Part shown: one piece after another, positions 1 through 64,000 of the stretch
Numbering within the stretch: position 1 is the first letter of the stretch
How the letters are laid out: every line of letters starts with the position of its first letter
DNA from: Rubripirellula reticaptiva
Lineage (GTDB): Bacteria; Planctomycetota; Planctomycetia; Pirellulales; Pirellulaceae
Direction: 5' to 3'
Assembly (NCBI RefSeq): GCF_007860175.1
Contig: NZ_SJPX01000003.1
Location: forward strand, 266,552-330,551
Length of the DNA stretch: 64,000 bases
The notes under the pieces: generated by a model
The model's database searches: none
Told to the model about the DNA's origin: nothing
The model's input: only the letters and a program-made list of their open reading frames with translations
Position numbers and translations under genes: made by a program

Positions 1-93
1 AGAACCGAATGAGCATAGAACCTAGAGATCACCCATCGGGCACGTTATGCTGGAATCCTGCCAACTCCGACCACCCGTTTGGAACGCATCTCT

Positions 94-1548
94 ATGTTCT
101 TCATCTACGGCACCGACGCGCCGTTGTACCACTATCCGATCGTGACGTCGGTGATGGTAGTGATCAACGTGGTGGTCCACTGGGCGATCTTTATGACCGG
201 CGTTGACGTGACGCCTTGGATCTTGGCGTTTGGCGATGGCTACCATCCAATCCAGATGGTGACGCACAACTTCCTGCACATGGGTTGGTTCCACCTGATC
301 GGAAACATGCTGTTTCTGTTCCCATTCGGCTTGGTCGTTGAAGGCAAGATTGGCTGGGCACGCATGTTGGCTTTATACATGGCGATCGGAACCGTCCAAG
401 GATTCACTCAACAGACGATGATGTTGCCGTTCGACACCGGCAGCGATGCGGCCGAGATGGTCGCGATGTTTGATTCCCCCGACAGCCCGCTTGATGAAGA
501 CGTCAAGAAAGAACTGAAAAGTCAGTGGCGCAAAGATCTGATGCAAGAGGGGTTTGGATCCCTAGGTGCGTCCGCCGTCATCTTTGGATTGTTAGCGGTG
601 TGCGTGATCTGGGCGCCAAGCAACAACTTCGACGTCTACTTTCGCTGGGGGCTGTTCATGCCAGCGCCCGACGGCGGGATTCGCGAATGGGCGATCTCGA
701 CAGTGTGCGCGATGTTTGTCGCCAAAGAGATGTTCATGTTTTGGTTGATGGGAATGCCGCTCAGCAGCGAAGCATTGCACCTGAACGGTTTTATCGTAGG
801 TGCCGCGTGCGGCGCGGGCATGTTGGTTTGGGGGTGGGTCGACTGCGAAGGCTACGACTTGATTTCGATCTGGGGCGGCAAGCCTTACAAAGCCAAGGCG
901 ATCGCCAAACGCGAAAGGGAAGAGCGGGCCAAGCATTTGCAATCGTTAAAACCGAAGGGGCCACCACAGGCGGTGATTCCAAAAATGCCGCATCAAATTC
1001 AGTCCAACGTTATGGCGACTACGACGCCTTCGCCAGACACGCCCGATTTGATACCGGGTGATCCGGTTGCATTCGCCGGCGCTCGGACGGCGGTGAAAGT
1101 CAATCTGTTCGATCATGACTTAAGCTTGCCTGACTTTGACGACGGAACCGTCTTGGTTGATCCGGTCGCACAAACGCGACAGGAAATCGACGCGTTGATG
1201 GCGCAAGAAGATTACGCAGGAGCGATTGCCTTATTTGCGGCCGAACGTAAAGTCGATCGACAGTTTGTGCTGCTGCCAGCTTCGCTTGCCCGTCTGGCTG
1301 CTGGACTGATCCGCAACCACCACACCAAAGCCGCCATCGCATTGCTGAAGATTGGCAGTGATGTTTACCCCGCAAATGCGCCTGAGTGGCGAACCCGAGT
1401 CGCCAGCCTGTACTTATCCGCCAGCCCAGCCGATCCAATCGCGGCAATCAAGCATCTGAAACAAGTTGACAAGCAGATGCTCAACTCGAAGACGCGAGAT
1501 CGGTTTCTGGCCGTTGCAAAACAGGCGAAGGAAATGGCCCGAGGCTAA
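94..1548 (+). CDS. Rhomboid family intramembrane serine protease with C-terminal helical extension
   Basis: Rhomboid proteases cut membrane proteins inside the bilayer with a Ser-His dyad. The motif HNFLHMGWFHLIGNM lies near residue 55, the serine motif GASA places Ser at about residue 160, and LHLNGF supplies the partner His at about 229. Several hydrophobic segments fill residues 1-265. A basic linker and a soluble helical region of roughly 150 residues follow, rich in Ala and Leu and possibly TPR-like, which simple rhomboids lack. The ATG at 94 is preferred; a TTG at 79 would add five residues. The next gene is on the opposite strand, so it seems monocistronic. Family assignment is secure, substrate unknown. 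Confidence 0.88.
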   Translation: MFFIYGTDAPLYHYPIVTSVMVVINVVVHWAIFMTGVDVTPWILAFGDGYHPIQMVTHNFLHMGWFHLIGNMLFLFPFGLVVEGKIGWARMLALYMAIGTVQGFTQQTMMLPFDTGSDAAEMVAMFDSPDSPLDEDVKKELKSQWRKDLMQEGFGSLGASAVIFGLLAVCVIWAPSNNFDVYFRWGLFMPAPDGGIREWAISTVCAMFVAKEMFMFWLMGMPLSSEALHLNGFIVGAACGAGMLVWGWVDCEGYDLISIWGGKPYKAKAIAKREREERAKHLQSLKPKGPPQAVIPKMPHQIQSNVMATTTPSPDTPDLIPGDPVAFAGARTAVKVNLFDHDLSLPDFDDGTVLVDPVAQTRQEIDALMAQEDYAGAIALFAAERKVDRQFVLLPASLARLAAGLIRNHHTKAAIALLKIGSDVYPANAPEWRTRVASLYLSASPADPIAAIKHLKQVDKQMLNSKTRDRFLAVAKQAKEMARG

Positions 1549-1595
1549 TGACACCGAGGCGATAACACCAAGAAAAGCAGACACCCGTTGGCCGG

Positions 1596-1802
1596 CTACC
1601 GCTGTTCGCGATACGTTTTCCAGCTCATGAAAATCATCGCTGAGCCGAGCACGACGAACACGATGTCCATCAACAGGCTGGCCGAACGCATCGGCGCAAC
1701 ATCTTGCATACCGGCGAACCCCATCGCGGCGTCGGCAAGGAACAGCACGACAATCAGAATGGACGCCACAAGGCTGATAAGACAAAGAGCCTTGGGCATC
1801 AA
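1596..1802 (-). CDS. Small two-helix membrane protein
   Basis: A 68-residue protein (67 if the second Met at 1799 is used). Residues about 5-28 and 42-60 are hydrophobic, separated by a short loop with Asp and Met, and the C-terminus is basic (KTYREQR). This two-helix pattern resembles short conserved hypothetical proteins of planctomycetes; that resemblance is from memory. The overlapping plus-strand frame has no hydrophobic pattern and is taken as a shadow. It sits alone between the rhomboid gene and the divergently placed aminotransferase gene. Function is unknown. Confidence 0.6.
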   Translation of the reverse strand: MMPKALCLISLVASILIVVLFLADAAMGFAGMQDVAPMRSASLLMDIVFVVLGSAMIFMSWKTYREQR

Positions 1803-1992
1803 ATTCCTCGTCGAAAGTCAGAGATCAGGAGATTAGTCATCAGGGTGCCGAATTCATGGGTGGGTCGCAGTATAGTTGCAATTCGCTGCGTTTCCCAAGC
1901 CTATCAAGGCCCGCTAAAGTAAACCGGCAAAGAGTAGCGTCTGGATGTGACGATTGCTCGGAACTTGACGCGTCTTTTTACGGGATTTCTTG

Positions 1993-3264
1993 ATGGCGAC
2001 GGGTAAAAACAGCTCGGCGATTTCTTCAGCCGATCATTCCAAGGCGGCTAGGATAACACCCAGCGCGGCGGCTGGGTTTACAGCAGACGCGGAAAAATTG
2101 CAAAACGACCCTTGGGGCTGGTGGCGTGAACAAATGCCAATCACGGACCAATGGGCGTACTTTGACCACGCCGCGGTTGCTCCGCTGAGCGGTCCAGCCA
2201 CCGAAGCCATCAAGCGGTGGGGCGATCAAGCTGCGTGCCAGGGTGACACCGTTTGGCCGCAGTGGTCGGCCAGCCTGGGCCGACTGCGCGACGCAACGGC
2301 CGTGCTGTTGAACTGCGCCTTGGCCGAAATCTGCCTGATTCCCAACACCACGACCGGTATCAACATCGTCGCCGAAGGGTTTCCCTGGCAGTCTGGCGAC
2401 AACGTGATCCTGCCGGACGGCGAATTCCCCAGCAACCTGTTTCCGTGGATGAACCAGCAATCCAAGGGCGTCGAAGTACGTATGATTCCTCGGCGAAGTG
2501 CGACCAATGGGTGCGGCGAAGTCCACGTCGATGACCTGATCGACGCCATCGACGATTCGACTCGAATCATCGCGGTTAGTTGGGTCGGCTACTCCAGCGG
2601 ATTCCGTCTTGATATCGACGATCTAGTCCGACGAGCCCACGAAAAGGGCGTGTTGGTGTTTTTGGATGCGATCCAAGGACTAGGAGTGTTCCCGCTTGAT
2701 CTCGCCCAAACTCCGGTCGATTTTTTGGCCGCCGACGGTCACAAATGGTTGCTTGGTCCGGAGGGAGCTGGCGTTGCGATGATCCGTCGCCAGCACTTGG
2801 AACTGCTTCGATGCACCAACGTGGGATGGGGCAGCGTCAAGAACTCTGCCAATTTCAACGCTCCCACGTTCGCACTTCGGGACGACGCAACGCGTTTCGA
2901 GCCCGGTTCGGCCAACATGGTCGGCGGTACGGCGCTAGCGGCCAGCATGGAAATTTTTCTGCAGATCCGCCGCGTCCATGGAAACGATGCGATCCAGAAC
3001 CAGGTCGTCGAACTCATCAAAAGCTTGGACTCGCAATTGAGATCTCTTGGTGCGACCACCGAATTGCCAACGCTCACCCATCAACGCAGCGGTATCCTGA
3101 ATTTCTCGGTCCCCGGCATCGATCCATCAACGTTTCGCGAACGGGGACTCCAAAAAAATGTCGTCACCAGTTGCCGAGGCAAGGGCGTACGAGCCAGCGT
3201 TCATGCTTACAATAACGACGACGATATTGCCCGTTTGGTCGAAGTCGCTCGCTCGTTCTGCTAA
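1993..3264 (+). CDS. Class V aminotransferase-fold PLP enzyme
   Basis: This belongs to the fold-type I PLP enzymes that include cysteine desulfurases and isopenicillin N epimerase. The Schiff-base lysine is Lys251 in DGHKWLLGPEGAG, preceded by the cofactor Asp in FLDAIQGLG. The protein opens with a polar extension of about 45 residues before YFDHAAVAPLS. I see no Cys loop typical of IscS/NifS and no Fe-S scaffold neighbour, so an aminotransferase or epimerase-like role is more likely than sulfur transfer. The ATG at 1993 directly follows a TTG at 1990. coaD begins 35 bases after its stop, so the two are probably co-transcribed. The substrate cannot be told. Confidence 0.85.
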   Translation: MATGKNSSAISSADHSKAARITPSAAAGFTADAEKLQNDPWGWWREQMPITDQWAYFDHAAVAPLSGPATEAIKRWGDQAACQGDTVWPQWSASLGRLRDATAVLLNCALAEICLIPNTTTGINIVAEGFPWQSGDNVILPDGEFPSNLFPWMNQQSKGVEVRMIPRRSATNGCGEVHVDDLIDAIDDSTRIIAVSWVGYSSGFRLDIDDLVRRAHEKGVLVFLDAIQGLGVFPLDLAQTPVDFLAADGHKWLLGPEGAGVAMIRRQHLELLRCTNVGWGSVKNSANFNAPTFALRDDATRFEPGSANMVGGTALAASMEIFLQIRRVHGNDAIQNQVVELIKSLDSQLRSLGATTELPTLTHQRSGILNFSVPGIDPSTFRERGLQKNVVTSCRGKGVRASVHAYNNDDDIARLVEVARSFC

Positions 3265-3299
3265 CCAGCTCGATCCACTCCTTTGTTTGGCCCATTGTG

Positions 3300-3794
3300 A
3301 TGCCTGATCCGCGCATCGCCGTCTACACCGGCTCGTTCGACCCGATCACCTTGGGACACCTGCATATCATCCGGCGGGCTGCGCCGCTATTTGACCAATT
3401 GGTGATCGGCATTGGCACCAATGCAGAGAAGACCTCGCTGTTTGCGCCGACGGAACGAGTCGAATTGGTCCGCGAAGTGACGGCCGAGTTGCCGAACGTT
3501 CAGGTCGAGACTTTCCAGGGCTTGGCCGTTGACTTTGTTCGCAGCGTCGACGCCCACGTGATGATTCGTGGCATCCGGCCGCTGACGGACATCGCGGGCG
3601 AGTTCACAATGATGATGGCCAACCATCAACTCGATCCCGGCATCGAGACGCTGTTCCTGATGGCCGCCGAACGGTTCGCACACATCAGCAGCTCGCTGCT
3701 GAAACAGATCGCGGCACTCAGCGACGACGACGAACAATTGGCCAAGTTCGTACCACGCCAAATCATCAAGCCACTAAGAAATCGACTGCGTTGA
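3300..3794 (+). CDS. coaD: Phosphopantetheine adenylyltransferase
   Basis: CoaD transfers AMP from ATP to 4'-phosphopantetheine, the penultimate step of coenzyme A synthesis. The N-terminus carries the nucleotidyltransferase motif TGSFDPITLGHLH, and the substrate and ATP contacts IRGIRPLTD and ISSSLLKQIA are present. The 164-residue length is normal. The ATG at 3300 is preferred to the GTG at 3297. The last codons and stop lie in the first unit of a 15-base triple repeat, so the C-terminal residues RNRLR come from repeated DNA. It is closely spaced behind the aminotransferase gene. Confidence 0.96.
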   Translation: MPDPRIAVYTGSFDPITLGHLHIIRRAAPLFDQLVIGIGTNAEKTSLFAPTERVELVREVTAELPNVQVETFQGLAVDFVRSVDAHVMIRGIRPLTDIAGEFTMMMANHQLDPGIETLFLMAAERFAHISSSLLKQIAALSDDDEQLAKFVPRQIIKPLRNRLR

Positions 3795-3822
3795 AATCGA
3801 CTGCGTTGAAATCGACTGCGTT
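3778..3822 (+). repeat. Three perfect 15-base tandem repeats at the end of coaD
   Basis: The unit GAAATCGACTGCGTT occurs three times without interruption at 3778-3792, 3793-3807 and 3808-3822. The first copy contains the last coaD codons and begins the TGA stop. Because the unit is 15 bases, changes in copy number leave the CoaD C-terminus unchanged. Confidence 0.95.
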
Positions 3823-3884
3823 AGACGCATACGCCCTGCGTTTGGCAGCCGAATGAAGACTTACAGGCCGGCCAGATTGATCAC

Positions 3885-5222
3885 TCAGACTTGCAGGATC
3901 GCCTGCACTGCCGCAACCAAAGCATCCGGGTTGTCGTGTGTGTAGGCGACGTCAGCGCCCTGTTTGGTGGCCAGCGTTTTGACTTGGCAACGCGACTCGG
4001 CCCATTCGTTTCCTCCGGCAACAATCGCAGCGGTAAAACCACGACTGTCGGCGTATTTCAATTGAGCGCCAAGTTTCTTGGGTTCGGGATAGACCTCGGT
4101 CCCAATGCCGGCCAAACGCAAATTGGCAGCCATTTTCAAGTAATCGTCACGGTGCGTTTCGTCAAAATAGGCGATCAAGACCGGCGCTGGCGTTGACGCA
4201 TCGGGCAACAGATTCAGTTGCTCCATCGCGGCCAACAATCGGTCCAATCCCAGCGAAGCGCCAATGCCCGGCAAATGCTGTTTCGTGTACAGACCGGCCA
4301 AGTTGTCATAGCGACCGCCGCTGCAGATGCTGCCGATCTCGGGCAAGTCATCGAGCGTCGTTTCGAAGATCACACCCGTGTAATAATCCAAGCCGCGGGC
4401 AATCGAGACGTCCAACTTCAAACGTCGCGCCGGCACACCCGACGCCAACGCACCGCGATAAATTTCAGTCAATCGCTCAATTCCCGCCGCAGCAGTCGCG
4501 TTGCCAGATGTGATGGCCGGCAATTGAGCCAAGACTTCCTCGGCCTCACCATCGCAACTTGCCAGCGCTAAGACAGCATCAGCTTGTTCACTGCTGATTT
4601 CTGCGACGCGGCACATTTCTTCGTGCGTTTTTTCGCGCCCAATCTTGGTCAGTTTGTCCAGGCTACGCAGCACCGGCACGGTCTTATCGGCCAGACCGTG
4701 TTGATCCAACAATCCAGACAAAATGGTGCGGTTGTTGATGCTGATCGTGAACCGGTCGAACCCGATCGCCTCAAGTAGTTGATTGATAACCGCAACAGCC
4801 TCGATGTCGGCCAAAACGGATGTCGTGCCGATGGTGTCAAAATCGCATTGCACGAATTCGCGGTAACGTCCCGCCTGCGGATTCTCGCCCCGCCATACTG
4901 GCGCGATGTGATAACGTTTGAATGGAGTTCCCAGCGTGCCGATGTGCTGGGCTGCAAACCGAGCGAGTGGTACGGTCAAGTCAAACCGCATGCCGACGTC
5001 ACGTCCGCCGTTGTCTTGGAATCGGTAAATTTGCCGATCGGTTTCGTCGCTTCCCTTGCCCGACAGAATCTCTAAGTACTCGAGCACCGGCGTATCGATC
5101 GGCGCAAACCCAAACGACCGGAATACCGTCCGCGCCGTCTGCATCATCTGCTCGCGAGGAATCATCACAGCGGGCAAGTAGTCGCGAAAGCCTTTTAAGG
5201 TACGAGGTTGAATCAGCGACAT
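3885..5222 (-). CDS. hisS: Histidyl-tRNA synthetase
   Basis: HisRS charges tRNA-His. Class II motifs are visible: the opening RTLKGFRDYLP, motif 2 around YHIAPVWRGENPQAGRYREF, the histidine motifs RGLDYYTGVIFE and GGRYDNL, and motif 3 LGLDRLL. A C-terminal anticodon-binding domain starts near residue 345. The start at 5222 (MSLIQPRTL) gives 445 residues, normal for the family; the frame stays open 22 codons further upstream but those residues do not look like HisRS. It ends 90 bases from coaD, convergent with it, and follows the YkgJ-like gene by about 85 bases on the same strand. Confidence 0.95.
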   Translation of the reverse strand: MSLIQPRTLKGFRDYLPAVMIPREQMMQTARTVFRSFGFAPIDTPVLEYLEILSGKGSDETDRQIYRFQDNGGRDVGMRFDLTVPLARFAAQHIGTLGTPFKRYHIAPVWRGENPQAGRYREFVQCDFDTIGTTSVLADIEAVAVINQLLEAIGFDRFTISINNRTILSGLLDQHGLADKTVPVLRSLDKLTKIGREKTHEEMCRVAEISSEQADAVLALASCDGEAEEVLAQLPAITSGNATAAAGIERLTEIYRGALASGVPARRLKLDVSIARGLDYYTGVIFETTLDDLPEIGSICSGGRYDNLAGLYTKQHLPGIGASLGLDRLLAAMEQLNLLPDASTPAPVLIAYFDETHRDDYLKMAANLRLAGIGTEVYPEPKKLGAQLKYADSRGFTAAIVAGGNEWAESRCQVKTLATKQGADVAYTHDNPDALVAAVQAILQV

Positions 5223-5306
5223 GGGATGGGGGACTCGGCAGTAGGCCAGAAAACAACCTGGCAAAGGATCGAACGGATGACGGAACACTGGAACAGTGCG
5301 TGCTGC

Positions 5307-5771
5307 TTAAGCAATCGGCAATCCCGACGGCTTTCGGCTTCTTAGCGAGTGTTCGGGTTTACGATCGGCCTCGGGAAACTGAGGACCGAAGAGCGCGTCG
5401 GCGTATTCGTCGATTTGTTCGGGGCTCTCGAAATATTTTTCGTAACACCAATCGTCTTCGAACTCACATTCCGCCGTCGTGTAGTCGCGACAAATCTGTG
5501 GGCGAGTTTCGTAAATGCCGCACATGTAATCGTCTCGCAAGTGCTTACACGTCGTGTGGACCAGCAAGTACCAAGTCGTGTCGTCAACAAACAAGCTAGC
5601 CCGGTCGTGCAGCAAGTACCAACGCATGAAATCGTAATCGCGACGAACGTCGGGTTCATCGATTGCCAACGCAAAGTAGTGACAGCACTTGGCCGTGCAG
5701 TGTTCACACAAGTTCTCGGATTTCGGATAGTCGCTGCGTCGGCGTTTGGTCGGAGGCGAGATGGTTGACAT
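5307..5771 (-). CDS. YkgJ-type cysteine-cluster protein
   Basis: A soluble 154-residue protein with a cysteine pattern typical of the YkgJ/UPF0153 family, which is thought to bind zinc or an iron-sulfur cluster. CEHCTAKCC lies near residue 22, followed by TCKHL, MCGIYETRPQICRDY, and two later Cys in AECEFEDDWC. The ATG at 5771 (MSTIS) is preferred over an in-frame TTG at 5786. It lies immediately upstream of hisS on the same strand. The biochemical role of the family is not settled and cannot be deduced here. Confidence 0.85.
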   Translation of the reverse strand: MSTISPPTKRRRSDYPKSENLCEHCTAKCCHYFALAIDEPDVRRDYDFMRWYLLHDRASLFVDDTTWYLLVHTTCKHLRDDYMCGIYETRPQICRDYTTAECEFEDDWCYEKYFESPEQIDEYADALFGPQFPEADRKPEHSLRSRKPSGLPIA

Positions 5772-6030
5772 GCTGTTAGATTCCAAAACGGCTGGCAGAG
5801 TGATCGATGACCGCTAATTGCCCAAGACATAAATTGCGTAGAACCACAAATTGCCTAGAATAATGGGCGGCAGTAGGGAAACGGTAACAAAGCCACAAAC
5901 CGGATCAAGCCCCGTGCCAATTCAGCCCGATTCTGCCCCTATAACTCTGGTCGACGGGCAGCAGCGCCACGAGAACTCCCCCCAAACGCGACATCCCGGG
6001 GTCGGCAAAAACGACGTTCCATAGAATACT

Positions 6031-6954
6031 GTGTCCAGATGGCCGATCACCCGATGCGGCCAGCGTCATTGTTTGGGAGTTCGCAATACTGTGGAAGTCG
6101 TCATTACCGCCCTCGGTCCCGACAACGTTGGATTGGCCGATCCGATCATTCACCACGTCACAGGACGGGGGGCACGGATCGCGGAAATCCAGATGTATGA
6201 CCACGACGAAGAACAACTGTTCGCGATGATTTGTCGGATCGACATTCCACCGAACGAGTACGAACCGCTGGTCGACGCGATGCGGCAAATCGGCGACCAC
6301 ACCAAACTTGCGATCCGAGTCTGGGGCAGCCAACGACACCCCGGCAAGAAACCTCGCGTCGCGGTCTGTGGAACGTATGTCGAACACACACCGCGCGCCG
6401 TTTTAGAAGCGATCGCCGACGGAACGATCGATGCCGAAGCAGCGGTGCTGATCAGCAACCGAAAAAAGCTGGCACCACTGGCCGCCGAGTTTGACATCCC
6501 GTTCCGAATGATTGGTGATGCCCAAGGCAGTGCTGATGATTCACAAATGGTGGTCGCACTCGACGAGTTCGACGTCGACTACATCGTGCTGGCCCGGTAC
6601 ATGCGCGTCTTGCCGCCATCGACTTGTTGGCAGTACGCGGGGGGGCGGATCATCAACCTGCACCACGGATTGCTGCCTGGGTTCCCAGGATTTCGTCCCT
6701 ACCATGATGCCTTCGCCGCTCGGATGCTGACCTTTGGCGCCACGTGCCACTTCATCATTCCCGAACTCGACGCAGGCAACCAAACGATCAACCAACGAAC
6801 CTTCTCGGTCGCACCAGGTACATCGCTCGAAACGATCATCGAAAAGGGCGGCCGAGAAAACGAGCCCGCATGCTTGGTCGAAGGCGTGCGCCGAGTCGTC
6901 AATCGCGAAGTCTATCTGCACTTCCACCGAGTCGTCGCAAGAGCGCAGGTCTGA
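6031..6954 (+). CDS. purU: Formyltetrahydrofolate deformylase
   Basis: PurU hydrolyses 10-formyl-THF to THF and formate, balancing one-carbon units. An N-terminal ACT-like domain (VVITALGPDNVGLADPI) precedes a formyltransferase-fold domain. The catalytic triad is present at the family spacing: Asn209 and His211 in INLHHGLLPG and Asp247 in PELDAG, counted from 6031. The usual serine after the His pair is Gly here. The start is uncertain: GTG at 6031, TTG at 6073 and GTG at 6091 are all in frame, and the conserved domain begins only at 6091. It is convergent with tsaB, 52 bases away. Confidence 0.88.
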   Translation: MSRWPITRCGQRHCLGVRNTVEVVITALGPDNVGLADPIIHHVTGRGARIAEIQMYDHDEEQLFAMICRIDIPPNEYEPLVDAMRQIGDHTKLAIRVWGSQRHPGKKPRVAVCGTYVEHTPRAVLEAIADGTIDAEAAVLISNRKKLAPLAAEFDIPFRMIGDAQGSADDSQMVVALDEFDVDYIVLARYMRVLPPSTCWQYAGGRIINLHHGLLPGFPGFRPYHDAFAARMLTFGATCHFIIPELDAGNQTINQRTFSVAPGTSLETIIEKGGRENEPACLVEGVRRVVNREVYLHFHRVVARAQV

Positions 6955-7006
6955 ATACGAACGCTGGCGGTAATGGATCTTGTCGACGATGAACGAAGCA
7001 CCAGCA

Positions 7007-7801
7007 TCAACCGGTTTCCGCTGCCTTTTCTTCTGCTGAACTTGCCTTCAAATACCGAGGCACCAATTCCATCGGGCTGACGAAATCGCCTTTGGCTGCG
7101 GCTAGCAGCCCCAGCAGTCCGACGCCGATCGCGTCACAGGCAGGCTCCATGCGTCGATCGGCCAGGGCACCAAATGGCTTGGCGTCACCGGCGATCGAAA
7201 GTGTCCCGGATTGAAAACTAACGTCACGATTGAGGTCCCCTTGGAACTCTGCCATCGGCCGAACTCGCACGTCGTCCGGCAGTGCTGACCATCCCGACAA
7301 ATCCGAGTCGATCGGCGGCAACAAGGTTGCGCGTTGGAAACGGCCTTCAAAAACTTGTCCTCGATAGGCATCCAAAGCGACCAGAATCTCGTCAATCGAA
7401 GGATTCGCGTCGAACTGGGCAGCCGCGATCGCAGCCAACGAATCGACCGCGACAAGGCGGACGTGCAGGGCATAACTCAACGTCTTTGCCGTCGTCACGC
7501 CAATTCGAAGTCCGGTGAACGATCCAGGACCAGCGGCAATCGATATGAGTTGAATCCGCTGTTCTGAACCCCGCGATCCGGAAACAGGTCCCCGCAAATC
7601 GGAAATAACTGATTCGATCACGGTTGTAATCGTTGCGGCAGATCGACGCGTTGGGTCGAGTGAGACGGATCGAACGGGGCAATCATTGGAAAAAAGCGCC
7701 ACCGACCCCGCTCTTGATGTCGTCTCGATTGCCAATTGCAGGCTATGCTTAACGTCCAAGTTGGTCGCAAAGGAATCCATGTCTGTGGGATTGCCGGTCA
7801 T
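7007..7801 (-). CDS. tsaB: tRNA threonylcarbamoyladenosine biosynthesis protein TsaB
   Basis: TsaB is the TsaD partner in making t6A at position 37 of ANN-decoding tRNAs. The ASKHA-fold signature LAIETTSRAGSVALF is near the N-terminus, followed by the characteristic IAAGPGSFTGLRIGVTTAK. The length of 264 is slightly above the usual 220-240, the excess being N-terminal and in a mid-protein loop. A second Met at 7780 would remove seven residues. No tsaD, tsaE or rimI gene adjoins it. Confidence 0.9.
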   Translation of the reverse strand: MTGNPTDMDSFATNLDVKHSLQLAIETTSRAGSVALFSNDCPVRSVSLDPTRRSAATITTVIESVISDLRGPVSGSRGSEQRIQLISIAAGPGSFTGLRIGVTTAKTLSYALHVRLVAVDSLAAIAAAQFDANPSIDEILVALDAYRGQVFEGRFQRATLLPPIDSDLSGWSALPDDVRVRPMAEFQGDLNRDVSFQSGTLSIAGDAKPFGALADRRMEPACDAIGVGLLGLLAAAKGDFVSPMELVPRYLKASSAEEKAAETG

Positions 7802-7876
7802 TTTTGATTAACTCTACAATTACGTTTTGCCCGACTCGGCCAAACCAAACCCCATCGAAGCCCCAGGAATTCACCG

Positions 7877-8635
7877 GTGAAGCGAGCGTTGATCAGCGAC
7901 ATCCATGGAAACCTCGAAGCTCTCGAGGCGGTGCTGGCGGACATTGATGTCATGTCGGTTGACGAAATTTATTGCTTGGGCGATATCATCGGCTATGGTC
8001 CTAATCCTTGCGAGTGCCTTGATTTGGTCATTCGGCACTGCAAAGCCACGATTCTAGGGAATCACGATCAAGCGGCCCTGTTTGATCCAGATGGGTTCAA
8101 TCCGATGGCACTTCAGGCGATTTATTGGACTCGCGACCAACTTGATAACGGCCCTGGCTCGTCGGCGCAAATCAACAAGCGATGGGACTTCCTTGGCGAA
8201 CTTCCACGCCAAGTCGATGAAGGCGAGTTCAAATTCGTCCACGGTTCCCCGCGTGACCCCACCAACGAGTACGTATTCCCTGAATACGTCTTTGACACTC
8301 GAAAAATGGAAATCTTATTCGGCAAGGTTTCCCAGTTTTGCTTCATGGGGCACACACACCTTCCCGGTGTATTTACCACAGAATGCGAATTCATTTCCCC
8401 TGATGAATGCGACCATCACTACAAACTTGGTCGCGAAAAGGTGCTAGCCAACGTTGGCAGCGTCGGTCAACCACGCGATGACAATAACAAGTCGTGTTAC
8501 GTCATTTTAGACACCGATGAAAATTCACTGACGTATCGCCGCGTCGATTACGATCGTGACAAAACGGCCAACAAGATTTACAACATTCCTGATCTGTCCG
8601 ACGCGCTGGGCGATCGCCTGAAGCACGGACGTTGA
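7877..8635 (+). CDS. Metallophosphoesterase, first of a tandem pair
   Basis: A calcineurin-like phosphoesterase of the short YfcE/ApaH-like class. Metal-binding motifs are in order: SDIHGNLEALEAV near residue 6, LGDIIGYGP, LGNHDQAAL, VHGSPR, and MGHTHLPGVF, then NVGSVGQPRD near residue 195. All expected Asp, Asn and His ligands are present. The 252-residue protein is followed after one base by a paralogue of exactly the same length, so the pair arose by duplication and is probably one transcript. The start ATG at 7877 is written gtgaagcg, that is GTG. The substrate is unknown; bis-nucleotide or phosphoprotein hydrolysis are both possible. Confidence 0.87.
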   Translation: MKRALISDIHGNLEALEAVLADIDVMSVDEIYCLGDIIGYGPNPCECLDLVIRHCKATILGNHDQAALFDPDGFNPMALQAIYWTRDQLDNGPGSSAQINKRWDFLGELPRQVDEGEFKFVHGSPRDPTNEYVFPEYVFDTRKMEILFGKVSQFCFMGHTHLPGVFTTECEFISPDECDHHYKLGREKVLANVGSVGQPRDDNNKSCYVILDTDENSLTYRRVDYDRDKTANKIYNIPDLSDALGDRLKHGR

Positions 8636-8636
8636 T

Positions 8637-9395
8637 GTGACAAGAACCGCCATCCTAAGTGATATCCACGGAAACTTAGCCGCACTCGAAGCCGTTATGG
8701 AAGACGTTCGCGGCGAAAATGTGGATCGCATCGTTTGTTTAGGTGATGTGATCGGTTACGGCCCGTCGCCATGCGAATGCCTCGATCAGGTCATGGAATT
8801 TGATTTCTGCGTCTTGGGTAACCACGACAGCAGCGCGTTATTCGATCCGGAAGGATTCAATATCGCCGCCGAACAAGCCATCTTTTGGACTCGTTCGCAG
8901 ATCGAATGCGGTCAAGACGGCCCCGAAGCCAGCCAGCGGCGGATGAAATATCTGTGCTCGTTGCCGCGATTGGTCGACGAAGGCGACACCATGTTCGTTC
9001 ACGGATCGCCACGCAGCCCAACCAACGAATACGTCTTTCCCGAAGACACGCAAAACATCAAGAAGATGGAAAAGCTGTTCTCGCTGGTCACTCACCTGTG
9101 TTTCCAAGGACACACTCACGTCCCAGGCGTCTTCACCAGCGATCTGCGATTCATCCGCCCCATCGACACGGGTTTCGGATACTCTGTCGCCGACAAGACT
9201 CAGCGATTGCTGGTCAACGTAGGCAGTGTGGGACAACCACGTGACGGCGATTCAAGAAGTTGCTACGTCATCTACGATGACGAGAAACTTGAATTCCGTC
9301 GAGTCGTGTACGACATTGAACGAACGGTCAAGGCAATTGAAGCCGAACCTGATCTCGATGATCTTTTGGGCTATCGCCTTCGCGAAGGTCGATAA
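8637..9395 (+). CDS. Metallophosphoesterase, second of a tandem pair
   Basis: A paralogue of the preceding gene, also 252 residues, with the same motifs: LSDIHGNLAALEAV, LGDVIGYGPSPCECLD, LGNHDSSAL, FVHGSPRSPTNEYVFPE, QGHTHVPGVF and NVGSVGQPRDG. By eye more than half of the positions match, and the matched stretches run through the whole protein. Both copies keep a full metal site, so neither looks inactive; divergence lies in the region after GNHD and between the two His motifs, which may alter substrate choice. It starts with GTG one base after the first gene's stop, implying translational coupling. Confidence 0.87.
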   Translation: MTRTAILSDIHGNLAALEAVMEDVRGENVDRIVCLGDVIGYGPSPCECLDQVMEFDFCVLGNHDSSALFDPEGFNIAAEQAIFWTRSQIECGQDGPEASQRRMKYLCSLPRLVDEGDTMFVHGSPRSPTNEYVFPEDTQNIKKMEKLFSLVTHLCFQGHTHVPGVFTSDLRFIRPIDTGFGYSVADKTQRLLVNVGSVGQPRDGDSRSCYVIYDDEKLEFRRVVYDIERTVKAIEAEPDLDDLLGYRLREGR

Positions 9396-9487
9396 TGGCG
9401 ATTCATCTTGGTGAATTGTGCCACCACGCCCGTACGTTTGACCGCCTTCGCTTCATTTTTATACATTGATTGACGAACGCGGCAAAG

Positions 9488-10390
9488 TCACTGGTCGTAC
9501 ACGTCAACGCCAAACGATTGCAGCTTGTTGACCTGCTGCGTCTTGGCTTTTTCGTCGATCGGGTTTTCACCTAGATAAACGTCCAAGTACGGCGCGAAAC
9601 GGCGATCGCCCTCGGCATCTTTCCGGCACATTTTCACCAACGGCGAAAGGTCTTTGACCTTGTTGCGCGACATCATCAATATGTCCAACTCGTGAAGTTC
9701 GGTAAGCGATTCAAGCGATTCAACTTCGTTTCCGGTGATATCCAGCGTCGTTAACCAACCAAACTTGCGGATCGGCGACAGGTTACTGATCTGATTCTGC
9801 GAAAGATCGAGTGACCAAACCTTCGTTAGTGACGAAAGCGACTCGATCGACTTCAACTGGTTATTCGCGACATACAGTGTTCGCAGATTAGACATTTCCT
9901 TGATCGGCGCCAGATCGTCAATCTGGTTCTTTGACAAATCTAACAATTGCATCGCCACCAATCCTTGGAGTGGCTTGATGTCGCGAATTTTGTTGCCGGC
10001 TAGTGTTACCGACTGCAACCGTTTCAGTTCGGCGATCGGCGTCAAATCTTTGATTTGGTTATTCTCGAAGTCGATCAACATCAGAGCCTTGCAGTGCTCT
10101 AGCCCCGAAAGATCGGCGATTTCTTTGCCTTTACCGACCACTCGCGAAATGTTGGCCACATCGCTCGCCACGATCGGATCGCTGGAATTTCGCTTCGCGT
10201 AGACTTCGGCGCGAACCGCTGCTTCTAGGTTTTTATCCTTGAAGATTGAAACAGGCGCCGCAGACTTTTCTTTCTTTGCGGGATCTGCTTTGGCGGGATC
10301 GTCAGCTTTCGCAGGGGGTGACTCACAAACAAACATTGCGAGACTGGTAAGCAGCAGAAACGCTGCGAGAGAGTTGAGCGAGATTCGCAT
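9488..10390 (-). CDS. Exported leucine-rich-repeat protein
   Basis: A 300-residue protein with a signal peptide (hydrophobic residues about 7-22, then Ala-Lys rich linker). From about residue 75 it carries roughly eight 22-residue repeats of the internalin-A/SDS22 type, with the pattern LxxLxLSxNQIxDLxPI. Such repeats form a curved solenoid for protein binding. No anchoring motif or catalytic domain is seen, so it should be periplasmic or secreted. The start at 10390 is chosen because it begins the signal peptide. It lies 97 bases downstream of the sigma-factor gene on the same strand and may share its transcript. Confidence 0.85.
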   Translation of the reverse strand: MRISLNSLAAFLLLTSLAMFVCESPPAKADDPAKADPAKKEKSAAPVSIFKDKNLEAAVRAEVYAKRNSSDPIVASDVANISRVVGKGKEIADLSGLEHCKALMLIDFENNQIKDLTPIAELKRLQSVTLAGNKIRDIKPLQGLVAMQLLDLSKNQIDDLAPIKEMSNLRTLYVANNQLKSIESLSSLTKVWSLDLSQNQISNLSPIRKFGWLTTLDITGNEVESLESLTELHELDILMMSRNKVKDLSPLVKMCRKDAEGDRRFAPYLDVYLGENPIDEKAKTQQVNKLQSFGVDVYDQ

Positions 10391-10487
10391 GGCAATTTGG
10401 TGAGATTCATAGGAAGGAAGTTGGGACGAACAACTTCCCTCCATTCTAATTGCCAGGCGGGCTGGCGTGAATCAACCCAGTTTTTGA

Positions 10488-11396
10488 CTAGCGATCGCGT
10501 GGATCGGTCAAACCGTCAGCCAGACGCCGCAATGCTTCGGTCTCGATTTGTCGAACCCGCTCGCGGGTCAGTCCCATTTCGGCGCCGATCTCTTTCAGTG
10601 TTTTTGGCTCGTCGCCGTCCAAGCCGAAGCGAAGTTTCAAAACCGTCGCCTCGCGATCTTCCAAGTCACCTAGCAAACTCATCGCGTGACGCAGGATGTC
10701 GTGGTCGAGCATCTCTTCGTCGGGAGCCTTGACTCGGTCGTCCATCACCATTTCGCCCAGCGACCACCCCGATTCGGACTGATCACTTTGCGGGGTGCTG
10801 TTACTGATGCGGATTGCTTTGCGAATGATTGGCAACTTCTTTTTCGGCAGGCCCAACATTCGTGCCACTTCTTCGTTGGTTGGCGTGCGACCGAGCTCTT
10901 CGTTCAACCGAGCGGTTGCGCGTCGCCACTTGCTAAGCAATTCGACCATGTAAGCAGGAATGCGAATTGTTTTGGAACTGTTGATCAGAGCGCGTTTGAT
11001 GGACTGTTTAATCCAGTAACTTGCATAGGTACTAAAACGCGTTCCCACACTTGGGTCGAAGCCTTCGACAGCGCGAAGCAACCCGAGATTGCCTTCTTCG
11101 ATCAAGTCTTGCAGGCCTAGCCCTTTGCCGGTGTAGCCACGAGCAATGTTGACGACCAACCGGAGGTTTGCGCGAACCATTCGGTCGCGTGCCATCACGT
11201 CGCCTTGAGCGATTCGCCCGGCGAGCTCCTGTTCGTCAGCGGCGGTCAACAACGCCGTTTCGTTGATTTCTCGGAGATAAGTTTCCAAGGGCGATTGCGC
11301 CGACCGAGATGTTGTCGGGGTCTTGCGCCGTGTATTGGAAACGGCTTCTTTTAGCTCGGCGTCTTCAGGATTGACGGCGGTTTCGAAATGACTCAT
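10488..11396 (-). CDS. RNA polymerase sigma factor, RpoD-like (group 2 type)
   Basis: A sigma-70 protein of 302 residues. Region 1.2 (SPLETYLREINETALL) is followed by region 2 (NLRLVVNIARGYTGKGLGLQDLIEEGNLGLLRAV split over about residues 80-115, then FSTYASYWIKQSIKRAL), region 3, and region 4 with the helix-turn-helix TLKEIGAEMGLTRERVRQIE. It lacks the long region 1.1 and the non-conserved insert of the primary factor, so it is more likely an alternative group 2 factor than the vegetative RpoD. Promoter-recognition residues look canonical, implying a TTGACA/TATAAT-like consensus. Its trigger cannot be deduced. Confidence 0.9.
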   Translation of the reverse strand: MSHFETAVNPEDAELKEAVSNTRRKTPTTSRSAQSPLETYLREINETALLTAADEQELAGRIAQGDVMARDRMVRANLRLVVNIARGYTGKGLGLQDLIEEGNLGLLRAVEGFDPSVGTRFSTYASYWIKQSIKRALINSSKTIRIPAYMVELLSKWRRATARLNEELGRTPTNEEVARMLGLPKKKLPIIRKAIRISNSTPQSDQSESGWSLGEMVMDDRVKAPDEEMLDHDILRHAMSLLGDLEDREATVLKLRFGLDGDEPKTLKEIGAEMGLTRERVRQIETEALRRLADGLTDPRDR

Positions 11397-11898
11397 GGAT
11401 TAATCGCCACGCAAGAATCGCTGGGACCGACTCAGCGATTGTTGAGATGTCGACGTTGCACTGGTGCACGCGGTCACGTGGAGGAAAACCGCGGCGGCAT
11501 CATCGGATCAATCGATCAAGAGCGAGTCCCAAACCAGGGAGATGGATTGGGTGAACAAACATCTCATCGGCAAGTCAGATCACCCGACTGCAACTGCCGG
11601 CCAAGCAAACCGCCTGTGCCGCCCATTCCGATCGAACGGGTTGCCACAATCGCAACGCACTTCGGTCGACCAACCAGGAAACCAGACGTATCGCAAAGAG
11701 ACGCCATTTCCATAAAAAGCCCAAAACTAGCATCGCAGACAAGTAAAATCCACAGCCACTCCATCGTGCACCGTAAAGTCGCATTGACTACAATCGATGC
11801 ATGAACACTTGGAAATCGCAAACCACAGGGCGAAACGATGACCAACAGTGGATGGCTAACCAGTGGCCGATTGTGGCGGTTATACGAAAGCCGATCAG
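11397..11898. other. Gene-free stretch between divergent sigma-factor and kinase genes
   Basis: About 500 bases separate the divergent starts. The open frames here are short, overlap one another on both strands and have no recognisable pattern. It presumably carries promoters for both genes; I could not single out a convincing -35/-10 pair. Confidence 0.5.
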
Positions 11899-14800
11899 AT
11901 GAGCCAGACACCTCGTGAACCATCATCTTGGTATAAACTCAGTTCGTCGCTTGCTAACGCGTTAAGGGACAACGACGAGACGACCTCTGCGAGCATTGAG
12001 GACTTATTGCGTCACCAGGGCGATGAGTCATGGCTCAAGAAGGTCAACAAGTCTCGCGTCGCTTCGATTCTTAAACTGCTCGAGCGAACCATCCGTCCGG
12101 GCAGCACGCGTTCAATCAACGAAACCGACGGCAAGCAATTGCCGCTAACCGTGCCAGCGACTGTCGGCCGGTTTGCGATTGGCGAACTGGTGGGCGAAGG
12201 CAGTTTCGGCGCCGTCCACCGCGCCTTTGATACGGTTCTCCAGCGTGATGTTGCCGTGAAAGCAGTCGCATTGAGACCGGGACTTCAAACGGCCGATGAT
12301 GACTATCGATTGAATGAAGCGCGGGCTGCCGCCAAACTGAATCATCCCAACTTGGTTCCGCTATTCGAAGTGCTCACGGACGAAACCGGTGTCTACCTCG
12401 TATCCGAGTTTTGCGACGGGCCAACGTTAGCGGATTACTTGATCGAAGACGGTTCATCGATGAGACCGTCTTGGGCAGCCGAAATCACTTTGAAACTTAG
12501 CAAGGCGATTGCGTACGCGCACGGTCGCGGGCTTGTTCACCGAGACATCAAACCCAGCAACGTGCTGCTGTCGCCGGAGCGCGCGGCTGACGATCTGCTG
12601 CCCTTCACGCCTCGACTCACCGATTTCGGCTTGGTCCTGGATATCGACAAGGAAGCTAGTCAACAACGCAACAACCGGTTGGCCGGAACGATTCTGTACA
12701 TGTCACCTGAACAGATCCGAGGCGACCAGAACGCAAATGCATGCAGCGGAGACATCTACGCACTTGGCCTGTTGCTGTACCGGATGCTAGCCGGAAAAAT
12801 GCCGTACCGATCGGATTCAACTGCAAAACTCTTCCACGAGATCTGCGTAACACCGATTGATCGGATTGAAGAATCCGAACTCACAATTCCGACGGATCTG
12901 CATGCAATCTATTTGAAGGCGTTAGAAAAAGATCCGTCCAAGCGATACTTGTCAGCACAGGAAATGGCGAATGATTTGCTACGTTTCCGTGACGGTCGCG
13001 AAGTCTTGGCACGCCCGCGTTCGCGGTCAGAGCGAATATGGCGGGGCTTGCGAGGCGAACCGGTCGTTTCAAGTCTCGCTGCGACTCTGGTCTGTTTGAT
13101 CGTCGCTGGGATCCTGTTGTTCGGTTGGAACAACCAACAATTGCGTCAACATAGCATCGCCCTTTCGAAGGCTCTCGATGCTGCATCGCAGAGTAAAAGC
13201 AAAGCCATCGAAATTGCATTTCGATCTGACATGCAAGATGCGTTCGCGGCAATCAGCAACCACGATTCAGCGACCGCACGGTCACTAATTCGTCAAATCG
13301 ACGGCTACCGAGGAAGCGAGGCACCCGCCCGATATGACATGCAATTGCTACGATCGATTGCGTTTGATGGCAGACGCGAGGCGGCGAGTTTCAACGGCAG
13401 CATCACGGAAATCGCGTCGATTCCCGGAACCAATTTGTTCGCCATCGCCGCGGAGTCAAACCTGGTTCGCGTTTACCGAGACACTGGCGAATTGGTTCAT
13501 GAAACGGCCTTAACGCAAGGCGCCGAAATTCGTGCTCTAGCTGTCTCGCCAGACGCTCGCTGGATCGCCGTTGGGATGACGCTAGAAAATGCATCGTGGT
13601 GGTTTGGTAGCGGTGTCGTCGAGTTTATTCCGATATCACCGTCCGACGGATCACTCCGACCGTTAAATCTCGAAACGCCCCAACCCGTCGCTTACAAGAA
13701 TGGTCTTTCCGGTTTTGTAACGACAATCGAATCGCTCGCTTTCTCGCCCGATGGCAGCCAAATAGCCGTAGGAACAAGGTACGAACCTATCCATGTTTTT
13801 AACCTCTCCGATCCGTCGCAGGTTTCTCTGGTGACGTCGGATCGCCGAAACGAAGATCTCGCCTTTACACCTGATGACCTTCTCTTGCATTCGCCGGAAT
13901 CAAACCATCTCGTTTTAGGAAGCGTGACAGCACCGCATTCAACAAAGTTGTTGGCAGAAGTAGGATCGCCGAACATCCGGCGTCTTGCTTGCTCGCCCGA
14001 CGGAACTTGGTTTGCGGCAGTCGCGTCTTCCGACAGTCATACTGCACTTGTCCACCAAACCGAGAATGAGCTTGTCGAGTACACGTTATTGGGCGAGCAT
14101 TCCGATCTGCGAAGTCTGCGTTTTTCGGATGACGGAACCGCCGTCGTTGCAGGCACTCTTGGCGGCGCTGTCCTGCTTTGGGATTTGGCAACAATCACCG
14201 AGACGACAGACCCGAAAATGCCAATCCGACCATCGGTACAGCACCTTTGCCATGACGCATCGGTAACGGCGATTGCAATGAATAGGGCCGGCAATATTAT
14301 CAGCGGTGCAGAGAACGGATCGATCGTCACCTGGAATCCTAGCAAGCCTGTTCGATCTCGCCAAGAAATATCAATTCAAAAGGGCGCATCGGTCGTTGAC
14401 CTTACCCCCGACGGAACAGCACTTATCCTCGGACACCTTGACGGATCGGTTGAACGATTCAACTTGAATTCAGGTGAGCGAACACTTTTACGAGACCCCG
14501 ATGGTATCGAGGTCTGTACCGTGACTGTCGAGCCAAATGGGAACTGGGCTGTCCTTGGCCTCGACAACGGTCAAGTAGTCTTGGGGTCCTCAACAGCGCC
14601 CGCAACTTCCCAGGTCTGCAACGTGTGGCAAAAGCTACCGTTCATTCCGATTGTCGGAGACAACAATATCGCGATGCATCAAATCCTGGTTTGCGAATCA
14701 GGATCTCGGATTTGCGTCTGTCGTGGCCAGTACGACATGCAATGGATTGATCTCTCGGTAGACCCTACGACAGGCAAATTACTTCATGCCGAATCCATTA

Positions 14801-15411
14801 GCGAGTTCCGAACCGACACGCGTGTTGAGACGGTCGCGTTGACCGACAATGACAAAGCGTTATTGATTGGCCACCGAGTACAGACCTCCAACGCGACCGA
14901 TCCTCAACAAACCACCGTTACCGACGGCATGCTGAATGTCCGCTCGCACTGCGTTGATCATCCTCGACAACGCGTTTATGTCGGATGCCGAGATGGGCGT
15001 ATCCGCGTCTTAAGTTTGGACGGTAAACCATTGGCCAGCAGCGAGCGCTGGAATGCCAACGTATCTACCAAACAGAACCTTCGCGAAATACTTGCGATCA
15101 CGATGTCGCCCGACGGATCCAACATCATTACGGGAAGCCACGATGGTGAGGTGGGCATTTGGGACGCCGAAACACTGAAGTGGATCGGCACTCTGTTCAA
15201 TGGTCACCAACCGGGCGAAATTGAACGAATGGACGTTTCGAAACGGGGCGATATTTTCATCGCTCACCAACGGAATCACGCCTGCGCAGACGACCAAGAC
15301 GAGCCGTGTGTTAGCCACATCAAAATACTGCGTACAAGTGCCAGCGGAATGTCGACGGTGGGGTCCGCTACTGACCAAGCTTCGTACCCTGCACTTGCTT
15401 CCCAGCCCTGA
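11899..15411 (+). CDS. Membrane-anchored Ser/Thr protein kinase with WD40-type sensor region
   Basis: A Hanks-type kinase occupies about residues 90-365: glycine loop GELVGEGSFGAV, AVKAV lysine, HRDIKPSN catalytic loop, TDFGLVLD and MSPEQIRG. One transmembrane helix (VVSSLAATLVCLIVAGILLFG) lies at about 390-412. The remaining 750 residues are poorly conserved WD40-like repeats with recurring phrases such as LAFSPDGSQIA, LACSPDGTWF and ITMSPDGSNI, expected to form one or two propellers on the far side of the membrane. A helical N-terminal extension of 80 residues precedes the kinase. The ATG at 11899 is preferred; GTG at 11863 would add 12 residues. This architecture is common in planctomycetes; ligand and substrates are unknown. 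Confidence 0.9.
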   Translation: MSQTPREPSSWYKLSSSLANALRDNDETTSASIEDLLRHQGDESWLKKVNKSRVASILKLLERTIRPGSTRSINETDGKQLPLTVPATVGRFAIGELVGEGSFGAVHRAFDTVLQRDVAVKAVALRPGLQTADDDYRLNEARAAAKLNHPNLVPLFEVLTDETGVYLVSEFCDGPTLADYLIEDGSSMRPSWAAEITLKLSKAIAYAHGRGLVHRDIKPSNVLLSPERAADDLLPFTPRLTDFGLVLDIDKEASQQRNNRLAGTILYMSPEQIRGDQNANACSGDIYALGLLLYRMLAGKMPYRSDSTAKLFHEICVTPIDRIEESELTIPTDLHAIYLKALEKDPSKRYLSAQEMANDLLRFRDGREVLARPRSRSERIWRGLRGEPVVSSLAATLVCLIVAGILLFGWNNQQLRQHSIALSKALDAASQSKSKAIEIAFRSDMQDAFAAISNHDSATARSLIRQIDGYRGSEAPARYDMQLLRSIAFDGRREAASFNGSITEIASIPGTNLFAIAAESNLVRVYRDTGELVHETALTQGAEIRALAVSPDARWIAVGMTLENASWWFGSGVVEFIPISPSDGSLRPLNLETPQPVAYKNGLSGFVTTIESLAFSPDGSQIAVGTRYEPIHVFNLSDPSQVSLVTSDRRNEDLAFTPDDLLLHSPESNHLVLGSVTAPHSTKLLAEVGSPNIRRLACSPDGTWFAAVASSDSHTALVHQTENELVEYTLLGEHSDLRSLRFSDDGTAVVAGTLGGAVLLWDLATITETTDPKMPIRPSVQHLCHDASVTAIAMNRAGNIISGAENGSIVTWNPSKPVRSRQEISIQKGASVVDLTPDGTALILGHLDGSVERFNLNSGERTLLRDPDGIEVCTVTVEPNGNWAVLGLDNGQVVLGSSTAPATSQVCNVWQKLPFIPIVGDNNIAMHQILVCESGSRICVCRGQYDMQWIDLSVDPTTGKLLHAESISEFRTDTRVETVALTDNDKALLIGHRVQTSNATDPQQTTVTDGMLNVRSHCVDHPRQRVYVGCRDGRIRVLSLDGKPLASSERWNANVSTKQNLREILAITMSPDGSNIITGSHDGEVGIWDAETLKWIGTLFNGHQPGEIERMDVSKRGDIFIAHQRNHACADDQDEPCVSHIKILRTSASGMSTVGSATDQASYPALASQP

Positions 15412-15783
15412 CCCCGGAGCGAGAATTCCAAGATACGAAAGTGCCCTTAAGCAAAAGTTTCGGAATGAGTTCACCGCACAAGTGCGATCGATTGGTTAAA
15501 CCAAACGCATCTCGCCAGCGGCAGGACTGAATTCGATCAACGTATCGCTGGCAAATTTGCGCTTCCGCACGCTATTTACGTGCGTAACCGCACAGCGTTA
15601 GAACGATTGATTTAGCGAGCAATCGATCGAGTTGTCGTGACCACCGTTGCGCGATGCTTGTGGCATGTTTGCTTACCCTAATCGATGCTGGTATCGTCGC
15701 GCGAGATGCGATCGTTTAGAACCGACCCGTCCGAGATACTTACGCAGTCGATTTAGGTTTTCGACTGTGTTAGCCAAGATCAT
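15412..15783. other. Gene-free stretch upstream of the AspT-type transporter gene
   Basis: No coding frame is credible. Two small inverted repeats stand out: CGCACG/CGTGCG at 15566-15584 with a 7-base loop, and CGATTG/CAATCG at 15604-15625. Either could be an operator or the end of the kinase transcript, but neither is followed by a T run. Confidence 0.45.
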
Positions 15784-17412
15784 TTGACTGTGTTGGGGTT
15801 ACGATTGAGTCCGCTCTTAGTGTTGCTTGGTGTGATCGCGGTAGGTTTGTTAGTCGGGCGAATTTCAATCTTCGGAATCTCGCTTGGAACCTCCGCAATC
15901 CTGTTTGTCGCGTTGCTTGCTGGGCATCGAGAGATGTCGATTCCAGACGGAATTGGCACTTTGGGTTTGGCACTGTTCGTCTATTGCGTTGGTATTTCCG
16001 CAGGTCCGACTTTCTTTCGTGGGCTAGCGTCGCAAGGCCGAATGATGGCGACTTTGGGTGGGCTGATCGTAATGACCGGCGTCTGTGTCGCAGCCGCAGC
16101 TTCAAAAATATTCGACTTGCCGGCCGACCTTACCGGCGGATTGATGGCGGGCGCTCTAACCAGCACTCCTGCCCTTGGTGCGATCACCGAGGCCGTTGAA
16201 CAACCTGCAAACGTTGCCGTCGGATTCGGCGTCGCGTACCCGATCGGTATTGTGGTGGTTGTCCTGTTTGTTCAACTGGCCATCAAATTTGGAAAACGAG
16301 AACCGACCGCCGCTGCGGGGCAGGATGGTAATTCGTCGTCATCGCAGTCTGAGTCATCTGACTTGTCGGATATCAAACGACGGTCTGTCCAAATCATCAA
16401 TCCCGCAATCGTTGGCCGCCGTCCAGGTCAAGTAGAAGTATTCAAAGACTCGGGGTGCCAGATTTCTCGCGTCCAAGTCGACAGCCGCTGGCTACCGCTT
16501 GCACCTGACTATGCATTCCGGCTGGACGACCACGTCATGCTTGTCGGAGCGGACAGCGATTTACACCGCGTTGCCGACACGCTTGGCGTCATCATTACAG
16601 ATGAAGAAGCGATTCTAGACGCCGACCACCAACGCAAAATCCTGGTTGTCACGTCACCCGAAATCTACGGCCATACGCTGCAAGAGCTACGACTGCGATC
16701 ACGATACGGCGTCACCGTTGCTCGCATCCGCCGTCACGAGATGGAGTTTGTTCCATCCGGACGAACTCGGATCGAGTTTGGTGACACTCTAACGCTGGTC
16801 GGCGAGTCGGCCAACTTGGCAAAGATTCAAGGTGTCGTCGGGCACCGCCCCCGCGCGCTGAACGAAACCGATCTGCTCTCACTCGTTGTCGGCCTTGCCG
16901 TCGGAATCCTAGTTGGACGTGTGTCTCTGCAGCTTGGTGAGATGTCCCTATCACTTGGAATCGCCGGGGGCCCGCTTATGGTCGGACTTATCCTCGGTCA
17001 CTTTCGCCGCATCGGGCCGATACGCGGATCGTATCCGCCGGCGGCACAAATGTTGATGACCGAAGGCGGGTTGGCGTTGTTCTTAGCTGATGCCGGAATC
17101 CACGCCGGCACGGGCATCGCTCCAGTACTGGCCGAGCACGGTCCGGTGCTGTGTCTGGTCGCTGCTGCGATCGTTTGCGTTCCGCTAATGGTAGGATACT
17201 GCGTGTCAAGGTTTGTCTTCAAGCTAACGCTATTCCAGTCACTTGGCGCTACCTGTGGTGGCATGACATCCACGCCGGGCTTGGCGGTACTAACGACGGC
17301 TACCGAATCAAGTCAGCCGGTTACCAGCTACGTCGCCGCGTATCCTGTCGCGCTGGTTACGATCACGATTCTGGGGCCATTGTTGGTGGAATTGTTAAAT
17401 GCCATCCTCTGA
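15784..17412 (+). CDS. AspT/YidE/YbjL-type exchanger with two TrkA-C domains
   Basis: This matches the aspartate:alanine-exchanger family: two hydrophobic halves of about five helices each (residues 1-175 and 365-542) flanking two soluble RCK/TrkA-C domains (about 205-275 and 285-355). Each half has the internal-repeat signature seen in GLMAGALTSTPALGAI and CGGMTSTPGLAVLTTA. Soluble domains are identified by VEVFKDSGCQISRVQV and LQELRLRSRYGVTVARI. The start is a TTG at 15784; a GTG at 15790 is also possible, and no ATG lies nearby. The transported molecule is probably a small carboxylate or amino acid, but this is family inference. The next gene is convergent, ten bases away. Confidence 0.87.
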   Translation: MTVLGLRLSPLLVLLGVIAVGLLVGRISIFGISLGTSAILFVALLAGHREMSIPDGIGTLGLALFVYCVGISAGPTFFRGLASQGRMMATLGGLIVMTGVCVAAAASKIFDLPADLTGGLMAGALTSTPALGAITEAVEQPANVAVGFGVAYPIGIVVVVLFVQLAIKFGKREPTAAAGQDGNSSSSQSESSDLSDIKRRSVQIINPAIVGRRPGQVEVFKDSGCQISRVQVDSRWLPLAPDYAFRLDDHVMLVGADSDLHRVADTLGVIITDEEAILDADHQRKILVVTSPEIYGHTLQELRLRSRYGVTVARIRRHEMEFVPSGRTRIEFGDTLTLVGESANLAKIQGVVGHRPRALNETDLLSLVVGLAVGILVGRVSLQLGEMSLSLGIAGGPLMVGLILGHFRRIGPIRGSYPPAAQMLMTEGGLALFLADAGIHAGTGIAPVLAEHGPVLCLVAAAIVCVPLMVGYCVSRFVFKLTLFQSLGATCGGMTSTPGLAVLTTATESSQPVTSYVAAYPVALVTITILGPLLVELLNAIL

Positions 17413-17421
17413 CAATAGGCA

Positions 17422-18834
17422 TCAGTCCGACAGCGGCAAATCACGCTGAATTTCATCAAGGCGATAGCCAAAACCGGCACCTCGGATCGTCGATAGGTCA
17501 AGCCTGCCGCCACGCCGCTGGTAAATTCCTGGATGAACCTTAGCCTCGGGCGCGGAAGCTTCGGGATAAAACTGCATCCCATTGGACTCGACGCCCATGA
17601 TGGTTCCCGCATAGGCTGCCAGCCGAACATGTGGAATCTGAGCGAGCATCGGATTTGTTAAGTCTTGGACCATCAGCGGCATCCCATGCGCTTTTGCCCA
17701 ACACAGACTCAGCAATGCTCCGGTTTGCGTCTTACAAGTCTTCAATGCGACTCCTGTCCAACCGAGTCGTTTCCCGAGTGCCACGAAACGCCAATCATGG
17801 GCGCTCTCGTCCAGAAACAGTGGCTTCCGTTGCGACACCGAATGCGTGTCGATCTGGTGCTTTTCTAAATCATACGGAAACGGCTGTTCGACATATAGAA
17901 TGCGATCGCTGATCTCCGGGTACTCGGCTTTCAATCGATCGAGAATCTCATTGACGTAGTCCGTCGTCTTTGCAGTGCAGTTAAAGTCCGTAGACAACTC
18001 GGTAACCCCAAGTTCGATTGCCATCTCGCCGACACGAACCACACGTTCAAAGTCCCACTGGCTATCGTTACCGCGCAGCTTGATCTTCAAGCAATCAAGT
18101 CCATCACGAGTGATCCATTGACGCAGTGTGACTGGATAGCCGTCATCGGGTTCGGACCCGTTCCGATCCGAATCTTCCAGCGGATCCAAACCACCAACTA
18201 AGTGCCAGACCGGCATCGAAGTTGGCACCGAATCGACAAAGAAATCAGCAGGATGCTTACCGACGAACGAGACACCGCTGCCTTCCTCGGCAGTTAGATA
18301 ATGATCCAAGTCATCCGAAAGGTATTCGGCGTTATAGGTATCGTAGACATCGACGTCGTGCAGCTTTCCGTACGCATCGTGCGTGGCAATGTCGAACGCA
18401 CTGGCAACAATCAGCGCGGCCAAATGAGGCATCGCTTCATCGCCTCGGTCGGCATTGAACGCTTCGATCATTCCAGGCATAACGCCGTCAATAAAAGAAT
18501 GACCGATTTCCAACGCATGCCCAGTCGACGATTGAGATTGCCAAGCGACTGCAAGTCGACCGCAAAAATCCGTCATCGCTTCATAGCGATCAGCGTAGGA
18601 CATTGTCGCCGACGGCCAAGCCCAGGTCACCGACAGCGGTGTCTCGCCCCAACCGGTCGCCGTGTTTCCATCCGCTCCGGCAACTGTCACCGCGACTCGC
18701 ACGCATGTCACTGACGACACTGATTCAGGCCCAAACTTCAGCGGCATCCGCATCCGAACGGGCAGATAGTAAATCTTCACAGAATCGACGCGGACGTCGG
18801 TTGACTTACGATATTGCAGCATCGACTTTGACAT
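17422..18834 (-). CDS. Enolase-superfamily enzyme (mandelate racemase/muconate lactonizing type)
   Basis: The N-terminal capping domain starts at VDSVKIYYLPV and a TIM barrel follows. In the barrel, LKIKLRG carries the Lys pair on strand two, and metal-ligand acids are placed in STDFNC, VEQPFPYD and FLDESAHD; a further Lys lies in LKTCKTQTG. That set fits the muconate-lactonizing or dipeptide-epimerase subgroup rather than the His-Asp mandelate racemase one. At about 470 residues it is long because of an insertion around residues 170-245. The start could be 18834 or 18822. Neighbours do not suggest a pathway, so the reaction is unknown. Confidence 0.82.
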   Translation of the reverse strand: MSKSMLQYRKSTDVRVDSVKIYYLPVRMRMPLKFGPESVSSVTCVRVAVTVAGADGNTATGWGETPLSVTWAWPSATMSYADRYEAMTDFCGRLAVAWQSQSSTGHALEIGHSFIDGVMPGMIEAFNADRGDEAMPHLAALIVASAFDIATHDAYGKLHDVDVYDTYNAEYLSDDLDHYLTAEEGSGVSFVGKHPADFFVDSVPTSMPVWHLVGGLDPLEDSDRNGSEPDDGYPVTLRQWITRDGLDCLKIKLRGNDSQWDFERVVRVGEMAIELGVTELSTDFNCTAKTTDYVNEILDRLKAEYPEISDRILYVEQPFPYDLEKHQIDTHSVSQRKPLFLDESAHDWRFVALGKRLGWTGVALKTCKTQTGALLSLCWAKAHGMPLMVQDLTNPMLAQIPHVRLAAYAGTIMGVESNGMQFYPEASAPEAKVHPGIYQRRGGRLDLSTIRGAGFGYRLDEIQRDLPLSD

Positions 18835-18912
18835 TCGACAAGACACTAAAACTTGAAACGAGAATCGGCCTCTGGAAAAGAGACTCTCTGGCTCAAGAGT
18901 GTAATGGAAAGA

Positions 18913-18946
18913 AAGTCGCTCGGGCGGTGGGGAACACCGCCGACTT
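18913..18946 (-). terminator. Probable intrinsic terminator of the DUF1499-type operon
   Basis: Read on the minus strand, AAGTC-GGCGGTG pairs with CACCGCC and, beyond a 5-base bulge, GACTT; the run GACTTTCTTTCC follows. It lies just after the DUF1499-like gene stop and before the enolase-superfamily start. The T tract is interrupted, so efficiency is doubtful. Confidence 0.5.
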
Positions 18947-18948
18947 GC

Positions 18949-19395
18949 TTAACGGAACGCGCCGGTCAACTCGCGGAGGTTACGAGCGTTTTGACCCAAG
19001 TCACCTTTGCCAACCCTTGATTGGCTTTCGGCTTCGATTCGCGATGCCCCCCTATTGTCATCGTCGACCACTCGCACGTGAATGTCATCGACGAATTGGA
19101 ACAAGCCGGTCGTGCGTGTCAGGTGCAACGCAATCTCGCCCGATTCATTGGGCGAATCGCGTGAAATAATCTGCCAGTTCGACTGGGTGTTGACCCAATC
19201 GGTGATGCGATCGGCGACTTCGGATGGCGAACCGGTCGATCGAATTGGCCGCAGCGTTGGGTCGTCTGCCTTGTCATTTAGTTCGGCATGATTTTGGGTC
19301 ATGCCGCGAATGATGGATTGAAAATTCATGCACAACAATCCAGCAAAGACAAGACCGACAACGAGTCGAATAAAAACGGTCCTAGAGAAGACCAT
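18949..19395 (-). CDS. DUF1499-like membrane-anchored protein
   Basis: A 148-residue protein from the ATG at 19395: one N-terminal helix (about residues 5-25) and a soluble domain. The end, FQFVDDIHVRVV then SRIEAESQSRVGKGDLGQNARNLREL, matches the pattern I know for DUF1499 proteins (arginine-rich, SRSRxGxxDxGxN). The function of that family is not established. The chosen start overlaps the upstream gene's stop by 14 bases, so the two genes are coupled; a longer frame to 19431 would overlap much more. Confidence 0.75.
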   Translation of the reverse strand: MVFSRTVFIRLVVGLVFAGLLCMNFQSIIRGMTQNHAELNDKADDPTLRPIRSTGSPSEVADRITDWVNTQSNWQIISRDSPNESGEIALHLTRTTGLFQFVDDIHVRVVDDDNRGASRIEAESQSRVGKGDLGQNARNLRELTGAFR

Positions 19396-19675
19396 CTTTT
19401 TCCAACATTTCTTTGTACTGGTCTCGTTCACGGCGAGTCGCTTCGAGGTCGAAGATCAGATACTTCATGTCCAATCGCAGTTGCGACAACGCTTCTTGAA
19501 CCAAGTTCAGAATACGGCGGCGGCGAGTGCTGCACTCGACAACGCGTTGCATCGCGGGTGCCACAACGTCTCGGTAACGTTCGGGCAGCGAGTCAATCGC
19601 TTTCGCCATTTCTTGCAGCTCGATCGGTGTGTCGTCGGCGGTTGCTTGAGCGGATCCGATGGTCTTTGGCAACAT
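19382..19675 (-). CDS. Short helical protein of unknown function
   Basis: A 97-residue soluble protein, charged and probably all-helical; residues about 55-95 (LNLVQEALSQLRLDMKYLIF then DLEATRRERDQYKEMLEKDG) have heptad-like spacing consistent with a coiled coil. I do not recognise a family. Its stop overlaps the start of the DUF1499-like gene by 14 bases, so they form a two-gene unit and may act together. Confidence that it is real rests on the coupling and on a clean helical pattern. Confidence 0.65.
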   Translation of the reverse strand: MLPKTIGSAQATADDTPIELQEMAKAIDSLPERYRDVVAPAMQRVVECSTRRRRILNLVQEALSQLRLDMKYLIFDLEATRRERDQYKEMLEKDGLL

Positions 19676-20132
19676 ATATTTCGCGTCCTGTTTGTGAGCT
19701 GCGAGTGAGAGCGTGAGGCTGTTTTGTCTGACAGGCCATCCATTGCATTTGCGGTGCCGTATCCCTTCGGCAAATCACAACCGATCAACATAAGCCATTG
19801 CCAGAAAACAACTTAAGCTACACGGGCTGACAAAGATGTCAAAACGCAACGGTGCGTTTTGGCAACACGGTTTCACCTTGCTTGCAGCACTTAAATCTTG
19901 GTATGGAAAGGGCTTGCGTCTGTGGTGGCGGCTGCGAATCAAATGTGGTTCTAAATCAACACCACGTCGCATTCCTTCCACACACTCGTTTTGCCAACTG
20001 GATCGGCCGGGCTTTCCGAGGGGTAACTCGGGGTCCACAGCGACGGTTCGCCTGGTAGATGTGCCGGGCGGAAACAAGATCGAATCGACTTCCGCGATTG
20101 TTCCGGCCGCCGCCCCGGTGGTCAACATTCCA
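19676..20132. other. Intergenic stretch, partly open in the frame of the next gene
   Basis: The plus-strand frame of the downstream exported protein stays open back to 19836, but the encoded residues have no signal peptide or domain and are followed by an internal Met that begins a proper export signal. I treat it as the divergent promoter region of two operons. An overlapping minus-strand frame is judged a shadow. Confidence 0.45.
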
Positions 20133-22928
20133 ATGTCAAAAAGACTTTCAACGAAACGCAAATCGACGTCGGATCTGCCGTCCAGGCAAACCGTGCGTGC
20201 TCGTTCGGATTGGCAGCAACTTGCTTGGACACTCGTTGTCGTTACGACCGTGATTGTTTGCCACTGCGTGGTCGCGCCAGAAGCCCAATCGCAAATCATT
20301 GATTCGCTCGATTCGTATCCGCCGCGCTGGCATCTAGGCCAGTCCGATTGTCAGGCTCGGGTTGTCAAACAGGACCATTTAGTCGACGGAGGAGTCGACG
20401 GCGGTGCCTGTGAATCGATCTCGTTCGTCGCAACCAACGGCAGCGAAGCGATCTTGGTTTACCCAATTGAACCGGTTCGTCCCCTAAATGATCTACTGGT
20501 CCGAGTTTCCGTGATGAGCGCCAAACCAGGCGCAAAGATCGGATTTCGCATTCGCTATCCGTTTTTGCACAATCCGGAAACGGGACGCCCCAAGTCAGTC
20601 ATCATCTACGGCGCCCAGTACACGACGCCAGGCGAGTTCGCGACGATCGGCATTGGCATGATCGAGCGAGAGTTAAAACTAAAAAACATGGCGATGCGAG
20701 GTGAGTACGGCAGCGATGCTGACTTGTCCGATGCCTTCGTCGACGCGGTCGTGATCAACGCCTACGCGGGGCCCGGCACGACGGCCCTGCGAATGGACGA
20801 ATTGCGCGTCGACGGGCTCGTCCCGATGGCCGAAGGCGTCAGCACGGGCAACGCCCGCGACGGCGAGGCCCGCTTGACCGACCGCCAACGATCGGCTCGC
20901 GTTTCCGGTGGCACCAATGATCATCTGGGCGACAGCAATCCTGGCACCTTGATCCGTCGTCCTGCATTTCCGGTCGGAAAAGTCACACGAATCCTTCAGC
21001 ATAACGGCGAACCCCTAGCCTGGGTTCGTTCGCTGGGGTTCGATGCGGTATTGCTGTCGAGTCCGCCCGATGCCAACATTTTGGGCGAGGCCAGCCAGGC
21101 ACGGGTCGCCATCTATGCCCCACCGCCGGCCAGCCCCGATCCTGCGATCGAAGCACTGCTAGATCCGATTTTGGCGTGGTATATCGGAATGGGCGAAGCA
21201 CTTGATAGTCGCCAAGTCGACTCGGCCGCGATGACGTCATCAATGCTGCGCGGCTGGCCATCGCGATGGCAACGACCGATCATCGCAGCACCGTCTGAAG
21301 CTTGGCGTAATTACGCGCCACTGGTCGACGGCATCATTGACGACTTGCCGACACGAGTTCGGGGCATCCGCGGTGGCGAAGAAGTGTCGCAAATGATCCA
21401 GGCTCATCGGCGGATCGGCGACCGAGTCGAAACAGCCGTTGGTATCGCCAGCATGCCGCCCGAGTCGATGGTCCGCCAAGCCGAATCGATCGCCCGCGCG
21501 ATCGGCGCACCGCCGCCCGAGGGATACCGATGGCATTCGATGTGGCTGCAAACGATGCGAGCACTCGAATGCACCCCCAAAGCCATTCTGTATCGATCAA
21601 CACGGCCGCTGTCGTCGGGGGCAGCATTCGACAACAGCCGGGCGATGTCGCTTAGTTACGTCAACCGCATGATTGCAATGATCGCGCCGTGGGTCAGTTC
21701 GGCCACGGCCGCTGCAGCACCACCCGTCGTCGGCGCTCCCTATCGATGCACTCGCTTGGCGACCAACGACACCGACGTTTTGATTTTGACTTCCATTGCG
21801 ACTCGCGGCAGCGAAGTGTTAGCCGGTGATGGCGACACCCTCGAAATCAATCTTACTCCTTCAGACGCGTCGAAGACCGTTTGGCGATTGACGAATTTTT
21901 CCGCCCAACGGATGACCCCCGAAGCAACATCGACGGGATCTCGGTTGCAAATCGTGTCACCGGATGCTGCCGAATTGATCGTCATGAGCACGGATCCAAG
22001 CGTGGGTGCGTTGCTGAGTCAGTCGGCAGCCAAGTTTGCGCGACAGGCCAGTTTGGATCGTTGGCAATTGGCCAGCGAAGCGGTACGAAGGACACGTGAG
22101 AGTTGGAATCGTGCCACCGCCGCTCGCGCGTCGGATCGCCGAGCTCCGTCGAATTTGGTAGACGTTGCCGAACAGACCTTGATGCAATCCGAACCGATGT
22201 ATCGCGCCGGTGACACCGAACAAACGCTAAGAATGGCTCGCCGCGCCGACGCATGGGCGCTGCGCAGCGATTGGCAACTCGCCGAGTCACTGATGCCAGA
22301 TTGGCCCTCGCCAACCAGCAGTCCGCCGATGGACTTTGGTGCGGCAGAAATTCAGACGATCTGGCGCCCACTGATGGACGAAGCCGGCTGGAGCAAGAAC
22401 TTGTTGACCAGCGGTTCGCTGGATGACGAAAATTTGATGGGGCCGGGCCGATGGAGTTTTGGGCAGCGGATGACATCGCAAGCCAACAGTGAAGTGCGTC
22501 ACATCACACGCGGCACGTTTCAAGGCCCGGGGGCGTTGCAAGCACGCGTCTCGCCGATTGGCGACGACATGTTGCCGGGCGGATACGAGGGAACGATCGT
22601 CCAAATTCGCAGCCCCTCAGTCCGCGTTGCCGCGGGAACGGCAATCCGGATCGATGCCGCCGTTCAGACCTTAGGTTTTGGTGGCCCCCACCAAGGTGTC
22701 TTGGTCTACGACTCAATCGGCGGCCAAGAAATGGGCGTGCTGGTTCGCGGTCGTTCGAATTGGACCAACGTTCGGCTGTATCGACAGTCGCTCGAAGCGG
22801 GCGAAGTCAGCGTGATGTTCGAATTGATCGGCGGCGGCGAAGCGACGATCGACGACGTCCGCCTAAGTGTCTGGGAACCGCAATCGATTTTGCCGAAACC
22901 CGTCTTCTATCCGATCGCCGGCCAATAA
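20133..22928 (+). CDS. Large exported protein, planctomycete-type, unknown function
   Basis: From the ATG at 20133 the protein is 931 residues. A signal peptide or anchor (WTLVVVTTVIVCHCVVAPEAQ) ends near residue 50. Then come a beta-rich N-terminal region (about 55-230), a middle region with a possible TIM-barrel-like glycoside-hydrolase look (WVRSLGFDAVLLSSPPDANI; IGMGEA; PESMVRQAESIARAIG), helices at about 620-720, and a C-terminal beta-sandwich (SPSVRVAAGTAIRIDAAVQ) resembling a carbohydrate-binding module. These are impressions from pattern, not matches. An upstream extension to 19836 is in frame but unlikely. A 71-codon gene follows. Confidence 0.7.
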   Translation: MSKRLSTKRKSTSDLPSRQTVRARSDWQQLAWTLVVVTTVIVCHCVVAPEAQSQIIDSLDSYPPRWHLGQSDCQARVVKQDHLVDGGVDGGACESISFVATNGSEAILVYPIEPVRPLNDLLVRVSVMSAKPGAKIGFRIRYPFLHNPETGRPKSVIIYGAQYTTPGEFATIGIGMIERELKLKNMAMRGEYGSDADLSDAFVDAVVINAYAGPGTTALRMDELRVDGLVPMAEGVSTGNARDGEARLTDRQRSARVSGGTNDHLGDSNPGTLIRRPAFPVGKVTRILQHNGEPLAWVRSLGFDAVLLSSPPDANILGEASQARVAIYAPPPASPDPAIEALLDPILAWYIGMGEALDSRQVDSAAMTSSMLRGWPSRWQRPIIAAPSEAWRNYAPLVDGIIDDLPTRVRGIRGGEEVSQMIQAHRRIGDRVETAVGIASMPPESMVRQAESIARAIGAPPPEGYRWHSMWLQTMRALECTPKAILYRSTRPLSSGAAFDNSRAMSLSYVNRMIAMIAPWVSSATAAAAPPVVGAPYRCTRLATNDTDVLILTSIATRGSEVLAGDGDTLEINLTPSDASKTVWRLTNFSAQRMTPEATSTGSRLQIVSPDAAELIVMSTDPSVGALLSQSAAKFARQASLDRWQLASEAVRRTRESWNRATAARASDRRAPSNLVDVAEQTLMQSEPMYRAGDTEQTLRMARRADAWALRSDWQLAESLMPDWPSPTSSPPMDFGAAEIQTIWRPLMDEAGWSKNLLTSGSLDDENLMGPGRWSFGQRMTSQANSEVRHITRGTFQGPGALQARVSPIGDDMLPGGYEGTIVQIRSPSVRVAAGTAIRIDAAVQTLGFGGPHQGVLVYDSIGGQEMGVLVRGRSNWTNVRLYRQSLEAGEVSVMFELIGGGEATIDDVRLSVWEPQSILPKPVFYPIAGQ

Positions 22929-23035
22929 GTGTAGCGAGCCATTGCTGTGCCACTCGCCCCCGCTCCGGCACACTACAATCAAAGCCCCGTTCACGCTCGC
23001 GTCGAACTTATCGAACTCATCGGAGAACCCTGGTC

Positions 23036-23251
23036 GTGCAGCAAGTCAAACTGTTCAAGAGCGTCGATACCGAACTGCCTGAAATGGAACGGCAGATCAA
23101 TCGTTGGATGCGAAAGAGCGGCGCTCGAGTGATCTCGATCTCCGGAAACCTGGCCCCTCAAAGCGGTAGTAGCGGAGGACCGCTGAACTCGTTTTCCGCA
23201 GGCGACGTGCTGATCATTGTTCACTATGAAATCGACGCGCCCACCAGCTAA
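23036..23251 (+). CDS. Small conserved-type protein, 71 residues
   Basis: Starting with GTG at 23036 this encodes a compact 71-residue soluble protein (QQVKLFKSVDTELPEMERQI near the start, INRWMRKSGARVISISGNLA, ending DVLIIVHYEIDAPTS). The alternation of a helix with two or three strands looks like a real small domain. It is embedded at the end of a longer frame that overlaps the previous gene in another phase, so an automatic caller may misplace its start. GGAGAA about ten bases upstream may serve as ribosome binding site. I recall similar short proteins in other planctomycetes but cannot confirm it. Confidence 0.68.
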   Translation: MQQVKLFKSVDTELPEMERQINRWMRKSGARVISISGNLAPQSGSSGGPLNSFSAGDVLIIVHYEIDAPTS

Positions 23252-23332
23252 TCGTTTTTCAGATTTTGCGTGAACCTTCTTGGGGGCTCACGGTCTTACC
23301 ATCATGACGTTTTCAAAATCCTTGGCAAAACC

Positions 23333-23361
23333 TTGAACCAAAGGCGATGTCGATCGATAAT
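23333..23361 (+). promoter_or_regulatory. Sigma-70-type promoter of the small transcript
   Basis: TTGAAC at 23333-23338 and GATAAT at 23356-23361 are separated by exactly 17 bases. This is the best-looking vegetative promoter in the window and points at the structured region downstream, with a start near 23368. Confidence 0.65.
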
Positions 23362-23479
23362 GGAGATGTCGGATCGCGGTGACGCGCCGCGATGGACTTT
23401 TTAGTACGGAAAACGGCCCGCTCTGGTTGGCACCTGGGCCGTCAACCGTCAAACCGATGAAACGAAGGGAGGTGAGCAA

Positions 23480-23521
23480 GTGGATTATTGCTGTACGAGC
23501 CAACGGGGTGATAACCGTTAG
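23480..23521 (+). CDS. Possible 13-residue leader peptide with tandem cysteines
   Basis: GTG at 23480 follows a perfect GGAGGTGA at seven-base spacing and opens a frame encoding MDYCCTSQRGDNR before TAG. Nothing else in the region explains such a strong ribosome binding site. Two adjacent Cys codons and the following alternative hairpins and terminator resemble an amino-acid attenuator; the downstream gene is a sulfur-related reductase. Translation is unproven. Confidence 0.5.
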   Translation: MDYCCTSQRGDNR

Positions 23522-23592
23522 CAGAAGTCGGCGGACCTGTGCTTCGGCATGGTCACCCCACTCGTTCATTCGTAAGATCGAGCGAGAACTGC

Positions 23593-23639
23593 CCCGCTTG
23601 TCGAGATTCACCTTGTGTCTCGGCAGGCGGGATTTTTTT
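23593..23639 (+). terminator. Strong intrinsic terminator
   Basis: A 13-bp stem (CCCGCTTGTCGAG with CTCGGCAGGCGGG, two G-U pairs) closes a 13-base loop and is followed by A and seven T. All thirteen positions pair. It ends the small transcript about 165 bases before msrB. Confidence 0.88.
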
Positions 23640-23803
23640 GCGCCGAACCTGACAAATGGGCCTCTCGTCAGCCTCGCCGAGGCTTCGGAATCTTTGCCTA
23701 GCAACGCGATCTTGGCGACAGGCTACAATGAGTTCATCGGGATCGCGGGCGCTGCGATCTTTCCCAGATTTGGTCTCGCGAGCTCAGGAAGAAAGACATA
23801 CCG

Positions 23804-24487
23804 ATGCGAAAGCTTCTCTGTACGGCTGCCGTCATGATTTTACCGGTCCTTGCCTTAGTAGGATTTACTGGGTGCGATCGAACGATGGTTGCCAATGCCG
23901 ACGATGCGCAGTCCAACGACAAGACGCCTGCAACCACGGTGGCCGAACCAGAAAAAGCGTCTGCCCCATCGAAGACTACTCAAACAAAGACGACGAAAGT
24001 GAACAGCAAAGACAAGGTTCCCTTCATGATTGGCGAATACAACCCGCTAAATGAAAAGGAAGCGTACGTGCTGCTTCACAAAGGAACCGAAGCACCTGGC
24101 GATGGCGGTTACACGCTGACCAAGGATGCCGGAATTTACCTTTGCCGGCAATGCAACGCTCGTTTGTATAAAGCAGACGATAAGTTCGTAAGCCACTGCG
24201 GATGGCCCAGTTTCGACGACGAAATTAAAGGCGCCGTGGCTCGCAACATCGACGCCGATGGCCGCAGAGTCGAAATTGTCTGTGCAAATTGCGGCGGCCA
24301 CCTCGGACACGTTTTCGAAGGCGAACGGCTAACCGAAAAGAACACGCGGCACTGTGTCAACTCGATCTCGATGCGTTTTTTCCCCGAAGGCAAAGAATTG
24401 CCGCCGGTCATCAAGCAGGTGGATCCAGCCGAATCGAAGCAGGTTCCCAAGCCCACCGACAAAACGGCGGTCGAAAAAGCCGAATGA
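23804..24487 (+). CDS. msrB: Lipoprotein peptide-methionine (R)-S-oxide reductase
   Basis: MsrB reduces methionine-R-sulfoxide in proteins. The signal sequence ends in a lipobox (LVGFTGC, Cys near residue 25), so the enzyme should be lipid-anchored outside the cytoplasm. A polar linker follows to about residue 70. The zinc site CRQC and CANC is intact and the catalytic Cys184 sits in TRHCVNSISMRF. I see no resolving-Cys motif beyond these, and no MsrA domain. The C-terminus is a Lys/Pro-rich tail. Upstream lies a terminator-bearing transcript; a TACAAT at 23724-23729 could be its own -10 element. pcp follows by 84 bases on the same strand. Confidence 0.92.
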   Translation: MRKLLCTAAVMILPVLALVGFTGCDRTMVANADDAQSNDKTPATTVAEPEKASAPSKTTQTKTTKVNSKDKVPFMIGEYNPLNEKEAYVLLHKGTEAPGDGGYTLTKDAGIYLCRQCNARLYKADDKFVSHCGWPSFDDEIKGAVARNIDADGRRVEIVCANCGGHLGHVFEGERLTEKNTRHCVNSISMRFFPEGKELPPVIKQVDPAESKQVPKPTDKTAVEKAE

Positions 24488-24571
24488 TTCCACTCGGACG
24501 GCAACTATGATGGCGGCACGCCCCAACCGTGGCGGCCTCCACAAAGCCCCATCCGACCGAAAGATACGTTC

Positions 24572-25147
24572 GTGACACGCGTACTGATTACCGCCTTTGA
24601 GCCCTACGACCGCTGGCCAGAGAATAGCAGTTGGTCAGCTCTAGTCGACTTAACGCGGTGGTACGACGGCCCCATCGACATCACCAGTCGCCGGTATGCG
24701 GTTGATCTGACGCGAATGAGCCAAAATCTCCGAAAGGATCTGCAAGAAGACTACGATTTGGCGATTCATTTGGGCCAATCGCCGGGTCACCCACTGATCA
24801 AGCTTGAAGCGGTCGGATTGAACGTCCGCAGCGACGGCTCGCCGCTAATCAAAGACGCGCCGGAAGCCTACCGATCGCCGCTGCCTCTAGAGCGCTGCAA
24901 TTCGGTGCTAATCGAGGCCGGGATCCCTAGTGAAGTGTCGCACCACGCGGGCACGTACCTTTGCAATGCGGCATTGTACCTAAGCCAGCACTACGCGGTA
25001 TCGTTTGGGATGAAAACAAAAGCCGCCTTCGTCCATATCCCGCTCTCGCCTGCTCAAGCCGCCAAGGATGCCGCCGCTCGTCTACCCAGCATGAGCACTC
25101 CGATGGCTAGTGCTGCGATTGCAATGATCCTGGATCAGTTGACTTAA
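24572..25147 (+). CDS. Pyroglutamyl-peptidase I family protein (peptidase C15)
   Basis: C15 peptidases remove N-terminal pyroglutamate. The fold opening VLITAFEPYDRWPENSSW matches, and a Glu-Cys-His triad can be placed: Glu79 in LEAVGLN, Cys131 in AGTYLCNAALY, His155 in AFVHIPLSP. The protein of 191 residues is a little shorter than the usual 210-215. Some planctomycete homologues are only distantly related to Pcp, so the exact substrate is an inference. The start is a GTG at 24572. Confidence 0.83.
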   Translation: MTRVLITAFEPYDRWPENSSWSALVDLTRWYDGPIDITSRRYAVDLTRMSQNLRKDLQEDYDLAIHLGQSPGHPLIKLEAVGLNVRSDGSPLIKDAPEAYRSPLPLERCNSVLIEAGIPSEVSHHAGTYLCNAALYLSQHYAVSFGMKTKAAFVHIPLSPAQAAKDAAARLPSMSTPMASAAIAMILDQLT

Positions 25148-25201
25148 ATTGGCCCCACGGATGTTAACGAGCTTGGAATCTACCCAAGCGACCCGCATGG
25201 A

Positions 25202-26410
25202 TTATTCGGTTTTTCCGTTCGGAAAATACGCTCGGACTGAGTTTTCAAACGGGTAGATTCGATCGGGCATCGGAGCAAAGGCAGGCACGTGCAACGATAG
25301 GCAATGCAGTTCGCCCTGCAACTGCTTCATGCTGCTCATGTCAATCGTTTCGACGGTGTGTTCCGGTAACAATCGCCGGTACGCAGCCTTAGCGGCTTCG
25401 ACCATCGCGGGCGGATCCGTACCAAAGATAGGAATCAGCACCAAGTCGCCAGCGATCACGACATTCGTGTACGCACTCCATGACGTACCATCGCGTACTG
25501 GAATCTGAATCCGGTGCACGCGCAGCGGTTGGCCACCTACCTTGATCTTCGATAGACGTGCCGCGTTACGATCCAAGATCGCCGCATTGACGGGATCGAC
25601 CCGCGCGTCCAATTGGGCCACCATCACGTCTTCGGGCGACAGGAACGTCGCAAACATATCAACGTGTTTCGTTAGTTCCGACTGCAACGGCTCTAAGACG
25701 ACAAGCTGAGCCAGATTGCAGAACTTCATGAACTGGTCGACCACCATCTTTCGTCGCTCGATCTCAGGATTCACTCCGGGCGTCGGCTGAGGAAACGTGA
25801 TGTAGTTGTCTTCAAAGATCCGATTCGTTGCCAGCGCAAGACCCTGACCGTTACCGATCAGGTTTCCGCCTTGCACAGTCCAAGGAACTTCAACGTACTG
25901 AGAACCGGTTCGTTTGGACCAAACCTTGGGCAGCGAATCATCTTTCGGACGCGTCCCCTCGTAATAAAAGTCCAGTGTTTGAGAACCTTCGGCCGTTTGT
26001 GAAAAGATGGGCCCAAAATCACGCAACCAAACCGTGTCGAGCGGGAACTCACAAAAGTAAACGTGCGAATATTTATCGCCACCTTCAAGAAGCCATCCGG
26101 TGGTATCTTTGATTTGCCAAGTGTCGTTACAAAGCACCATCACATTGACGTGATCGGCCGCCTTTTCGGCAATTTCAATCAAGATCTCGCGATGGTGAGG
26201 TTGCCAGTCAGCGACCCCCAACAACAGCGCCCGCGTCGGCTCGAATTCAGCAGCCAACCGCGGATACGGCTGAACGCCGTCGGCAGTGACATGAGCGCCA
26301 CCGGCAATATCCAAAACCATTTGGATCGTGTTATCCGCTTGCGCACGTTGAATCGATACGACGATGAAGCCCAAGCCGATGAAAAGCAGGCCACTGAACA
26401 AACGCAACAA
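25202..26410 (-). CDS. Agmatine/peptidylarginine deiminase family protein, exported
   Basis: A guanidino-group hydrolase of the AguA/PAD type: VWLRDFGPIF carries the substrate Asp, QGGNLIG the loop before the active site, TKHVDMFATF the His-Asp pair, and GELHCLSLHVP the nucleophile Cys370. An N-terminal hydrophobic segment (residues 5-24) and the sequence AQA indicate export, unlike cytoplasmic agmatine deiminases; the secreted peptidylarginine deiminases of Porphyromonas type are the closer precedent. Neighbours give no polyamine context. It is convergent with the C15 peptidase gene. Confidence 0.85.
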   Translation of the reverse strand: MLRLFSGLLFIGLGFIVVSIQRAQADNTIQMVLDIAGGAHVTADGVQPYPRLAAEFEPTRALLLGVADWQPHHREILIEIAEKAADHVNVMVLCNDTWQIKDTTGWLLEGGDKYSHVYFCEFPLDTVWLRDFGPIFSQTAEGSQTLDFYYEGTRPKDDSLPKVWSKRTGSQYVEVPWTVQGGNLIGNGQGLALATNRIFEDNYITFPQPTPGVNPEIERRKMVVDQFMKFCNLAQLVVLEPLQSELTKHVDMFATFLSPEDVMVAQLDARVDPVNAAILDRNAARLSKIKVGGQPLRVHRIQIPVRDGTSWSAYTNVVIAGDLVLIPIFGTDPPAMVEAAKAAYRRLLPEHTVETIDMSSMKQLQGELHCLSLHVPAFAPMPDRIYPFENSVRAYFPNGKTE

Positions 26411-27018
26411 ACGAGCACCTGATTGGCTTAGAGATCTGTAGGTCTTTTGACAGCTGATTCATCAGCACCGCAGGAATGACGCAACAGCCGGTTAGTGGAC
26501 ACGCGGGCAGCCACGACGAATCCTGCGGCGATAACCGTGGTTCCAAAAACGCGTTGCGACACGATTCTAGATCAACTCGGCCGAAAATGGCTATTTGCAA
26601 TTTCGAAATAGACAGCCCGATTCTTCCCTCGATTCGCTCGCCAGAAGCCTAAAGGATCTAAACGCACGAGTTTTGCCACTCGAAGGCGAATCAACCCCAC
26701 CAAAACCAGCCTAAGACCCGTGGACTTTTGCCTCGGTTTACTCGCTCGACCGGCAAATTGGCGTCCCACCAAAACACAACGCCCTCAACGAACACGTTTG
26801 CCCGGGTTTCGGCTCCGAAACCAATCCTTCCCAAGGCCGTAAAGACCTGGGATATCTGCCGATGCAGGCATCCCCGGATAGAAGGCCACCGACATCGCAG
26901 ATAAGATATCCCGTCATCACAGCAGAACATTGCCATTGGGAATGGCGATGCCGACGCCGATAGGCCTCGGTTGATCTGCGGTGAGTCTTCTCTCACTTTT
27001 ATCGGAAGCGCACCCCCG
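26411..27018. repeat. Gene-free stretch, possible dispersed repeat element
   Basis: No frame here is convincing. From about 26570 to 26960 the sequence has inverted-repeat character: GGGATATC (26849-26856) pairs with GATATCCC (26905-26912) around a GATGC/GCATC palindrome, and ATTGCCATT/AATGGCGAT (26929-26949) forms a 9-bp stem with a GGG loop. Short minus-strand frames here (phrases such as FGGTPICR, VLGWFWWG) remind me of spurious ORFs repeated through Rhodopirellula genomes. I see no transposase or terminal repeat. Confidence 0.35.
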
Positions 27019-27960
27019 ATGTTGCATGAAGCATTCGAGACCTCACGTTTGCTGCGTCAGAACATCGAACGAGTGGTACTGGGCAAGCCTGATGTCGTTC
27101 AGATGCTGGTCGCTGCTTTGCTGGCTGGTGAACACGTGCTGCTTGAAGACGTCCCCGGCGTCGGCAAAACGTTAGCGGCGAAAGCTCTGGCCCAAAGCAT
27201 CCATGGCTCGTTTTCACGATTGCAGTTCACACCGGACTTGCTGCCCAGTGACATCACCGGCAGCATGATCTATCGGTCCGACACTCGCGATTTTGAATTC
27301 AGCCGCGGGCCCATCTTCGCCAACGTCATCCTGGCCGACGAGATCAACCGGGCTCCCCCCCGAACTCAATCGGCGTTGCTGGAAGCGATGAGCGAAGGCC
27401 AAGTTTCAATCGATGGCAAGTCCCATCCGCTGCCTAAACCCTTCATTGTGGTGGCGACCCAGAATCCGTTCGAATTCGAAGGTACCTACTCGTTGCCCGA
27501 GAGCCAACTGGATCGGTTCCTGCTGCGAACGTCAATCGGTTATCCGCCACGCGACATCGAGCAACAGGTCATGCTGACACACCGCATGGGTGAACCGGTC
27601 GACACGCTTGAACCCGTCGTCAGTGTCGAAGGAATCTCAGCAGCACAAGGCACCGTTCGGAATGTTCGGTTTGATGAATCACTCGTCGACTACCTACTAG
27701 ACATTGTCGAAGCAACTCGCAAGCACGATGGGTTCCAGGTGGGCGTCAGCACCCGCGGCGCTCTCAGTTTCTATCGCGGTTGCCAAGCCCGAGCGATCAC
27801 CGAAGAACGCGACTTTGTGACTCCAGACGACATTAAATCGCTTGCTGTGCCATCTCTGTCTCACCGTGTTTTACCCGAAGGGATCTTTCAAGGGGCGAGC
27901 CGCCAAGTGGTCGAGACGCAAATCGCTGATCTGCTGCAACAGGTTCCTGTTCCAGTCTAA
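27019..27960 (+). CDS. MoxR-family AAA+ ATPase
   Basis: MoxR ATPases act as chaperones that mature or insert metal and VWA/DUF58 partner complexes. Walker A is GVGKTLAAKALAQS near residue 50, Walker B LADEINRAPP, with sensor ATQNPFEFEGTYSLPESQLD and a C-terminal lid containing GVSTRGALSFYRGCQARA. The 314-residue length is typical. The ATG at 27019 is used; the TTG at 26971 has no supporting pattern. A 99-base gap leads to the DUF58 gene, and a transglutaminase gene follows: a standard MoxR-DUF58-transglutaminase set. Confidence 0.94.
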   Translation: MLHEAFETSRLLRQNIERVVLGKPDVVQMLVAALLAGEHVLLEDVPGVGKTLAAKALAQSIHGSFSRLQFTPDLLPSDITGSMIYRSDTRDFEFSRGPIFANVILADEINRAPPRTQSALLEAMSEGQVSIDGKSHPLPKPFIVVATQNPFEFEGTYSLPESQLDRFLLRTSIGYPPRDIEQQVMLTHRMGEPVDTLEPVVSVEGISAAQGTVRNVRFDESLVDYLLDIVEATRKHDGFQVGVSTRGALSFYRGCQARAITEERDFVTPDDIKSLAVPSLSHRVLPEGIFQGASRQVVETQIADLLQQVPVPV

Positions 27961-28059
27961 AGATCGGTTTGCGAGTTCGGCTCAGACCATCGCCTTGGGC
28001 GATGCCATCGGTGGTAAACTTTCGTTGTCCAATCCGCTGTTTCCAGAGAAACCAGACAA

Positions 28060-29319
28060 GTGCCCAACTCGCGCCGAAATGAACAACGACGCAAGCACCG
28101 CTTGACCCGCTTGGGGTTTCACTTTTTGTTCGTCGGATCATTCGCAATGCTCGGCGGAGCACTGCGAGGTTTTAATCTGTTGCTGGTGTTGGCGGGACTG
28201 ATTGTTGGGACTTTGATCATGCAATGGCGATGGTCAAAGCGTTCGGTCGAAGCAATTTCGGTGCAACGACGTTTGCCAACCGAAGCCTTTGCCGGCAAGC
28301 CATTTCGAATTCGATACATGCTTCACAACCATAGCCGTTTGATGCCGGCGTGGATGATGCGAGTCGAAGACCGAATCGAATCATCCGACCGATCGGATGC
28401 CGCGACTGCTATTTGCGCAGCCGGTGTGATCTCAGCTGGACAAACCGTTGGGCCTCACTGCGACTGCACCGTGACTCGGCGAGGCAGGTACCGCCTTGGC
28501 CCCATTTCGTTGATGACGACGTTTCCCTTTTCACTTTTCAGTTCACGACAAATCAGCGACGACATCGACGAGTTCCATGTATTCCCCGCACTGCTTTCCC
28601 TTAGCAGTGACTACCAACGCCGCCTTACCACTCGGCCAGGTGGAATGTCTACCACTGGACGCAAGAGTGGACCGAGCGAAGGTGACTTTTTCGGGCTCCG
28701 AGAATGGAAGACCGGCGACAGTCCTAAATGGATCCATTGGCGGACAACCGCCCGGATGAACGAACCAGCCGTTCGACAATTCGAACAACAGCGACGCTTC
28801 GACACGACGGTGCTGGTCGATGGATTTAACCACTCACGCAACAGCCTTCGCTCGACTCCTGACGATGAACTCGCAACCTATCACCTAGAGCGTGCGATTA
28901 GCCTAGCAGCAACGCTCGTGATTCGGTTGATAAGTTCCCCATCAAATCGAATCGTCCTAGCGGTCGCGGCGCAAAAATGCGAAGCGATCATCGGAACCGG
29001 ATCAGTCGCCGGAAAACAACGCATGTTGGAAATCTTGGCGGATGTAGAACCAACCGATCAGCCCGACATCTATGAAGCAGCCCAGCAGACGTTGCGACTC
29101 GTTGGGAACACCCAAAACTTAATTGTGATTAGTCCACGGACACTCGCGTTCGCAAAACTAGCAGATCCCAAACTGATACAAGCATTAGCCCCTTGGACCT
29201 ACCGGACCGATTTCCGCTGGATCTGCACCAGCGACCGCGACCTGGACCGCTGGGTGGTACGAGAGGAAACCGAAGTCAAGAACCAGCCTGTTCCTAAGCC
29301 CCTTTTCGGAGCAGTCTGA
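28060..29319 (+). CDS. DUF58 domain protein
   Basis: Two transmembrane helices (about residues 17-50) are followed by a beta-rich region and the DUF58 core, signed by DFFGLREWKTGDSPKWIHW and the RTTARMNEPAVRQFE that follows, then a VWA-like half starting TTVLVDGFNHS. DUF58 proteins are routine partners of MoxR ATPases, though their function is not settled. The start is GTG at 28060. Its TGA overlaps the ATG of the transglutaminase gene by one base, so translation is coupled. Confidence 0.92.
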   Translation: MPNSRRNEQRRKHRLTRLGFHFLFVGSFAMLGGALRGFNLLLVLAGLIVGTLIMQWRWSKRSVEAISVQRRLPTEAFAGKPFRIRYMLHNHSRLMPAWMMRVEDRIESSDRSDAATAICAAGVISAGQTVGPHCDCTVTRRGRYRLGPISLMTTFPFSLFSSRQISDDIDEFHVFPALLSLSSDYQRRLTTRPGGMSTTGRKSGPSEGDFFGLREWKTGDSPKWIHWRTTARMNEPAVRQFEQQRRFDTTVLVDGFNHSRNSLRSTPDDELATYHLERAISLAATLVIRLISSPSNRIVLAVAAQKCEAIIGTGSVAGKQRMLEILADVEPTDQPDIYEAAQQTLRLVGNTQNLIVISPRTLAFAKLADPKLIQALAPWTYRTDFRWICTSDRDLDRWVVREETEVKNQPVPKPLFGAV

Positions 29320-31892
29320 TGAACGAGCATTCGCATGTCGCCGCGGGGACTCACAAAAGTGACGCTCGCCGTATTGCATCACGGTTGAAGTTCTACTTTG
29401 CGGTGCTTTCATGTTTGGGCGGCATGGTGCTGACGTCGGGCACGTCATTCGAAGCAATCACGTTGCTGGCCGTCTTCTTTGCGGTGTTCGGTTACGTGTT
29501 TGTGGACTGGCTTGAACTATTTGCGTTGCCGCCGATTGCTGCCTACGCCGCAATGGGGCTCGCCGCGATCTACTGCGTCAGCGATTTTGTTGATCTCGAT
29601 GCTCCCGGCAACCATCAAATGATCGCCGTTGCTCAGTTGCTCGTTTTTGTTCAAGGCATCTTGATGATGCAGCGCAAAACTCGTCGGATATTAGAACAAC
29701 TTGGCGTTTTTTGTTTACTTGAATTGATCGTTGCTGCCGTATTCAACAACGCGATCAATTTTGGGTTGTTGTTGGTACCAATCAGCATTGTTGGTGCTTG
29801 GGCAATCAGTTCACTCGCAGCAATTTCGGCGCTCGAAGGATTACGGACCAACGATGGTTTGGAAGAAGACGGCGGCTATTTTGGCCGACGCAGCGCCGTG
29901 GCGCCAACCATCTCGGTAACAGCGACGGAATCCGTACAATCAATCTCGCACGTCGCAATGCGATTGCCAACCTTTACGCTAATGGCCCTGGCTCCGGCCG
30001 TTCTGCTGGTCGGGACAATTTTCTTTTACGCCCTTCCACGCACCACCGAAGCGGCGCGTGGATCAAGACCGGGCCAGGCATTGGTAGGTTTCAGTGACGA
30101 ACTTCGGCTGGAACAGATCGGTGAAATGATGCAAAGCACTGCACCGGCGCTTCGCGTCCGTTTGATCGACCGCAAAACGGGATCGTCGTACCAAGTCAAC
30201 GAGGGATTGTACTTGCGTGGGCGTGTGCTGGAACGGTACAGCCAACAACGAGATTCAGCGGTGTGGGCCGAACTGAACGAAGGAATGGTCAAGCACACAG
30301 AAGACTTACCGTCCGAACACGTTCCACGCCGAAGCACCGACAAGAACTTTTACGATGTTGTGCGCGTTCAAATCAGTGCCGAGTCCTCACGCAGTCGCGC
30401 GTTATTTGCAATCGCACCACTTCATCGATCTAAAAGCGAACCTGATCTCGAATACTGCCTCGACCGAAGCACGATTGCCCGTCGTGGTGATGACAACTGG
30501 AACTATCCTCGAATTTCCTACGAATTTGGCAGCCACGCTTTTCGCAAAGGCAGGCAATCCGACCTCATTGCTCAACCACAAGCAAATACGCGATCGCAAA
30601 CGTCGATAGTTCCATTCCAACCACTATCCGCCGACGAACTTTCGGCCGAAGCGATTGAAAGACGCAGCAACCAAACATTAGCTCGCGCGGCAAACGAACG
30701 TCGAATCGAAGACTATCGCGAAGCGCTGCTGGATTTCGATCGCGATGAGATGCCTGGGACCGCCGAGTTGGCTAGCAGTCTCGCCCAACCTGAAAATGGC
30801 GAGCAAAAGTCGGACTCGGACCTTGCCAGACGCATGGAGCAGTTTCTAGCGACCTCGCAGGAATTTGAATACACACTAAAACTGGATGCGAAGCGGTACC
30901 CAGGAATGGATCCCATCGAACAGTTTGTGACGATCGACAAACGAGGCCACTGCCAATACTTTGCCTCGGCGCTAGCGATGATGTTGCGCAGTGAAGGCAT
31001 CCCCGCTCGAATTGTCGTGGGCTATCACACGGACGAGTACAACGAGATTGGGGATCATTACATCGCCCGTCAATTACACGCGCACGCATGGGTGGAAGCG
31101 CTAATCCGGAAAGACCAACTTGACCACAATCGCAATGTCTACGGACAACCCAGTTCAGAAGCCTATTGGCTGCGCCTGGACCCCACGCCGAGTTCTGGAC
31201 GGTTTCGTGAAGGGCCTAGCGGTGTAGGACAGGTTTTCGACATGGCGCAAAACATGTGGGACGACTACGTCGTGGAAATGGACGGCAAGCAGCAAAAGAA
31301 AACATTTCTCGGGCAACCAGGGAACAATCCGCTGCACCGTTCCTATGCAAAATTTGTCGAACGGCTTAGCACGGTGATCGGTAAAGTTCGAGACGGCGAA
31401 TTGGGCGGTGGAGCGCTTGCCGGACGAAACCTGTTTTCATGGCCAGCCGCAGTCCTTGGTATTGGGCTAACGCTATTGACCGCGCTGCTGCTCCGAATCC
31501 AAACGCCCAAATGGATGCACCGCCAACGAAACAGTAACAGCGTTAAAGAAATTGCCGTCCCTAAGATTCCGTTCTACGCACAAACGCTCGAACAGTTGTC
31601 TCGTGTAGGTGTCCACCGCACCGCTGCACAAACTCCCTCTGAGTTGGCCGTCGACGCGATATTGCGATTACAGTACCCGGAGGCTCCGTCGATTAAAGAG
31701 CCGCTTGATATTTTGACAAACTCTTTTTATCGAACTCGATTTGGCAGCGAAATGCCTGACCTTGAACTGGTAGGTGAGGTGGAACGTGATTTCGGTCAAG
31801 ATCCTCAAGCGGTCCAAGATGCATTGGCCGAATTGACCCAAAATGTGAACCTGTTGACGAACATCCAGACGGCTGCGGAGCGAGAACAGTGA
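29319..31892 (+). CDS. TgpA-type membrane protein with transglutaminase-like domain
   Basis: About six hydrophobic helices occupy residues 18-240, then an extracytoplasmic region with a transglutaminase-like core: Cys545 in KRGHCQYFASALAMML, His589 in HAHAWVEAL and Asp621 in RLDPTPSSGR give a full catalytic triad. A further helix lies near residue 705 and a cytoplasmic tail of the DUF4129 kind ends the protein. The arrangement is that of TgpA, which may crosslink or cleave peptide bonds at the cell surface. It completes the MoxR-DUF58 unit. The ending GTGA is shared with the start of cmk. Confidence 0.92.
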   Translation: MNEHSHVAAGTHKSDARRIASRLKFYFAVLSCLGGMVLTSGTSFEAITLLAVFFAVFGYVFVDWLELFALPPIAAYAAMGLAAIYCVSDFVDLDAPGNHQMIAVAQLLVFVQGILMMQRKTRRILEQLGVFCLLELIVAAVFNNAINFGLLLVPISIVGAWAISSLAAISALEGLRTNDGLEEDGGYFGRRSAVAPTISVTATESVQSISHVAMRLPTFTLMALAPAVLLVGTIFFYALPRTTEAARGSRPGQALVGFSDELRLEQIGEMMQSTAPALRVRLIDRKTGSSYQVNEGLYLRGRVLERYSQQRDSAVWAELNEGMVKHTEDLPSEHVPRRSTDKNFYDVVRVQISAESSRSRALFAIAPLHRSKSEPDLEYCLDRSTIARRGDDNWNYPRISYEFGSHAFRKGRQSDLIAQPQANTRSQTSIVPFQPLSADELSAEAIERRSNQTLARAANERRIEDYREALLDFDRDEMPGTAELASSLAQPENGEQKSDSDLARRMEQFLATSQEFEYTLKLDAKRYPGMDPIEQFVTIDKRGHCQYFASALAMMLRSEGIPARIVVGYHTDEYNEIGDHYIARQLHAHAWVEALIRKDQLDHNRNVYGQPSSEAYWLRLDPTPSSGRFREGPSGVGQVFDMAQNMWDDYVVEMDGKQQKKTFLGQPGNNPLHRSYAKFVERLSTVIGKVRDGELGGGALAGRNLFSWPAAVLGIGLTLLTALLLRIQTPKWMHRQRNSNSVKEIAVPKIPFYAQTLEQLSRVGVHRTAAQTPSELAVDAILRLQYPEAPSIKEPLDILTNSFYRTRFGSEMPDLELVGEVERDFGQDPQAVQDALAELTQNVNLLTNIQTAAEREQ

Positions 31893-32563
31893 TTGTAACG
31901 ATTGATGGCCCTGCAGGTGCAGGAAAAAGCAGCATTGCAAGACAGGTTGCTGACCGACTTGGTTTCGAATTTTTAGACACCGGCGCGATGTATCGCGCGG
32001 TCACTCTGGGGGCGATCTGGAACAACATCGACTTTCAAGATGTTGATGCGTTGGTCGCCTACGTTCGATCCGTCAACCTAAAATGGCACAAGAATAGAAT
32101 TTCACTCAACGACACCGACGTGACTAACGAGATTCGTACTCCGACGGTCACCGGGGCAATTCACGTCTTGGCCGACCTTGCCGAAGTTCGCGCACAACTG
32201 TCACAGCAACAACGTCGAATTGCCGAAGGACGCGATATTGTGACCGAGGGGCGTGATCAAGGAACCGAGGTGTTCCCGGATGCCGAGTGCAAAATTTTTC
32301 TAACCGCTTCACCGCAAGAACGTGCCGTCCGCCGCCAACAACAACTTGCCGCCGCAGGGCGTAACGTCCCAATTGAAGACGTGATCGTGTCGCAGAATCG
32401 TCGTGATGAGGAAGACCGCAGCCGACCGATCGGATCTTTACGCCCAGCCGATGATGCCGTCTTACTGCACAGCGATGGAATGACGCCCGACGAAGTACTC
32501 CAAAAAGCACTCGATATTATTGCCGCAGCAGCAGAAACTGCGGCAGAAGTTCCGCGTCGGTAG
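31889..32563 (+). CDS. cmk: Cytidylate kinase
   Basis: Cmk phosphorylates CMP and dCMP. The P-loop IDGPAGAGKSSIARQVA starts at residue 4, followed by FLDTGAMYRAVTLGA; the CMP-binding insert and GRDIVTEGRDQGTEVFPDA and the lid RRQQQ are present. The length of 224 is standard. The start GTG overlaps the preceding stop (GTGA), an unusual genomic setting because cmk normally neighbours rpsA or aroA. A convergent gene ends 18 bases beyond. Confidence 0.96.
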   Translation: MIVTIDGPAGAGKSSIARQVADRLGFEFLDTGAMYRAVTLGAIWNNIDFQDVDALVAYVRSVNLKWHKNRISLNDTDVTNEIRTPTVTGAIHVLADLAEVRAQLSQQQRRIAEGRDIVTEGRDQGTEVFPDAECKIFLTASPQERAVRRQQQLAAAGRNVPIEDVIVSQNRRDEEDRSRPIGSLRPADDAVLLHSDGMTPDEVLQKALDIIAAAAETAAEVPRR

Positions 32564-32581
32564 TTTCACCTGAATCTGAGA

Positions 32582-33106
32582 CTAAAGGAATTCGTTAAGA
32601 GTGTAACTCAGTTCCGACGCAATCCATCGGACGGTTCCTTGAATACGATCGGAAGTTCCAAGTCGGTCACCCAGCCCAGGCAAAGCCATCAAAGAAAACA
32701 ACGCCAAAACGAAGCCGCCGAAACCTAGTGCCGAGTAGCTAGGATCCTCATACTTACGACCACCGATCGACGTCAGCAACGATCGCGTGACCTTCGGCGG
32801 ACGTGTTAGATCTCTTAGTCGACGAAGTCCGATCTGGACATGACCGTCGGGCGCGTTGAACATCCACTGGGGGTGCACTTCGGTACGCGTCCCGTCGTAA
32901 ATCAAAATCCACGGCCGGCCGACCTTCAGCTTCGACGAATCCTTGGGCGACACCAAGACGGTAAACCCATCGATCGATGTCTCGTGAACTTCCGTCGCGA
33001 ACTTTCGACGTCCTACGCGAATCGTCGCTTCACTGCGATCGGATGAAATAGGACAACGAAAAAAACCACTGCTGGGTTTCGTTGGTGAATCGGGGGCACT
33101 CGTCAT
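32582..33106 (-). CDS. PilZ-like protein with C-terminal membrane helix
   Basis: From the ATG at 33106 the protein is 174 residues. Residues about 15-110 form a beta-rich domain with a spacing reminiscent of PilZ (RCPISSDRSEATIRVG, HETSIDGFTVLVSP, VQIGLRRLRDL), although the RxxxR and DxSxxG c-di-GMP signature is weak: ETSIDG is the nearest match. A single helix lies at about 125-145. If it is a PilZ protein it would read c-di-GMP, which fits an HD-GYP gene five kb away, but that is inference. Another short domain of unknown kind is equally possible. Confidence 0.55.
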   Translation of the reverse strand: MTSAPDSPTKPSSGFFRCPISSDRSEATIRVGRRKFATEVHETSIDGFTVLVSPKDSSKLKVGRPWILIYDGTRTEVHPQWMFNAPDGHVQIGLRRLRDLTRPPKVTRSLLTSIGGRKYEDPSYSALGFGGFVLALFSLMALPGLGDRLGTSDRIQGTVRWIASELSYTLNEFL

Positions 33107-33585
33107 CGTTTTGAGACTCCGCAAACGACTATGGCAATAGGTTGCATTCCTGCAAAGAAAAGATTGCTTTGGCTACCCACTAATCCCCCGATGTTCGGAT
33201 CGCCAATTAAAAGATACCCGACAAAGTCCTCTTAGGTCGCAAAGATTGTCAAACGCGAAACAATACTAAGTTTCCAGGTATTTTTCTGTCACTTTGTAAC
33301 GATTGATCTGACTGTCACATCGCCAATCCTGCCGTCTAGGTCACGGCTAATGCAACGCAACCATCTGTTTGCGTTTTTGACTACTAATAACTTGATCAAT
33401 CCGAACTGGTTTCCCAGACCTTTCCGGCTACCAGGTTTGGTGGGCCAACCACGCTAGATCACCAGTGCTGCGATCGGAAGAGGTTTGACGTTACAATCCG
33501 ACTTGCAATTTAGTGATCGGATTGAACAGACATTCGAAATTCCGCTGTTCAAACGTTCGCGTCCCTCTGGCACGGTCACCGACAA
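33107..33585. other. Divergent intergenic region
   Basis: A comparatively AT-rich stretch between two divergent genes with no credible ORF. It probably carries both promoters. TTGACG at about 33486 lies 18 bases before TTTAGT, a weak candidate for the downstream gene. Confidence 0.4.
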
Positions 33586-36500
33586 GTGAGTCACGATCCT
33601 TTTTCCGAGCATGCGTCGGACAGCCGTACTGCACAAACTTCAGCGAACCAACCGTCTGGATCGAACAAGACGATTGGCTTGATCCTTGGTGGGCTTACGT
33701 TGCTGGGGATATTGTTTTGCGGCGGAGTAGCAGTTATTGCCTATTTTGCTGTTCAAGGCGCCGCCGGATCCACCGGCCTAGTGGCGGTCCCACCGCGGCC
33801 GACCAAACTTTCCGAGGCCTTCCAAGTCGACGCCAACAATTTTGAGCGATCGCTTGTCCGGCGATTTGGTGAGTCACAGCAATCCGAAATCGACTCGGAC
33901 TCCGTGCCCCACTTCGACTCGTCAGTAGCAGCGTTCGTGAACGAATGCGTGGAAGCGAATCGTGTCGGCGACACGATTCCGATGAACCGTGAAATGTTCC
34001 TTGACGCTGTCCAAGCCAGCCCGTGCGGCAATAGCGAATTTGGGCTGATCGATCGCATGGCAATTCGCAGTTGGCTTGACCAATATGAACCGGCGCCTGA
34101 CAAGTTTGACACTCACGTTCAAATTATTGACGTGCACGTCGATAGTGGAACATTGCCAGGCGATCCCAAATTGGCGCAAGTCAGCTTGATTTTCTATTCC
34201 GAGGAAAGCCAAGCTGATGCCCAACAGTGGTTCCTGATCAATGCGGGCGATAAGTGGGAAATCTACGACTGGCAGTCACTCGATTTCGGCCGTCGCACTT
34301 CTGACGAGTACGCCGCCTACAACGCTGGCGATCCCGCTACATCGGACGGATACGACAGCGCGATTGATCAAGCGGTCGACGCACAGCGACTTTGGAACGA
34401 AGGTCAACAAGAACTGGCGATCGCAAAACTTAGGCAGTGCGAAGCAATCCCCATGTTGGCTGAAGATCGTTCCATCGCCATGCTGCGCATCGCCTACATA
34501 TGGATGTCGTTTGACGAATACGGCGAAGCGATCCGGCCACTAACTGCGATCAAAAATCCTGATCAAATGTGGGGAGTTTGGCCAGTGCTATCGGTCTGCT
34601 ATTTGAACACGGGCGAAAAAGAACGAGCACTTAAAGCAGCGTTGAAATCGCAAGCACAATCGGCAAACCACCCTCGCACACACTGGCTGCTTGCAACGGT
34701 GTACGAAGCGTTTGACCGTGATGACGAATCCGCCGACGAAGCCGTGATCGCATTGCAGGGATGCCCGCTTGATCAAACGCTCGTCAACATGGTGACTAAC
34801 AACAGACGCACAGAGGATGTACCCGCATTGGTGTCGGCAGTCGCTCAGATTGGCATGCCCGCGTGGATTCAATTGGCCGATTCGGCAGCCTATGGAATGG
34901 AATGGTCCAAGGCTGTCCTTGATTTCGTCGAGTCGGGAAACGGCATCGAAACTGACGCTGCGATCGTTGCGTTGTTACGAGCCAACGAAGCCTGGTCCCG
35001 ACAAGACTATGATGCGGCTGCGGAAAATTTCATCCTCGCCAGAGACAAAACAAGTGACGATCAACTGCGAAGGGTCGCAGTCCAAGATCACGCCGACGCA
35101 CGAATCGAACGTGACCGATACCTCTCTTTGTTTACAGAATCAGACGACGTCGAGGGAACAATTCGGACGCTTTGCCATTGGGTATTTCAAGACGAATTTT
35201 ACGGTGACGTTCAGTCCCTGCTAACGGCATTCGAAACGCACGAAATGGACGAGATCTTGTCCGCCAACCCAAACGCTCAGCCTTGGGAAATCGGAGTTCG
35301 AGGCTGGTGTCGCCATGAACTTGACGAGCATGATTTGGCGTTGCCCGATCTGACCGAGTTTGTTGATTGGCTTTCCAGCGAGGCTATCACCGCGAATGAG
35401 TCGACCAACGGTGACTCGGATCCCCAATGGCTGATCGACAGTAGCAACGAAACACTCACCGAAACAATGCTTTCACTTGGTAAATACCGAGACGTTGTAG
35501 AGCGTTTTCCCAACCATGCGGGCTATCAAAGCATGTTGGTGAATGACCTGATGGTTCAGGGCAAAGAAAGCGTGGTTGCATTTCTGGACGCAACCCAGAC
35601 GGCAACCGATCCCGTTATCAAGCTAACACGGACACGCCTTGAAGCGTTTTTATCAGTGTGCAAAGGCGATGTCTCAACAGCCGACAGCTTGCATCGGAAG
35701 GCGATTTCAATTGTCGACCAGGCTGATCCCGAAAACGAGCATTCGCTTCGACTGATCCTAAATCGACAGAGGGCAATCGATTCGGTCATCAACCGCGCGT
35801 TACCAAGCGAAATTGAAATGGCCGAAATCGATTTGCCATTAGTTATCTTTCATGCAGTTGAGGAAGCAGCCAGACTGAACGATTCAAAGACAATGCGAGC
35901 GTGGGCCCAGCGTGTCGAGGCGGTCGATTCAGATAACGTCGACCATGTAATGATCAAGACACGATTTGCCGAATTACGTTTTGCCGGCGGACAATACGGT
36001 GAAACCGTCGAATTACTGTCGGAATCTCAGCTCAACGGCTCAGAAGGATACTGGAGCAACCGTCAACGCGAGTTGCGAAAACAAGCTTTACTAGAACTGG
36101 GCAAGTCCGACGTGTTGCTAAGCGAGTTGTTCAGCAAGCCCTTGAGTGACGACGGCCTGGCACCTCCTAAGCCATCGTTGCATGGCGACGGGGCCCTCGC
36201 CGTCCAAGCTCTAGCATTGGTTGCGAAAGGCGATTTCGAAAAACTCGATTCTATTTTCAGTACCGTCGACAAAGACGAGGTGGGAAACTGGCTAAGCATC
36301 CCAAGTCAACGACGTTGGCTGGTTCGCCATGCTGACGATCCGTCGATAAAGGCGTTGCTGCAAAAACACCCAATGTCGATTGGATACTTGGCCCCCGAAT
36401 CATTGGGGCAGATCTGGACGACTGCGAATCGCTCGATGACAAAGGATGACATTGAGTCCTTATTAGAAAGCGAAATGGGCGAGATCTTCGAAGTCGTTCC

Positions 36501-37128
36501 GGTTTCACTCGCAAACGAAGCCAAGGAATCGTCCGCATGGACGGCAAGTTCCGCATCCGGACAAAGGATCCTGATCGGTTCGTCGATCCAAACAGCTCGC
36601 GGCACCAGGCTTCCCATACGGAAACGCGATGAGTTTAGTCAGCCACTGCTTCGAATTAGCATCGCCATACTCGATCAACTTCCCAACGCGAATCGACGTT
36701 TGTTCGAAATTGCCTCGGCTTTGGCTTCCGACGACGCAATTGCATTTACCTGGGTTGACGAATCGTTGACGTGGTTTGGGCCAGATCTACCAAGCAAAAT
36801 TCGCTGGGAAGATCGCGTGCCAATCCATGCTGAAACGACTCCAACTTCGATTGACACTGCTGAAAATGACGAAGACATGAATTCTGATCCGCGATCACCT
36901 CAGGAGTGGACAAGCGATTTAAAATCAAGCCAGACACCACTGCTTGTACAAGTCACACTGGAATGCGGAGAGATAATCGAATCATTGCCTGCTACGCTGA
37001 TCCGCGTCGAAGCCGACCAATATGGATTGATTGTTGAGTCGATGTCAGACTCGAAAATCGAGCCACTTTTTAAGACAGGACAGACGTATTCAATTCGCCC
37101 CGGTTACATCTCGCGTGCCGAGCCTTGA
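33586..37128 (+). CDS. Giant membrane-anchored protein with TPR-like helices
   Basis: An 1180-residue protein starting with GTG at 33586. One helix (GLTLLGILFCGGVAVIAYFA) at about residues 40-60 anchors it. The ectodomain begins with a mixed alpha/beta region to about 235, then long helical hairpins (for instance RAYIWMSFDEYGEAIRPL-like and NTGEKERALKAALKSQ, NHPRTHWLLATVYEAFDRDD) typical of TPR repeats through about residue 860, and a small beta-rich end. No catalytic motif was found. Length and layout recall planctomycete-only proteins. It seems to be a lone gene; 280 bases separate it from the next. Confidence 0.72.
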   Translation: MSHDPFSEHASDSRTAQTSANQPSGSNKTIGLILGGLTLLGILFCGGVAVIAYFAVQGAAGSTGLVAVPPRPTKLSEAFQVDANNFERSLVRRFGESQQSEIDSDSVPHFDSSVAAFVNECVEANRVGDTIPMNREMFLDAVQASPCGNSEFGLIDRMAIRSWLDQYEPAPDKFDTHVQIIDVHVDSGTLPGDPKLAQVSLIFYSEESQADAQQWFLINAGDKWEIYDWQSLDFGRRTSDEYAAYNAGDPATSDGYDSAIDQAVDAQRLWNEGQQELAIAKLRQCEAIPMLAEDRSIAMLRIAYIWMSFDEYGEAIRPLTAIKNPDQMWGVWPVLSVCYLNTGEKERALKAALKSQAQSANHPRTHWLLATVYEAFDRDDESADEAVIALQGCPLDQTLVNMVTNNRRTEDVPALVSAVAQIGMPAWIQLADSAAYGMEWSKAVLDFVESGNGIETDAAIVALLRANEAWSRQDYDAAAENFILARDKTSDDQLRRVAVQDHADARIERDRYLSLFTESDDVEGTIRTLCHWVFQDEFYGDVQSLLTAFETHEMDEILSANPNAQPWEIGVRGWCRHELDEHDLALPDLTEFVDWLSSEAITANESTNGDSDPQWLIDSSNETLTETMLSLGKYRDVVERFPNHAGYQSMLVNDLMVQGKESVVAFLDATQTATDPVIKLTRTRLEAFLSVCKGDVSTADSLHRKAISIVDQADPENEHSLRLILNRQRAIDSVINRALPSEIEMAEIDLPLVIFHAVEEAARLNDSKTMRAWAQRVEAVDSDNVDHVMIKTRFAELRFAGGQYGETVELLSESQLNGSEGYWSNRQRELRKQALLELGKSDVLLSELFSKPLSDDGLAPPKPSLHGDGALAVQALALVAKGDFEKLDSIFSTVDKDEVGNWLSIPSQRRWLVRHADDPSIKALLQKHPMSIGYLAPESLGQIWTTANRSMTKDDIESLLESEMGEIFEVVPVSLANEAKESSAWTASSASGQRILIGSSIQTARGTRLPIRKRDEFSQPLLRISIAILDQLPNANRRLFEIASALASDDAIAFTWVDESLTWFGPDLPSKIRWEDRVPIHAETTPTSIDTAENDEDMNSDPRSPQEWTSDLKSSQTPLLVQVTLECGEIIESLPATLIRVEADQYGLIVESMSDSKIEPLFKTGQTYSIRPGYISRAEP

Positions 37129-37458
37129 ATCGGACGCCAAGTCGAAATCGCTCGGTTAGTGAGGCGTGGAAAGCCAATCCACCCAACAAAATTTAGCGAC
37201 TTGCGGAGTGCTTCAAAACGACAGTCGAGTAGCCTAGCGGTTCGGATTGTAACGAATAGAGAGTCCATATCGCTTCAAACTTTGGGCACCCAATTCAATA
37301 GAGTTTGCTTGATCGTTTCCCAAGAGGTATGAACCAGTAGTATTTTTGTCTACCAGACGATAACAAACCAGCAAACCTAACACTCCGTCAACATTTCGCT
37401 ATGTCACTTGGCAGCTCGCGAAGCGTGTCGGCTCTACCGTCGCAGCAGAGCAATCAAA
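37129..37458. other. Intergenic stretch upstream of the degenerate Hpt gene
   Basis: No coding frame and no striking repeat. It contains AT-rich segments suitable for promoters, without a clear -35/-10 pair. Confidence 0.4.
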
Positions 37459-38133
37459 ATGCATGATGCACATATGATGCAAAAGTTCGCCAAGGAAGCT
37501 CGCGAACACCTCTCAGGTATCGAAACCTCATTGCATCAACTTCGCACAAATGGCACGGTCATTGACAACGACTTGGTAAACTCCGTCATGAAATCGGTCC
37601 GCTCGATTGAGAGTTCAGCCAAACTGCTTGGATTTGTTCAAATCAACTCTCTCTCGCATCGGCTAGAAAACGTCTTAGCTGCCTTACGGGATAACAAATT
37701 GATTCCCAGTTTAGCCAATTTCGTCATAATTCTAGCCTCGACCCAGCGATTGCGATTGCTCGTAGACTCAATCGAGACAAGCGACCAGACGAACAACAGC
37801 AAACACTTCGCCGAACTAGACCAACTGTTAGCAGCTTCCGCCGGGAAGGGCAAATCAAACACAGCAAGAACAGCGGCCAAGAAAGCTCGCCAATCTGCGG
37901 TTCCGAGAGCAAAATCCGCAACGACAGGACCTCGGCCCAAAGCAAAACCATCCGTGGCAACGACGATCGAAGGATCTCTCGATGAGATCATTGACCTGTT
38001 AGATTCCGCCATAACCGATGTCGGCAACAGTCTCGAAAAACCGATCGTTAGCAAATCTAGAATCGACGGCTCGAGCACTAACATCCATCATTGCGACATC
38101 CCGAATGTCGATGGGCAAGATCCAGACCAATAA
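37459..38133 (+). CDS. Hpt-like helical protein lacking the phosphoacceptor histidine
   Basis: Residues 5-110 align by eye with the P1 (Hpt) domain of CheA: FAKEAREHLSGIETSLHQL, then SVRSIESSAKLLGF where CheA has AHSIKGSAGMLGF, then NSLSHRLENVLAALRDN. The phosphoacceptor His is Arg and the following Lys-Gly is Glu-Ser, so phosphotransfer is not expected. The rest, about 115 residues, is a Lys/Ala/Arg-rich linker and a short acidic tail. It could be a scaffold or decoy for a CheA- or response-regulator-type partner. The start at 37459 is chosen where the Hpt-like helix begins. The HD-GYP gene follows on the same strand after 370 bases. Confidence 0.68.
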   Translation: MHDAHMMQKFAKEAREHLSGIETSLHQLRTNGTVIDNDLVNSVMKSVRSIESSAKLLGFVQINSLSHRLENVLAALRDNKLIPSLANFVIILASTQRLRLLVDSIETSDQTNNSKHFAELDQLLAASAGKGKSNTARTAAKKARQSAVPRAKSATTGPRPKAKPSVATTIEGSLDEIIDLLDSAITDVGNSLEKPIVSKSRIDGSSTNIHHCDIPNVDGQDPDQ

Positions 38134-38502
38134 GTCTTGTCATTACCGATCCGACACGAATAGGCGCAACCGCTCGAATCCGCACAGCTGATTCAATTAA
38201 ATATTTTCCACGTCAACTTGGGACACCAGTAAATTTGGCGGGATTAAGATTCGCAATGCTCGGACCGATGCCATAATCGATGCATTAAAACGTCAGAACA
38301 CCTCGATGCAGCTCAAGCCAATTCCCGTGCTTCTTTCATGGCGAGTAAACTTAATTTTCACTTTGCTGACATCCGCAATATTTAACAAACGCAATAAAAA
38401 CTTCCTTGCATCGTTGAGTATATGAGCAAAGTTAAGTAGTACCTTTGAGGGCAAAGGCTCTAAAATTCTTTAATATCCGGTATGCGTAGGGGCAAACGTA
38501 CC
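38134..38502. other. AT-rich intergenic stretch upstream of the HD-GYP gene
   Basis: No ORF. An inverted repeat CCTTTG/CAAAGG (38442-38457, loop AGGG) lies 45 bases before the start of the HD-GYP gene and is a plausible operator or short leader hairpin. Confidence 0.45.
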
Positions 38503-39741
38503 ATGCAGGATCAGGCGAACGTACGTGTGGGGCTGGACGAAATCCGTCTAGGCGCGACGTGCAAGTACGACATACACGACGAAAACGGGATACTGTTGCT
38601 CGGCAACGGTCGTCCGTTGACGGCTGTCGTTCGCGACCAGATCATTGAACGTGGTGTCTCTTTCCTGGAAGTCTCGTCCGAAGATGCAAAGGCGCTTCGC
38701 GGCGAAAAACCATCTGGCGTACAGCCGCTGCGTCGCACTCAATCGAGCGACGCGTTACCCAAGCTTCGATTGACCAATCGCGGTTCGGAGCCTTACTCGG
38801 ACAAACGAGCCGCCGCGATGCGGCAACAAGTTGCGTCTGCGATTGGCGTGATCTCGAATCTCGGGGAACAGATTGACGGTATCTCCAATAGTGCAGTGCA
38901 TGAACTGTGCGGGATACCTAAATCTCTGTTGGCTATGGTCGAAGAAGACTCGGACCAGTCATTCTTGACTAGTTGCTGCGTCAAATCCGAAGACCATCTG
39001 GCTCGCCGCTGTGCACGAATGTCGCTACTAGCGATCAGCACCGCGATTGAATTGGAGATGAGCGAAGACGAGGTGATCCAGGCTGGAACGGCAGGTTTGC
39101 TGCACGACTTGGGACTCTACCGGTTCCCCGAAAAGTTTCGTGATCCACGCAAATTGCTAAATCATAACGAAGCGTGGGAGTATCGCCGTCATCCGACCAT
39201 GAGCGTCGATGCGGTATCGATGATCACATCGATTTCTAATGAAACACGACTGATCATTCATCAAGTGCATGAACGGCCAGACGGCAGTGGTTATCCACGC
39301 GGCATTCGTTCCAATGTGATTCATCCGGTGGCTAGTATTCTTAGCATAGTTGATGCGTATTTATCGTTGACCGATCCGGGGCCAGCGCGACCCGGTTACC
39401 TGCCTCATGACGCCCTAATTTTCATGCTGCATGAGTGCGGGCGGCGAATGTTCGATGCCGCCGCGATGCGAGCATTCTTGAATCAGATCACGCTGTATCC
39501 AATCGGAAGTCGAGTTGAATTGGACAACGGATCAATCGCAACGGTGATGCGACGATGCCATTCAAACTATGCAACGCCTGTGGTCGTGGTTGAGAACGAA
39601 AGCGAGTCTCCGATCGAACTTGCGTCTTCCGAACGGTCAATCATGCGACCAATTGTCGATCAAGAAACGAGCCAAATTCGAATCACGAAGACGATGATGG
39701 GTGCTATGAGCATCGACATGCTCGAACCGGCGTTGGGCTAA
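38503..39741 (+). CDS. HD-GYP domain protein
   Basis: HD-GYP domains degrade cyclic di-GMP. The core lies at about residues 160-350: SEDHLARRCARMSLLA, GLLHDLGLYRFPE with the His-Asp pair, HPTMSVDAV, and HQVHERPDGSGYPRG with the GYP triad, then VASILSIVDAYLSL. The usual Lys of HDxGK is Leu (HDLGL), so catalysis may be altered. An N-terminal part of about 60 residues (DIHDENGILLLGNGRPLT) is the DUF3391-like element often found with such proteins. No receiver domain is present. ATG at 38482 adds seven residues; 38503 is chosen because of the similar N-termini of relatives, with little certainty. Confidence 0.87.
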   Translation: MQDQANVRVGLDEIRLGATCKYDIHDENGILLLGNGRPLTAVVRDQIIERGVSFLEVSSEDAKALRGEKPSGVQPLRRTQSSDALPKLRLTNRGSEPYSDKRAAAMRQQVASAIGVISNLGEQIDGISNSAVHELCGIPKSLLAMVEEDSDQSFLTSCCVKSEDHLARRCARMSLLAISTAIELEMSEDEVIQAGTAGLLHDLGLYRFPEKFRDPRKLLNHNEAWEYRRHPTMSVDAVSMITSISNETRLIIHQVHERPDGSGYPRGIRSNVIHPVASILSIVDAYLSLTDPGPARPGYLPHDALIFMLHECGRRMFDAAAMRAFLNQITLYPIGSRVELDNGSIATVMRRCHSNYATPVVVVENESESPIELASSERSIMRPIVDQETSQIRITKTMMGAMSIDMLEPALG

Positions 39742-39824
39742 ACTCCGCTTGCCCAGCCTCTCCCGTATTGGCTGACTTTAGGTAGAACGCAATCCACCCA
39801 ACCAAAAACTCCGTCGACGAATCA

Positions 39825-40859
39825 CTAGTCGTCTAACTCATCAAAGTCGTCTTCGTCATCAATCGAAATATCGCTATCGAACAAGTCCTCGTCGTAATCG
39901 GGCTCTTCACCTCGTTCTAGCAATTCGTCGGGCGGAGTAGCGCCGTCTTGTGGAACCCAACGAATGGTTTCGCGTGGTGGATCCGAAAGTGCGTCATAGC
40001 ACTCCATCGCGACCCACGTCAGCCCACCTGGCCCGTCGGCAGTGTCGCCATCTTCGACGTCGTCGTCGTTTTCGATCATGTAAAGCGATGCGCTACGCAA
40101 GAATGTTTCGATTTCAGACGGTTCGAATTTTTTGCAATCAAAGATCGCTTCCAAATCGGGAAGATCGAACTGAGCGTTCCCGACCGTGTCCATCAACGAC
40201 CATGTTTCGGTCGCATTGAAAAGTCGAACATTTGTCCACATTTCCAGCGGCGGAAGCTCGTGACTCCAGGCATGGTTGAGACCACGCCGTAAACCCGACT
40301 CGTCGCAAATCACTTCACCGCCAGGGTTAAAGTAGCAGATCGCCTCGTCCGCTTCCAACAAAGTTGTCACGGCTCGAGTGATGAAGTTCAGTTCGTCCAG
40401 CGGATCATAGTCATCCGGGATCAGCGGCAGGTCATCTTCATCGTCGGCCGCCTCCTCGGCGCCCAACACATAACTGATCAGCAGCCTGATGTGCGAAGTG
40501 TGTTGCTTGACTTTTTGCTCGCCTTCTTCCCAACCCCAAGACTGTTCCGACGAACGCCGCAAACAGCCAGGGAACGCAAGCGGGCCGAACTGTCCAAGCG
40601 ACCAAGCGACGAAACGTTCAGGCGACTCATCGGGGTCACCCATATCGTCCGGCCAGACCGAGTCTGAAGGCGTAACCAACAAGTGCCCGCCAACTTCGGA
40701 ACGATAGTCATAGACCAACGTTTGCGGTGCATGATCATCGTCGACGGAATCATGGCGACCGACCAATTTAAAGTCTTTAAGTCGCTCTTCGATCGAGGCG
40801 ATTGTCACCGGGCTGCGCAGCAGGATGCACATCCCTTGGGTGAACAAACCTTTCGCCAT
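39825..40859 (-). CDS. DUF4261-like protein with acidic tail
   Basis: A 344-residue soluble protein. MCILLRSPVTIASIEERL begins a domain that looks like the DUF4261 family (hydrolase-like sequence HTSHIRLLISYVLG, then LNFITRAVTTLLEADEAICYFNPGGEVI), judged from memory of that pattern. The final 35 residues are almost entirely Asp and Glu, encoded in GAT/GAC-rich DNA, and residues about 130-145 hold a second acidic patch. No export signal, so it is cytoplasmic. Function unknown; it is flanked by the HD-GYP gene and the acyltransferase gene. Confidence 0.65.
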   Translation of the reverse strand: MAKGLFTQGMCILLRSPVTIASIEERLKDFKLVGRHDSVDDDHAPQTLVYDYRSEVGGHLLVTPSDSVWPDDMGDPDESPERFVAWSLGQFGPLAFPGCLRRSSEQSWGWEEGEQKVKQHTSHIRLLISYVLGAEEAADDEDDLPLIPDDYDPLDELNFITRAVTTLLEADEAICYFNPGGEVICDESGLRRGLNHAWSHELPPLEMWTNVRLFNATETWSLMDTVGNAQFDLPDLEAIFDCKKFEPSEIETFLRSASLYMIENDDDVEDGDTADGPGGLTWVAMECYDALSDPPRETIRWVPQDGATPPDELLERGEEPDYDEDLFDSDISIDDEDDFDELDD

Positions 40860-40959
40860 CGACTTCCTCGCTGATCAAACTTTTCGTGCCGTAATCCAAG
40901 GTTTTACCGAATCGGCCTCCGCTTCACGAGGGGATCGGGAAATGCCGCGGAAAGAACGA

Positions 40960-42447
40960 CTAAGCCGCTCGCCGAGGCTGGTGCTGATCGCCTCGGTCGT
41001 CCGTCGGCGTAGAATGACGGGCAGCGGATCCAGCACCAGTCTGGCCAAATTCGATTGAGATCACGTCGATGTTTCCAGCTCCGATTGCGGTGTTTGCCCC
41101 AGCTGGCTGTTCTGACGTCCGAAGTGAGTAATTCATCCCAAGCATTCGCCCAAACTGCGTCTTGCGAACTAACGCTTCGAATGTCAGTAGAGAAACGGTT
41201 AGCGAAACGACGCACGCCGCAAATGCCTTCAGAGCCGGGCTGATGGCATCGCCGGCAAACCACTTTAGATCGACATGAACGAGGCCAAGGATCGGGTGGT
41301 GTACCAGATAAACCCAAAATGATGCTGCCGCCAAATACTCAATCGCAACTGGGACCTGACGAATCTTTGCGACGGACACCCCAATCATCGCCAGCGTGAT
41401 TGCTAGAGCTGCGAAAGGCGTCATCACGGCCAACATGGGTTCGGCGAACAGATTCGACGTAACCGAGGCTTGACCATCGACAGCCGCAAGGGTTTCATTT
41501 TGTGCCTGTTGCCATCGCCCCAAATGCCATTGTCCCAGACTGACCGTTGCAACACCAAGCATCAGACACGGGATCACCAGACGTGGCGCAACGGCCGACA
41601 GCCGAAGCATTTTTGGATCACCGATCGCAAGCCCAACGCCGGCCGCGAAGAAGAGACCGTGATAAAGCCATTTGGATGGAACCGGAAAAAACGCGTGCTG
41701 GAATCCCCAAACGACATGGGGACGCAACCAAACAACCACGGCGGCGACAACGAACCACCCCACCGAAAGCGTCCAAAACAAGCTAGGCCGTGCTGCTGGG
41801 CCCTGACCGAGATGGGAAATTGAGTGACTTCGCGTGCGTTCGCGACGACGATTGGCGACATGCTTGCCAACCGCCAGCACAAGAATGTACAGGAACAAGT
41901 ACTGTAAAAACCAAAGGTGACTGAGCCCCCAAAGGTTTTGGTCGATCACACCGTCGAACTTCAGACTGCGAAGCTTCACAGGCTCGACCCATCCTTCGGC
42001 GACCCATCCCAGAACCCAGGCGTATAGATCCAGCGGCAGAACCACCACCATCGCGAATGCTAGCGGGATCAGCAGTCGTTTCGATCGCGTTTTGACCATC
42101 GCCACAGGTGTTGAACGCGAAAGTGATTGCCAGGCAAAGAATCCAGCGATAACCAGAAAGACCGGCATGATAACCAGCTCGATCGACCAAAACGCAAAAT
42201 CGACGACACTGCTTGATTGATCTCGGATCGACCATGCCAGCCCAGGCATGGGATTTTTGAGATAAGGCGCCCCGGCGTGCAGGGCGACGACGCCGACCGC
42301 GGCCGCAGCCCGGACCGAGTCGATGCCCGCGAGCGTCGACGTGCCAGCCGAACAAGTTCCAGCCGATTGTTTTAATGACTCGCTGACCGGCTTGATCGGT
42401 AACGCTAGCCGCTGCGGATCGGTCGTTGGGTTTTGCGTCGAGTCCAT
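40960..42447 (-). CDS. Acyltransferase 3-type membrane protein
   Basis: An integral membrane protein of about 496 residues with around ten hydrophobic segments. The opening LAGIDSVRAAAAVGVVALHAG matches the conserved Arg-His start of the acyltransferase 3/OpgC family, followed by VIMPVFLVIAGFFAW, KRLLIPLAFAMVVVLPL and SHLWFLQYLFLYI. The family O-acylates sugars, lipids or peptides using acyl-CoA. The C-terminal 50 residues are hydrophilic and basic. The start 42447 fits the hydrophobic onset better than 42519. No sugar-biosynthesis neighbour helps in naming a substrate. Confidence 0.82.
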   Translation of the reverse strand: MDSTQNPTTDPQRLALPIKPVSESLKQSAGTCSAGTSTLAGIDSVRAAAAVGVVALHAGAPYLKNPMPGLAWSIRDQSSSVVDFAFWSIELVIMPVFLVIAGFFAWQSLSRSTPVAMVKTRSKRLLIPLAFAMVVVLPLDLYAWVLGWVAEGWVEPVKLRSLKFDGVIDQNLWGLSHLWFLQYLFLYILVLAVGKHVANRRRERTRSHSISHLGQGPAARPSLFWTLSVGWFVVAAVVVWLRPHVVWGFQHAFFPVPSKWLYHGLFFAAGVGLAIGDPKMLRLSAVAPRLVIPCLMLGVATVSLGQWHLGRWQQAQNETLAAVDGQASVTSNLFAEPMLAVMTPFAALAITLAMIGVSVAKIRQVPVAIEYLAAASFWVYLVHHPILGLVHVDLKWFAGDAISPALKAFAACVVSLTVSLLTFEALVRKTQFGRMLGMNYSLRTSEQPAGANTAIGAGNIDVISIEFGQTGAGSAARHSTPTDDRGDQHQPRRAA

Positions 42448-42906
42448 GTTCCGAGAAATACCAAATTGGCCGCTGACGGCGAAAGTCCAGACGTTTGGCC
42501 GTTTTAAACGGCTTCGCATCGGCCCGAAAACCGGCCTGGCCTGTGAATTCCCTATTATTCGGCGTTGCTGTGGGGCGGATTCAGCGAATTTCGTTGACGG
42601 GACTGGTCCATTTCGTGGATACTAGATGCAAGCAAGCTTCTCTTCTGCGCCGACATTTCGAGTCGGCCTAGCTCTCACGGTGGAACGCCCATGAGTGGTC
42701 TGAAAAAAATGACTGTTCCCAGTAAAACACGAACTCAATTCTTCCGAGCCGAGTCGAATTCGCCTTCTCCATTCAGCTCGCTGCACGCGGGCACCGGTTG
42801 GGGAAATCGAAACAACTTTGGCGCTCGAGCGTTAGACACCCAGGGCTTCGGCAAAAGTGCGCTGGCGATCGGGCGATCCAGTCGTCTGCAACACCATCGA
42901 ACCAGA

Positions 42907-44466
42907 ATGCTGATTCTGGCGGGTGCGTTTTTCGTGATCGCAGCTTGCTGTTCGACACGCGTGATGGGACAGGCTGCTAAGTACGAAACGATCCCGATGC
43001 ACCGAGCGTTGACTGCCGATAAAATCGACGAAGTCGAAAAAGCGACCAAACGTTTTGTTAGTTCGGGGGAAGGCAACCAAGGCTTGGTAACCGCCTATTT
43101 CTTGTACTACGTTCCTGCCGCGCTGACGGCTGCTGATGCAGCCAAAGACACGTCGCGAATTGTTTCCGACGTCAGCGGACATATTTCGCGAGTGGCTCGT
43201 TCAAGCCGAACCGATGTGTTCCAGAAAGTCACGGGAGACACGTTCAAGGGACTAAAAAAAGTCGCCGAAGGCAACTACAGCCCGTCGTCACGAATCAGTG
43301 CAATCGTGCTGATGAGCCAACTTGATCAACGCCAAGCTGACAACGCAAGCAAGACTCCACCTGTACCGCTAATGGCAAACTTGCCGGTCTTCATGGAGAT
43401 TTACTCGAACGAAAAGAACTCCGATGGTGTTCGCGCTGCGGCCCTTCAAGGCATGAACCGCTTGGTGACATTCGGTTTTCCAGCGATCGCTCCCGACGTT
43501 CGCGCAAAAATCACCGCCGACATGATGGCGTTGCTCGATTCGTCGCCACCGATGTTTCGAACCGAAAAAGTACACGCCTATCTGCAGCGATATGCGGTCG
43601 ACATGTTGGCAACCCTTGCGCCCGAGAACGACCCAACGCTTGGCCAAAAACTGATCAGTATCAGCGGCAAACCTGAGAATCAAGATTTGATCGCCCTGTA
43701 TTCGGCGTCGAAAATCGGTCGTCTTGGCAAATCGCTCGAGGGCAAAGTTGCCGAACCTGAAAAAGTACTCAAGAGCTGGTCCAAGCGCGCGTTGGCTGGC
43801 TTCGAAGCCGAAATTGCTCGAATCGAAGGCATGGAACGACTTGCACCAGTTTCCACACAGCCCAAAGATCCGAAGTTGTTCTTGAACAAGGACGCCAAAA
43901 ACACCGCTCGAAAAGCCCCTCGAATGGGCATGGAGGACATGAACGATAGCATGATGATGGGTGGCTATGAGGGAATGGAGATGGACGACATGGGGATGGG
44001 CAGCTACGACGACATGGACATGGGAATGGGGTATGGAATGGGAATGATGGGAGCCGTCGTTGCTAAGCCACAACCACCCGAAGTTATCGCTTCACGCCGG
44101 CGGCTTAACTACATGCTTCAACAGCTCTACCAAGGTGCAACCGGTAGCGGCACGACCGGCATTCCGCCCAAGAATGTTGGCGGATTGCTAGCGTCGCTGC
44201 CCGCGGACAAAAAGACTGCGGTCGCAGATTGGGTTTCATCGATGGACGAAGTGGTAACGGCTCTTAACGACAACATGTTGGATGATCAAACGAAGTACCT
44301 CGAAGGGCTTCAAGATCAAGCTGCGATATTACGAGAGCTGGTCGGCGTGGAAGCGAAAGAGATTTTTAAAGATGACGAAATGGCCATTGCAAATCCGGCC
44401 GGCGACGGCGGAGCCGCGGTGGCAGCACCAGCAGCAGCCGAAGCAGAGAACGAGTTCTCGTTTTAA
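42907..44466 (+). CDS. Exported protein with Met/Gly/Asp-rich insert, unknown function
   Basis: A signal peptide (LILAGAFFVIAACCS) begins at the ATG at 42907, giving about 519 residues; the frame is open to 42691, but that extension has no pattern. The body is alpha-helical, with repeated short helices suggesting a HEAT-like array (KATKRFVSSGEGNQGLVTAY, SSRISAIVLMSQLDQRQA, GVRAAALQGMNRLVTFG). At about residues 340-385 lies a segment of Met, Gly, Asp and Tyr (phrases such as EGMEMDDMGMG and YGMGMMGAVV). Met-rich stretches can bind copper or act as flexible linkers; which applies is not known. A strong terminator follows. Confidence 0.7.
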   Translation: MLILAGAFFVIAACCSTRVMGQAAKYETIPMHRALTADKIDEVEKATKRFVSSGEGNQGLVTAYFLYYVPAALTAADAAKDTSRIVSDVSGHISRVARSSRTDVFQKVTGDTFKGLKKVAEGNYSPSSRISAIVLMSQLDQRQADNASKTPPVPLMANLPVFMEIYSNEKNSDGVRAAALQGMNRLVTFGFPAIAPDVRAKITADMMALLDSSPPMFRTEKVHAYLQRYAVDMLATLAPENDPTLGQKLISISGKPENQDLIALYSASKIGRLGKSLEGKVAEPEKVLKSWSKRALAGFEAEIARIEGMERLAPVSTQPKDPKLFLNKDAKNTARKAPRMGMEDMNDSMMMGGYEGMEMDDMGMGSYDDMDMGMGYGMGMMGAVVAKPQPPEVIASRRRLNYMLQQLYQGATGSGTTGIPPKNVGGLLASLPADKKTAVADWVSSMDEVVTALNDNMLDDQTKYLEGLQDQAAILRELVGVEAKEIFKDDEMAIANPAGDGGAAVAAPAAAEAENEFSF

Positions 44467-44491
44467 ACCAATCGCGATCCACAGTTCATAG

Positions 44492-44528
44492 AAAGAGGCG
44501 GTGAAGAAATTCTTCACCGCCTCTTTTT
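44492..44528. terminator. Bidirectional intrinsic terminator
   Basis: A perfect 17-bp inverted repeat (AAAGAGGCGGTGAAGAA with its complement at 44510-44526) with A residues before and T residues after. It ends the Met-rich protein gene 26 bases past its stop and could also stop the convergent M16 peptidase transcript. Confidence 0.93.
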
Positions 44529-44636
44529 GTTAACGTTTCCGATATTAAACCAACTGCGAGTTGTTTCTACGGAAACCTTCCCGCACATTCATGGCATTCG
44601 ATGCCAGTGTGATTCACAACCACACACGCCTGCAAT

Positions 44637-47492
44637 TCACTCGGTTTCCGCCGCACCTGCTGCAGCCGCTGAAGCCTTTGCTGGTGCAGTGCCAACCGCT
44701 TCCGCTGGCTCGATGGCAGCAGCGTTAGCAAAGTCACCAGCGACAGCAATGACAAGCTTGTCCGGCTGAATGAACTTAACGATCGCGGCGTTGACGGACT
44801 CAACCGTCGCCTCGTTGATCTGGCGTTCGTGCTTGTCGTGGTATGCCATCGTGCGATCATTAAACATCGTCCCCAGCAATTCACCGGCAAGCGATGCGTC
44901 GGCTGTGCGACGAACTCGAGCGGCTTGCAAGTAAGAGACCTTGGCCTTTTCTAGTTCGTCTTCGGTGATGCCTTCGTCCCGAATTCGATTGATTTCCTCC
45001 AACAAGACCTCGGTCAATCGATCCTTGTTTTGCGGATTCGTGATCGCGTAAAGCGTGAAATCAACGCGGCCATCCTTCGCGCGTGCCGACAACCCACTGC
45101 GAACGCCGTACGAAAGTCCTTCTTGCTGTCGAACCCGATCTCCCAGGCGGCTGCTCAGCGATCCACCGCCCAGAATGAAGTTGCCTAACACCAATGAAGC
45201 GTATTCTGGTTGATCGTCCGCCAAAGCGTACTGTTGGCTGCTGTATAGAAATGCGTTGGCTTTGTCCGGCGTTTCGATCACGTCAGTCGACCCGTCGATT
45301 TCAGGATGCGGATCGCGAGAGACACGCTGGTATGCGATGTCCGTGTTCCAGTCCGCGAGTTCCGCCTTGACCAGCGCCTTGACCTCTTCCGCATCAAAGT
45401 CGCCGACGACCGACAATTCACCCGCTTGATTGCTGAAAAACGTTGAGTGCAAGTTCTTCAGTTCGTCAATCGTGACCGCATCATACATCGCGATCTCTTC
45501 GTCCACGGACATCACATAGCGAATATCATCGGGCCCATACGGCGAAAGCGATTTCTGGACGCTGCGAGGTGCAAGCGCCTGAGGTTCGGTCGTACTCTTC
45601 TGCAAACTCGCCACGATTTGTCGCTTCAGAACATCCAACTCGCCACCATCTAGCCGAGGGCGGCGAACCACATCGCCGATCAATCCGATCACTTCCGGCA
45701 AAAACTCTCGTTTCGTTTTCACCGTCAACTGAAATAGGCCGACCGTCGTGTTCATCGACATTTCAGCTCGCAATCGAGTCAACTCGTCCTGCAACCCCGT
45801 GTAGTCCAGCTTGTCAGTACCGCGAGCCATCACCAAGCCGAGCAGTTCGACCGCGCCAAGTTTATCTTTGAGTGTGTCACCGGTGCCGAATCGCAGCGTT
45901 AACATCATTGAAACGGTCGCACCACGAGTCTTCTTGGGGAGCAACGCGTACTGAATTCCGCCGATCAGATCGCCGCGTTCGGTTCGCGCTTCGATCGCCG
46001 AAGGCGTGGGATCAAATTGTTCGCCAGCGGCAACGGCTTCGCGTCCTTTGTAATTCTTCAACACCGTCTTCATGTCGGGTGCTTCCGGAATTTCGATGCG
46101 TTCCGAGGTCTCGCTAGGAATGAACAATCCCACGGTACGGTTGTTTCGAACAAAGTACTTTTGAGCAACCGCTTGGACTTGTTCCAAGGTCAGAGACTCG
46201 ACCATGTCGCGGAACAAGAAGTACAACCGCCAATCACCTTGGGCTGCCCAATCGCTCAGCGCCACCGCCACCTTGTCGCTGTCGCCGGCGGCAAGTTCAC
46301 GTTGCTTCAAAATCTGCTGAACCGCTCGGTCCAGTTCCTGTTGAGTGATCGGCTCCTTGATCAACGATTCCTCAACGATCTCGATCAAAGTTGACCGCGC
46401 CGTTTCGATCGACTTTTCGACGGGAACCTCGGCAAGGGTCATGAACAAACCAGGTTCGGTAAACGCATAGGCGAGGGCATAGACATTGGAAGCAATGTCC
46501 GTTTCGACCATGTTCTTGTACAACCGGCCGCTTGGTTCGTCGCCCAGGATGTACACGAGCGCTTTGGCCGCCGCAAAATCCGGATGGCTGCTGGCAGGAA
46601 TGTGATAGGCCGCGCCGGCCAATTGAATTTCGCCCACACGCCGCAGCAACACCGTTCGCTCGCCATCTTGCGCAGGTTCGGTCGTGTAGGTCGCGTCAAT
46701 CGGAGTGTCAGGTTTCTTGAGTGAGCCGAAATAGTCTTTGACGTAGCCAAGTGCTTCCTGCGGATCAAACTTACCAGCGATCGTGACCATCACGTTGTCC
46801 GGACGATAATATTTGCGATAGAAACGACGTAAGTTCACGACTGGCACACGCTCAATGTCGCTGCGATTGCCGATCGTTGACCGACCATAGTTGTGCCAAT
46901 CGTAGGCCGCTGACTGCATTCGCTGCATCAGAACTCGGATCGGTGAATTTTCACCGCTCTCGAATTCATTGCGAACGACCGTCATTTCCTTCTCGAGATC
47001 TTCGCCACGAATGAAGCTGTTGACCAATCGATCAGCTTCCAAGCGGACAGCAAACTCGAGGTTATCGCCTGTCGCTGGCAATGTTTCGTAGTAATTTGTG
47101 CGATCCATCCATGTCGTACCGTTCATCGAGTTCCCGGCGCCCCGTTCCTTCAATACCTTAGGAATGTCCGGATGCATTGGCGTGCCCTTGAACAACATGT
47201 GTTCCAACAAGTGGGCCATACCGGCTTCGCCGTAACCTTCGTGACGCGAACCGACGAATATGGTCATGTTGACCGTCACGACTTCTTTGCTTTCGTCCGG
47301 AAACAACAGCACTCGGACACCATTGTCGAGCAGGAATTCAGAGATTCCTTCGATCTCAGTCACCTTTTCGACGTTCTCGATACTCGCAATTCCATCCACG
47401 TTGGGATCCTTGGTGTTAACTTTTAAAGCGTTCTCGTCGGCCGAACTCGATAGGCTGCCAAAGAAACTCAGCGCAACCGCCGAAGCGGTCAT
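44637..47492 (-). CDS. M16 family zinc peptidase, exported, two-module form
   Basis: The 951-residue protein has a signal peptide (TASAVALSFFGSLSSSA) and two M16 halves. The N-terminal half has the inverted zinc motif HLLEHMLFKG near residue 90 with the distal Glu region VVRNEFE; RRVGEIQLAGAAYHIPA is also typical. The C-terminal half (from about residue 490) lacks HxxEH and is the usual inactive clamp. The start at 47492 is backed by GAGGAG six to seven bases upstream. The open frame continues to 47657, but encodes only Ser/Arg-rich low complexity. The peptide substrates should be extracytoplasmic. Confidence 0.9.
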   Translation of the reverse strand: MTASAVALSFFGSLSSSADENALKVNTKDPNVDGIASIENVEKVTEIEGISEFLLDNGVRVLLFPDESKEVVTVNMTIFVGSRHEGYGEAGMAHLLEHMLFKGTPMHPDIPKVLKERGAGNSMNGTTWMDRTNYYETLPATGDNLEFAVRLEADRLVNSFIRGEDLEKEMTVVRNEFESGENSPIRVLMQRMQSAAYDWHNYGRSTIGNRSDIERVPVVNLRRFYRKYYRPDNVMVTIAGKFDPQEALGYVKDYFGSLKKPDTPIDATYTTEPAQDGERTVLLRRVGEIQLAGAAYHIPASSHPDFAAAKALVYILGDEPSGRLYKNMVETDIASNVYALAYAFTEPGLFMTLAEVPVEKSIETARSTLIEIVEESLIKEPITQQELDRAVQQILKQRELAAGDSDKVAVALSDWAAQGDWRLYFLFRDMVESLTLEQVQAVAQKYFVRNNRTVGLFIPSETSERIEIPEAPDMKTVLKNYKGREAVAAGEQFDPTPSAIEARTERGDLIGGIQYALLPKKTRGATVSMMLTLRFGTGDTLKDKLGAVELLGLVMARGTDKLDYTGLQDELTRLRAEMSMNTTVGLFQLTVKTKREFLPEVIGLIGDVVRRPRLDGGELDVLKRQIVASLQKSTTEPQALAPRSVQKSLSPYGPDDIRYVMSVDEEIAMYDAVTIDELKNLHSTFFSNQAGELSVVGDFDAEEVKALVKAELADWNTDIAYQRVSRDPHPEIDGSTDVIETPDKANAFLYSSQQYALADDQPEYASLVLGNFILGGGSLSSRLGDRVRQQEGLSYGVRSGLSARAKDGRVDFTLYAITNPQNKDRLTEVLLEEINRIRDEGITEDELEKAKVSYLQAARVRRTADASLAGELLGTMFNDRTMAYHDKHERQINEATVESVNAAIVKFIQPDKLVIAVAGDFANAAAIEPAEAVGTAPAKASAAAAGAAETE

Positions 47493-47517
47493 CAGTACTC
47501 CTCTTGCCCTTGGAAAC

Positions 47518-47569
47518 CTTGACGAATTGGATTGCCTAGACGAACTAGACGAATCGGGGTGCCTAGACG
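47518..47569. repeat. Four heptamer repeats upstream of the M16 peptidase gene
   Basis: CTTGACG (47518), CTAGACG (47536), CTAGACG (47545) and CTAGACG (47563) are spaced 18, 9 and 18 bases apart. They fall in the leader of the M16 gene on the opposite strand and give the repetitive residues in the longer frame. They could be an array of regulator binding sites. Confidence 0.6.
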
Positions 47570-47789
47570 AGTCGGGGGGATAGTGATCCACGGTCACGGC
47601 GCTACTCCATTGGTGATTGAGACACAACAATTTCACGAATTGTAACGTCGCGGCCACAACCGGATAACAGCCCAGGGGTTAGCACCGGTGGCATAATGAC
47701 CCTAAGTTGCATCGCGGGACCCTACGTTGCTTCGCTGGACCGATCGTTGCAGAATTGCGGCTGTCAGTTTTCACTCAGGAGCGACTGCG

Positions 47790-48104
47790 ATGACCACCCA
47801 CTGGACCGACATTGGCGCCAGCGAATCGATTCTCGAAGGATCAGCGATCGAAACCCTGGTCGGGGATCAGATTTTGGCGGTCTTTCGATCCGGCGGCGAG
47901 CTGTTTGCAATGGATGGGATGTGCGCGCACCAGGGCGGACCAATCGCCCAAGGCGCCGTGTGCGACGGTTGCGTGACTTGTCCGTGGCATGGTTGGCAAT
48001 ACGAACTGTCCACTGGCATCCAAACCATCAACCGCCAACCGCTGATGCGAACGTTTAAGGTTCGCGAATCCGGCGGCCGGATAGAAGTCGAAATTGACGG
48101 CTAA
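47790..48104 (+). CDS. Rieske [2Fe-2S] ferredoxin-like protein
   Basis: A 104-residue protein with the full Rieske pattern: CAHQGG and CPWHGW, 18 residues apart as expected, binding the cluster through two Cys and two His. The length fits a stand-alone Rieske ferredoxin or NirD-type subunit rather than an oxygenase. The start ATG at 47790 has GGAG eight bases before it. No oxygenase, reductase or nitrite reductase gene adjoins, so its redox partner is unknown. It is divergent from the M16 gene. Confidence 0.92.
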   Translation: MTTHWTDIGASESILEGSAIETLVGDQILAVFRSGGELFAMDGMCAHQGGPIAQGAVCDGCVTCPWHGWQYELSTGIQTINRQPLMRTFKVRESGGRIEVEIDG

Positions 48105-48178
48105 CCGAAACACCACACAGCAAAGCAGGCCATGTCAGTAGGCCTGACTATTGAAGCTCATTCCAAGCCGCACTCTTT

Positions 48179-48673
48179 TCAAGCGGCTTTGCTGATGTAA
48201 CGACCAAGGCACGACGGTGGATATCCGTCATAGAATCGGCGAATCCAATGGCGGCCGTTCCAGCTCTCAAGATGGCGTTCCCAACCCAACCTAGTCAACA
48301 GCCGATCGCTGATGTTGCCGTTGGAAACATGCGCGACGATCGCCGATGCGCCTCGGATTCTCGCGACTTCGTCAAGGACATGGCAGGCGCCGCTGAACGA
48401 ACAGTATCCGGCGTAAGTCCCAGCTCGGATATAATCAAGCGTCAAGAAAGACGGCATGCCGAAGGGTGTGTGGTAGTCAATCCAGCAAATCTCGTCGTCG
48501 CTTCGCCCGTACTTGGCTTGCCACCAAACTTGAGCCATCGAGACGCTGCCGCACGTCAATCGCCGCTGAATTTCAACCAGCTTTCCGGCTCGCATTACAA
48601 TGCGACCGTAACGCCATTTTTGAATCTTGGCGACGTTTTCGACGGGATCGGTGATGGAATCGAGTCGTAACAT
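48179..48673 (-). CDS. Protein with GNAT-like C-terminal part
   Basis: A 164-residue soluble protein. Residues about 75-135 have GNAT-like alternation (FLTLDYIRAGTYAGYCSFSG, CHVLDEVARIRGASAIVAHV, SNGNISDRLLTRLGWERHL); the phrase RLLTRLGWERH and the following WNGRHWIRRFYDGYP correspond to the end of acetyltransferase domains. The acetyl-CoA Q/RxxGxG/A loop is not clear. I recall related planctomycete proteins of unknown role. Treat as a possible acetyltransferase. Confidence 0.65.
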   Translation of the reverse strand: MLRLDSITDPVENVAKIQKWRYGRIVMRAGKLVEIQRRLTCGSVSMAQVWWQAKYGRSDDEICWIDYHTPFGMPSFLTLDYIRAGTYAGYCSFSGACHVLDEVARIRGASAIVAHVSNGNISDRLLTRLGWERHLESWNGRHWIRRFYDGYPPSCLGRYISKAA

Positions 48674-48889
48674 GCTTTCGTTTCTTAATCCTCACAACCG
48701 GCGCGGTTGTAGGGAAACTTAGCACATCATTTGCGTCCAAGACGACTTCATGCGGTTTAGTGACCTTGTTCGGGCCGGGATTCCGATACGATGACACGAA
48801 AGGCCGGAATTGTCGGTTTGACTGTACTGTTTCAATCCGGTGGGCTACTCCCATTGCCGAACCGCTTTTCCAAGAGGCGATACTAGCTG

Positions 48890-49894
48890 ATGGCGAAATC
48901 TGACTCGCAAACTCCGAACACTTCGTCTACACCAGCCCCTAAAACGGCAAACGCAAAGCGTCCAGAAACTCATCAACCCCGGCAACCCAAACCTGGTCGT
49001 AAGAAACGCGTGAAGGTGCGAACACCGACGACCAGATTCATCATCTGGCTGCTACGCGTCGTCGGATTCGGATACGCCGCAGTCTTGGTGACGCTGGTGG
49101 TCATGGAAGAACGTTTGGTATATCCAGGCGCTTACATGAAGGACACGAGCGTCGCTGCGGACCAACCGCTCATTGAATCCGTCTCCTACAATTCGACCGC
49201 CAAGACGACGCTGACCGGACGCCTGCTCGAGCGACAGCAAAGCAAAAATGTTTTGCTGTTCTTTCACGGTAACGCCAGCAAAGCCAAGTGGCTTGATTCG
49301 TGGCTGATTCAAGTGTCGGGACAATTCGATGCGACCGTGATGGCGGCTGAGTACCGTGGTTTTGAGGACGATACAGATCCCGACGAGCGCGGCGTCATCG
49401 AAGATTGTTTGGCAGCACGAGACTACCTTTGCGATCGGTACGGCGTCGAACCGGCGGACATAATCTTGTACGGTCGGTCGTTGGGTGGCGGATGTGCGAT
49501 CGCAGTCGCCTGTCGCGGTGGGGCAAAGGGCGTCGTATTGGAAAGCACCTTTGATCGCATGTTCAACGTCGCTGCAGAAAGATATCCCTTCGTTCCCGTA
49601 CGCTTGCTAATGCGAAATCGCTATGACTCGGTTGCCAAGCTAACCGCTTATAAAGGTCCGCTCGTTCAAATTCATAGCCTCGACGACACCGTGATTCCGT
49701 TCCGATTCGGAAAGGCACTTTTCGAATCGTCCAAATCACCGCTGAAGTACTTCATCGAAGCATCCGGTGTCGATCACATCGAACCGATGCCAGTCGATGT
49801 GATTGGCCGAGCGGCGTCAAAACTAGACGAGTTTCTAAACGGCAATTTTTCAAGTGGCACTGATTCGCCGAACATCAGCCCATCGCAGCCATGA
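48890..49894 (+). CDS. Alpha/beta hydrolase, membrane-anchored (BEM46-like)
   Basis: After a basic N-terminus (about residues 20-45) a single helix (FIIWLLRVVGFGYAAVLVTL) anchors the protein. The hydrolase starts with the LLFFHGNASKAKW oxyanion region; the nucleophile is in YGRSLGGGCAIA, with acid and base in HSLDDTVIPF and ASGVDHIEPMP. The length of 334 is typical for this FAM108/BEM46 group. Substrates are not known. The basic, Pro-rich N-terminus (HQPRQPKPGRKKRVKV) is likely cytoplasmic. The next gene is convergent, 68 bases downstream. Confidence 0.85.
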   Translation: MAKSDSQTPNTSSTPAPKTANAKRPETHQPRQPKPGRKKRVKVRTPTTRFIIWLLRVVGFGYAAVLVTLVVMEERLVYPGAYMKDTSVAADQPLIESVSYNSTAKTTLTGRLLERQQSKNVLLFFHGNASKAKWLDSWLIQVSGQFDATVMAAEYRGFEDDTDPDERGVIEDCLAARDYLCDRYGVEPADIILYGRSLGGGCAIAVACRGGAKGVVLESTFDRMFNVAAERYPFVPVRLLMRNRYDSVAKLTAYKGPLVQIHSLDDTVIPFRFGKALFESSKSPLKYFIEASGVDHIEPMPVDVIGRAASKLDEFLNGNFSSGTDSPNISPSQP

Positions 49895-49962
49895 ACGACG
49901 CGATGCAACAGATCCTTAGATCCTTTCGCTTGATTCTGCCTAACCGAAACCTTCAAAATCGG

Positions 49963-50793
49963 TTACGCAGCGAAGCGATCTTCTTCACTGATCGGCAGCT
50001 CAATCTTTGGATCAGGCTTGTTGGTGACGCGAAAATTCGGATTCGAATAGGCGCGTCGTCGGCGTCGCGGACGTCGCTCGGGTTCCATCTTGTCAAACAG
50101 GCTGCCAAGCAGCGAGGGATGGAAACAAACAAATGCCCAAGCCAGACCAATCGATGCTGATCCGAACAAGTCGCTAACAAAGTGGGCGCCACAAGCGAGT
50201 CGCTGAAGCATGGTGCCAATACAAATGCTGACGAACATCCAACGACCGGTTGGCAGCACGACCCAGAGCCCAGCCGTCAACGCGGCAGCCGTCGCCAACG
50301 ATGCGCTCGGAAACGCGCGCGTGCTGGCGTCAAAATTGGCAATATGATCGAGCGTCCAGTCAAAGGACCAAATCCAAGCGTAGTCGTAACTGGCGACGTC
50401 AAGGTTCAAACTGTTTGGACGAGGACGCATGACAAACATCTTCGTCAGAGTTGCGACGGCACCGCCACCCATCGCTAGCGTTGCAAGCCGAGGCACGTAC
50501 CAGCGACGAGTTGGCGCTAGAACGATCACACCCAGCAAAATCAAAAACACGCCTGTGCCGTGTGCATAGTAACTAGACAAATCTAGCGTCTGCCCGACCA
50601 CCGTCGGTAATGGTTCGTGAAAGAACCAACGCGAAATCGGAACGTCAACTAGCGTTGCCATTGGGACCATCAGAATTGTGATCCCCGCCATCCAGAGCAA
50701 ACTGGTGATGCGGAATTTAATGACTTCCTCGGCGATCGGCTTGCCAAAAATCGGTATTCCGCCGCCAGTAGGCGGGTCTTCTTTGTAGGACAT
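49963..50793 (-). CDS. PAP2-like membrane phosphatase homologue, active site incomplete
   Basis: A six-helix PAP2 protein of 276 residues. KMFVMRPRP is the first phosphatase motif (KX6RP type). In the second, PSGH is replaced by FPSASL, losing the general-acid His. The third retains QRLACGAHFVSDL: His and Asp are kept, but the Ser-Arg pair begins with Gln. The protein may therefore be inactive or use another residue. The N- and C-termini are hydrophilic, the C-terminal tail strongly basic (ERRPRRRRRAY). The start is the ATG at 50793. Confidence 0.82.
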   Translation of the reverse strand: MSYKEDPPTGGGIPIFGKPIAEEVIKFRITSLLWMAGITILMVPMATLVDVPISRWFFHEPLPTVVGQTLDLSSYYAHGTGVFLILLGVIVLAPTRRWYVPRLATLAMGGGAVATLTKMFVMRPRPNSLNLDVASYDYAWIWSFDWTLDHIANFDASTRAFPSASLATAAALTAGLWVVLPTGRWMFVSICIGTMLQRLACGAHFVSDLFGSASIGLAWAFVCFHPSLLGSLFDKMEPERRPRRRRRAYSNPNFRVTNKPDPKIELPISEEDRFAA

Positions 50794-51164
50794 GGTCCGT
50801 TTGAATCCTGGCGAGAGAACGCTTGAATTATCAAGTCAAGCGACCTTGTCGGTATCGGTTGGTCGTCAGGAGGCTACTTAAAAAATCGTCCCGATCGAAA
50901 GACTACTTTTCCGACGCTAGTAATCGAGCACCGACAAGCTCGGACCGCTCGCTCCAAAATGCGAAACAAGGCAGTCTTCACAAAACAGGCAAGCCTGCGA
51001 GCCCAGGCAACACGCGGCAACTAAATGCTTGTCAATTGTTCACCTGTATTGGTTTGGCACCAAACGCCGATTCAACTTTCCAGGCGTCGCTACCGACGGC
51101 TGCAACCTATTCTCGCTCGCCGCACTCCATCGAGAGCGCGAGCTATTTCCAGGGAAAACTAACG
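50794..51164. other. Intergenic stretch, partly open in frame with the next gene
   Basis: The frame of the lipoprotein gene extends back to 50823, but the extra 114 residues are Ser/Arg-rich without any domain. It is treated as promoter and leader. Confidence 0.45.
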
Positions 51165-51980
51165 ATGGCATTGGCCCAAACTTCTTTTTTGTCCGGCGAC
51201 CCACGGACCAATCGCCGTCGCGTACGGCAATCATTCACACTTTCGTTGGTCATGGTGCTAGTGACCATAGCAGTGACAGGTTGTGCCAGCACCAAAACGT
51301 CCAACACGGCGCGTACGGCAACCGAACAACTGTTGATCTCTTCGGCAATCGATCGCGCGATGTCCAACGTTCGCTTCGACGAGTTTGCTAACTACAAAGT
51401 CTTCATTGACGAAAAATACTTGGACTCAGTCGACAAGGGATACCTCGTCGGATCGCTGCGTCATAATGTTCTTCAGTCGGGCGGTCAGCTCGTCGCCACG
51501 GCGGACGTTGCCGATGTAGTCATCGAACCACGCAGTGGTGGGGTTGGAACGGATACCCAAGAGTCCTATTTGGGGATCCCATCGCTGGGTATCCCAGGGA
51601 TGCCAATCGAGTTGCCTGAAGTCAAGTTCGTCTCTCGTGACACCCAGATGGGCACCGCAAAACTGGGTTTAGTCTGCTATGACCCCAAGTCAGGCAAGGC
51701 GTTGGGCTTAGGCGGCGAAACGACCGCATTGACGCACAACAACGACACTTACTTGTTGGGAATGGGGCCCTTCCGAAGTGGATCGGTGCTTGACCAACGT
51801 GAAAAAGCGGTCGGATTCAACGGCGTCGGTGGTAGCTTCATGAGCAATCCGGCTCATATCGCCAAATCAAAGCCAGTTATGATGGTCAATAAACCTGCCG
51901 GAATGCCGTCACTTGACGTTCCATTCAACGCCGCACCTCAGATCGCGACGCTTCCGGAAGGCATCACAACGAACCGCTAA
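51165..51980 (+). CDS. Lipoprotein of DUF6655 type
   Basis: A 271-residue protein with a long signal sequence (FTLSLVMVLVTIAVTGC) whose lipobox Cys is at about residue 43. ARTATEQLLISSAIDRAMSNV directly after the lipidated Cys matches a family I know as DUF6655. The rest is a beta-rich region with Gly-rich ends (DTQESYLGIPSLGIPG, VGFNGVGGSF). Outer-membrane or envelope location is inferred. The ATG at 51165 is preceded by AGGGA. A strong terminator ends the transcript. Confidence 0.75.
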   Translation: MALAQTSFLSGDPRTNRRRVRQSFTLSLVMVLVTIAVTGCASTKTSNTARTATEQLLISSAIDRAMSNVRFDEFANYKVFIDEKYLDSVDKGYLVGSLRHNVLQSGGQLVATADVADVVIEPRSGGVGTDTQESYLGIPSLGIPGMPIELPEVKFVSRDTQMGTAKLGLVCYDPKSGKALGLGGETTALTHNNDTYLLGMGPFRSGSVLDQREKAVGFNGVGGSFMSNPAHIAKSKPVMMVNKPAGMPSLDVPFNAAPQIATLPEGITTNR

Positions 51981-52012
51981 GCTAGACTTTGCGATCAACG
52001 TTCCAACGGAAA

Positions 52013-52046
52013 CGCGGCGAGTCAGCAATGACTCGTCGCGTTTTTT
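52013..52046 (+). terminator. Intrinsic terminator
   Basis: CGCGGCGAGTCA and TGACTCGTCGCG form a 12-bp stem with a GCAA loop (one G-U pair), followed by six T. It lies 33 bases after the lipoprotein gene stop. Confidence 0.92.
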
Positions 52047-52411
52047 CGTCGACCTAACCCGACTGCGCCCCGATTTGCCTGCGGCCATCACCTATGGGAA
52101 CGAGTCGGCTTTGCTAGACTAAAAGGCGGAAACGCAGTGCCCCGTGGCCAGGTAATTTTGTTGGTTTTTTGGATCTAAACTTCGTAGCGAAAATCGTCAA
52201 GCCGTTCGTGGTAGTTGCACCGGCACCCCGAAAATCAAGTTGGGCCAGATCACCAACGTTCGACGAGTTACCGCTTTGGCGTCGCCTTTGCGTGCCAGCG
52301 AAACTCTCATCGACCAGCAAGCCTGACGCCGCCAAACTTTGACTGTGTCATCCACTGCCTGACCGTTCCGTACTGTACGACTTTTATCCTTCAATCGAGA
52401 GAATCAACATC
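52047..52411. other. Gene-free stretch upstream of the SDR gene
   Basis: No coding frame on either strand is credible, and no obvious repeat or RNA pattern is present. It should contain the promoter of the SDR-scpB-HAD group. Confidence 0.45.
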
Positions 52412-53146
52412 GTGGCGAACTTGGCTGGAAAAATTGTTGCAATCACAGGCGGCGGTACCGGCATCGGCGCCGGCATCGCCAAAGTTTTGGCCGAGGCAGG
52501 CTGCCGCGTCACGGTCGGCGGCAGGCGACAAGACGCTCTGAATAAGTTAGCCAGTTCCGTTGATAGCGAGCACAAAATTCGCACCCACGTCGTCGACGTT
52601 GCCGACGCAGCAAGTATCGCATCATTTTTCGCAGACGTTCGAGAAAATGTTGGCGAAGTGGACATCCTGGTCAACAGCGCCGGCATCAACATTCAAAAAC
52701 GGACCATGGCAGAAATGATCCCCGAAGACTGGGACCGCGTAATGCAAATCAACGCGACTGGTGCCTACCGATGTATCCTCGAAGTGCTGCCCGCCATGCG
52801 AGCCAGGAAAGACGGGCTTGTGATCAACATCTCGTCGGTCGCTGGCAAGCGAGCGATCTCGTTAGGCGGTGTCGTTTACTGTGCCAGCAAGTTCGCGATG
52901 ACAGCACTTGGAACCGCAATTTCCAACGAAGTTCGTCAAGAAGGAGTTCGCGTGACCAACGTCTATCCTGGCGAAGTCAATACGCCGATCTTGGACAATC
53001 GGCCAACGCCTGTCAGTCAAGAACACAAAGACGCGATTCTGCAACCCGAAGACATTGCCTCGGTCATCTTGTCGATCTGTCACTTGCCACCACGGGCAAA
53101 TGTGCCGGAAATCGTCATCAAGCCGACGACCCAGGAATGGGTCTAG
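52412..53146 (+). CDS. Short-chain dehydrogenase/reductase
   Basis: A classical SDR of 244 residues. The cofactor motif is TGGGTGIG (residues about 11-18), the NAG motif is NSAGIN, the catalytic Ser is in NISSVAG and the Tyr-Lys in YCASK. The Arg pair in GGRRQDAL after the second strand suggests NADPH. The usual 245-residue size fits. The end (KPTTQEW) is short, without a quinone or CoA binding extension. The start GTG at 52412 is in GTGGCGAAC. The substrate is unknown; scpB follows 67 bases later. Confidence 0.9.
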   Translation: MANLAGKIVAITGGGTGIGAGIAKVLAEAGCRVTVGGRRQDALNKLASSVDSEHKIRTHVVDVADAASIASFFADVRENVGEVDILVNSAGINIQKRTMAEMIPEDWDRVMQINATGAYRCILEVLPAMRARKDGLVINISSVAGKRAISLGGVVYCASKFAMTALGTAISNEVRQEGVRVTNVYPGEVNTPILDNRPTPVSQEHKDAILQPEDIASVILSICHLPPRANVPEIVIKPTTQEWV

Positions 53147-53212
53147 GAAGCACCGTTAATTTCTAGGCAATCGCCGATTCAACCAGCGATATCGAAAACG
53201 ATCGGACATGCG

Positions 53213-53965
53213 ATGGACAACACCGACGGCGACGAGCCCGCCGAACATGAGGACGAAATCGGCGAACTTTCTCTCGACGATCTCGGCGCTGCATATGCAC
53301 GCGCAGCGGCCGAACATGACCCCGAAGCGTTTGCGCCGGTCGCTGAAGAAGTCGATGAGGGCACCGAGAACGATACCGAGCTTGCTGATCAATTCGCTCC
53401 CGTCGATGACAACATGGACGACGAACATGTCGTTACACCGGAGACGATTGTCGAAGGAGCTTTATTCGTCGGCGACCCCGATGGAAAGCCGATCACGGAG
53501 CATCGCTTGGCGTCTTTGATGCGTGACGTGACACCCGAGGAAGTGATCGGGATGATCGAGCATTTGAACCAGTCCTATCGCGAAAACGATCAGGCTCTGC
53601 GAATCGTCGGTGATGAAAACGGCTATCGAATGACCGTAGCGCCCGAGGTTGAAAATGTTCGCCGATCTTTCATGGGGAAAGTGCGAGAAGCGAAACTTAG
53701 CCAAACCGCAATCGAAGTCCTAGCTCTCGTCGCATACCAGCCAGGCGTGACGTTGCAAAAGGTACAGGACCAACGCGGACGCGAATGTGGTTCGCTCTTG
53801 AATCAACTTGTCCGGCGACAGTTGCTTCGACTGGAACGCATAAAGCCAGACAATGGCGGTCGCGCAGAAGCCCACTATTATCCGACCGAACGATTCCTGT
53901 ACTTGTTCGGTCTTGAGTCACTCGAAGATTTGCCACAAGTCGAAGAAGGATTGCGAGAAGGATAA
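53213..53965 (+). CDS. scpB: Segregation and condensation protein B
   Basis: ScpB bridges ScpA in the SMC condensin complex. The two winged-helix domains are recognisable in VTPEEVIGMIEHLNQSY and SQTAIEVLALVAYQPGVTLQ with VQDQRGRECGSLLNQLV (the family has RGVDS here, a local change). Before them lies an acidic, Asp/Glu-rich N-terminal extension of about 70 residues that typical ScpB lacks. The stop TAATG overlaps the next start by one base. No scpA is seen nearby. Confidence 0.88.
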   Translation: MDNTDGDEPAEHEDEIGELSLDDLGAAYARAAAEHDPEAFAPVAEEVDEGTENDTELADQFAPVDDNMDDEHVVTPETIVEGALFVGDPDGKPITEHRLASLMRDVTPEEVIGMIEHLNQSYRENDQALRIVGDENGYRMTVAPEVENVRRSFMGKVREAKLSQTAIEVLALVAYQPGVTLQKVQDQRGRECGSLLNQLVRRQLLRLERIKPDNGGRAEAHYYPTERFLYLFGLESLEDLPQVEEGLREG

Positions 53966-54642
53966 TGCACGAAAACGAAAGTGATTCGAGGCCGACGATT
54001 TTGGGTGTCGCCTTAGACATGGACGGTCTACTGTTTGACACTGAACGACTGTACTGGGACGTAGGCGACACGGTTCTACAGCGACGTGGGCACCGTTACA
54101 GCCACGAACTGCAACAACGTATGATGGGACGCGTTGGTGTTGCGGCGATGCAGCAAATGATCGACTTTCATGATCTGAACGATTCGCCAGAGGACCTGCT
54201 GGCCGAATCGGACTCGCTATTCGGTGACAAGTTGGCAACCGACATCACACCGATGGGTGGCTTAGCCGAGTGGATCGATTTGCTTGATGAAACCGACATG
54301 CCATTCGGATTGGCGACAAGTAGCCAACGAAAGTTCGTCGACATCATATTGGAAACGATCTCTTGGCGTCATTCAATGAAATTCATCTTGACCGGCGATG
54401 ACGTTACTGAGGGAAAGCCAGATCCCGAGATGTATCTCAAGGCCTCGGTCGAACTCGGCATCGCGCCGTCGACGATGCTGGTACTGGAAGACAGCGGGAA
54501 CGGTTGCGCCGCCGCTGTCGCCGCTGGTGCTTATGCGGTCGCAATCCCCAACGACCACACTCGCGGCCAATCTTTCGTTGGCGCGAAACTGATCGCGGAT
54601 TCGTTGGTCGATTCGCGACTATGGGACTTAGTGCGTCGATAG
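53965..54642 (+). CDS. HAD-family phosphatase (beta-phosphoglucomutase-like)
   Basis: The four HAD motifs are clear: the nucleophile and acid in ALDMDGLLFDTERLYW, LATSSQRKF, then the Lys in GKPDPEMYL and the Asp pair near VLEDSGNG. The cap is helical and of C1 type, placing it in the phosphoglycolate/beta-phosphoglucomutase group. The length of 225 residues is normal. It is translationally coupled with scpB through a one-base overlap. The substrate cannot be deduced. Confidence 0.92.
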   Translation: MHENESDSRPTILGVALDMDGLLFDTERLYWDVGDTVLQRRGHRYSHELQQRMMGRVGVAAMQQMIDFHDLNDSPEDLLAESDSLFGDKLATDITPMGGLAEWIDLLDETDMPFGLATSSQRKFVDIILETISWRHSMKFILTGDDVTEGKPDPEMYLKASVELGIAPSTMLVLEDSGNGCAAAVAAGAYAVAIPNDHTRGQSFVGAKLIADSLVDSRLWDLVRR

Positions 54643-54704
54643 CCGAGGCTCTAACGCCCGTGAAACCTTCGACTCACCGTTATCTTTGGTTTGCAGCTCG
54701 GGGA

Positions 54705-56063
54705 TTAACCGTGCATTAAACCGGTTAGCGAACCGTCGCCGCAGTAGTCCGTATTGCCAAATGATTTTTCGGGGTACCCCATCGCTTCGGTCAAACTCAT
54801 CAGCAACCGGTTGTGCGGAACATGGTCGAATTTCATAGCTCGGCCCATTTTGAACCCAAGTCCGCCGCCAACCATGACAAACGGGATGCTGTTGCGGGTA
54901 TGCGAGTTGCCTTTGCCAAGTTCGTTGGTCCAGACAATGGTCGTATTGTCTAACAGATTCCCGTCACCATTGGGTTCGGGGGTCTCGGCCAAACGTTTGG
55001 CGAGGTAAGCGATCTGTTCGCAGTACCAAGTGTTGATACGAATCAGGTTTTCATAAGCCGATTCGTTGTTGTCCGGTTCGTGTGAAATCGCATGGTGTCC
55101 TTCGTCGATATCCAGCCAACGCATTCGTGCGTTGCCGACGCTATTGGTGATTTGAATTGTCGCGACGCGAGCAAAGTCGGCGGCAAAACTGTTGACCAAC
55201 AAGTCGCTCTGCATCCGCGAGATCTGCGGCATGTTGTTGTTATCTTCTTCGACGTTGGGCGGCAACTTGGGAATCGCGTGTCCAAGATCTTTCTCGCCTT
55301 TCGCATCTTTCCCCTCGGCCGGTTTCGCCATTTCCGACTTCAACTCTTTTTCAACCGAGCGAACCATTTCGACGTGCTGTTTCAGCAAATGCCTATCTTC
55401 GGCACTGACCATCTTTTCGATCTGCCGAAAATCTTCACTCAAATCGTCGAGCACGCTCGCCAGCATCGCACGGTTTTGTGATTGTCCATATAGCTTGTCA
55501 AACATCTGATACGGATTGCTGATTGGCGTGACGGGTTGGTTCGGCCCCGCATACGACCAACGTGTCCACGTGTCGGCGCGATCCGGCACCATGACTCCGA
55601 ACTCAAGCGATCCGAAACGGGTTTGACTTGCCGGATCAGCCTGCAGTTTGTTCTTCAAGTGTTGATCAATCGAGATCCCCATCGACCATCCGGCTGGCGT
55701 ATCGGATCCACCCTGGACGTCACCCGGAAAGAGCTCGACCCCGGTCAAAAGACAACCAATGCCACGCATGTGACCGTCACCGTCACCTTTGATTTTGTTG
55801 TCGATGCCCTCCAACGTAAGCAATTGATTCTTGAAAGGATCCAGCGGCGCAAGAATGCGTTTCAGATCTTTGTGCTGGCCGGCTTCATCGGGCCAGAAAT
55901 GTTGGGGGATCACACCGTTGGGACTAAAAACGAATACGACTCTCTTTTTCTTGTTCGCCGATGCAGCCCAGCCAAGGCTAGGCAAAGCGAACGCAAAGTT
56001 AGCCGCCGCAGCGCTAACACCTAGCTTGATGACAAAGTCGCGTCTTGAAAATGCAGAGGTCAT
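54705..56063 (-). CDS. DUF1552 protein
   Basis: DUF1552 proteins occur in planctomycetes with DUF1592 partners. A twin-arginine-like signal ([20 protein letters not shown]) is near the N-terminus; then [42 protein letters not shown] and the C-terminal [23 protein letters not shown] with its His. Residues about 260-300 carry a Lys/Glu-rich linker. The family function is not settled; a sulfatase- or hydrolase-like fold has been suggested by context. The ATG at 56063 fits the signal. Its upstream neighbour is DUF1592, 73 bases away on the same strand. Confidence 0.9.
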
Positions 56064-56135
56064 TGGGTGAGATCCTTCAGTGGAAAGTAAGGCGGCGACA
56101 GGCCATAGAGCCACCTCGGTGCTGCGGTAGTTCGA

Positions 56136-58523
56136 TTAGGCCCCGGTGACGGAGCCGTTGTTTGGTTCGGCGGCGATCACCGCGATTTCAACGATTAATT
56201 GGCGGATATTGAATCCAGTGCTTTGAAAAAACTGTGTCAATTCATCGGCCCGATCAGGACCGAACGCAGCAATCGGTTGTTTTACAAAATACTCGAACGC
56301 CGATTCCACGAACGAGCGATGGCAGTCGTGACTGCCCGCCAGAAAGTCGCCTAACTCGCGAGCTCCGTCGAACGTGATCACTTCATCCTTGCGAGTGACG
56401 TAATTACCTGTTGCGTCGACAGGTTTCTTGTTTTCGATTTTACGGTAAGCACCGGCCGCGTCAAAGTTTTCAAGCGAAAACCCGAGTGCATTGATCTTAA
56501 CGTGACAAACTTGGCACCCGACTTCGCCAGTCTGCAATTCAACTCGCTCGCGCGTCGTCAAACCAGGATGCAGATTTGGATTCAGCGGCGAAAACGCGGC
56601 GTTTGGTGGACGAAGCACACGGCCAAGCAAGTGCCGGGTCAAAAACACACCGCGGTGAATCGGTGACGTCGTTCGGTGATAGGCCAATTGACTGAGCAAA
56701 AGCGGGTGAGTCAGCAATCCGACGTGGACCGTACTATCACTGACGCTGCGTTGAAACGTATGACCAATCGCGGGCTTGTCACCATCGGCTGCCTTCTCGG
56801 CAGGTTTCCAAGCGTCGCCATAAAAACTTGCCAGTCGATCGGATGTGAACATCCAATCCGCTTGCAGCAGTTGACGAAAATCGCTGCCCTCGGTGCTGAG
56901 CACGTCTTCGATGAATCGGTCGAACGAGTGACGGAGTTCGCTGACCAACTCGAGATCAAATCCTGGGTAAATTGCGTCGTCCTTGGTGATTTCTTCGATA
57001 TCGGCCAAATCAAACCACTGATACAGGAACTCGCGAATCTTCGCTTGGCAACGGTAATCCCTGACCATACCCCAAGCCGCTTGTTCGATCTGTTTACGGT
57101 CCTTCAACTTGCCTTTTTCAACGAGCCCGGAAAGCGTACTGTCGGATGGCAGCGAATCGAAAAGCGTCAACGCCAAGCGGTTCGCAGCCTGCTGGCTAGG
57201 TGAGCGATCCGCGTCGAGAAGCGGATAGAGGAATCGTGGCGACTTGAGTGTGATCAGCAACACCTGCTTGATCGCTTCGGCGTCGTCTTCGCATTGGTCG
57301 ATTTGCCGATTGATGTAGAGATCGCGGATGCGATCGTCGACCGGGCCACGAAAAGCCGTTTCGACCAACTGCGTTAAAAACGCCCGCAACTTGCCGCGGT
57401 TTTCGTCCGATTCATTTTTGTGCTTCCGCAAATAGTGGCTATACAGCTCACTGCTGGCCGCATCTGCAAACTCGATTGCCGCAGTCGTTGTTGAATCTTC
57501 CCACGCTCGGTTGACGGCCGTTCCCCGTTCGTAGCCGTACGAGCTATCGTCGGGCGGTAACTTCGCTTGCAGCGCGAAAGTGGACGGTTCCGAAGATGGC
57601 AGCAGCACGGCGGCAGGGATAATCTCTTCCACGCCGCCCGGCGGCACCCACGACAACGATACGTACGCGGCCGGTTGTTCAGTTTTACGTTTGCGCTGAT
57701 TCAGATCTAGCTTGATGGGATAGACTCGCCCCCCGGTCAACTGCATCGTTCGGCGAAATTCCTCTTTGCCCTCGGACTGAACGTGATTGTCAATCAAAAC
57801 GCGTCCGTGCACACCAAACTCCAGCGTGCACGAGCATGACGTTCGCAGAATAATTTCATAACGTCCAGTAGCTCGGGCAACTAACGAACCGGACCAGTGG
57901 ATGTGATAGGCCTCCGCATCGATCCCTTCACCAGGACTTTCCTTGCCAAAATTAAAGTCGACGACAGGATCAACTCGTTTGATCTTTCGATCTTTGTCTT
58001 TCCAACTTGAATCGCGAAAATACGACGCGTCCAATCCACGTTCGTTAACCGTCCAAGCCGTTCCCGTCACACTGCTGTACAAATCCGCCAAACTTTGACG
58101 CAGTTGCTCAGCCGTAAGCCGGGCAAGTGCGGCACGCGGGGGCCGGCGGCGCACCTGAGCGGCTTCGCTGTAAAAGTCATGGTGAATGAAGGTCGCTACT
58201 GCGAGCGCGTCCTCAGCAACGCAGGTGTCGGGGTCTTCTTCCGGCATCGTGTCCGAAATCAACTCGGCAAGTTCTTTGATCGTTGAATCGCCGACCAGCG
58301 GATCCGGATAAAAGTCGACAACTCCTTCGCCTTCGCGACCATGACATTGCACACAGGCGTCGCGATAAATCGCCTCACCGCGAACAATCGCGTCGGTTTC
58401 CTCGGCGCCATGCAACTTCGCAAAACCAGTTGAAAATGGTCCGACTGGCGAGCATGCCATCACAGCAAACGCAGCGACGCGACTTGCAAAACGGCAGGTA
58501 AGAGAGGTGCGGTGTTTTCTCAT
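56136..58523 (-). CDS. DUF1587/1592/1588/1585 protein with cytochrome c motif and PA14-like domain
   Basis: A 795-residue exported protein (signal peptide at residues 12-30). Near residue 55 CVQCHGREGEG is a c-type haem motif. Then comes a DUF1587-like segment, a PA14-like beta domain (YHIHWSGSLVARATGRYEII, VHGRVLIDNHV), a DUF1595/1592 region (from about residue 350), DUF1588 with RGVFLTRHLLGRVLRPP and CQVCHVKINALGF (a second CxxCH), and DUF1585 at the end (DELTQFFQSTGFNIRQL). This composite is common in planctomycetes and probably acts in electron transfer or polysaccharide breakdown, though not proven. It pairs with the DUF1552 gene. Confidence 0.9.
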   Translation of the reverse strand: MRKHRTSLTCRFASRVAAFAVMACSPVGPFSTGFAKLHGAEETDAIVRGEAIYRDACVQCHGREGEGVVDFYPDPLVGDSTIKELAELISDTMPEEDPDTCVAEDALAVATFIHHDFYSEAAQVRRRPPRAALARLTAEQLRQSLADLYSSVTGTAWTVNERGLDASYFRDSSWKDKDRKIKRVDPVVDFNFGKESPGEGIDAEAYHIHWSGSLVARATGRYEIILRTSCSCTLEFGVHGRVLIDNHVQSEGKEEFRRTMQLTGGRVYPIKLDLNQRKRKTEQPAAYVSLSWVPPGGVEEIIPAAVLLPSSEPSTFALQAKLPPDDSSYGYERGTAVNRAWEDSTTTAAIEFADAASSELYSHYLRKHKNESDENRGKLRAFLTQLVETAFRGPVDDRIRDLYINRQIDQCEDDAEAIKQVLLITLKSPRFLYPLLDADRSPSQQAANRLALTLFDSLPSDSTLSGLVEKGKLKDRKQIEQAAWGMVRDYRCQAKIREFLYQWFDLADIEEITKDDAIYPGFDLELVSELRHSFDRFIEDVLSTEGSDFRQLLQADWMFTSDRLASFYGDAWKPAEKAADGDKPAIGHTFQRSVSDSTVHVGLLTHPLLLSQLAYHRTTSPIHRGVFLTRHLLGRVLRPPNAAFSPLNPNLHPGLTTRERVELQTGEVGCQVCHVKINALGFSLENFDAAGAYRKIENKKPVDATGNYVTRKDEVITFDGARELGDFLAGSHDCHRSFVESAFEYFVKQPIAAFGPDRADELTQFFQSTGFNIRQLIVEIAVIAAEPNNGSVTGA

Positions 58524-59102
58524 TTTGTGTGTCCGAGCAGCCGGCCTGGCATTGCAAAGTCCATCCAAGGTGGATGGCTCCCAGCGCAGGAATTCGAACG
58601 TGAAAACCAGAGCTGATTAGCTGCCAGAATAAAGGTCTCGAGGGATCTAGCGAGACTTTGGGTGGGATTATCGAGGCGAGTCGTTCGGTAGGTCGCAAAG
58701 GCGGGGGGGTTGAAAAAGCCCGGCGACGAGGACTTCTTCGATAGAACTAGCGGGGCCGAAAACAATGGCTGCCGCCCTGTCGATATTATAGCTTGTCGAA
58801 CATTCTTGCAAAGCAACAAGACGTATTGGCTAGAGAAAGCCGGATTTGGGAGCGCAACCCTTGAATCGCGAGAAATCACGAAAGATCGTTTCGCCTAGCC
58901 GATGACTTTCGAAAGTTTCATCGACCTGACCGCGCAAATTGCCCTGAAAACCTTCGTTTATGGCACTGTCCCGAGACAATCCGTCGCAAGATTGCTTTAT
59001 TTCCGTGGTAACCTTGCAAAATTTCGTGCCAAACCATATCCTCCCATCCCACAAAGCAAACAAAGTCCATTTTCCAATTTACGTTACCATCGAGTTATTC
59101 CA
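58524..59102. other. Gene-free stretch between divergent DUF1592 and small-basic-protein genes
   Basis: No frame here is credible except an upstream extension of the small basic protein, judged unlikely. CCATCC/GGATGG (58561-58577, 5-base loop) is a small inverted repeat 38 bases before the DUF1592 start and could be an operator. Confidence 0.45.
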
Positions 59103-59324
59103 ATGACCATGGATCGCAGCCTCAAGGTGCAAGCCGGGGCCATCAAGTCGCGAAACGTGCTAACACGGGCCGAGCGGATTGCTCGTCTGAAATCGCTTGA
59201 CAAATTCGACGAAGAAAAGAGCATCGTTGGCATGCCCAAAGTGCGTGTCTTGAAGGTCTCACTAAAGAGAAAGAAAAAAGTGAAGAAGGCCGAAGACGAG
59301 CCCAAGGACAAGAAGAAGAAGTAA
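59103..59324 (+). CDS. Small basic protein of PVC-group type
   Basis: A 73-residue protein (start at 59103 or the Met at 59109). DRSLKVQAGAIKSRNVLTRA then ERIARLKSLDKFDEEKSIV and VGMPKVRVLK match the short basic protein family known only from planctomycetes, verrucomicrobia and chlamydiae. I recall a suggestion that it associates with ribosomes, but do not rely on it. The C-terminal 25 residues are nearly all Lys, Glu and Asp (KRKKKVKKAEDEPKDKKKK), longer than usual. A strong terminator follows 20 bases after the stop. A longer frame back to 58902 lacks family features. Confidence 0.85.
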   Translation: MTMDRSLKVQAGAIKSRNVLTRAERIARLKSLDKFDEEKSIVGMPKVRVLKVSLKRKKKVKKAEDEPKDKKKK

Positions 59325-59344
59325 ACACAGGCAATTTGCCTGCG

Positions 59345-59388
59345 AGCCGGCCGTCCTTTCCTTGCGAACGGACGCCGGCTTTTTTTTT
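59345..59388 (+). terminator. Intrinsic terminator
   Basis: AGCCGG-C-CGTCC pairs with GGACG-CCGGCT (11 pairs, one bulge, loop of about 13), followed by nine T. It ends the small-basic-protein transcript. Confidence 0.9.
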
Positions 59389-59400
59389 GTCTCCACCGGT

Positions 59401-59448
59401 CTATCGGTTACGGTGGAAGCTGGCCTATCGGTTACCGGTGAAGTTGGC
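59401..59448 (+). repeat. Two adjacent 24-base imperfect repeats
   Basis: CTATCGGTTAC followed by a GGTG-AAG-TGGC block occurs at 59401-59424 and again at 59425-59448 with a few substitutions. The repeats lie between the terminator and the desaturase start, in the likely promoter. Confidence 0.65.
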
Positions 59449-59495
59449 GTACGTACATGCTGGACAAACAAGCGGTCTCGCGGAAGGATATCGGG

Positions 59496-60488
59496 ATGGA
59501 AGATTCTCTATGTGAACCCGAAACCGAAATCGCGGACGATGCCGCCACTGGGCCATTGCCAACCACTGGCATCGACCCCCAGCGTCTGCCGCGGCCCGAA
59601 GAAACCGAACCGCTGCAGATCATGTGGCGGTACGTGATCGTTCTATCGACTGTCCATTTGGTTGCGTTGCTGGCCTTCATTCCCTGGCTATTCACTTGGT
59701 CGGGGCTTGTCGCCGCGGTTGCCGGGCACTTTTTGTTCGGCATGATGGGCATCACGATTGGCTATCATCGATTGCTCACCCACCGTGGCTTTGTATGTCC
59801 AAAATGGCTCGAGCATACGCTGGCAGTATTGGGGATGTGCAATTTACAGGACAGTCCCGCGCGATGGGTTGCCATTCACCGAATGCATCATCAACACAGC
59901 GATCACCAGCCTGACCCACATTCGCCGCTAGTAAATTTTCTGTGGGGACATGTCGGGTGGGTCGTTTGCCGTCACAGACGACTCGACCGGACATCGCATT
60001 ATGAACGCTACGTCCGCGACCTTCTCAGAGACCCGTTCTATTTGAAACTCGAACGGAAAGACGGCTGGTTCTTCGTCTTTCTAGCTCATGCTATCGCGAT
60101 TACCTTCACCGGTGCTGTGGTTGGCTACGTTGTGGGCGGCGGACAGTGGGCGGTCGTTGGTAGGTATGCAGCCAGTTGGTACGTTTGGGCGGTCGCAGTT
60201 CGCACCGTGTTCGTGCTGCACGGCACGTGGTCCGTCAACTCGCTGTCGCATGTGTTCGGTTATCGCAACTATCAAACTCGTGACCACAGTACCAACAATT
60301 GGTTGGTTGCCTTGATCAGCCATGGCGAGGGCTGGCACAATAATCACCACGCTCAACCACGAAGTGCCGCGCACGGACACCGTTGGTGGGAGTTCGACAT
60401 GTCGTGGCGAATCATTCAGGGCCTCGAACTAGTTGGCCTCGCCAAAGAAGTTGTGCGGCCAAAATCCAAGGTTGCGAGCGACGCCTGA
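59496..60488 (+). CDS. Acyl-CoA/fatty acid desaturase
   Basis: A membrane desaturase with its three histidine boxes: HRLLTHR, HRMHHQHSD and HNNHH, binding a di-iron centre. The helices flank these as in delta-9 acyl-CoA desaturases (ITIGYHRLLTHR, VNSLSHVFGYR). The ATG at 59496 is preceded by GGAAGGATAT and gives 330 residues; ATG at 59457 would add 13. The substrate is presumed saturated acyl chains for membrane fluidity. No electron donor is adjacent. A 7-bp hairpin CGACGCC/GGCGTCG (60479-60500) surrounds the stop but no T run follows. Confidence 0.9.
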   Translation: MEDSLCEPETEIADDAATGPLPTTGIDPQRLPRPEETEPLQIMWRYVIVLSTVHLVALLAFIPWLFTWSGLVAAVAGHFLFGMMGITIGYHRLLTHRGFVCPKWLEHTLAVLGMCNLQDSPARWVAIHRMHHQHSDHQPDPHSPLVNFLWGHVGWVVCRHRRLDRTSHYERYVRDLLRDPFYLKLERKDGWFFVFLAHAIAITFTGAVVGYVVGGGQWAVVGRYAASWYVWAVAVRTVFVLHGTWSVNSLSHVFGYRNYQTRDHSTNNWLVALISHGEGWHNNHHAQPRSAAHGHRWWEFDMSWRIIQGLELVGLAKEVVRPKSKVASDA

Positions 60489-60588
60489 TAGCTGGCGTCG
60501 AGCTGAATCCTCGGGCCGGGCTCGATGCCTGACCAGACTTTGCCTTTGGCCAGCTGATGGGTTCACTCCCGGGACGTCGTCACCGCGA

Positions 60589-61533
60589 TCAGTCCTGATC
60601 GTCGCTGACGGTGTTGCCGTCAACATCAACGACATCGACGAAGGACAACATCTCTCGGGGAATTTCCCCGTCCGCAATCGATGCCATTTGCATCAGCACT
60701 TTGCGATCCATTTCGTTACTGCGAAAGTCGACTTCACCGCTGCCCATCAACAGATGCAGGCCACCAGGATGATCGCTGGCGAGACCGCCGACATACGTCG
60801 AGGAAACTTCACGGTCGGCAGATTGAACGCCTCGAATTCGGCGACGCTCATCGTTGAGCCCGTGCCCCGCATTTCGCAAACTCGAACGTGTCCCGCTGAA
60901 CCAACCAAAATCTTCTTCGTATCGAGACAGTTTTTCGCCGACGAACAGCGTGTAAGACAAACCGTCGCTGATCTCGTCAATGGTTGTCGGCAAGTTCAAT
61001 CGAAAGACTCCGTCGTTGTATTCGTCAATCGGCGTTTCAGTCGACGAAGTGATTCCGGCGTAGCACGTCGCATTATCAGGGATCCCGCTAGCCGACGGAC
61101 ACAACAGTCCTGGCAAACGCAGCATTCGAACGGTCGCATTCTCTGGCGCGTAAACACTTGCTTGTTGATCAATCGCTTCATACACAGCTGCAGCATCCAT
61201 CATCGGCAATAGCCCTGCGATCCAACTGTGATGGTAGCCCTTGGGAACGTTTTCAATCGGCCCTTTGGCGGCAGACGTCCCGATGGGAAACTGCTGGTTT
61301 CGAGTTTCGTAAGCGGAAAGAGCCAAAGACAATTGAACCAAATTGAATTGGCAATTACTGCGGCGTGACAACTCGCGCATGTTTTGCATTGCCGGGACAG
61401 CCATCCCGATCAGCACGCCAATGATGGCGATCACCACTAACAGTTCCACCAGAGTAAAACCGGCGTTTCTTCGAGGCCCAGTACAAGAAAAATCAGTCCG
61501 AAGCATTTGCATATCAAAAGTAGGAGCCAACAT
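60589..61533 (-). CDS. DUF1559 prepilin-type protein
   Basis: The N-terminus has a canonical type II pseudopilin site: NAGFTLVELLVVIAIIGVLIGM. After it is the DUF1559 (SBP_bac_10) domain common in planctomycetes: AMQNMRELSRRSNCQFNLVQ, ALSAYETRNQQFPIG, WIAGLLPMMDAAAVYEAID, and FVGEKLSRYEED. The domain ends with ASDHPGGLHLLMGSGEVDF. Function is unknown but processing by a prepilin peptidase and export via a secretion system is expected. It is last in a five-gene run; its start abuts the preceding stop exactly. Confidence 0.9.
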   Translation of the reverse strand: MLAPTFDMQMLRTDFSCTGPRRNAGFTLVELLVVIAIIGVLIGMAVPAMQNMRELSRRSNCQFNLVQLSLALSAYETRNQQFPIGTSAAKGPIENVPKGYHHSWIAGLLPMMDAAAVYEAIDQQASVYAPENATVRMLRLPGLLCPSASGIPDNATCYAGITSSTETPIDEYNDGVFRLNLPTTIDEISDGLSYTLFVGEKLSRYEEDFGWFSGTRSSLRNAGHGLNDERRRIRGVQSADREVSSTYVGGLASDHPGGLHLLMGSGEVDFRSNEMDRKVLMQMASIADGEIPREMLSFVDVVDVDGNTVSDDQD

Positions 61534-61926
61534 TCATTCGTCCTCGCTGTGAGTTTGTTTTAGTTCGCGGACCAGGAAATCCAATTCACGATCGCCTCGC
61601 ATCCAGTGCGCTTTAATCCGTTCCGCTTGCCGATCGACTTCGACAGTGATCCGTTCGCCCGAATCCGCAGTGACGGGCAGGCTAACGGTGTCGACATCGA
61701 GTTCAGCAACCGCATCAACCGCCGCTTCCATCGCCTTTACCCGCGACTGAAGCCGCGTCCGACCGCGATTCGACCACTCGCCACGGACCAGCGCAGCGGT
61801 CGCGGCCGTGATGACGACCAACACGGCCAGCACCAGCATAAAAAAGGCAGCGCCGCGGCGCCGTGTTGCTCGCCGATCAACCGCAATCACGCCGCAGCGT
61901 CGGTTAGGCTGTTTCGTCAACGTCAT
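61534..61926 (-). CDS. GspK-like short membrane protein
   Basis: A 130-residue protein, start at 61926 with ATGA overlapping the previous stop. A processing-like stretch RRGAAFFMLVLAVLVVITAA is followed by a short soluble domain (SRVKAMEAAVDAVAELDVD; GDRELDFLVRELKQ). In place the Glu at +5 is missing, as in GspK-type minor pseudopilins, but the ectodomain is much shorter than GspK. The place in the operon supports a pseudopilin role. Confidence 0.62.
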   Translation of the reverse strand: MTLTKQPNRRCGVIAVDRRATRRRGAAFFMLVLAVLVVITAATAALVRGEWSNRGRTRLQSRVKAMEAAVDAVAELDVDTVSLPVTADSGERITVEVDRQAERIKAHWMRGDRELDFLVRELKQTHSEDE

Positions 61927-62405
61927 GGCTTGTTCACCTCGATCGTCCAAGAAATGTCAGCTCGTCGCATTAACGCGATTGTGACGCGTCTGGAGTCGGT
62001 CTCGATTTTTGGATCACAGGCTACGGGCAACTCAAAGCGATCGACTGCGACCGGCTTGCCGTTTCTAAAAACGTTCCGTTGGATTCGATGCTCGTCTGCA
62101 AGAAATTCGTATCGAATTTCACCGTCGTCCGAATTCATCGTCAGCGGCCATTGGTCACCCGAAATCGAATCACTTTCAGCGGCATCGGTGCGGACGCGAT
62201 CCGCCAAACGCTCAATCGCCAGACGAGCGCGACCGTCAAGCGTGGTTTTCTCGCCGATTTCCGTGACGTCGCGCAACATCCGAACTGCGGTCACGGCCAA
62301 AACCAACAGCAACGATAGCGTGGCGATCATTTCCAACAGAGTCATCGCCGACCGCTTGCCATGAGTGACGCGTTGAGACCGGATTGCTGCAAATGAGAGA
62401 TTCAT
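61923..62405 (-). CDS. GspJ-like pseudopilin
   Basis: A 160-residue protein. GKRSAMTLLEMIATLSLLLVL resembles a pseudopilin leader and helix with Glu at +5, though Ala stands where the Gly before the cleavage site is usual. The soluble part has RARLAIERLADRVRTDAAES and beta strands with the sequence GEIRYEFLADEHRIQR, close in style to GspJ/PilW. It overlaps the upstream gene and the downstream gene by ATGA each. Confidence 0.72.
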   Translation of the reverse strand: MNLSFAAIRSQRVTHGKRSAMTLLEMIATLSLLLVLAVTAVRMLRDVTEIGEKTTLDGRARLAIERLADRVRTDAAESDSISGDQWPLTMNSDDGEIRYEFLADEHRIQRNVFRNGKPVAVDRFELPVACDPKIETDSRRVTIALMRRADISWTIEVNKP

Positions 62406-62941
62406 TCGGTGTCCTCCAGTGCGTCTTTTTGCTCGCCAGCGTCAGCTGCGCCTTCATCCGACTCGTCGGTGGGAGCTTCAACTAACTTTTCGTCGGCTTC
62501 TTCGCCGGCGTTCTTACCACCGTCGTTTCCGGCGGGCGGTGTTTCGAGTCGCCAGTCATGCCGCCGCACCAGCGTTCCATCTCCGGCTGAAAACTCGGCG
62601 ATCACGTGGACGCCATGAATGTCACCATCTTCGAAATCGTCGACTGACACACGAGCGATACAGCCGGCGTTGCTGGCCACGGATTGCCCCGCAGCCTCAG
62701 CCTCCTCTCGGACTTCGTCGGCTAGCAATGGGCGTATTCGAGTTAGAAAATTATCTGCGGCTAGTGTGGCCGCCAATTGCCGATCCGATTGCCGTCCCAG
62801 ATCAACCGATCCTCGCGACAATTTTGCAAGAGCGACACCGGCAGTTGCCAGCATCGCGGCCGCCAAGACCGCTTCGACAATGACACTGCCGTGGACCGCT
62901 CTCGCTCGACGAACACATTTCGATTTCAGATCGGGATTCAT
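62402..62941 (-). CDS. Pseudopilin-like protein with acidic tail
   Basis: From the ATG at 62941, which overlaps the GspF-type gene stop (ATGA), the protein has 179 residues. AVHGSVIVEAVLAAAMLATA forms the leader and helix, with Glu at +5. The following helix and a small beta domain are like GspI/GspH. The last 45 residues are Glu, Asp, Ala and Gly-rich. A longer frame back to 63064 is not supported. Confidence 0.7.
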   Translation of the reverse strand: MNPDLKSKCVRRARAVHGSVIVEAVLAAAMLATAGVALAKLSRGSVDLGRQSDRQLAATLAADNFLTRIRPLLADEVREEAEAAGQSVASNAGCIARVSVDDFEDGDIHGVHVIAEFSAGDGTLVRRHDWRLETPPAGNDGGKNAGEEADEKLVEAPTDESDEGAADAGEQKDALEDTE

Positions 62942-64000
62942 ACACGAGGCTCCGCCAAAGGAGAAATCAGTTGGAAAAGGCTCGAGAAAAAGCCAAACGA
63001 GTAACTCAACACCGCAGCGGCCAACAGCAGCACGATGAAAGGGAACAGGAAGCTCATCAGCCAACGCAGATTTGATTGTGAATCCCGAACCGTCTGATCC
63101 GCGAACGTTCGCAGCAATTCCGCCGTGCGCCTTGGCGACGCGTCCCCAAGCCAGGCGGCTTCACTTGCGTCGATCCATCCAGCGCGATGGATTGCATCGG
63201 ACGGAGCGCGTCCCTGCTCGATCAATTCCATCGCGTACTGCAAAGACCGACGCTCGTATCGCCGAACAGAAATCAAATGCCCGACCGCCAGTGCTCGCCC
63301 CATCGGCCAGCCATGATCGATCGCATCGGCAAGCCCGCCCAACACCTCGGCTTTATGCTGGGCCAGACGGGGTGTGATCGGAAACCAAGTGGGCAGGCGA
63401 AAACCAAAGATGTGACCGCGGCTCATCACCGGTACGACGATCAAGACGACAAAACTAAGCAAGAACAAAATCCAGTACGCCGGCCGCGCCGTCATCATGT
63501 CTCGGTTTGACATGTCGATCCCGAACTCATGGAACATCTGCTCAAGCGTTGGAACGATGAACAACGCCATAAAGCTGAACACCAAACACGTGACCGTCGC
63601 CGTGATTACCAAATAAAGGAACTGCCCATAGGCCGGCATCCAACCATTCTCGATCGAATCAAGGCCCGCGTCGTGGCTTGCTTCTGCTCTTTCAAATCGA
63701 TCCATCGCGGCTGACAAGCCACTCCGTTTTTTCGCCGCTTCACCGGTCTCCTCGACGGGGCTTGATACAGGCGTCTGCAAAGCGACCGCGGTTGCCAACT
63801 GCAGCGGCACCCGCGACCGCGCGGCCGCTTCGATCGGATCCTGCCCCATCATCAATCGCCGAGCGTATTCGTAACACGGCCCGGCGAGCGGGCCTGACTT
63901 CGAAAACGCCACGGCGACTTTCGTGATTGCACCGTCATGCCGACAGACCGCAAGTAGCGTCGAGTTGAAAGCCCGCGAGGCGTTCAAATGTCGGCGGGAC
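62938..64000 (-). CDS. Type II secretion GspF/PilC-type inner membrane protein, 5' end outside the window
   Basis: GspF is the inner-membrane platform of type II secretion and type IV pili. Three main hydrophobic stretches are seen: FLYLVITATVTCLVFSFMAL then FIVPTLEQMFHEFG, ILFLLSFVVLIVVPVM, and FLFPFIVLLLAAAVLSYSFG. The helical domain after the second (HKAEVLGGLADAIDHGWPM, ALAVGHLISVRRYERRSL, LGDASPRRTAELLRTFADQT) is the second GspF domain; its first copy is only partly present. The frame is open to the right edge, so the gene starts beyond it. It heads the visible operon with three pseudopilin-like genes and the DUF1559 gene, all overlapping or abutting. Confidence 0.86.
   Translation of the reverse strand, partial: SRRHLNASRAFNSTLLAVCRHDGAITKVAVAFSKSGPLAGPCYEYARRLMMGQDPIEAAARSRVPLQLATAVALQTPVSSPVEETGEAAKKRSGLSAAMDRFERAEASHDAGLDSIENGWMPAYGQFLYLVITATVTCLVFSFMALFIVPTLEQMFHEFGIDMSNRDMMTARPAYWILFLLSFVVLIVVPVMSRGHIFGFRLPTWFPITPRLAQHKAEVLGGLADAIDHGWPMGRALAVGHLISVRRYERRSLQYAMELIEQGRAPSDAIHRAGWIDASEAAWLGDASPRRTAELLRTFADQTVRDSQSNLRWLMSFLFPFIVLLLAAAVLSYSFGFFSSLFQLISPLAEPRV

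Follow-up and report, generated by a model that had tools for sequence, protein, structure and literature searches.

Upstream of msrB in the window, the whole 64,000-nt stretch of Rubripirellula reticaptiva DNA that was analysed, lies a gene for an RNA of ~272 nt that looks free-standing, with start and stop signals of its own. The best explanation is a structural RNA, gated by the ribosome, that acts in trans or senses the state of the ribosome, to which as a whole we assign a probability of about 0.5; its identity is very probable, and its mechanism is tentative, at somewhat less than even odds. In the proposed mechanism a ribosome would load on a strong Shine-Dalgarno sequence (SD) and read a short ORF starting with GTG or TTG, the stop codon of which lies ~10–14 nt behind the first covarying base (the landmark) of a long-range helix (helix ii) built from the ORF's own codons. 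With the stop 10–14 nt past the landmark, a terminating ribosome would have to keep the 5' strand of helix ii unpaired, the basis for this opening being the size of the ribosome footprint. The SD would find an anti-SD-like partner downstream in many members, and ribosome loading and termination would set the fold. The RNA would then act in trans, or sense the ribosome or initiation state, the peptide sequence being secondary. We infer transcription, translation, switching and trans action alike from the sequence.

A wider reading, advanced with more reserve than the mechanism itself, is that of a class-wide RNA that reads out the translation state, in which a non-AUG start behind a strong SD and then termination at a fixed structural position would open the helix made of the ORF's codons and thereby toggle a trans-acting RNA. 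The conserved element might then be the passing and stopping of the ribosome, rather than a peptide, a ligand or a downstream gene. If true, this would add a new mode of ribosome sensing by RNA, present in single copy across much of a class.

Distribution of the RNA in planctomycetes

Homologous DNA was detected by blastn in 12 of the 13 genomes of the genus, its own included (three of the 12 being partial or split), and in none of seven genomes from other families of the order; with another query, blastn gave matches in 105 of 199 genomes of the family. A covariance search across planctomycetes, proposed as a check in the preliminary description, was made with two models. The first (R1), a model of the core built on 55 sequences and used at a cut-off of E 0.01, matched 116 of 296 genomes of the order and 170 of 297 of the class. 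Applied to a phylum sample, it matched 23 of 294 genomes, 20 within the class and three, weaker, outside it, which double as a rough false-positive control. The broader model (R2; 100 sequences, cut-off E 0.001) matched 22 of 294 genomes of the phylum sample, two of them outside the class, one of which (G579) is a match by construction, being in the training set through locus L200.

Each matched genome of the class carries one match, except for a single genome with two (G135). The 127 of 297 class genomes without an R1 match are explained by loss, divergence or gaps, and weigh against the best explanation. Exact-pattern matches (29 named stretches) include Rhodopirellula, Rubripirellula, Stieleria and Roseimaritima; Rubripirellula itself belongs to the Pirellulaceae, Planctomycetia. 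Judged by kinship to the window's genome, families f21, f111–f113 and f115 are of the same class and of another order. The RNA presumably belongs to the class Planctomycetia as such. In one locus (L016, positions 1–800) the element is interrupted by an assembly gap of N, so that the match is broken up and a short stretch is repeated.

Rfam 15 gave no match at gathering cut-offs in the window; the best weak match, Rev44, reached 15.2 bits against the 178 needed. A plasmid or phage origin was also considered, with no match. The titles and abstracts among the matches listed from the open-licence literature do not describe this RNA. To our knowledge, few planctomycete regulatory RNAs have been described, and R1, R2 and the 130 loci collected here are starting material for an Rfam-style family definition.

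Transcription signals and genomic context

All elements described below lie on the plus strand of the window. The sigma-70-type promoter TTGAAC-17-GATAAT is located at 23333..23361 (TTGAAC 23333–23338, GATAAT 23356–23361), and a transcript that starts 7 nt past the -10 hexamer and ends in the T run would cover 23368..23639, ~272 nt. The intrinsic terminator occupies 23593..23639, with the stem at ~23593–23631 and seven T at 23633–23639. A pattern scan over 1.2 kb found two promoter-like sites against 0.5 expected, the other one being on the minus strand, and three terminator-like sites against 1.7 expected, so that by pattern alone the terminator does not go beyond chance. Across the 12 aligned loci of the genus the promoter keeps CTTG in all 12 and ATAAT in 11 (ATACT in one), and 76 of 130 loci reach a promoter score of at least 8 of 12, vs 6.2% of shuffles. 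On the 3' side of the ORF, 123 of 130 loci have a terminator-like hairpin with a T run, whatever the context, and the terminator stem forms in all 10 MFE structures displayed. The ACCTTG loop of the terminator (23610–23615) is identical in the 12 aligned genus loci, is present in part of the family, is lost in distant members, and may pair with another RNA.

Further upstream, at 23272..23295, the alignment revealed by eye the motif GAACC-N16-GTC, which resembles promoter motifs of the ECF sigma type. The form GAAC-N15-18-GTC is present in 16 of 17 same-genus loci tested (L033 left out) vs 2.4% of shuffles, a test made post hoc on a motif first spotted by eye in the alignment. An independent check is provided outside the genus, where 20 of 62 loci from the family carry the motif, as do 14 of 35 from the order's other families and 3 of 15 from f21, against a shuffle background of 2.1–2.6%. 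It may place the RNA under stress control.

The downstream gene of the window (23804–24487) encodes a protein with a SelR domain, MsrB; it is co-directional with the RNA and lies 164 nt past the T run. The N-terminus of this protein resembles a lipoprotein signal (FTGC; by eye). The preliminary description had suggested that Cys supply, or ribosome stalling at tandem Cys codons, gates read-through into msrB, and such a translation-controlled attenuator would account for the terminator, the leader-peptide-like ORF and the co-directional msrB. The homologues are nevertheless not always upstream of msrB: in a tblastn search of flanks of up to 3 kb, msrB follows the element in only four of 130 loci (the window, L009, L010 and L036), seven of the 130 having less than 900 nt of flank. 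The strand of the nearest downstream ORF looks random, minus in 61 and plus in 62 of 123 loci by longest-ORF calling, a count that is wrong for L009, where msrB lies on the plus strand. A cruder count, leaving out ORFs that start less than 150 nt from the stop, gave 67 minus and 54 plus of 121. Tandem Cys is found in 58 of 130 peptides and absent from 72, and the terminator is kept regardless of context. Attenuation of a downstream gene is refuted as the general function, and we hold it to be highly improbable as an explanation of the RNA.

Elsewhere in the genus, 12 loci have a co-directional gene of ~420 codons downstream. On the upstream side, relatives of a 1030-residue ORF (19836–22928) and of a 71-residue ORF (23036–23251) accompany the element in 16 loci each, the window included; neither ORF of the window had a Pfam match. 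Promoter- and terminator-like signals are conserved and the neighbours are not, and the RNA gene appears, on sequence grounds only, to be independent of its neighbours. The other possibility named in the preliminary description, a stand-alone or dual-function RNA, is supported by the promoter and terminator of its own, by compensatory changes in the stems, and by the conserved start, stop and length of the ORF.

Covarying helices and predicted fold

The 275-nt fold has a z-score of -4.24, with none of 200 shuffles as good. Compensatory changes in the stems of homologues, on which the preliminary description had made its case depend, were looked for and found. Among 55 sequences 93.7% of the cells of the core pairs are paired, and 29 double-change cells were counted vs 6.2 after shuffling; among 100 sequences from many families the figures are 98 vs 25, with 13 of 16 pairs changed on both sides, all of these shuffles ignoring relatedness, so that the figures are not to be read as probabilities. 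The 100-sequence alignment, made by fitting to the model, is biased in its favour, and slid controls were 33–65% paired. As to the samples, alignment A3 consists of 55 of 75 loci, near-duplicates and the odd loci L023, L064, L068, L077 and L082 having been left out, which favours high pairing. Alignments A4 and A5 hold 53 and 54 of the 55 loci of A3, a prior covariation scan of these very alignments having guided the choice of the helices counted in them, and A6 holds 100 hand-chosen loci, all of them already model matches.

The first element of the transcript is a 5' hairpin at 23373..23393 with a conserved ACGC near its loop; all seven counted pairs are changed on both sides and 96.6% of the cells are paired (A5). 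It is followed at 23406..23449 by a second stem, ACGG/CCGT, holding a GGCCC/GGGCC stem and a CTGGTTGGCACC-like loop, the loop, by eye, being kept in the genus and part of the family; six of six counted pairs are changed on both sides, with 84.3% and 75.2% of cells paired. Helix ii (23505..23559) joins the ORF codons GGGGTGA (23505–23511) with TCACCCC (23553–23559). It covaries across families, with four of four counted core pairs changed on both sides and 98% of cells paired, and is re-paired in relatives as GGGGTGG/CCACCCC, GGGGAAG/CTTCCCC and GGGGTAG/CTACCCC. Hairpin iii, GACC..UUCG..GGTC (23534..23554), has two bases in common with helix ii; three of three counted pairs are changed on both sides, and 92.7% and 92.6% of cells are paired. 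The terminator stem is changed on both sides in nine of nine counted pairs, and 98.3% paired.

A further hairpin inside the ORF (23502..23519), AACGG at 23502–23506 with CCGTT at 23515–23519, was read by eye. The competition of this hairpin with the GGGG-containing helix, proposed in the preliminary description, stands as far as the overlap and the covariation of helix ii are concerned. The AACGG hairpin itself is less constant: its register moves, by eye, to ACGGG/CCCGT in relatives, and it was left out of the pair counts because no fixed column structure fits.

Covariation is weaker for hairpin v, CTCGTTC/GAGCGAG (23561..23586), with three of five pairs of its CTCG..CGAG form changed on both sides and 74% of cells paired. 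Helix i, formed by the SD with a downstream anti-SD-like GATCACC, has two of five pairs changed on both sides and is 87% paired; in many relatives GATCACC sits within the hairpin v stretch, and the RNA may switch between hairpin v and helix i. In a folding model applied to 53 sequences, a ribosome imposed at the stop raised the mean pairing of the SD to the 3' side from 0.24 to 0.38 and lowered hairpin v from 0.64 to 0.59. The SD is mostly paired already in this model (mean 0.21 unpaired); the computed change is small and the switch is not clearly visible in it. The covarying 5' hairpin, the anti-SD-like element of the relatives and the ECF-like motif upstream are features beyond those of the preliminary description.

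The mini-ORF, its reading frame and rival explanations

The window carries the SD GGAGGTGA at 23468..23475 and, behind it, the 13-codon ORF VDYCCTSQRGDNR at 23480..23521, with a GTG start at 23480 and a TAG stop, both elements read directly. Together with the promoter, the competing pairings, the UUCG hairpin and the terminator, they are found between 23333 and 23639 just where they had been described. Among 130 ORFs the start codon is GTG in 102, TTG in 28 and ATG in none, and the conservation of GTG foreseen in the preliminary description thus holds, with TTG as a variant. The stop codon is TAG in 67, TGA in 36 and TAA in 27; in the aligned stop columns of A3 there are 33 TAG, 11 TAA, 5 TGA, 6 gapped TA- and no TGG. 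ORF length is 11–16 codons, 13 in 101 of 130, though the picking of ORFs preferred lengths near 13 among nearby starts. GGAGG precedes the start by 6 or 7 nt, and the stop is followed after 1 to 12 nt, mostly 5–10, by GGCGGG.

The ORF looks coding. Substitutions among the 71 distinct 13-codon ORFs respect codons, with none of 500 codon-column shuffles reaching the observed score; in a frame shifted by one the score is positive but lower (446 vs 249), and shifted by two it is negative. The flanks vary by single bases and the ORF by whole codons. Two loci deviate: in L023 one nucleotide of the ORF is deleted, and in L077 a core that is conserved in other respects shows several single-base indels, due to sequencing error or decay; in either case the ORF ends within 14 codons.

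The position of the ORF relative to helix ii was compared in 100 loci, the first covarying base of the helix serving as landmark. Of these loci 85 read the base in frame 1, 13 in frame 2 and two (L180 and L186) in frame 0, of which L180 is mis-picked; L186 (frame 0) and L196 (frame 1) are off their groups. In the families printed, the distance from start to landmark is 25, 28, 31 or 34 nt in the frame-1 group (19 in L196) and 20, 23 or 26 nt in the frame-2 group, and that from landmark to stop is 11 or 14 nt and 10 or 13 nt, respectively; one of these four values applies in 98 of the 100 loci. By these spacings, a shift on one side of the landmark that is not a multiple of three is made up for on the other, and the total comes to whole codons. 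The other-frame loci belong to families f8, f111, f112, f115 and f95. With the frame the C-terminal peptide changes, from QRGGxx in frame 1 to NQGRLA, NQRWLL or similar in frame 2, and tandem Cys is found in one of 15 loci outside frame 1. Despite the changed frame the ORF still has its start, stays short and stops next to the helix, which argues for selection on translating or terminating at this place; the conserved thing seems to be translation or termination here, rather than the peptide.

The main rival, which we regard as rather unlikely, is a micropeptide gene: the 13-residue peptide (..CTSQRGGxx) would be the product, and the RNA folds would only control its translation. Besides the codon-respecting substitutions, it can call on Arg kept through CGA, CGG, AGA and AGG and on the motifs QRGG (85 of 130 peptides) and GG (114 of 130), the f21 loci having been filtered for GG: of 16 such loci, in which GG near the end was required, 15 passed and L179 failed despite a visible 13-codon ORF. 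At least one Cys is found in 121 of 130 peptides, and the conservation of Cys codons expected in the preliminary description therefore holds for a single Cys and fails for the tandem. Three f8 loci of the other-frame group also keep GG (CTGGL), and QRGG in 52 of the 85 frame-1 loci makes a role of the peptide possible within that group. The same stretch of RNA is, however, read in another frame in five families, with the peptide altered; residues 2–4 are free to vary; the codon of Ser7 differs in its first base (AGC, TGC, CGC, GGC) while the bases GC stay; and QRGG overlaps helix ii, so that RNA pairing can account for part of its conservation.

A ribosome sponge, a 30S-sequestering RNA in which a strong SD and a weak start would hold the 30S subunit and the ORF would only limit occupancy, is improbable. 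Of 130 loci, 124 have GGAGGTG ahead of the start and 63 have the 11-nt AAAGGAGGTGA, which can pair with 11 nt of the 16S end; the lack of ATG starts points the same way. GGATCACCTCCTTT has three occurrences in the window's own genome, presumably 16S 3' ends. The window, however, has only eight contiguous complementary nucleotides, and a sponge could do without a conserved stop position, a conserved frame or covarying helices. Less probable still is an ordinary trans-acting sRNA with incidental translation; the free-standing promoter and terminator and the loops conserved by eye would suit it, but the start, the frame and the stop are conserved, three stop codons are in use and length changes preserve the frame.

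The proposed ribosome-gated RNA resembles several known systems in part. Like tmRNA (RF00023), it is a structured RNA with a short reading frame; ARAGORN found no tmRNA in the window, and a separate tmRNA over the RF00023 cut-off is present in its own genome (G000:C6). 6S RNA (RF00013) gave no match in the window, and over 20 relatives the model exceeded its cut-off in none and stayed below it in one, which marks it as a weak model for these bacteria. Dual-function sRNAs such as SgrS, RNAIII and SR1 are free-standing and encode a small peptide; their peptides are longer, whereas the planctomycete ORF persists with a peptide that differs from family to family. Amino-acid attenuator leaders of the trp and his type regulate genes in cis through ribosome position.

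The copper uORF CruR, of 145 residues, is reported to work through a RAPP arrest motif and Rho (PMC9426467). Such leaders and CruR share with the planctomycete RNA a regulation that would go through ORF translation and ribosome position; they act in cis, whereas the planctomycete RNA has neither a conserved downstream gene nor a conserved run of a single codon. The Rhodopirellula-1 motif, compared here by its description in a table row, is a planctomycete RNA candidate, with Proteobacteria also listed, that is probably cis-regulatory and has no Rfam number (PMC2864571). The nearest published parallel in the literature covered is yfr6 of cyanobacteria, whose RNA of about 250 nt includes a short ORF (same report). 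For yfr6 and the Downstream-peptide RNAs, of which 634 were found, with ORF products typically of 17 to 100 residues, coding was concluded from synonymous changes and 3-nt indels. As described there, the conserved motif of those RNAs is a 5' UTR, whereas the conserved core of the planctomycete RNA is the SD together with the ORF, in one copy per genome.
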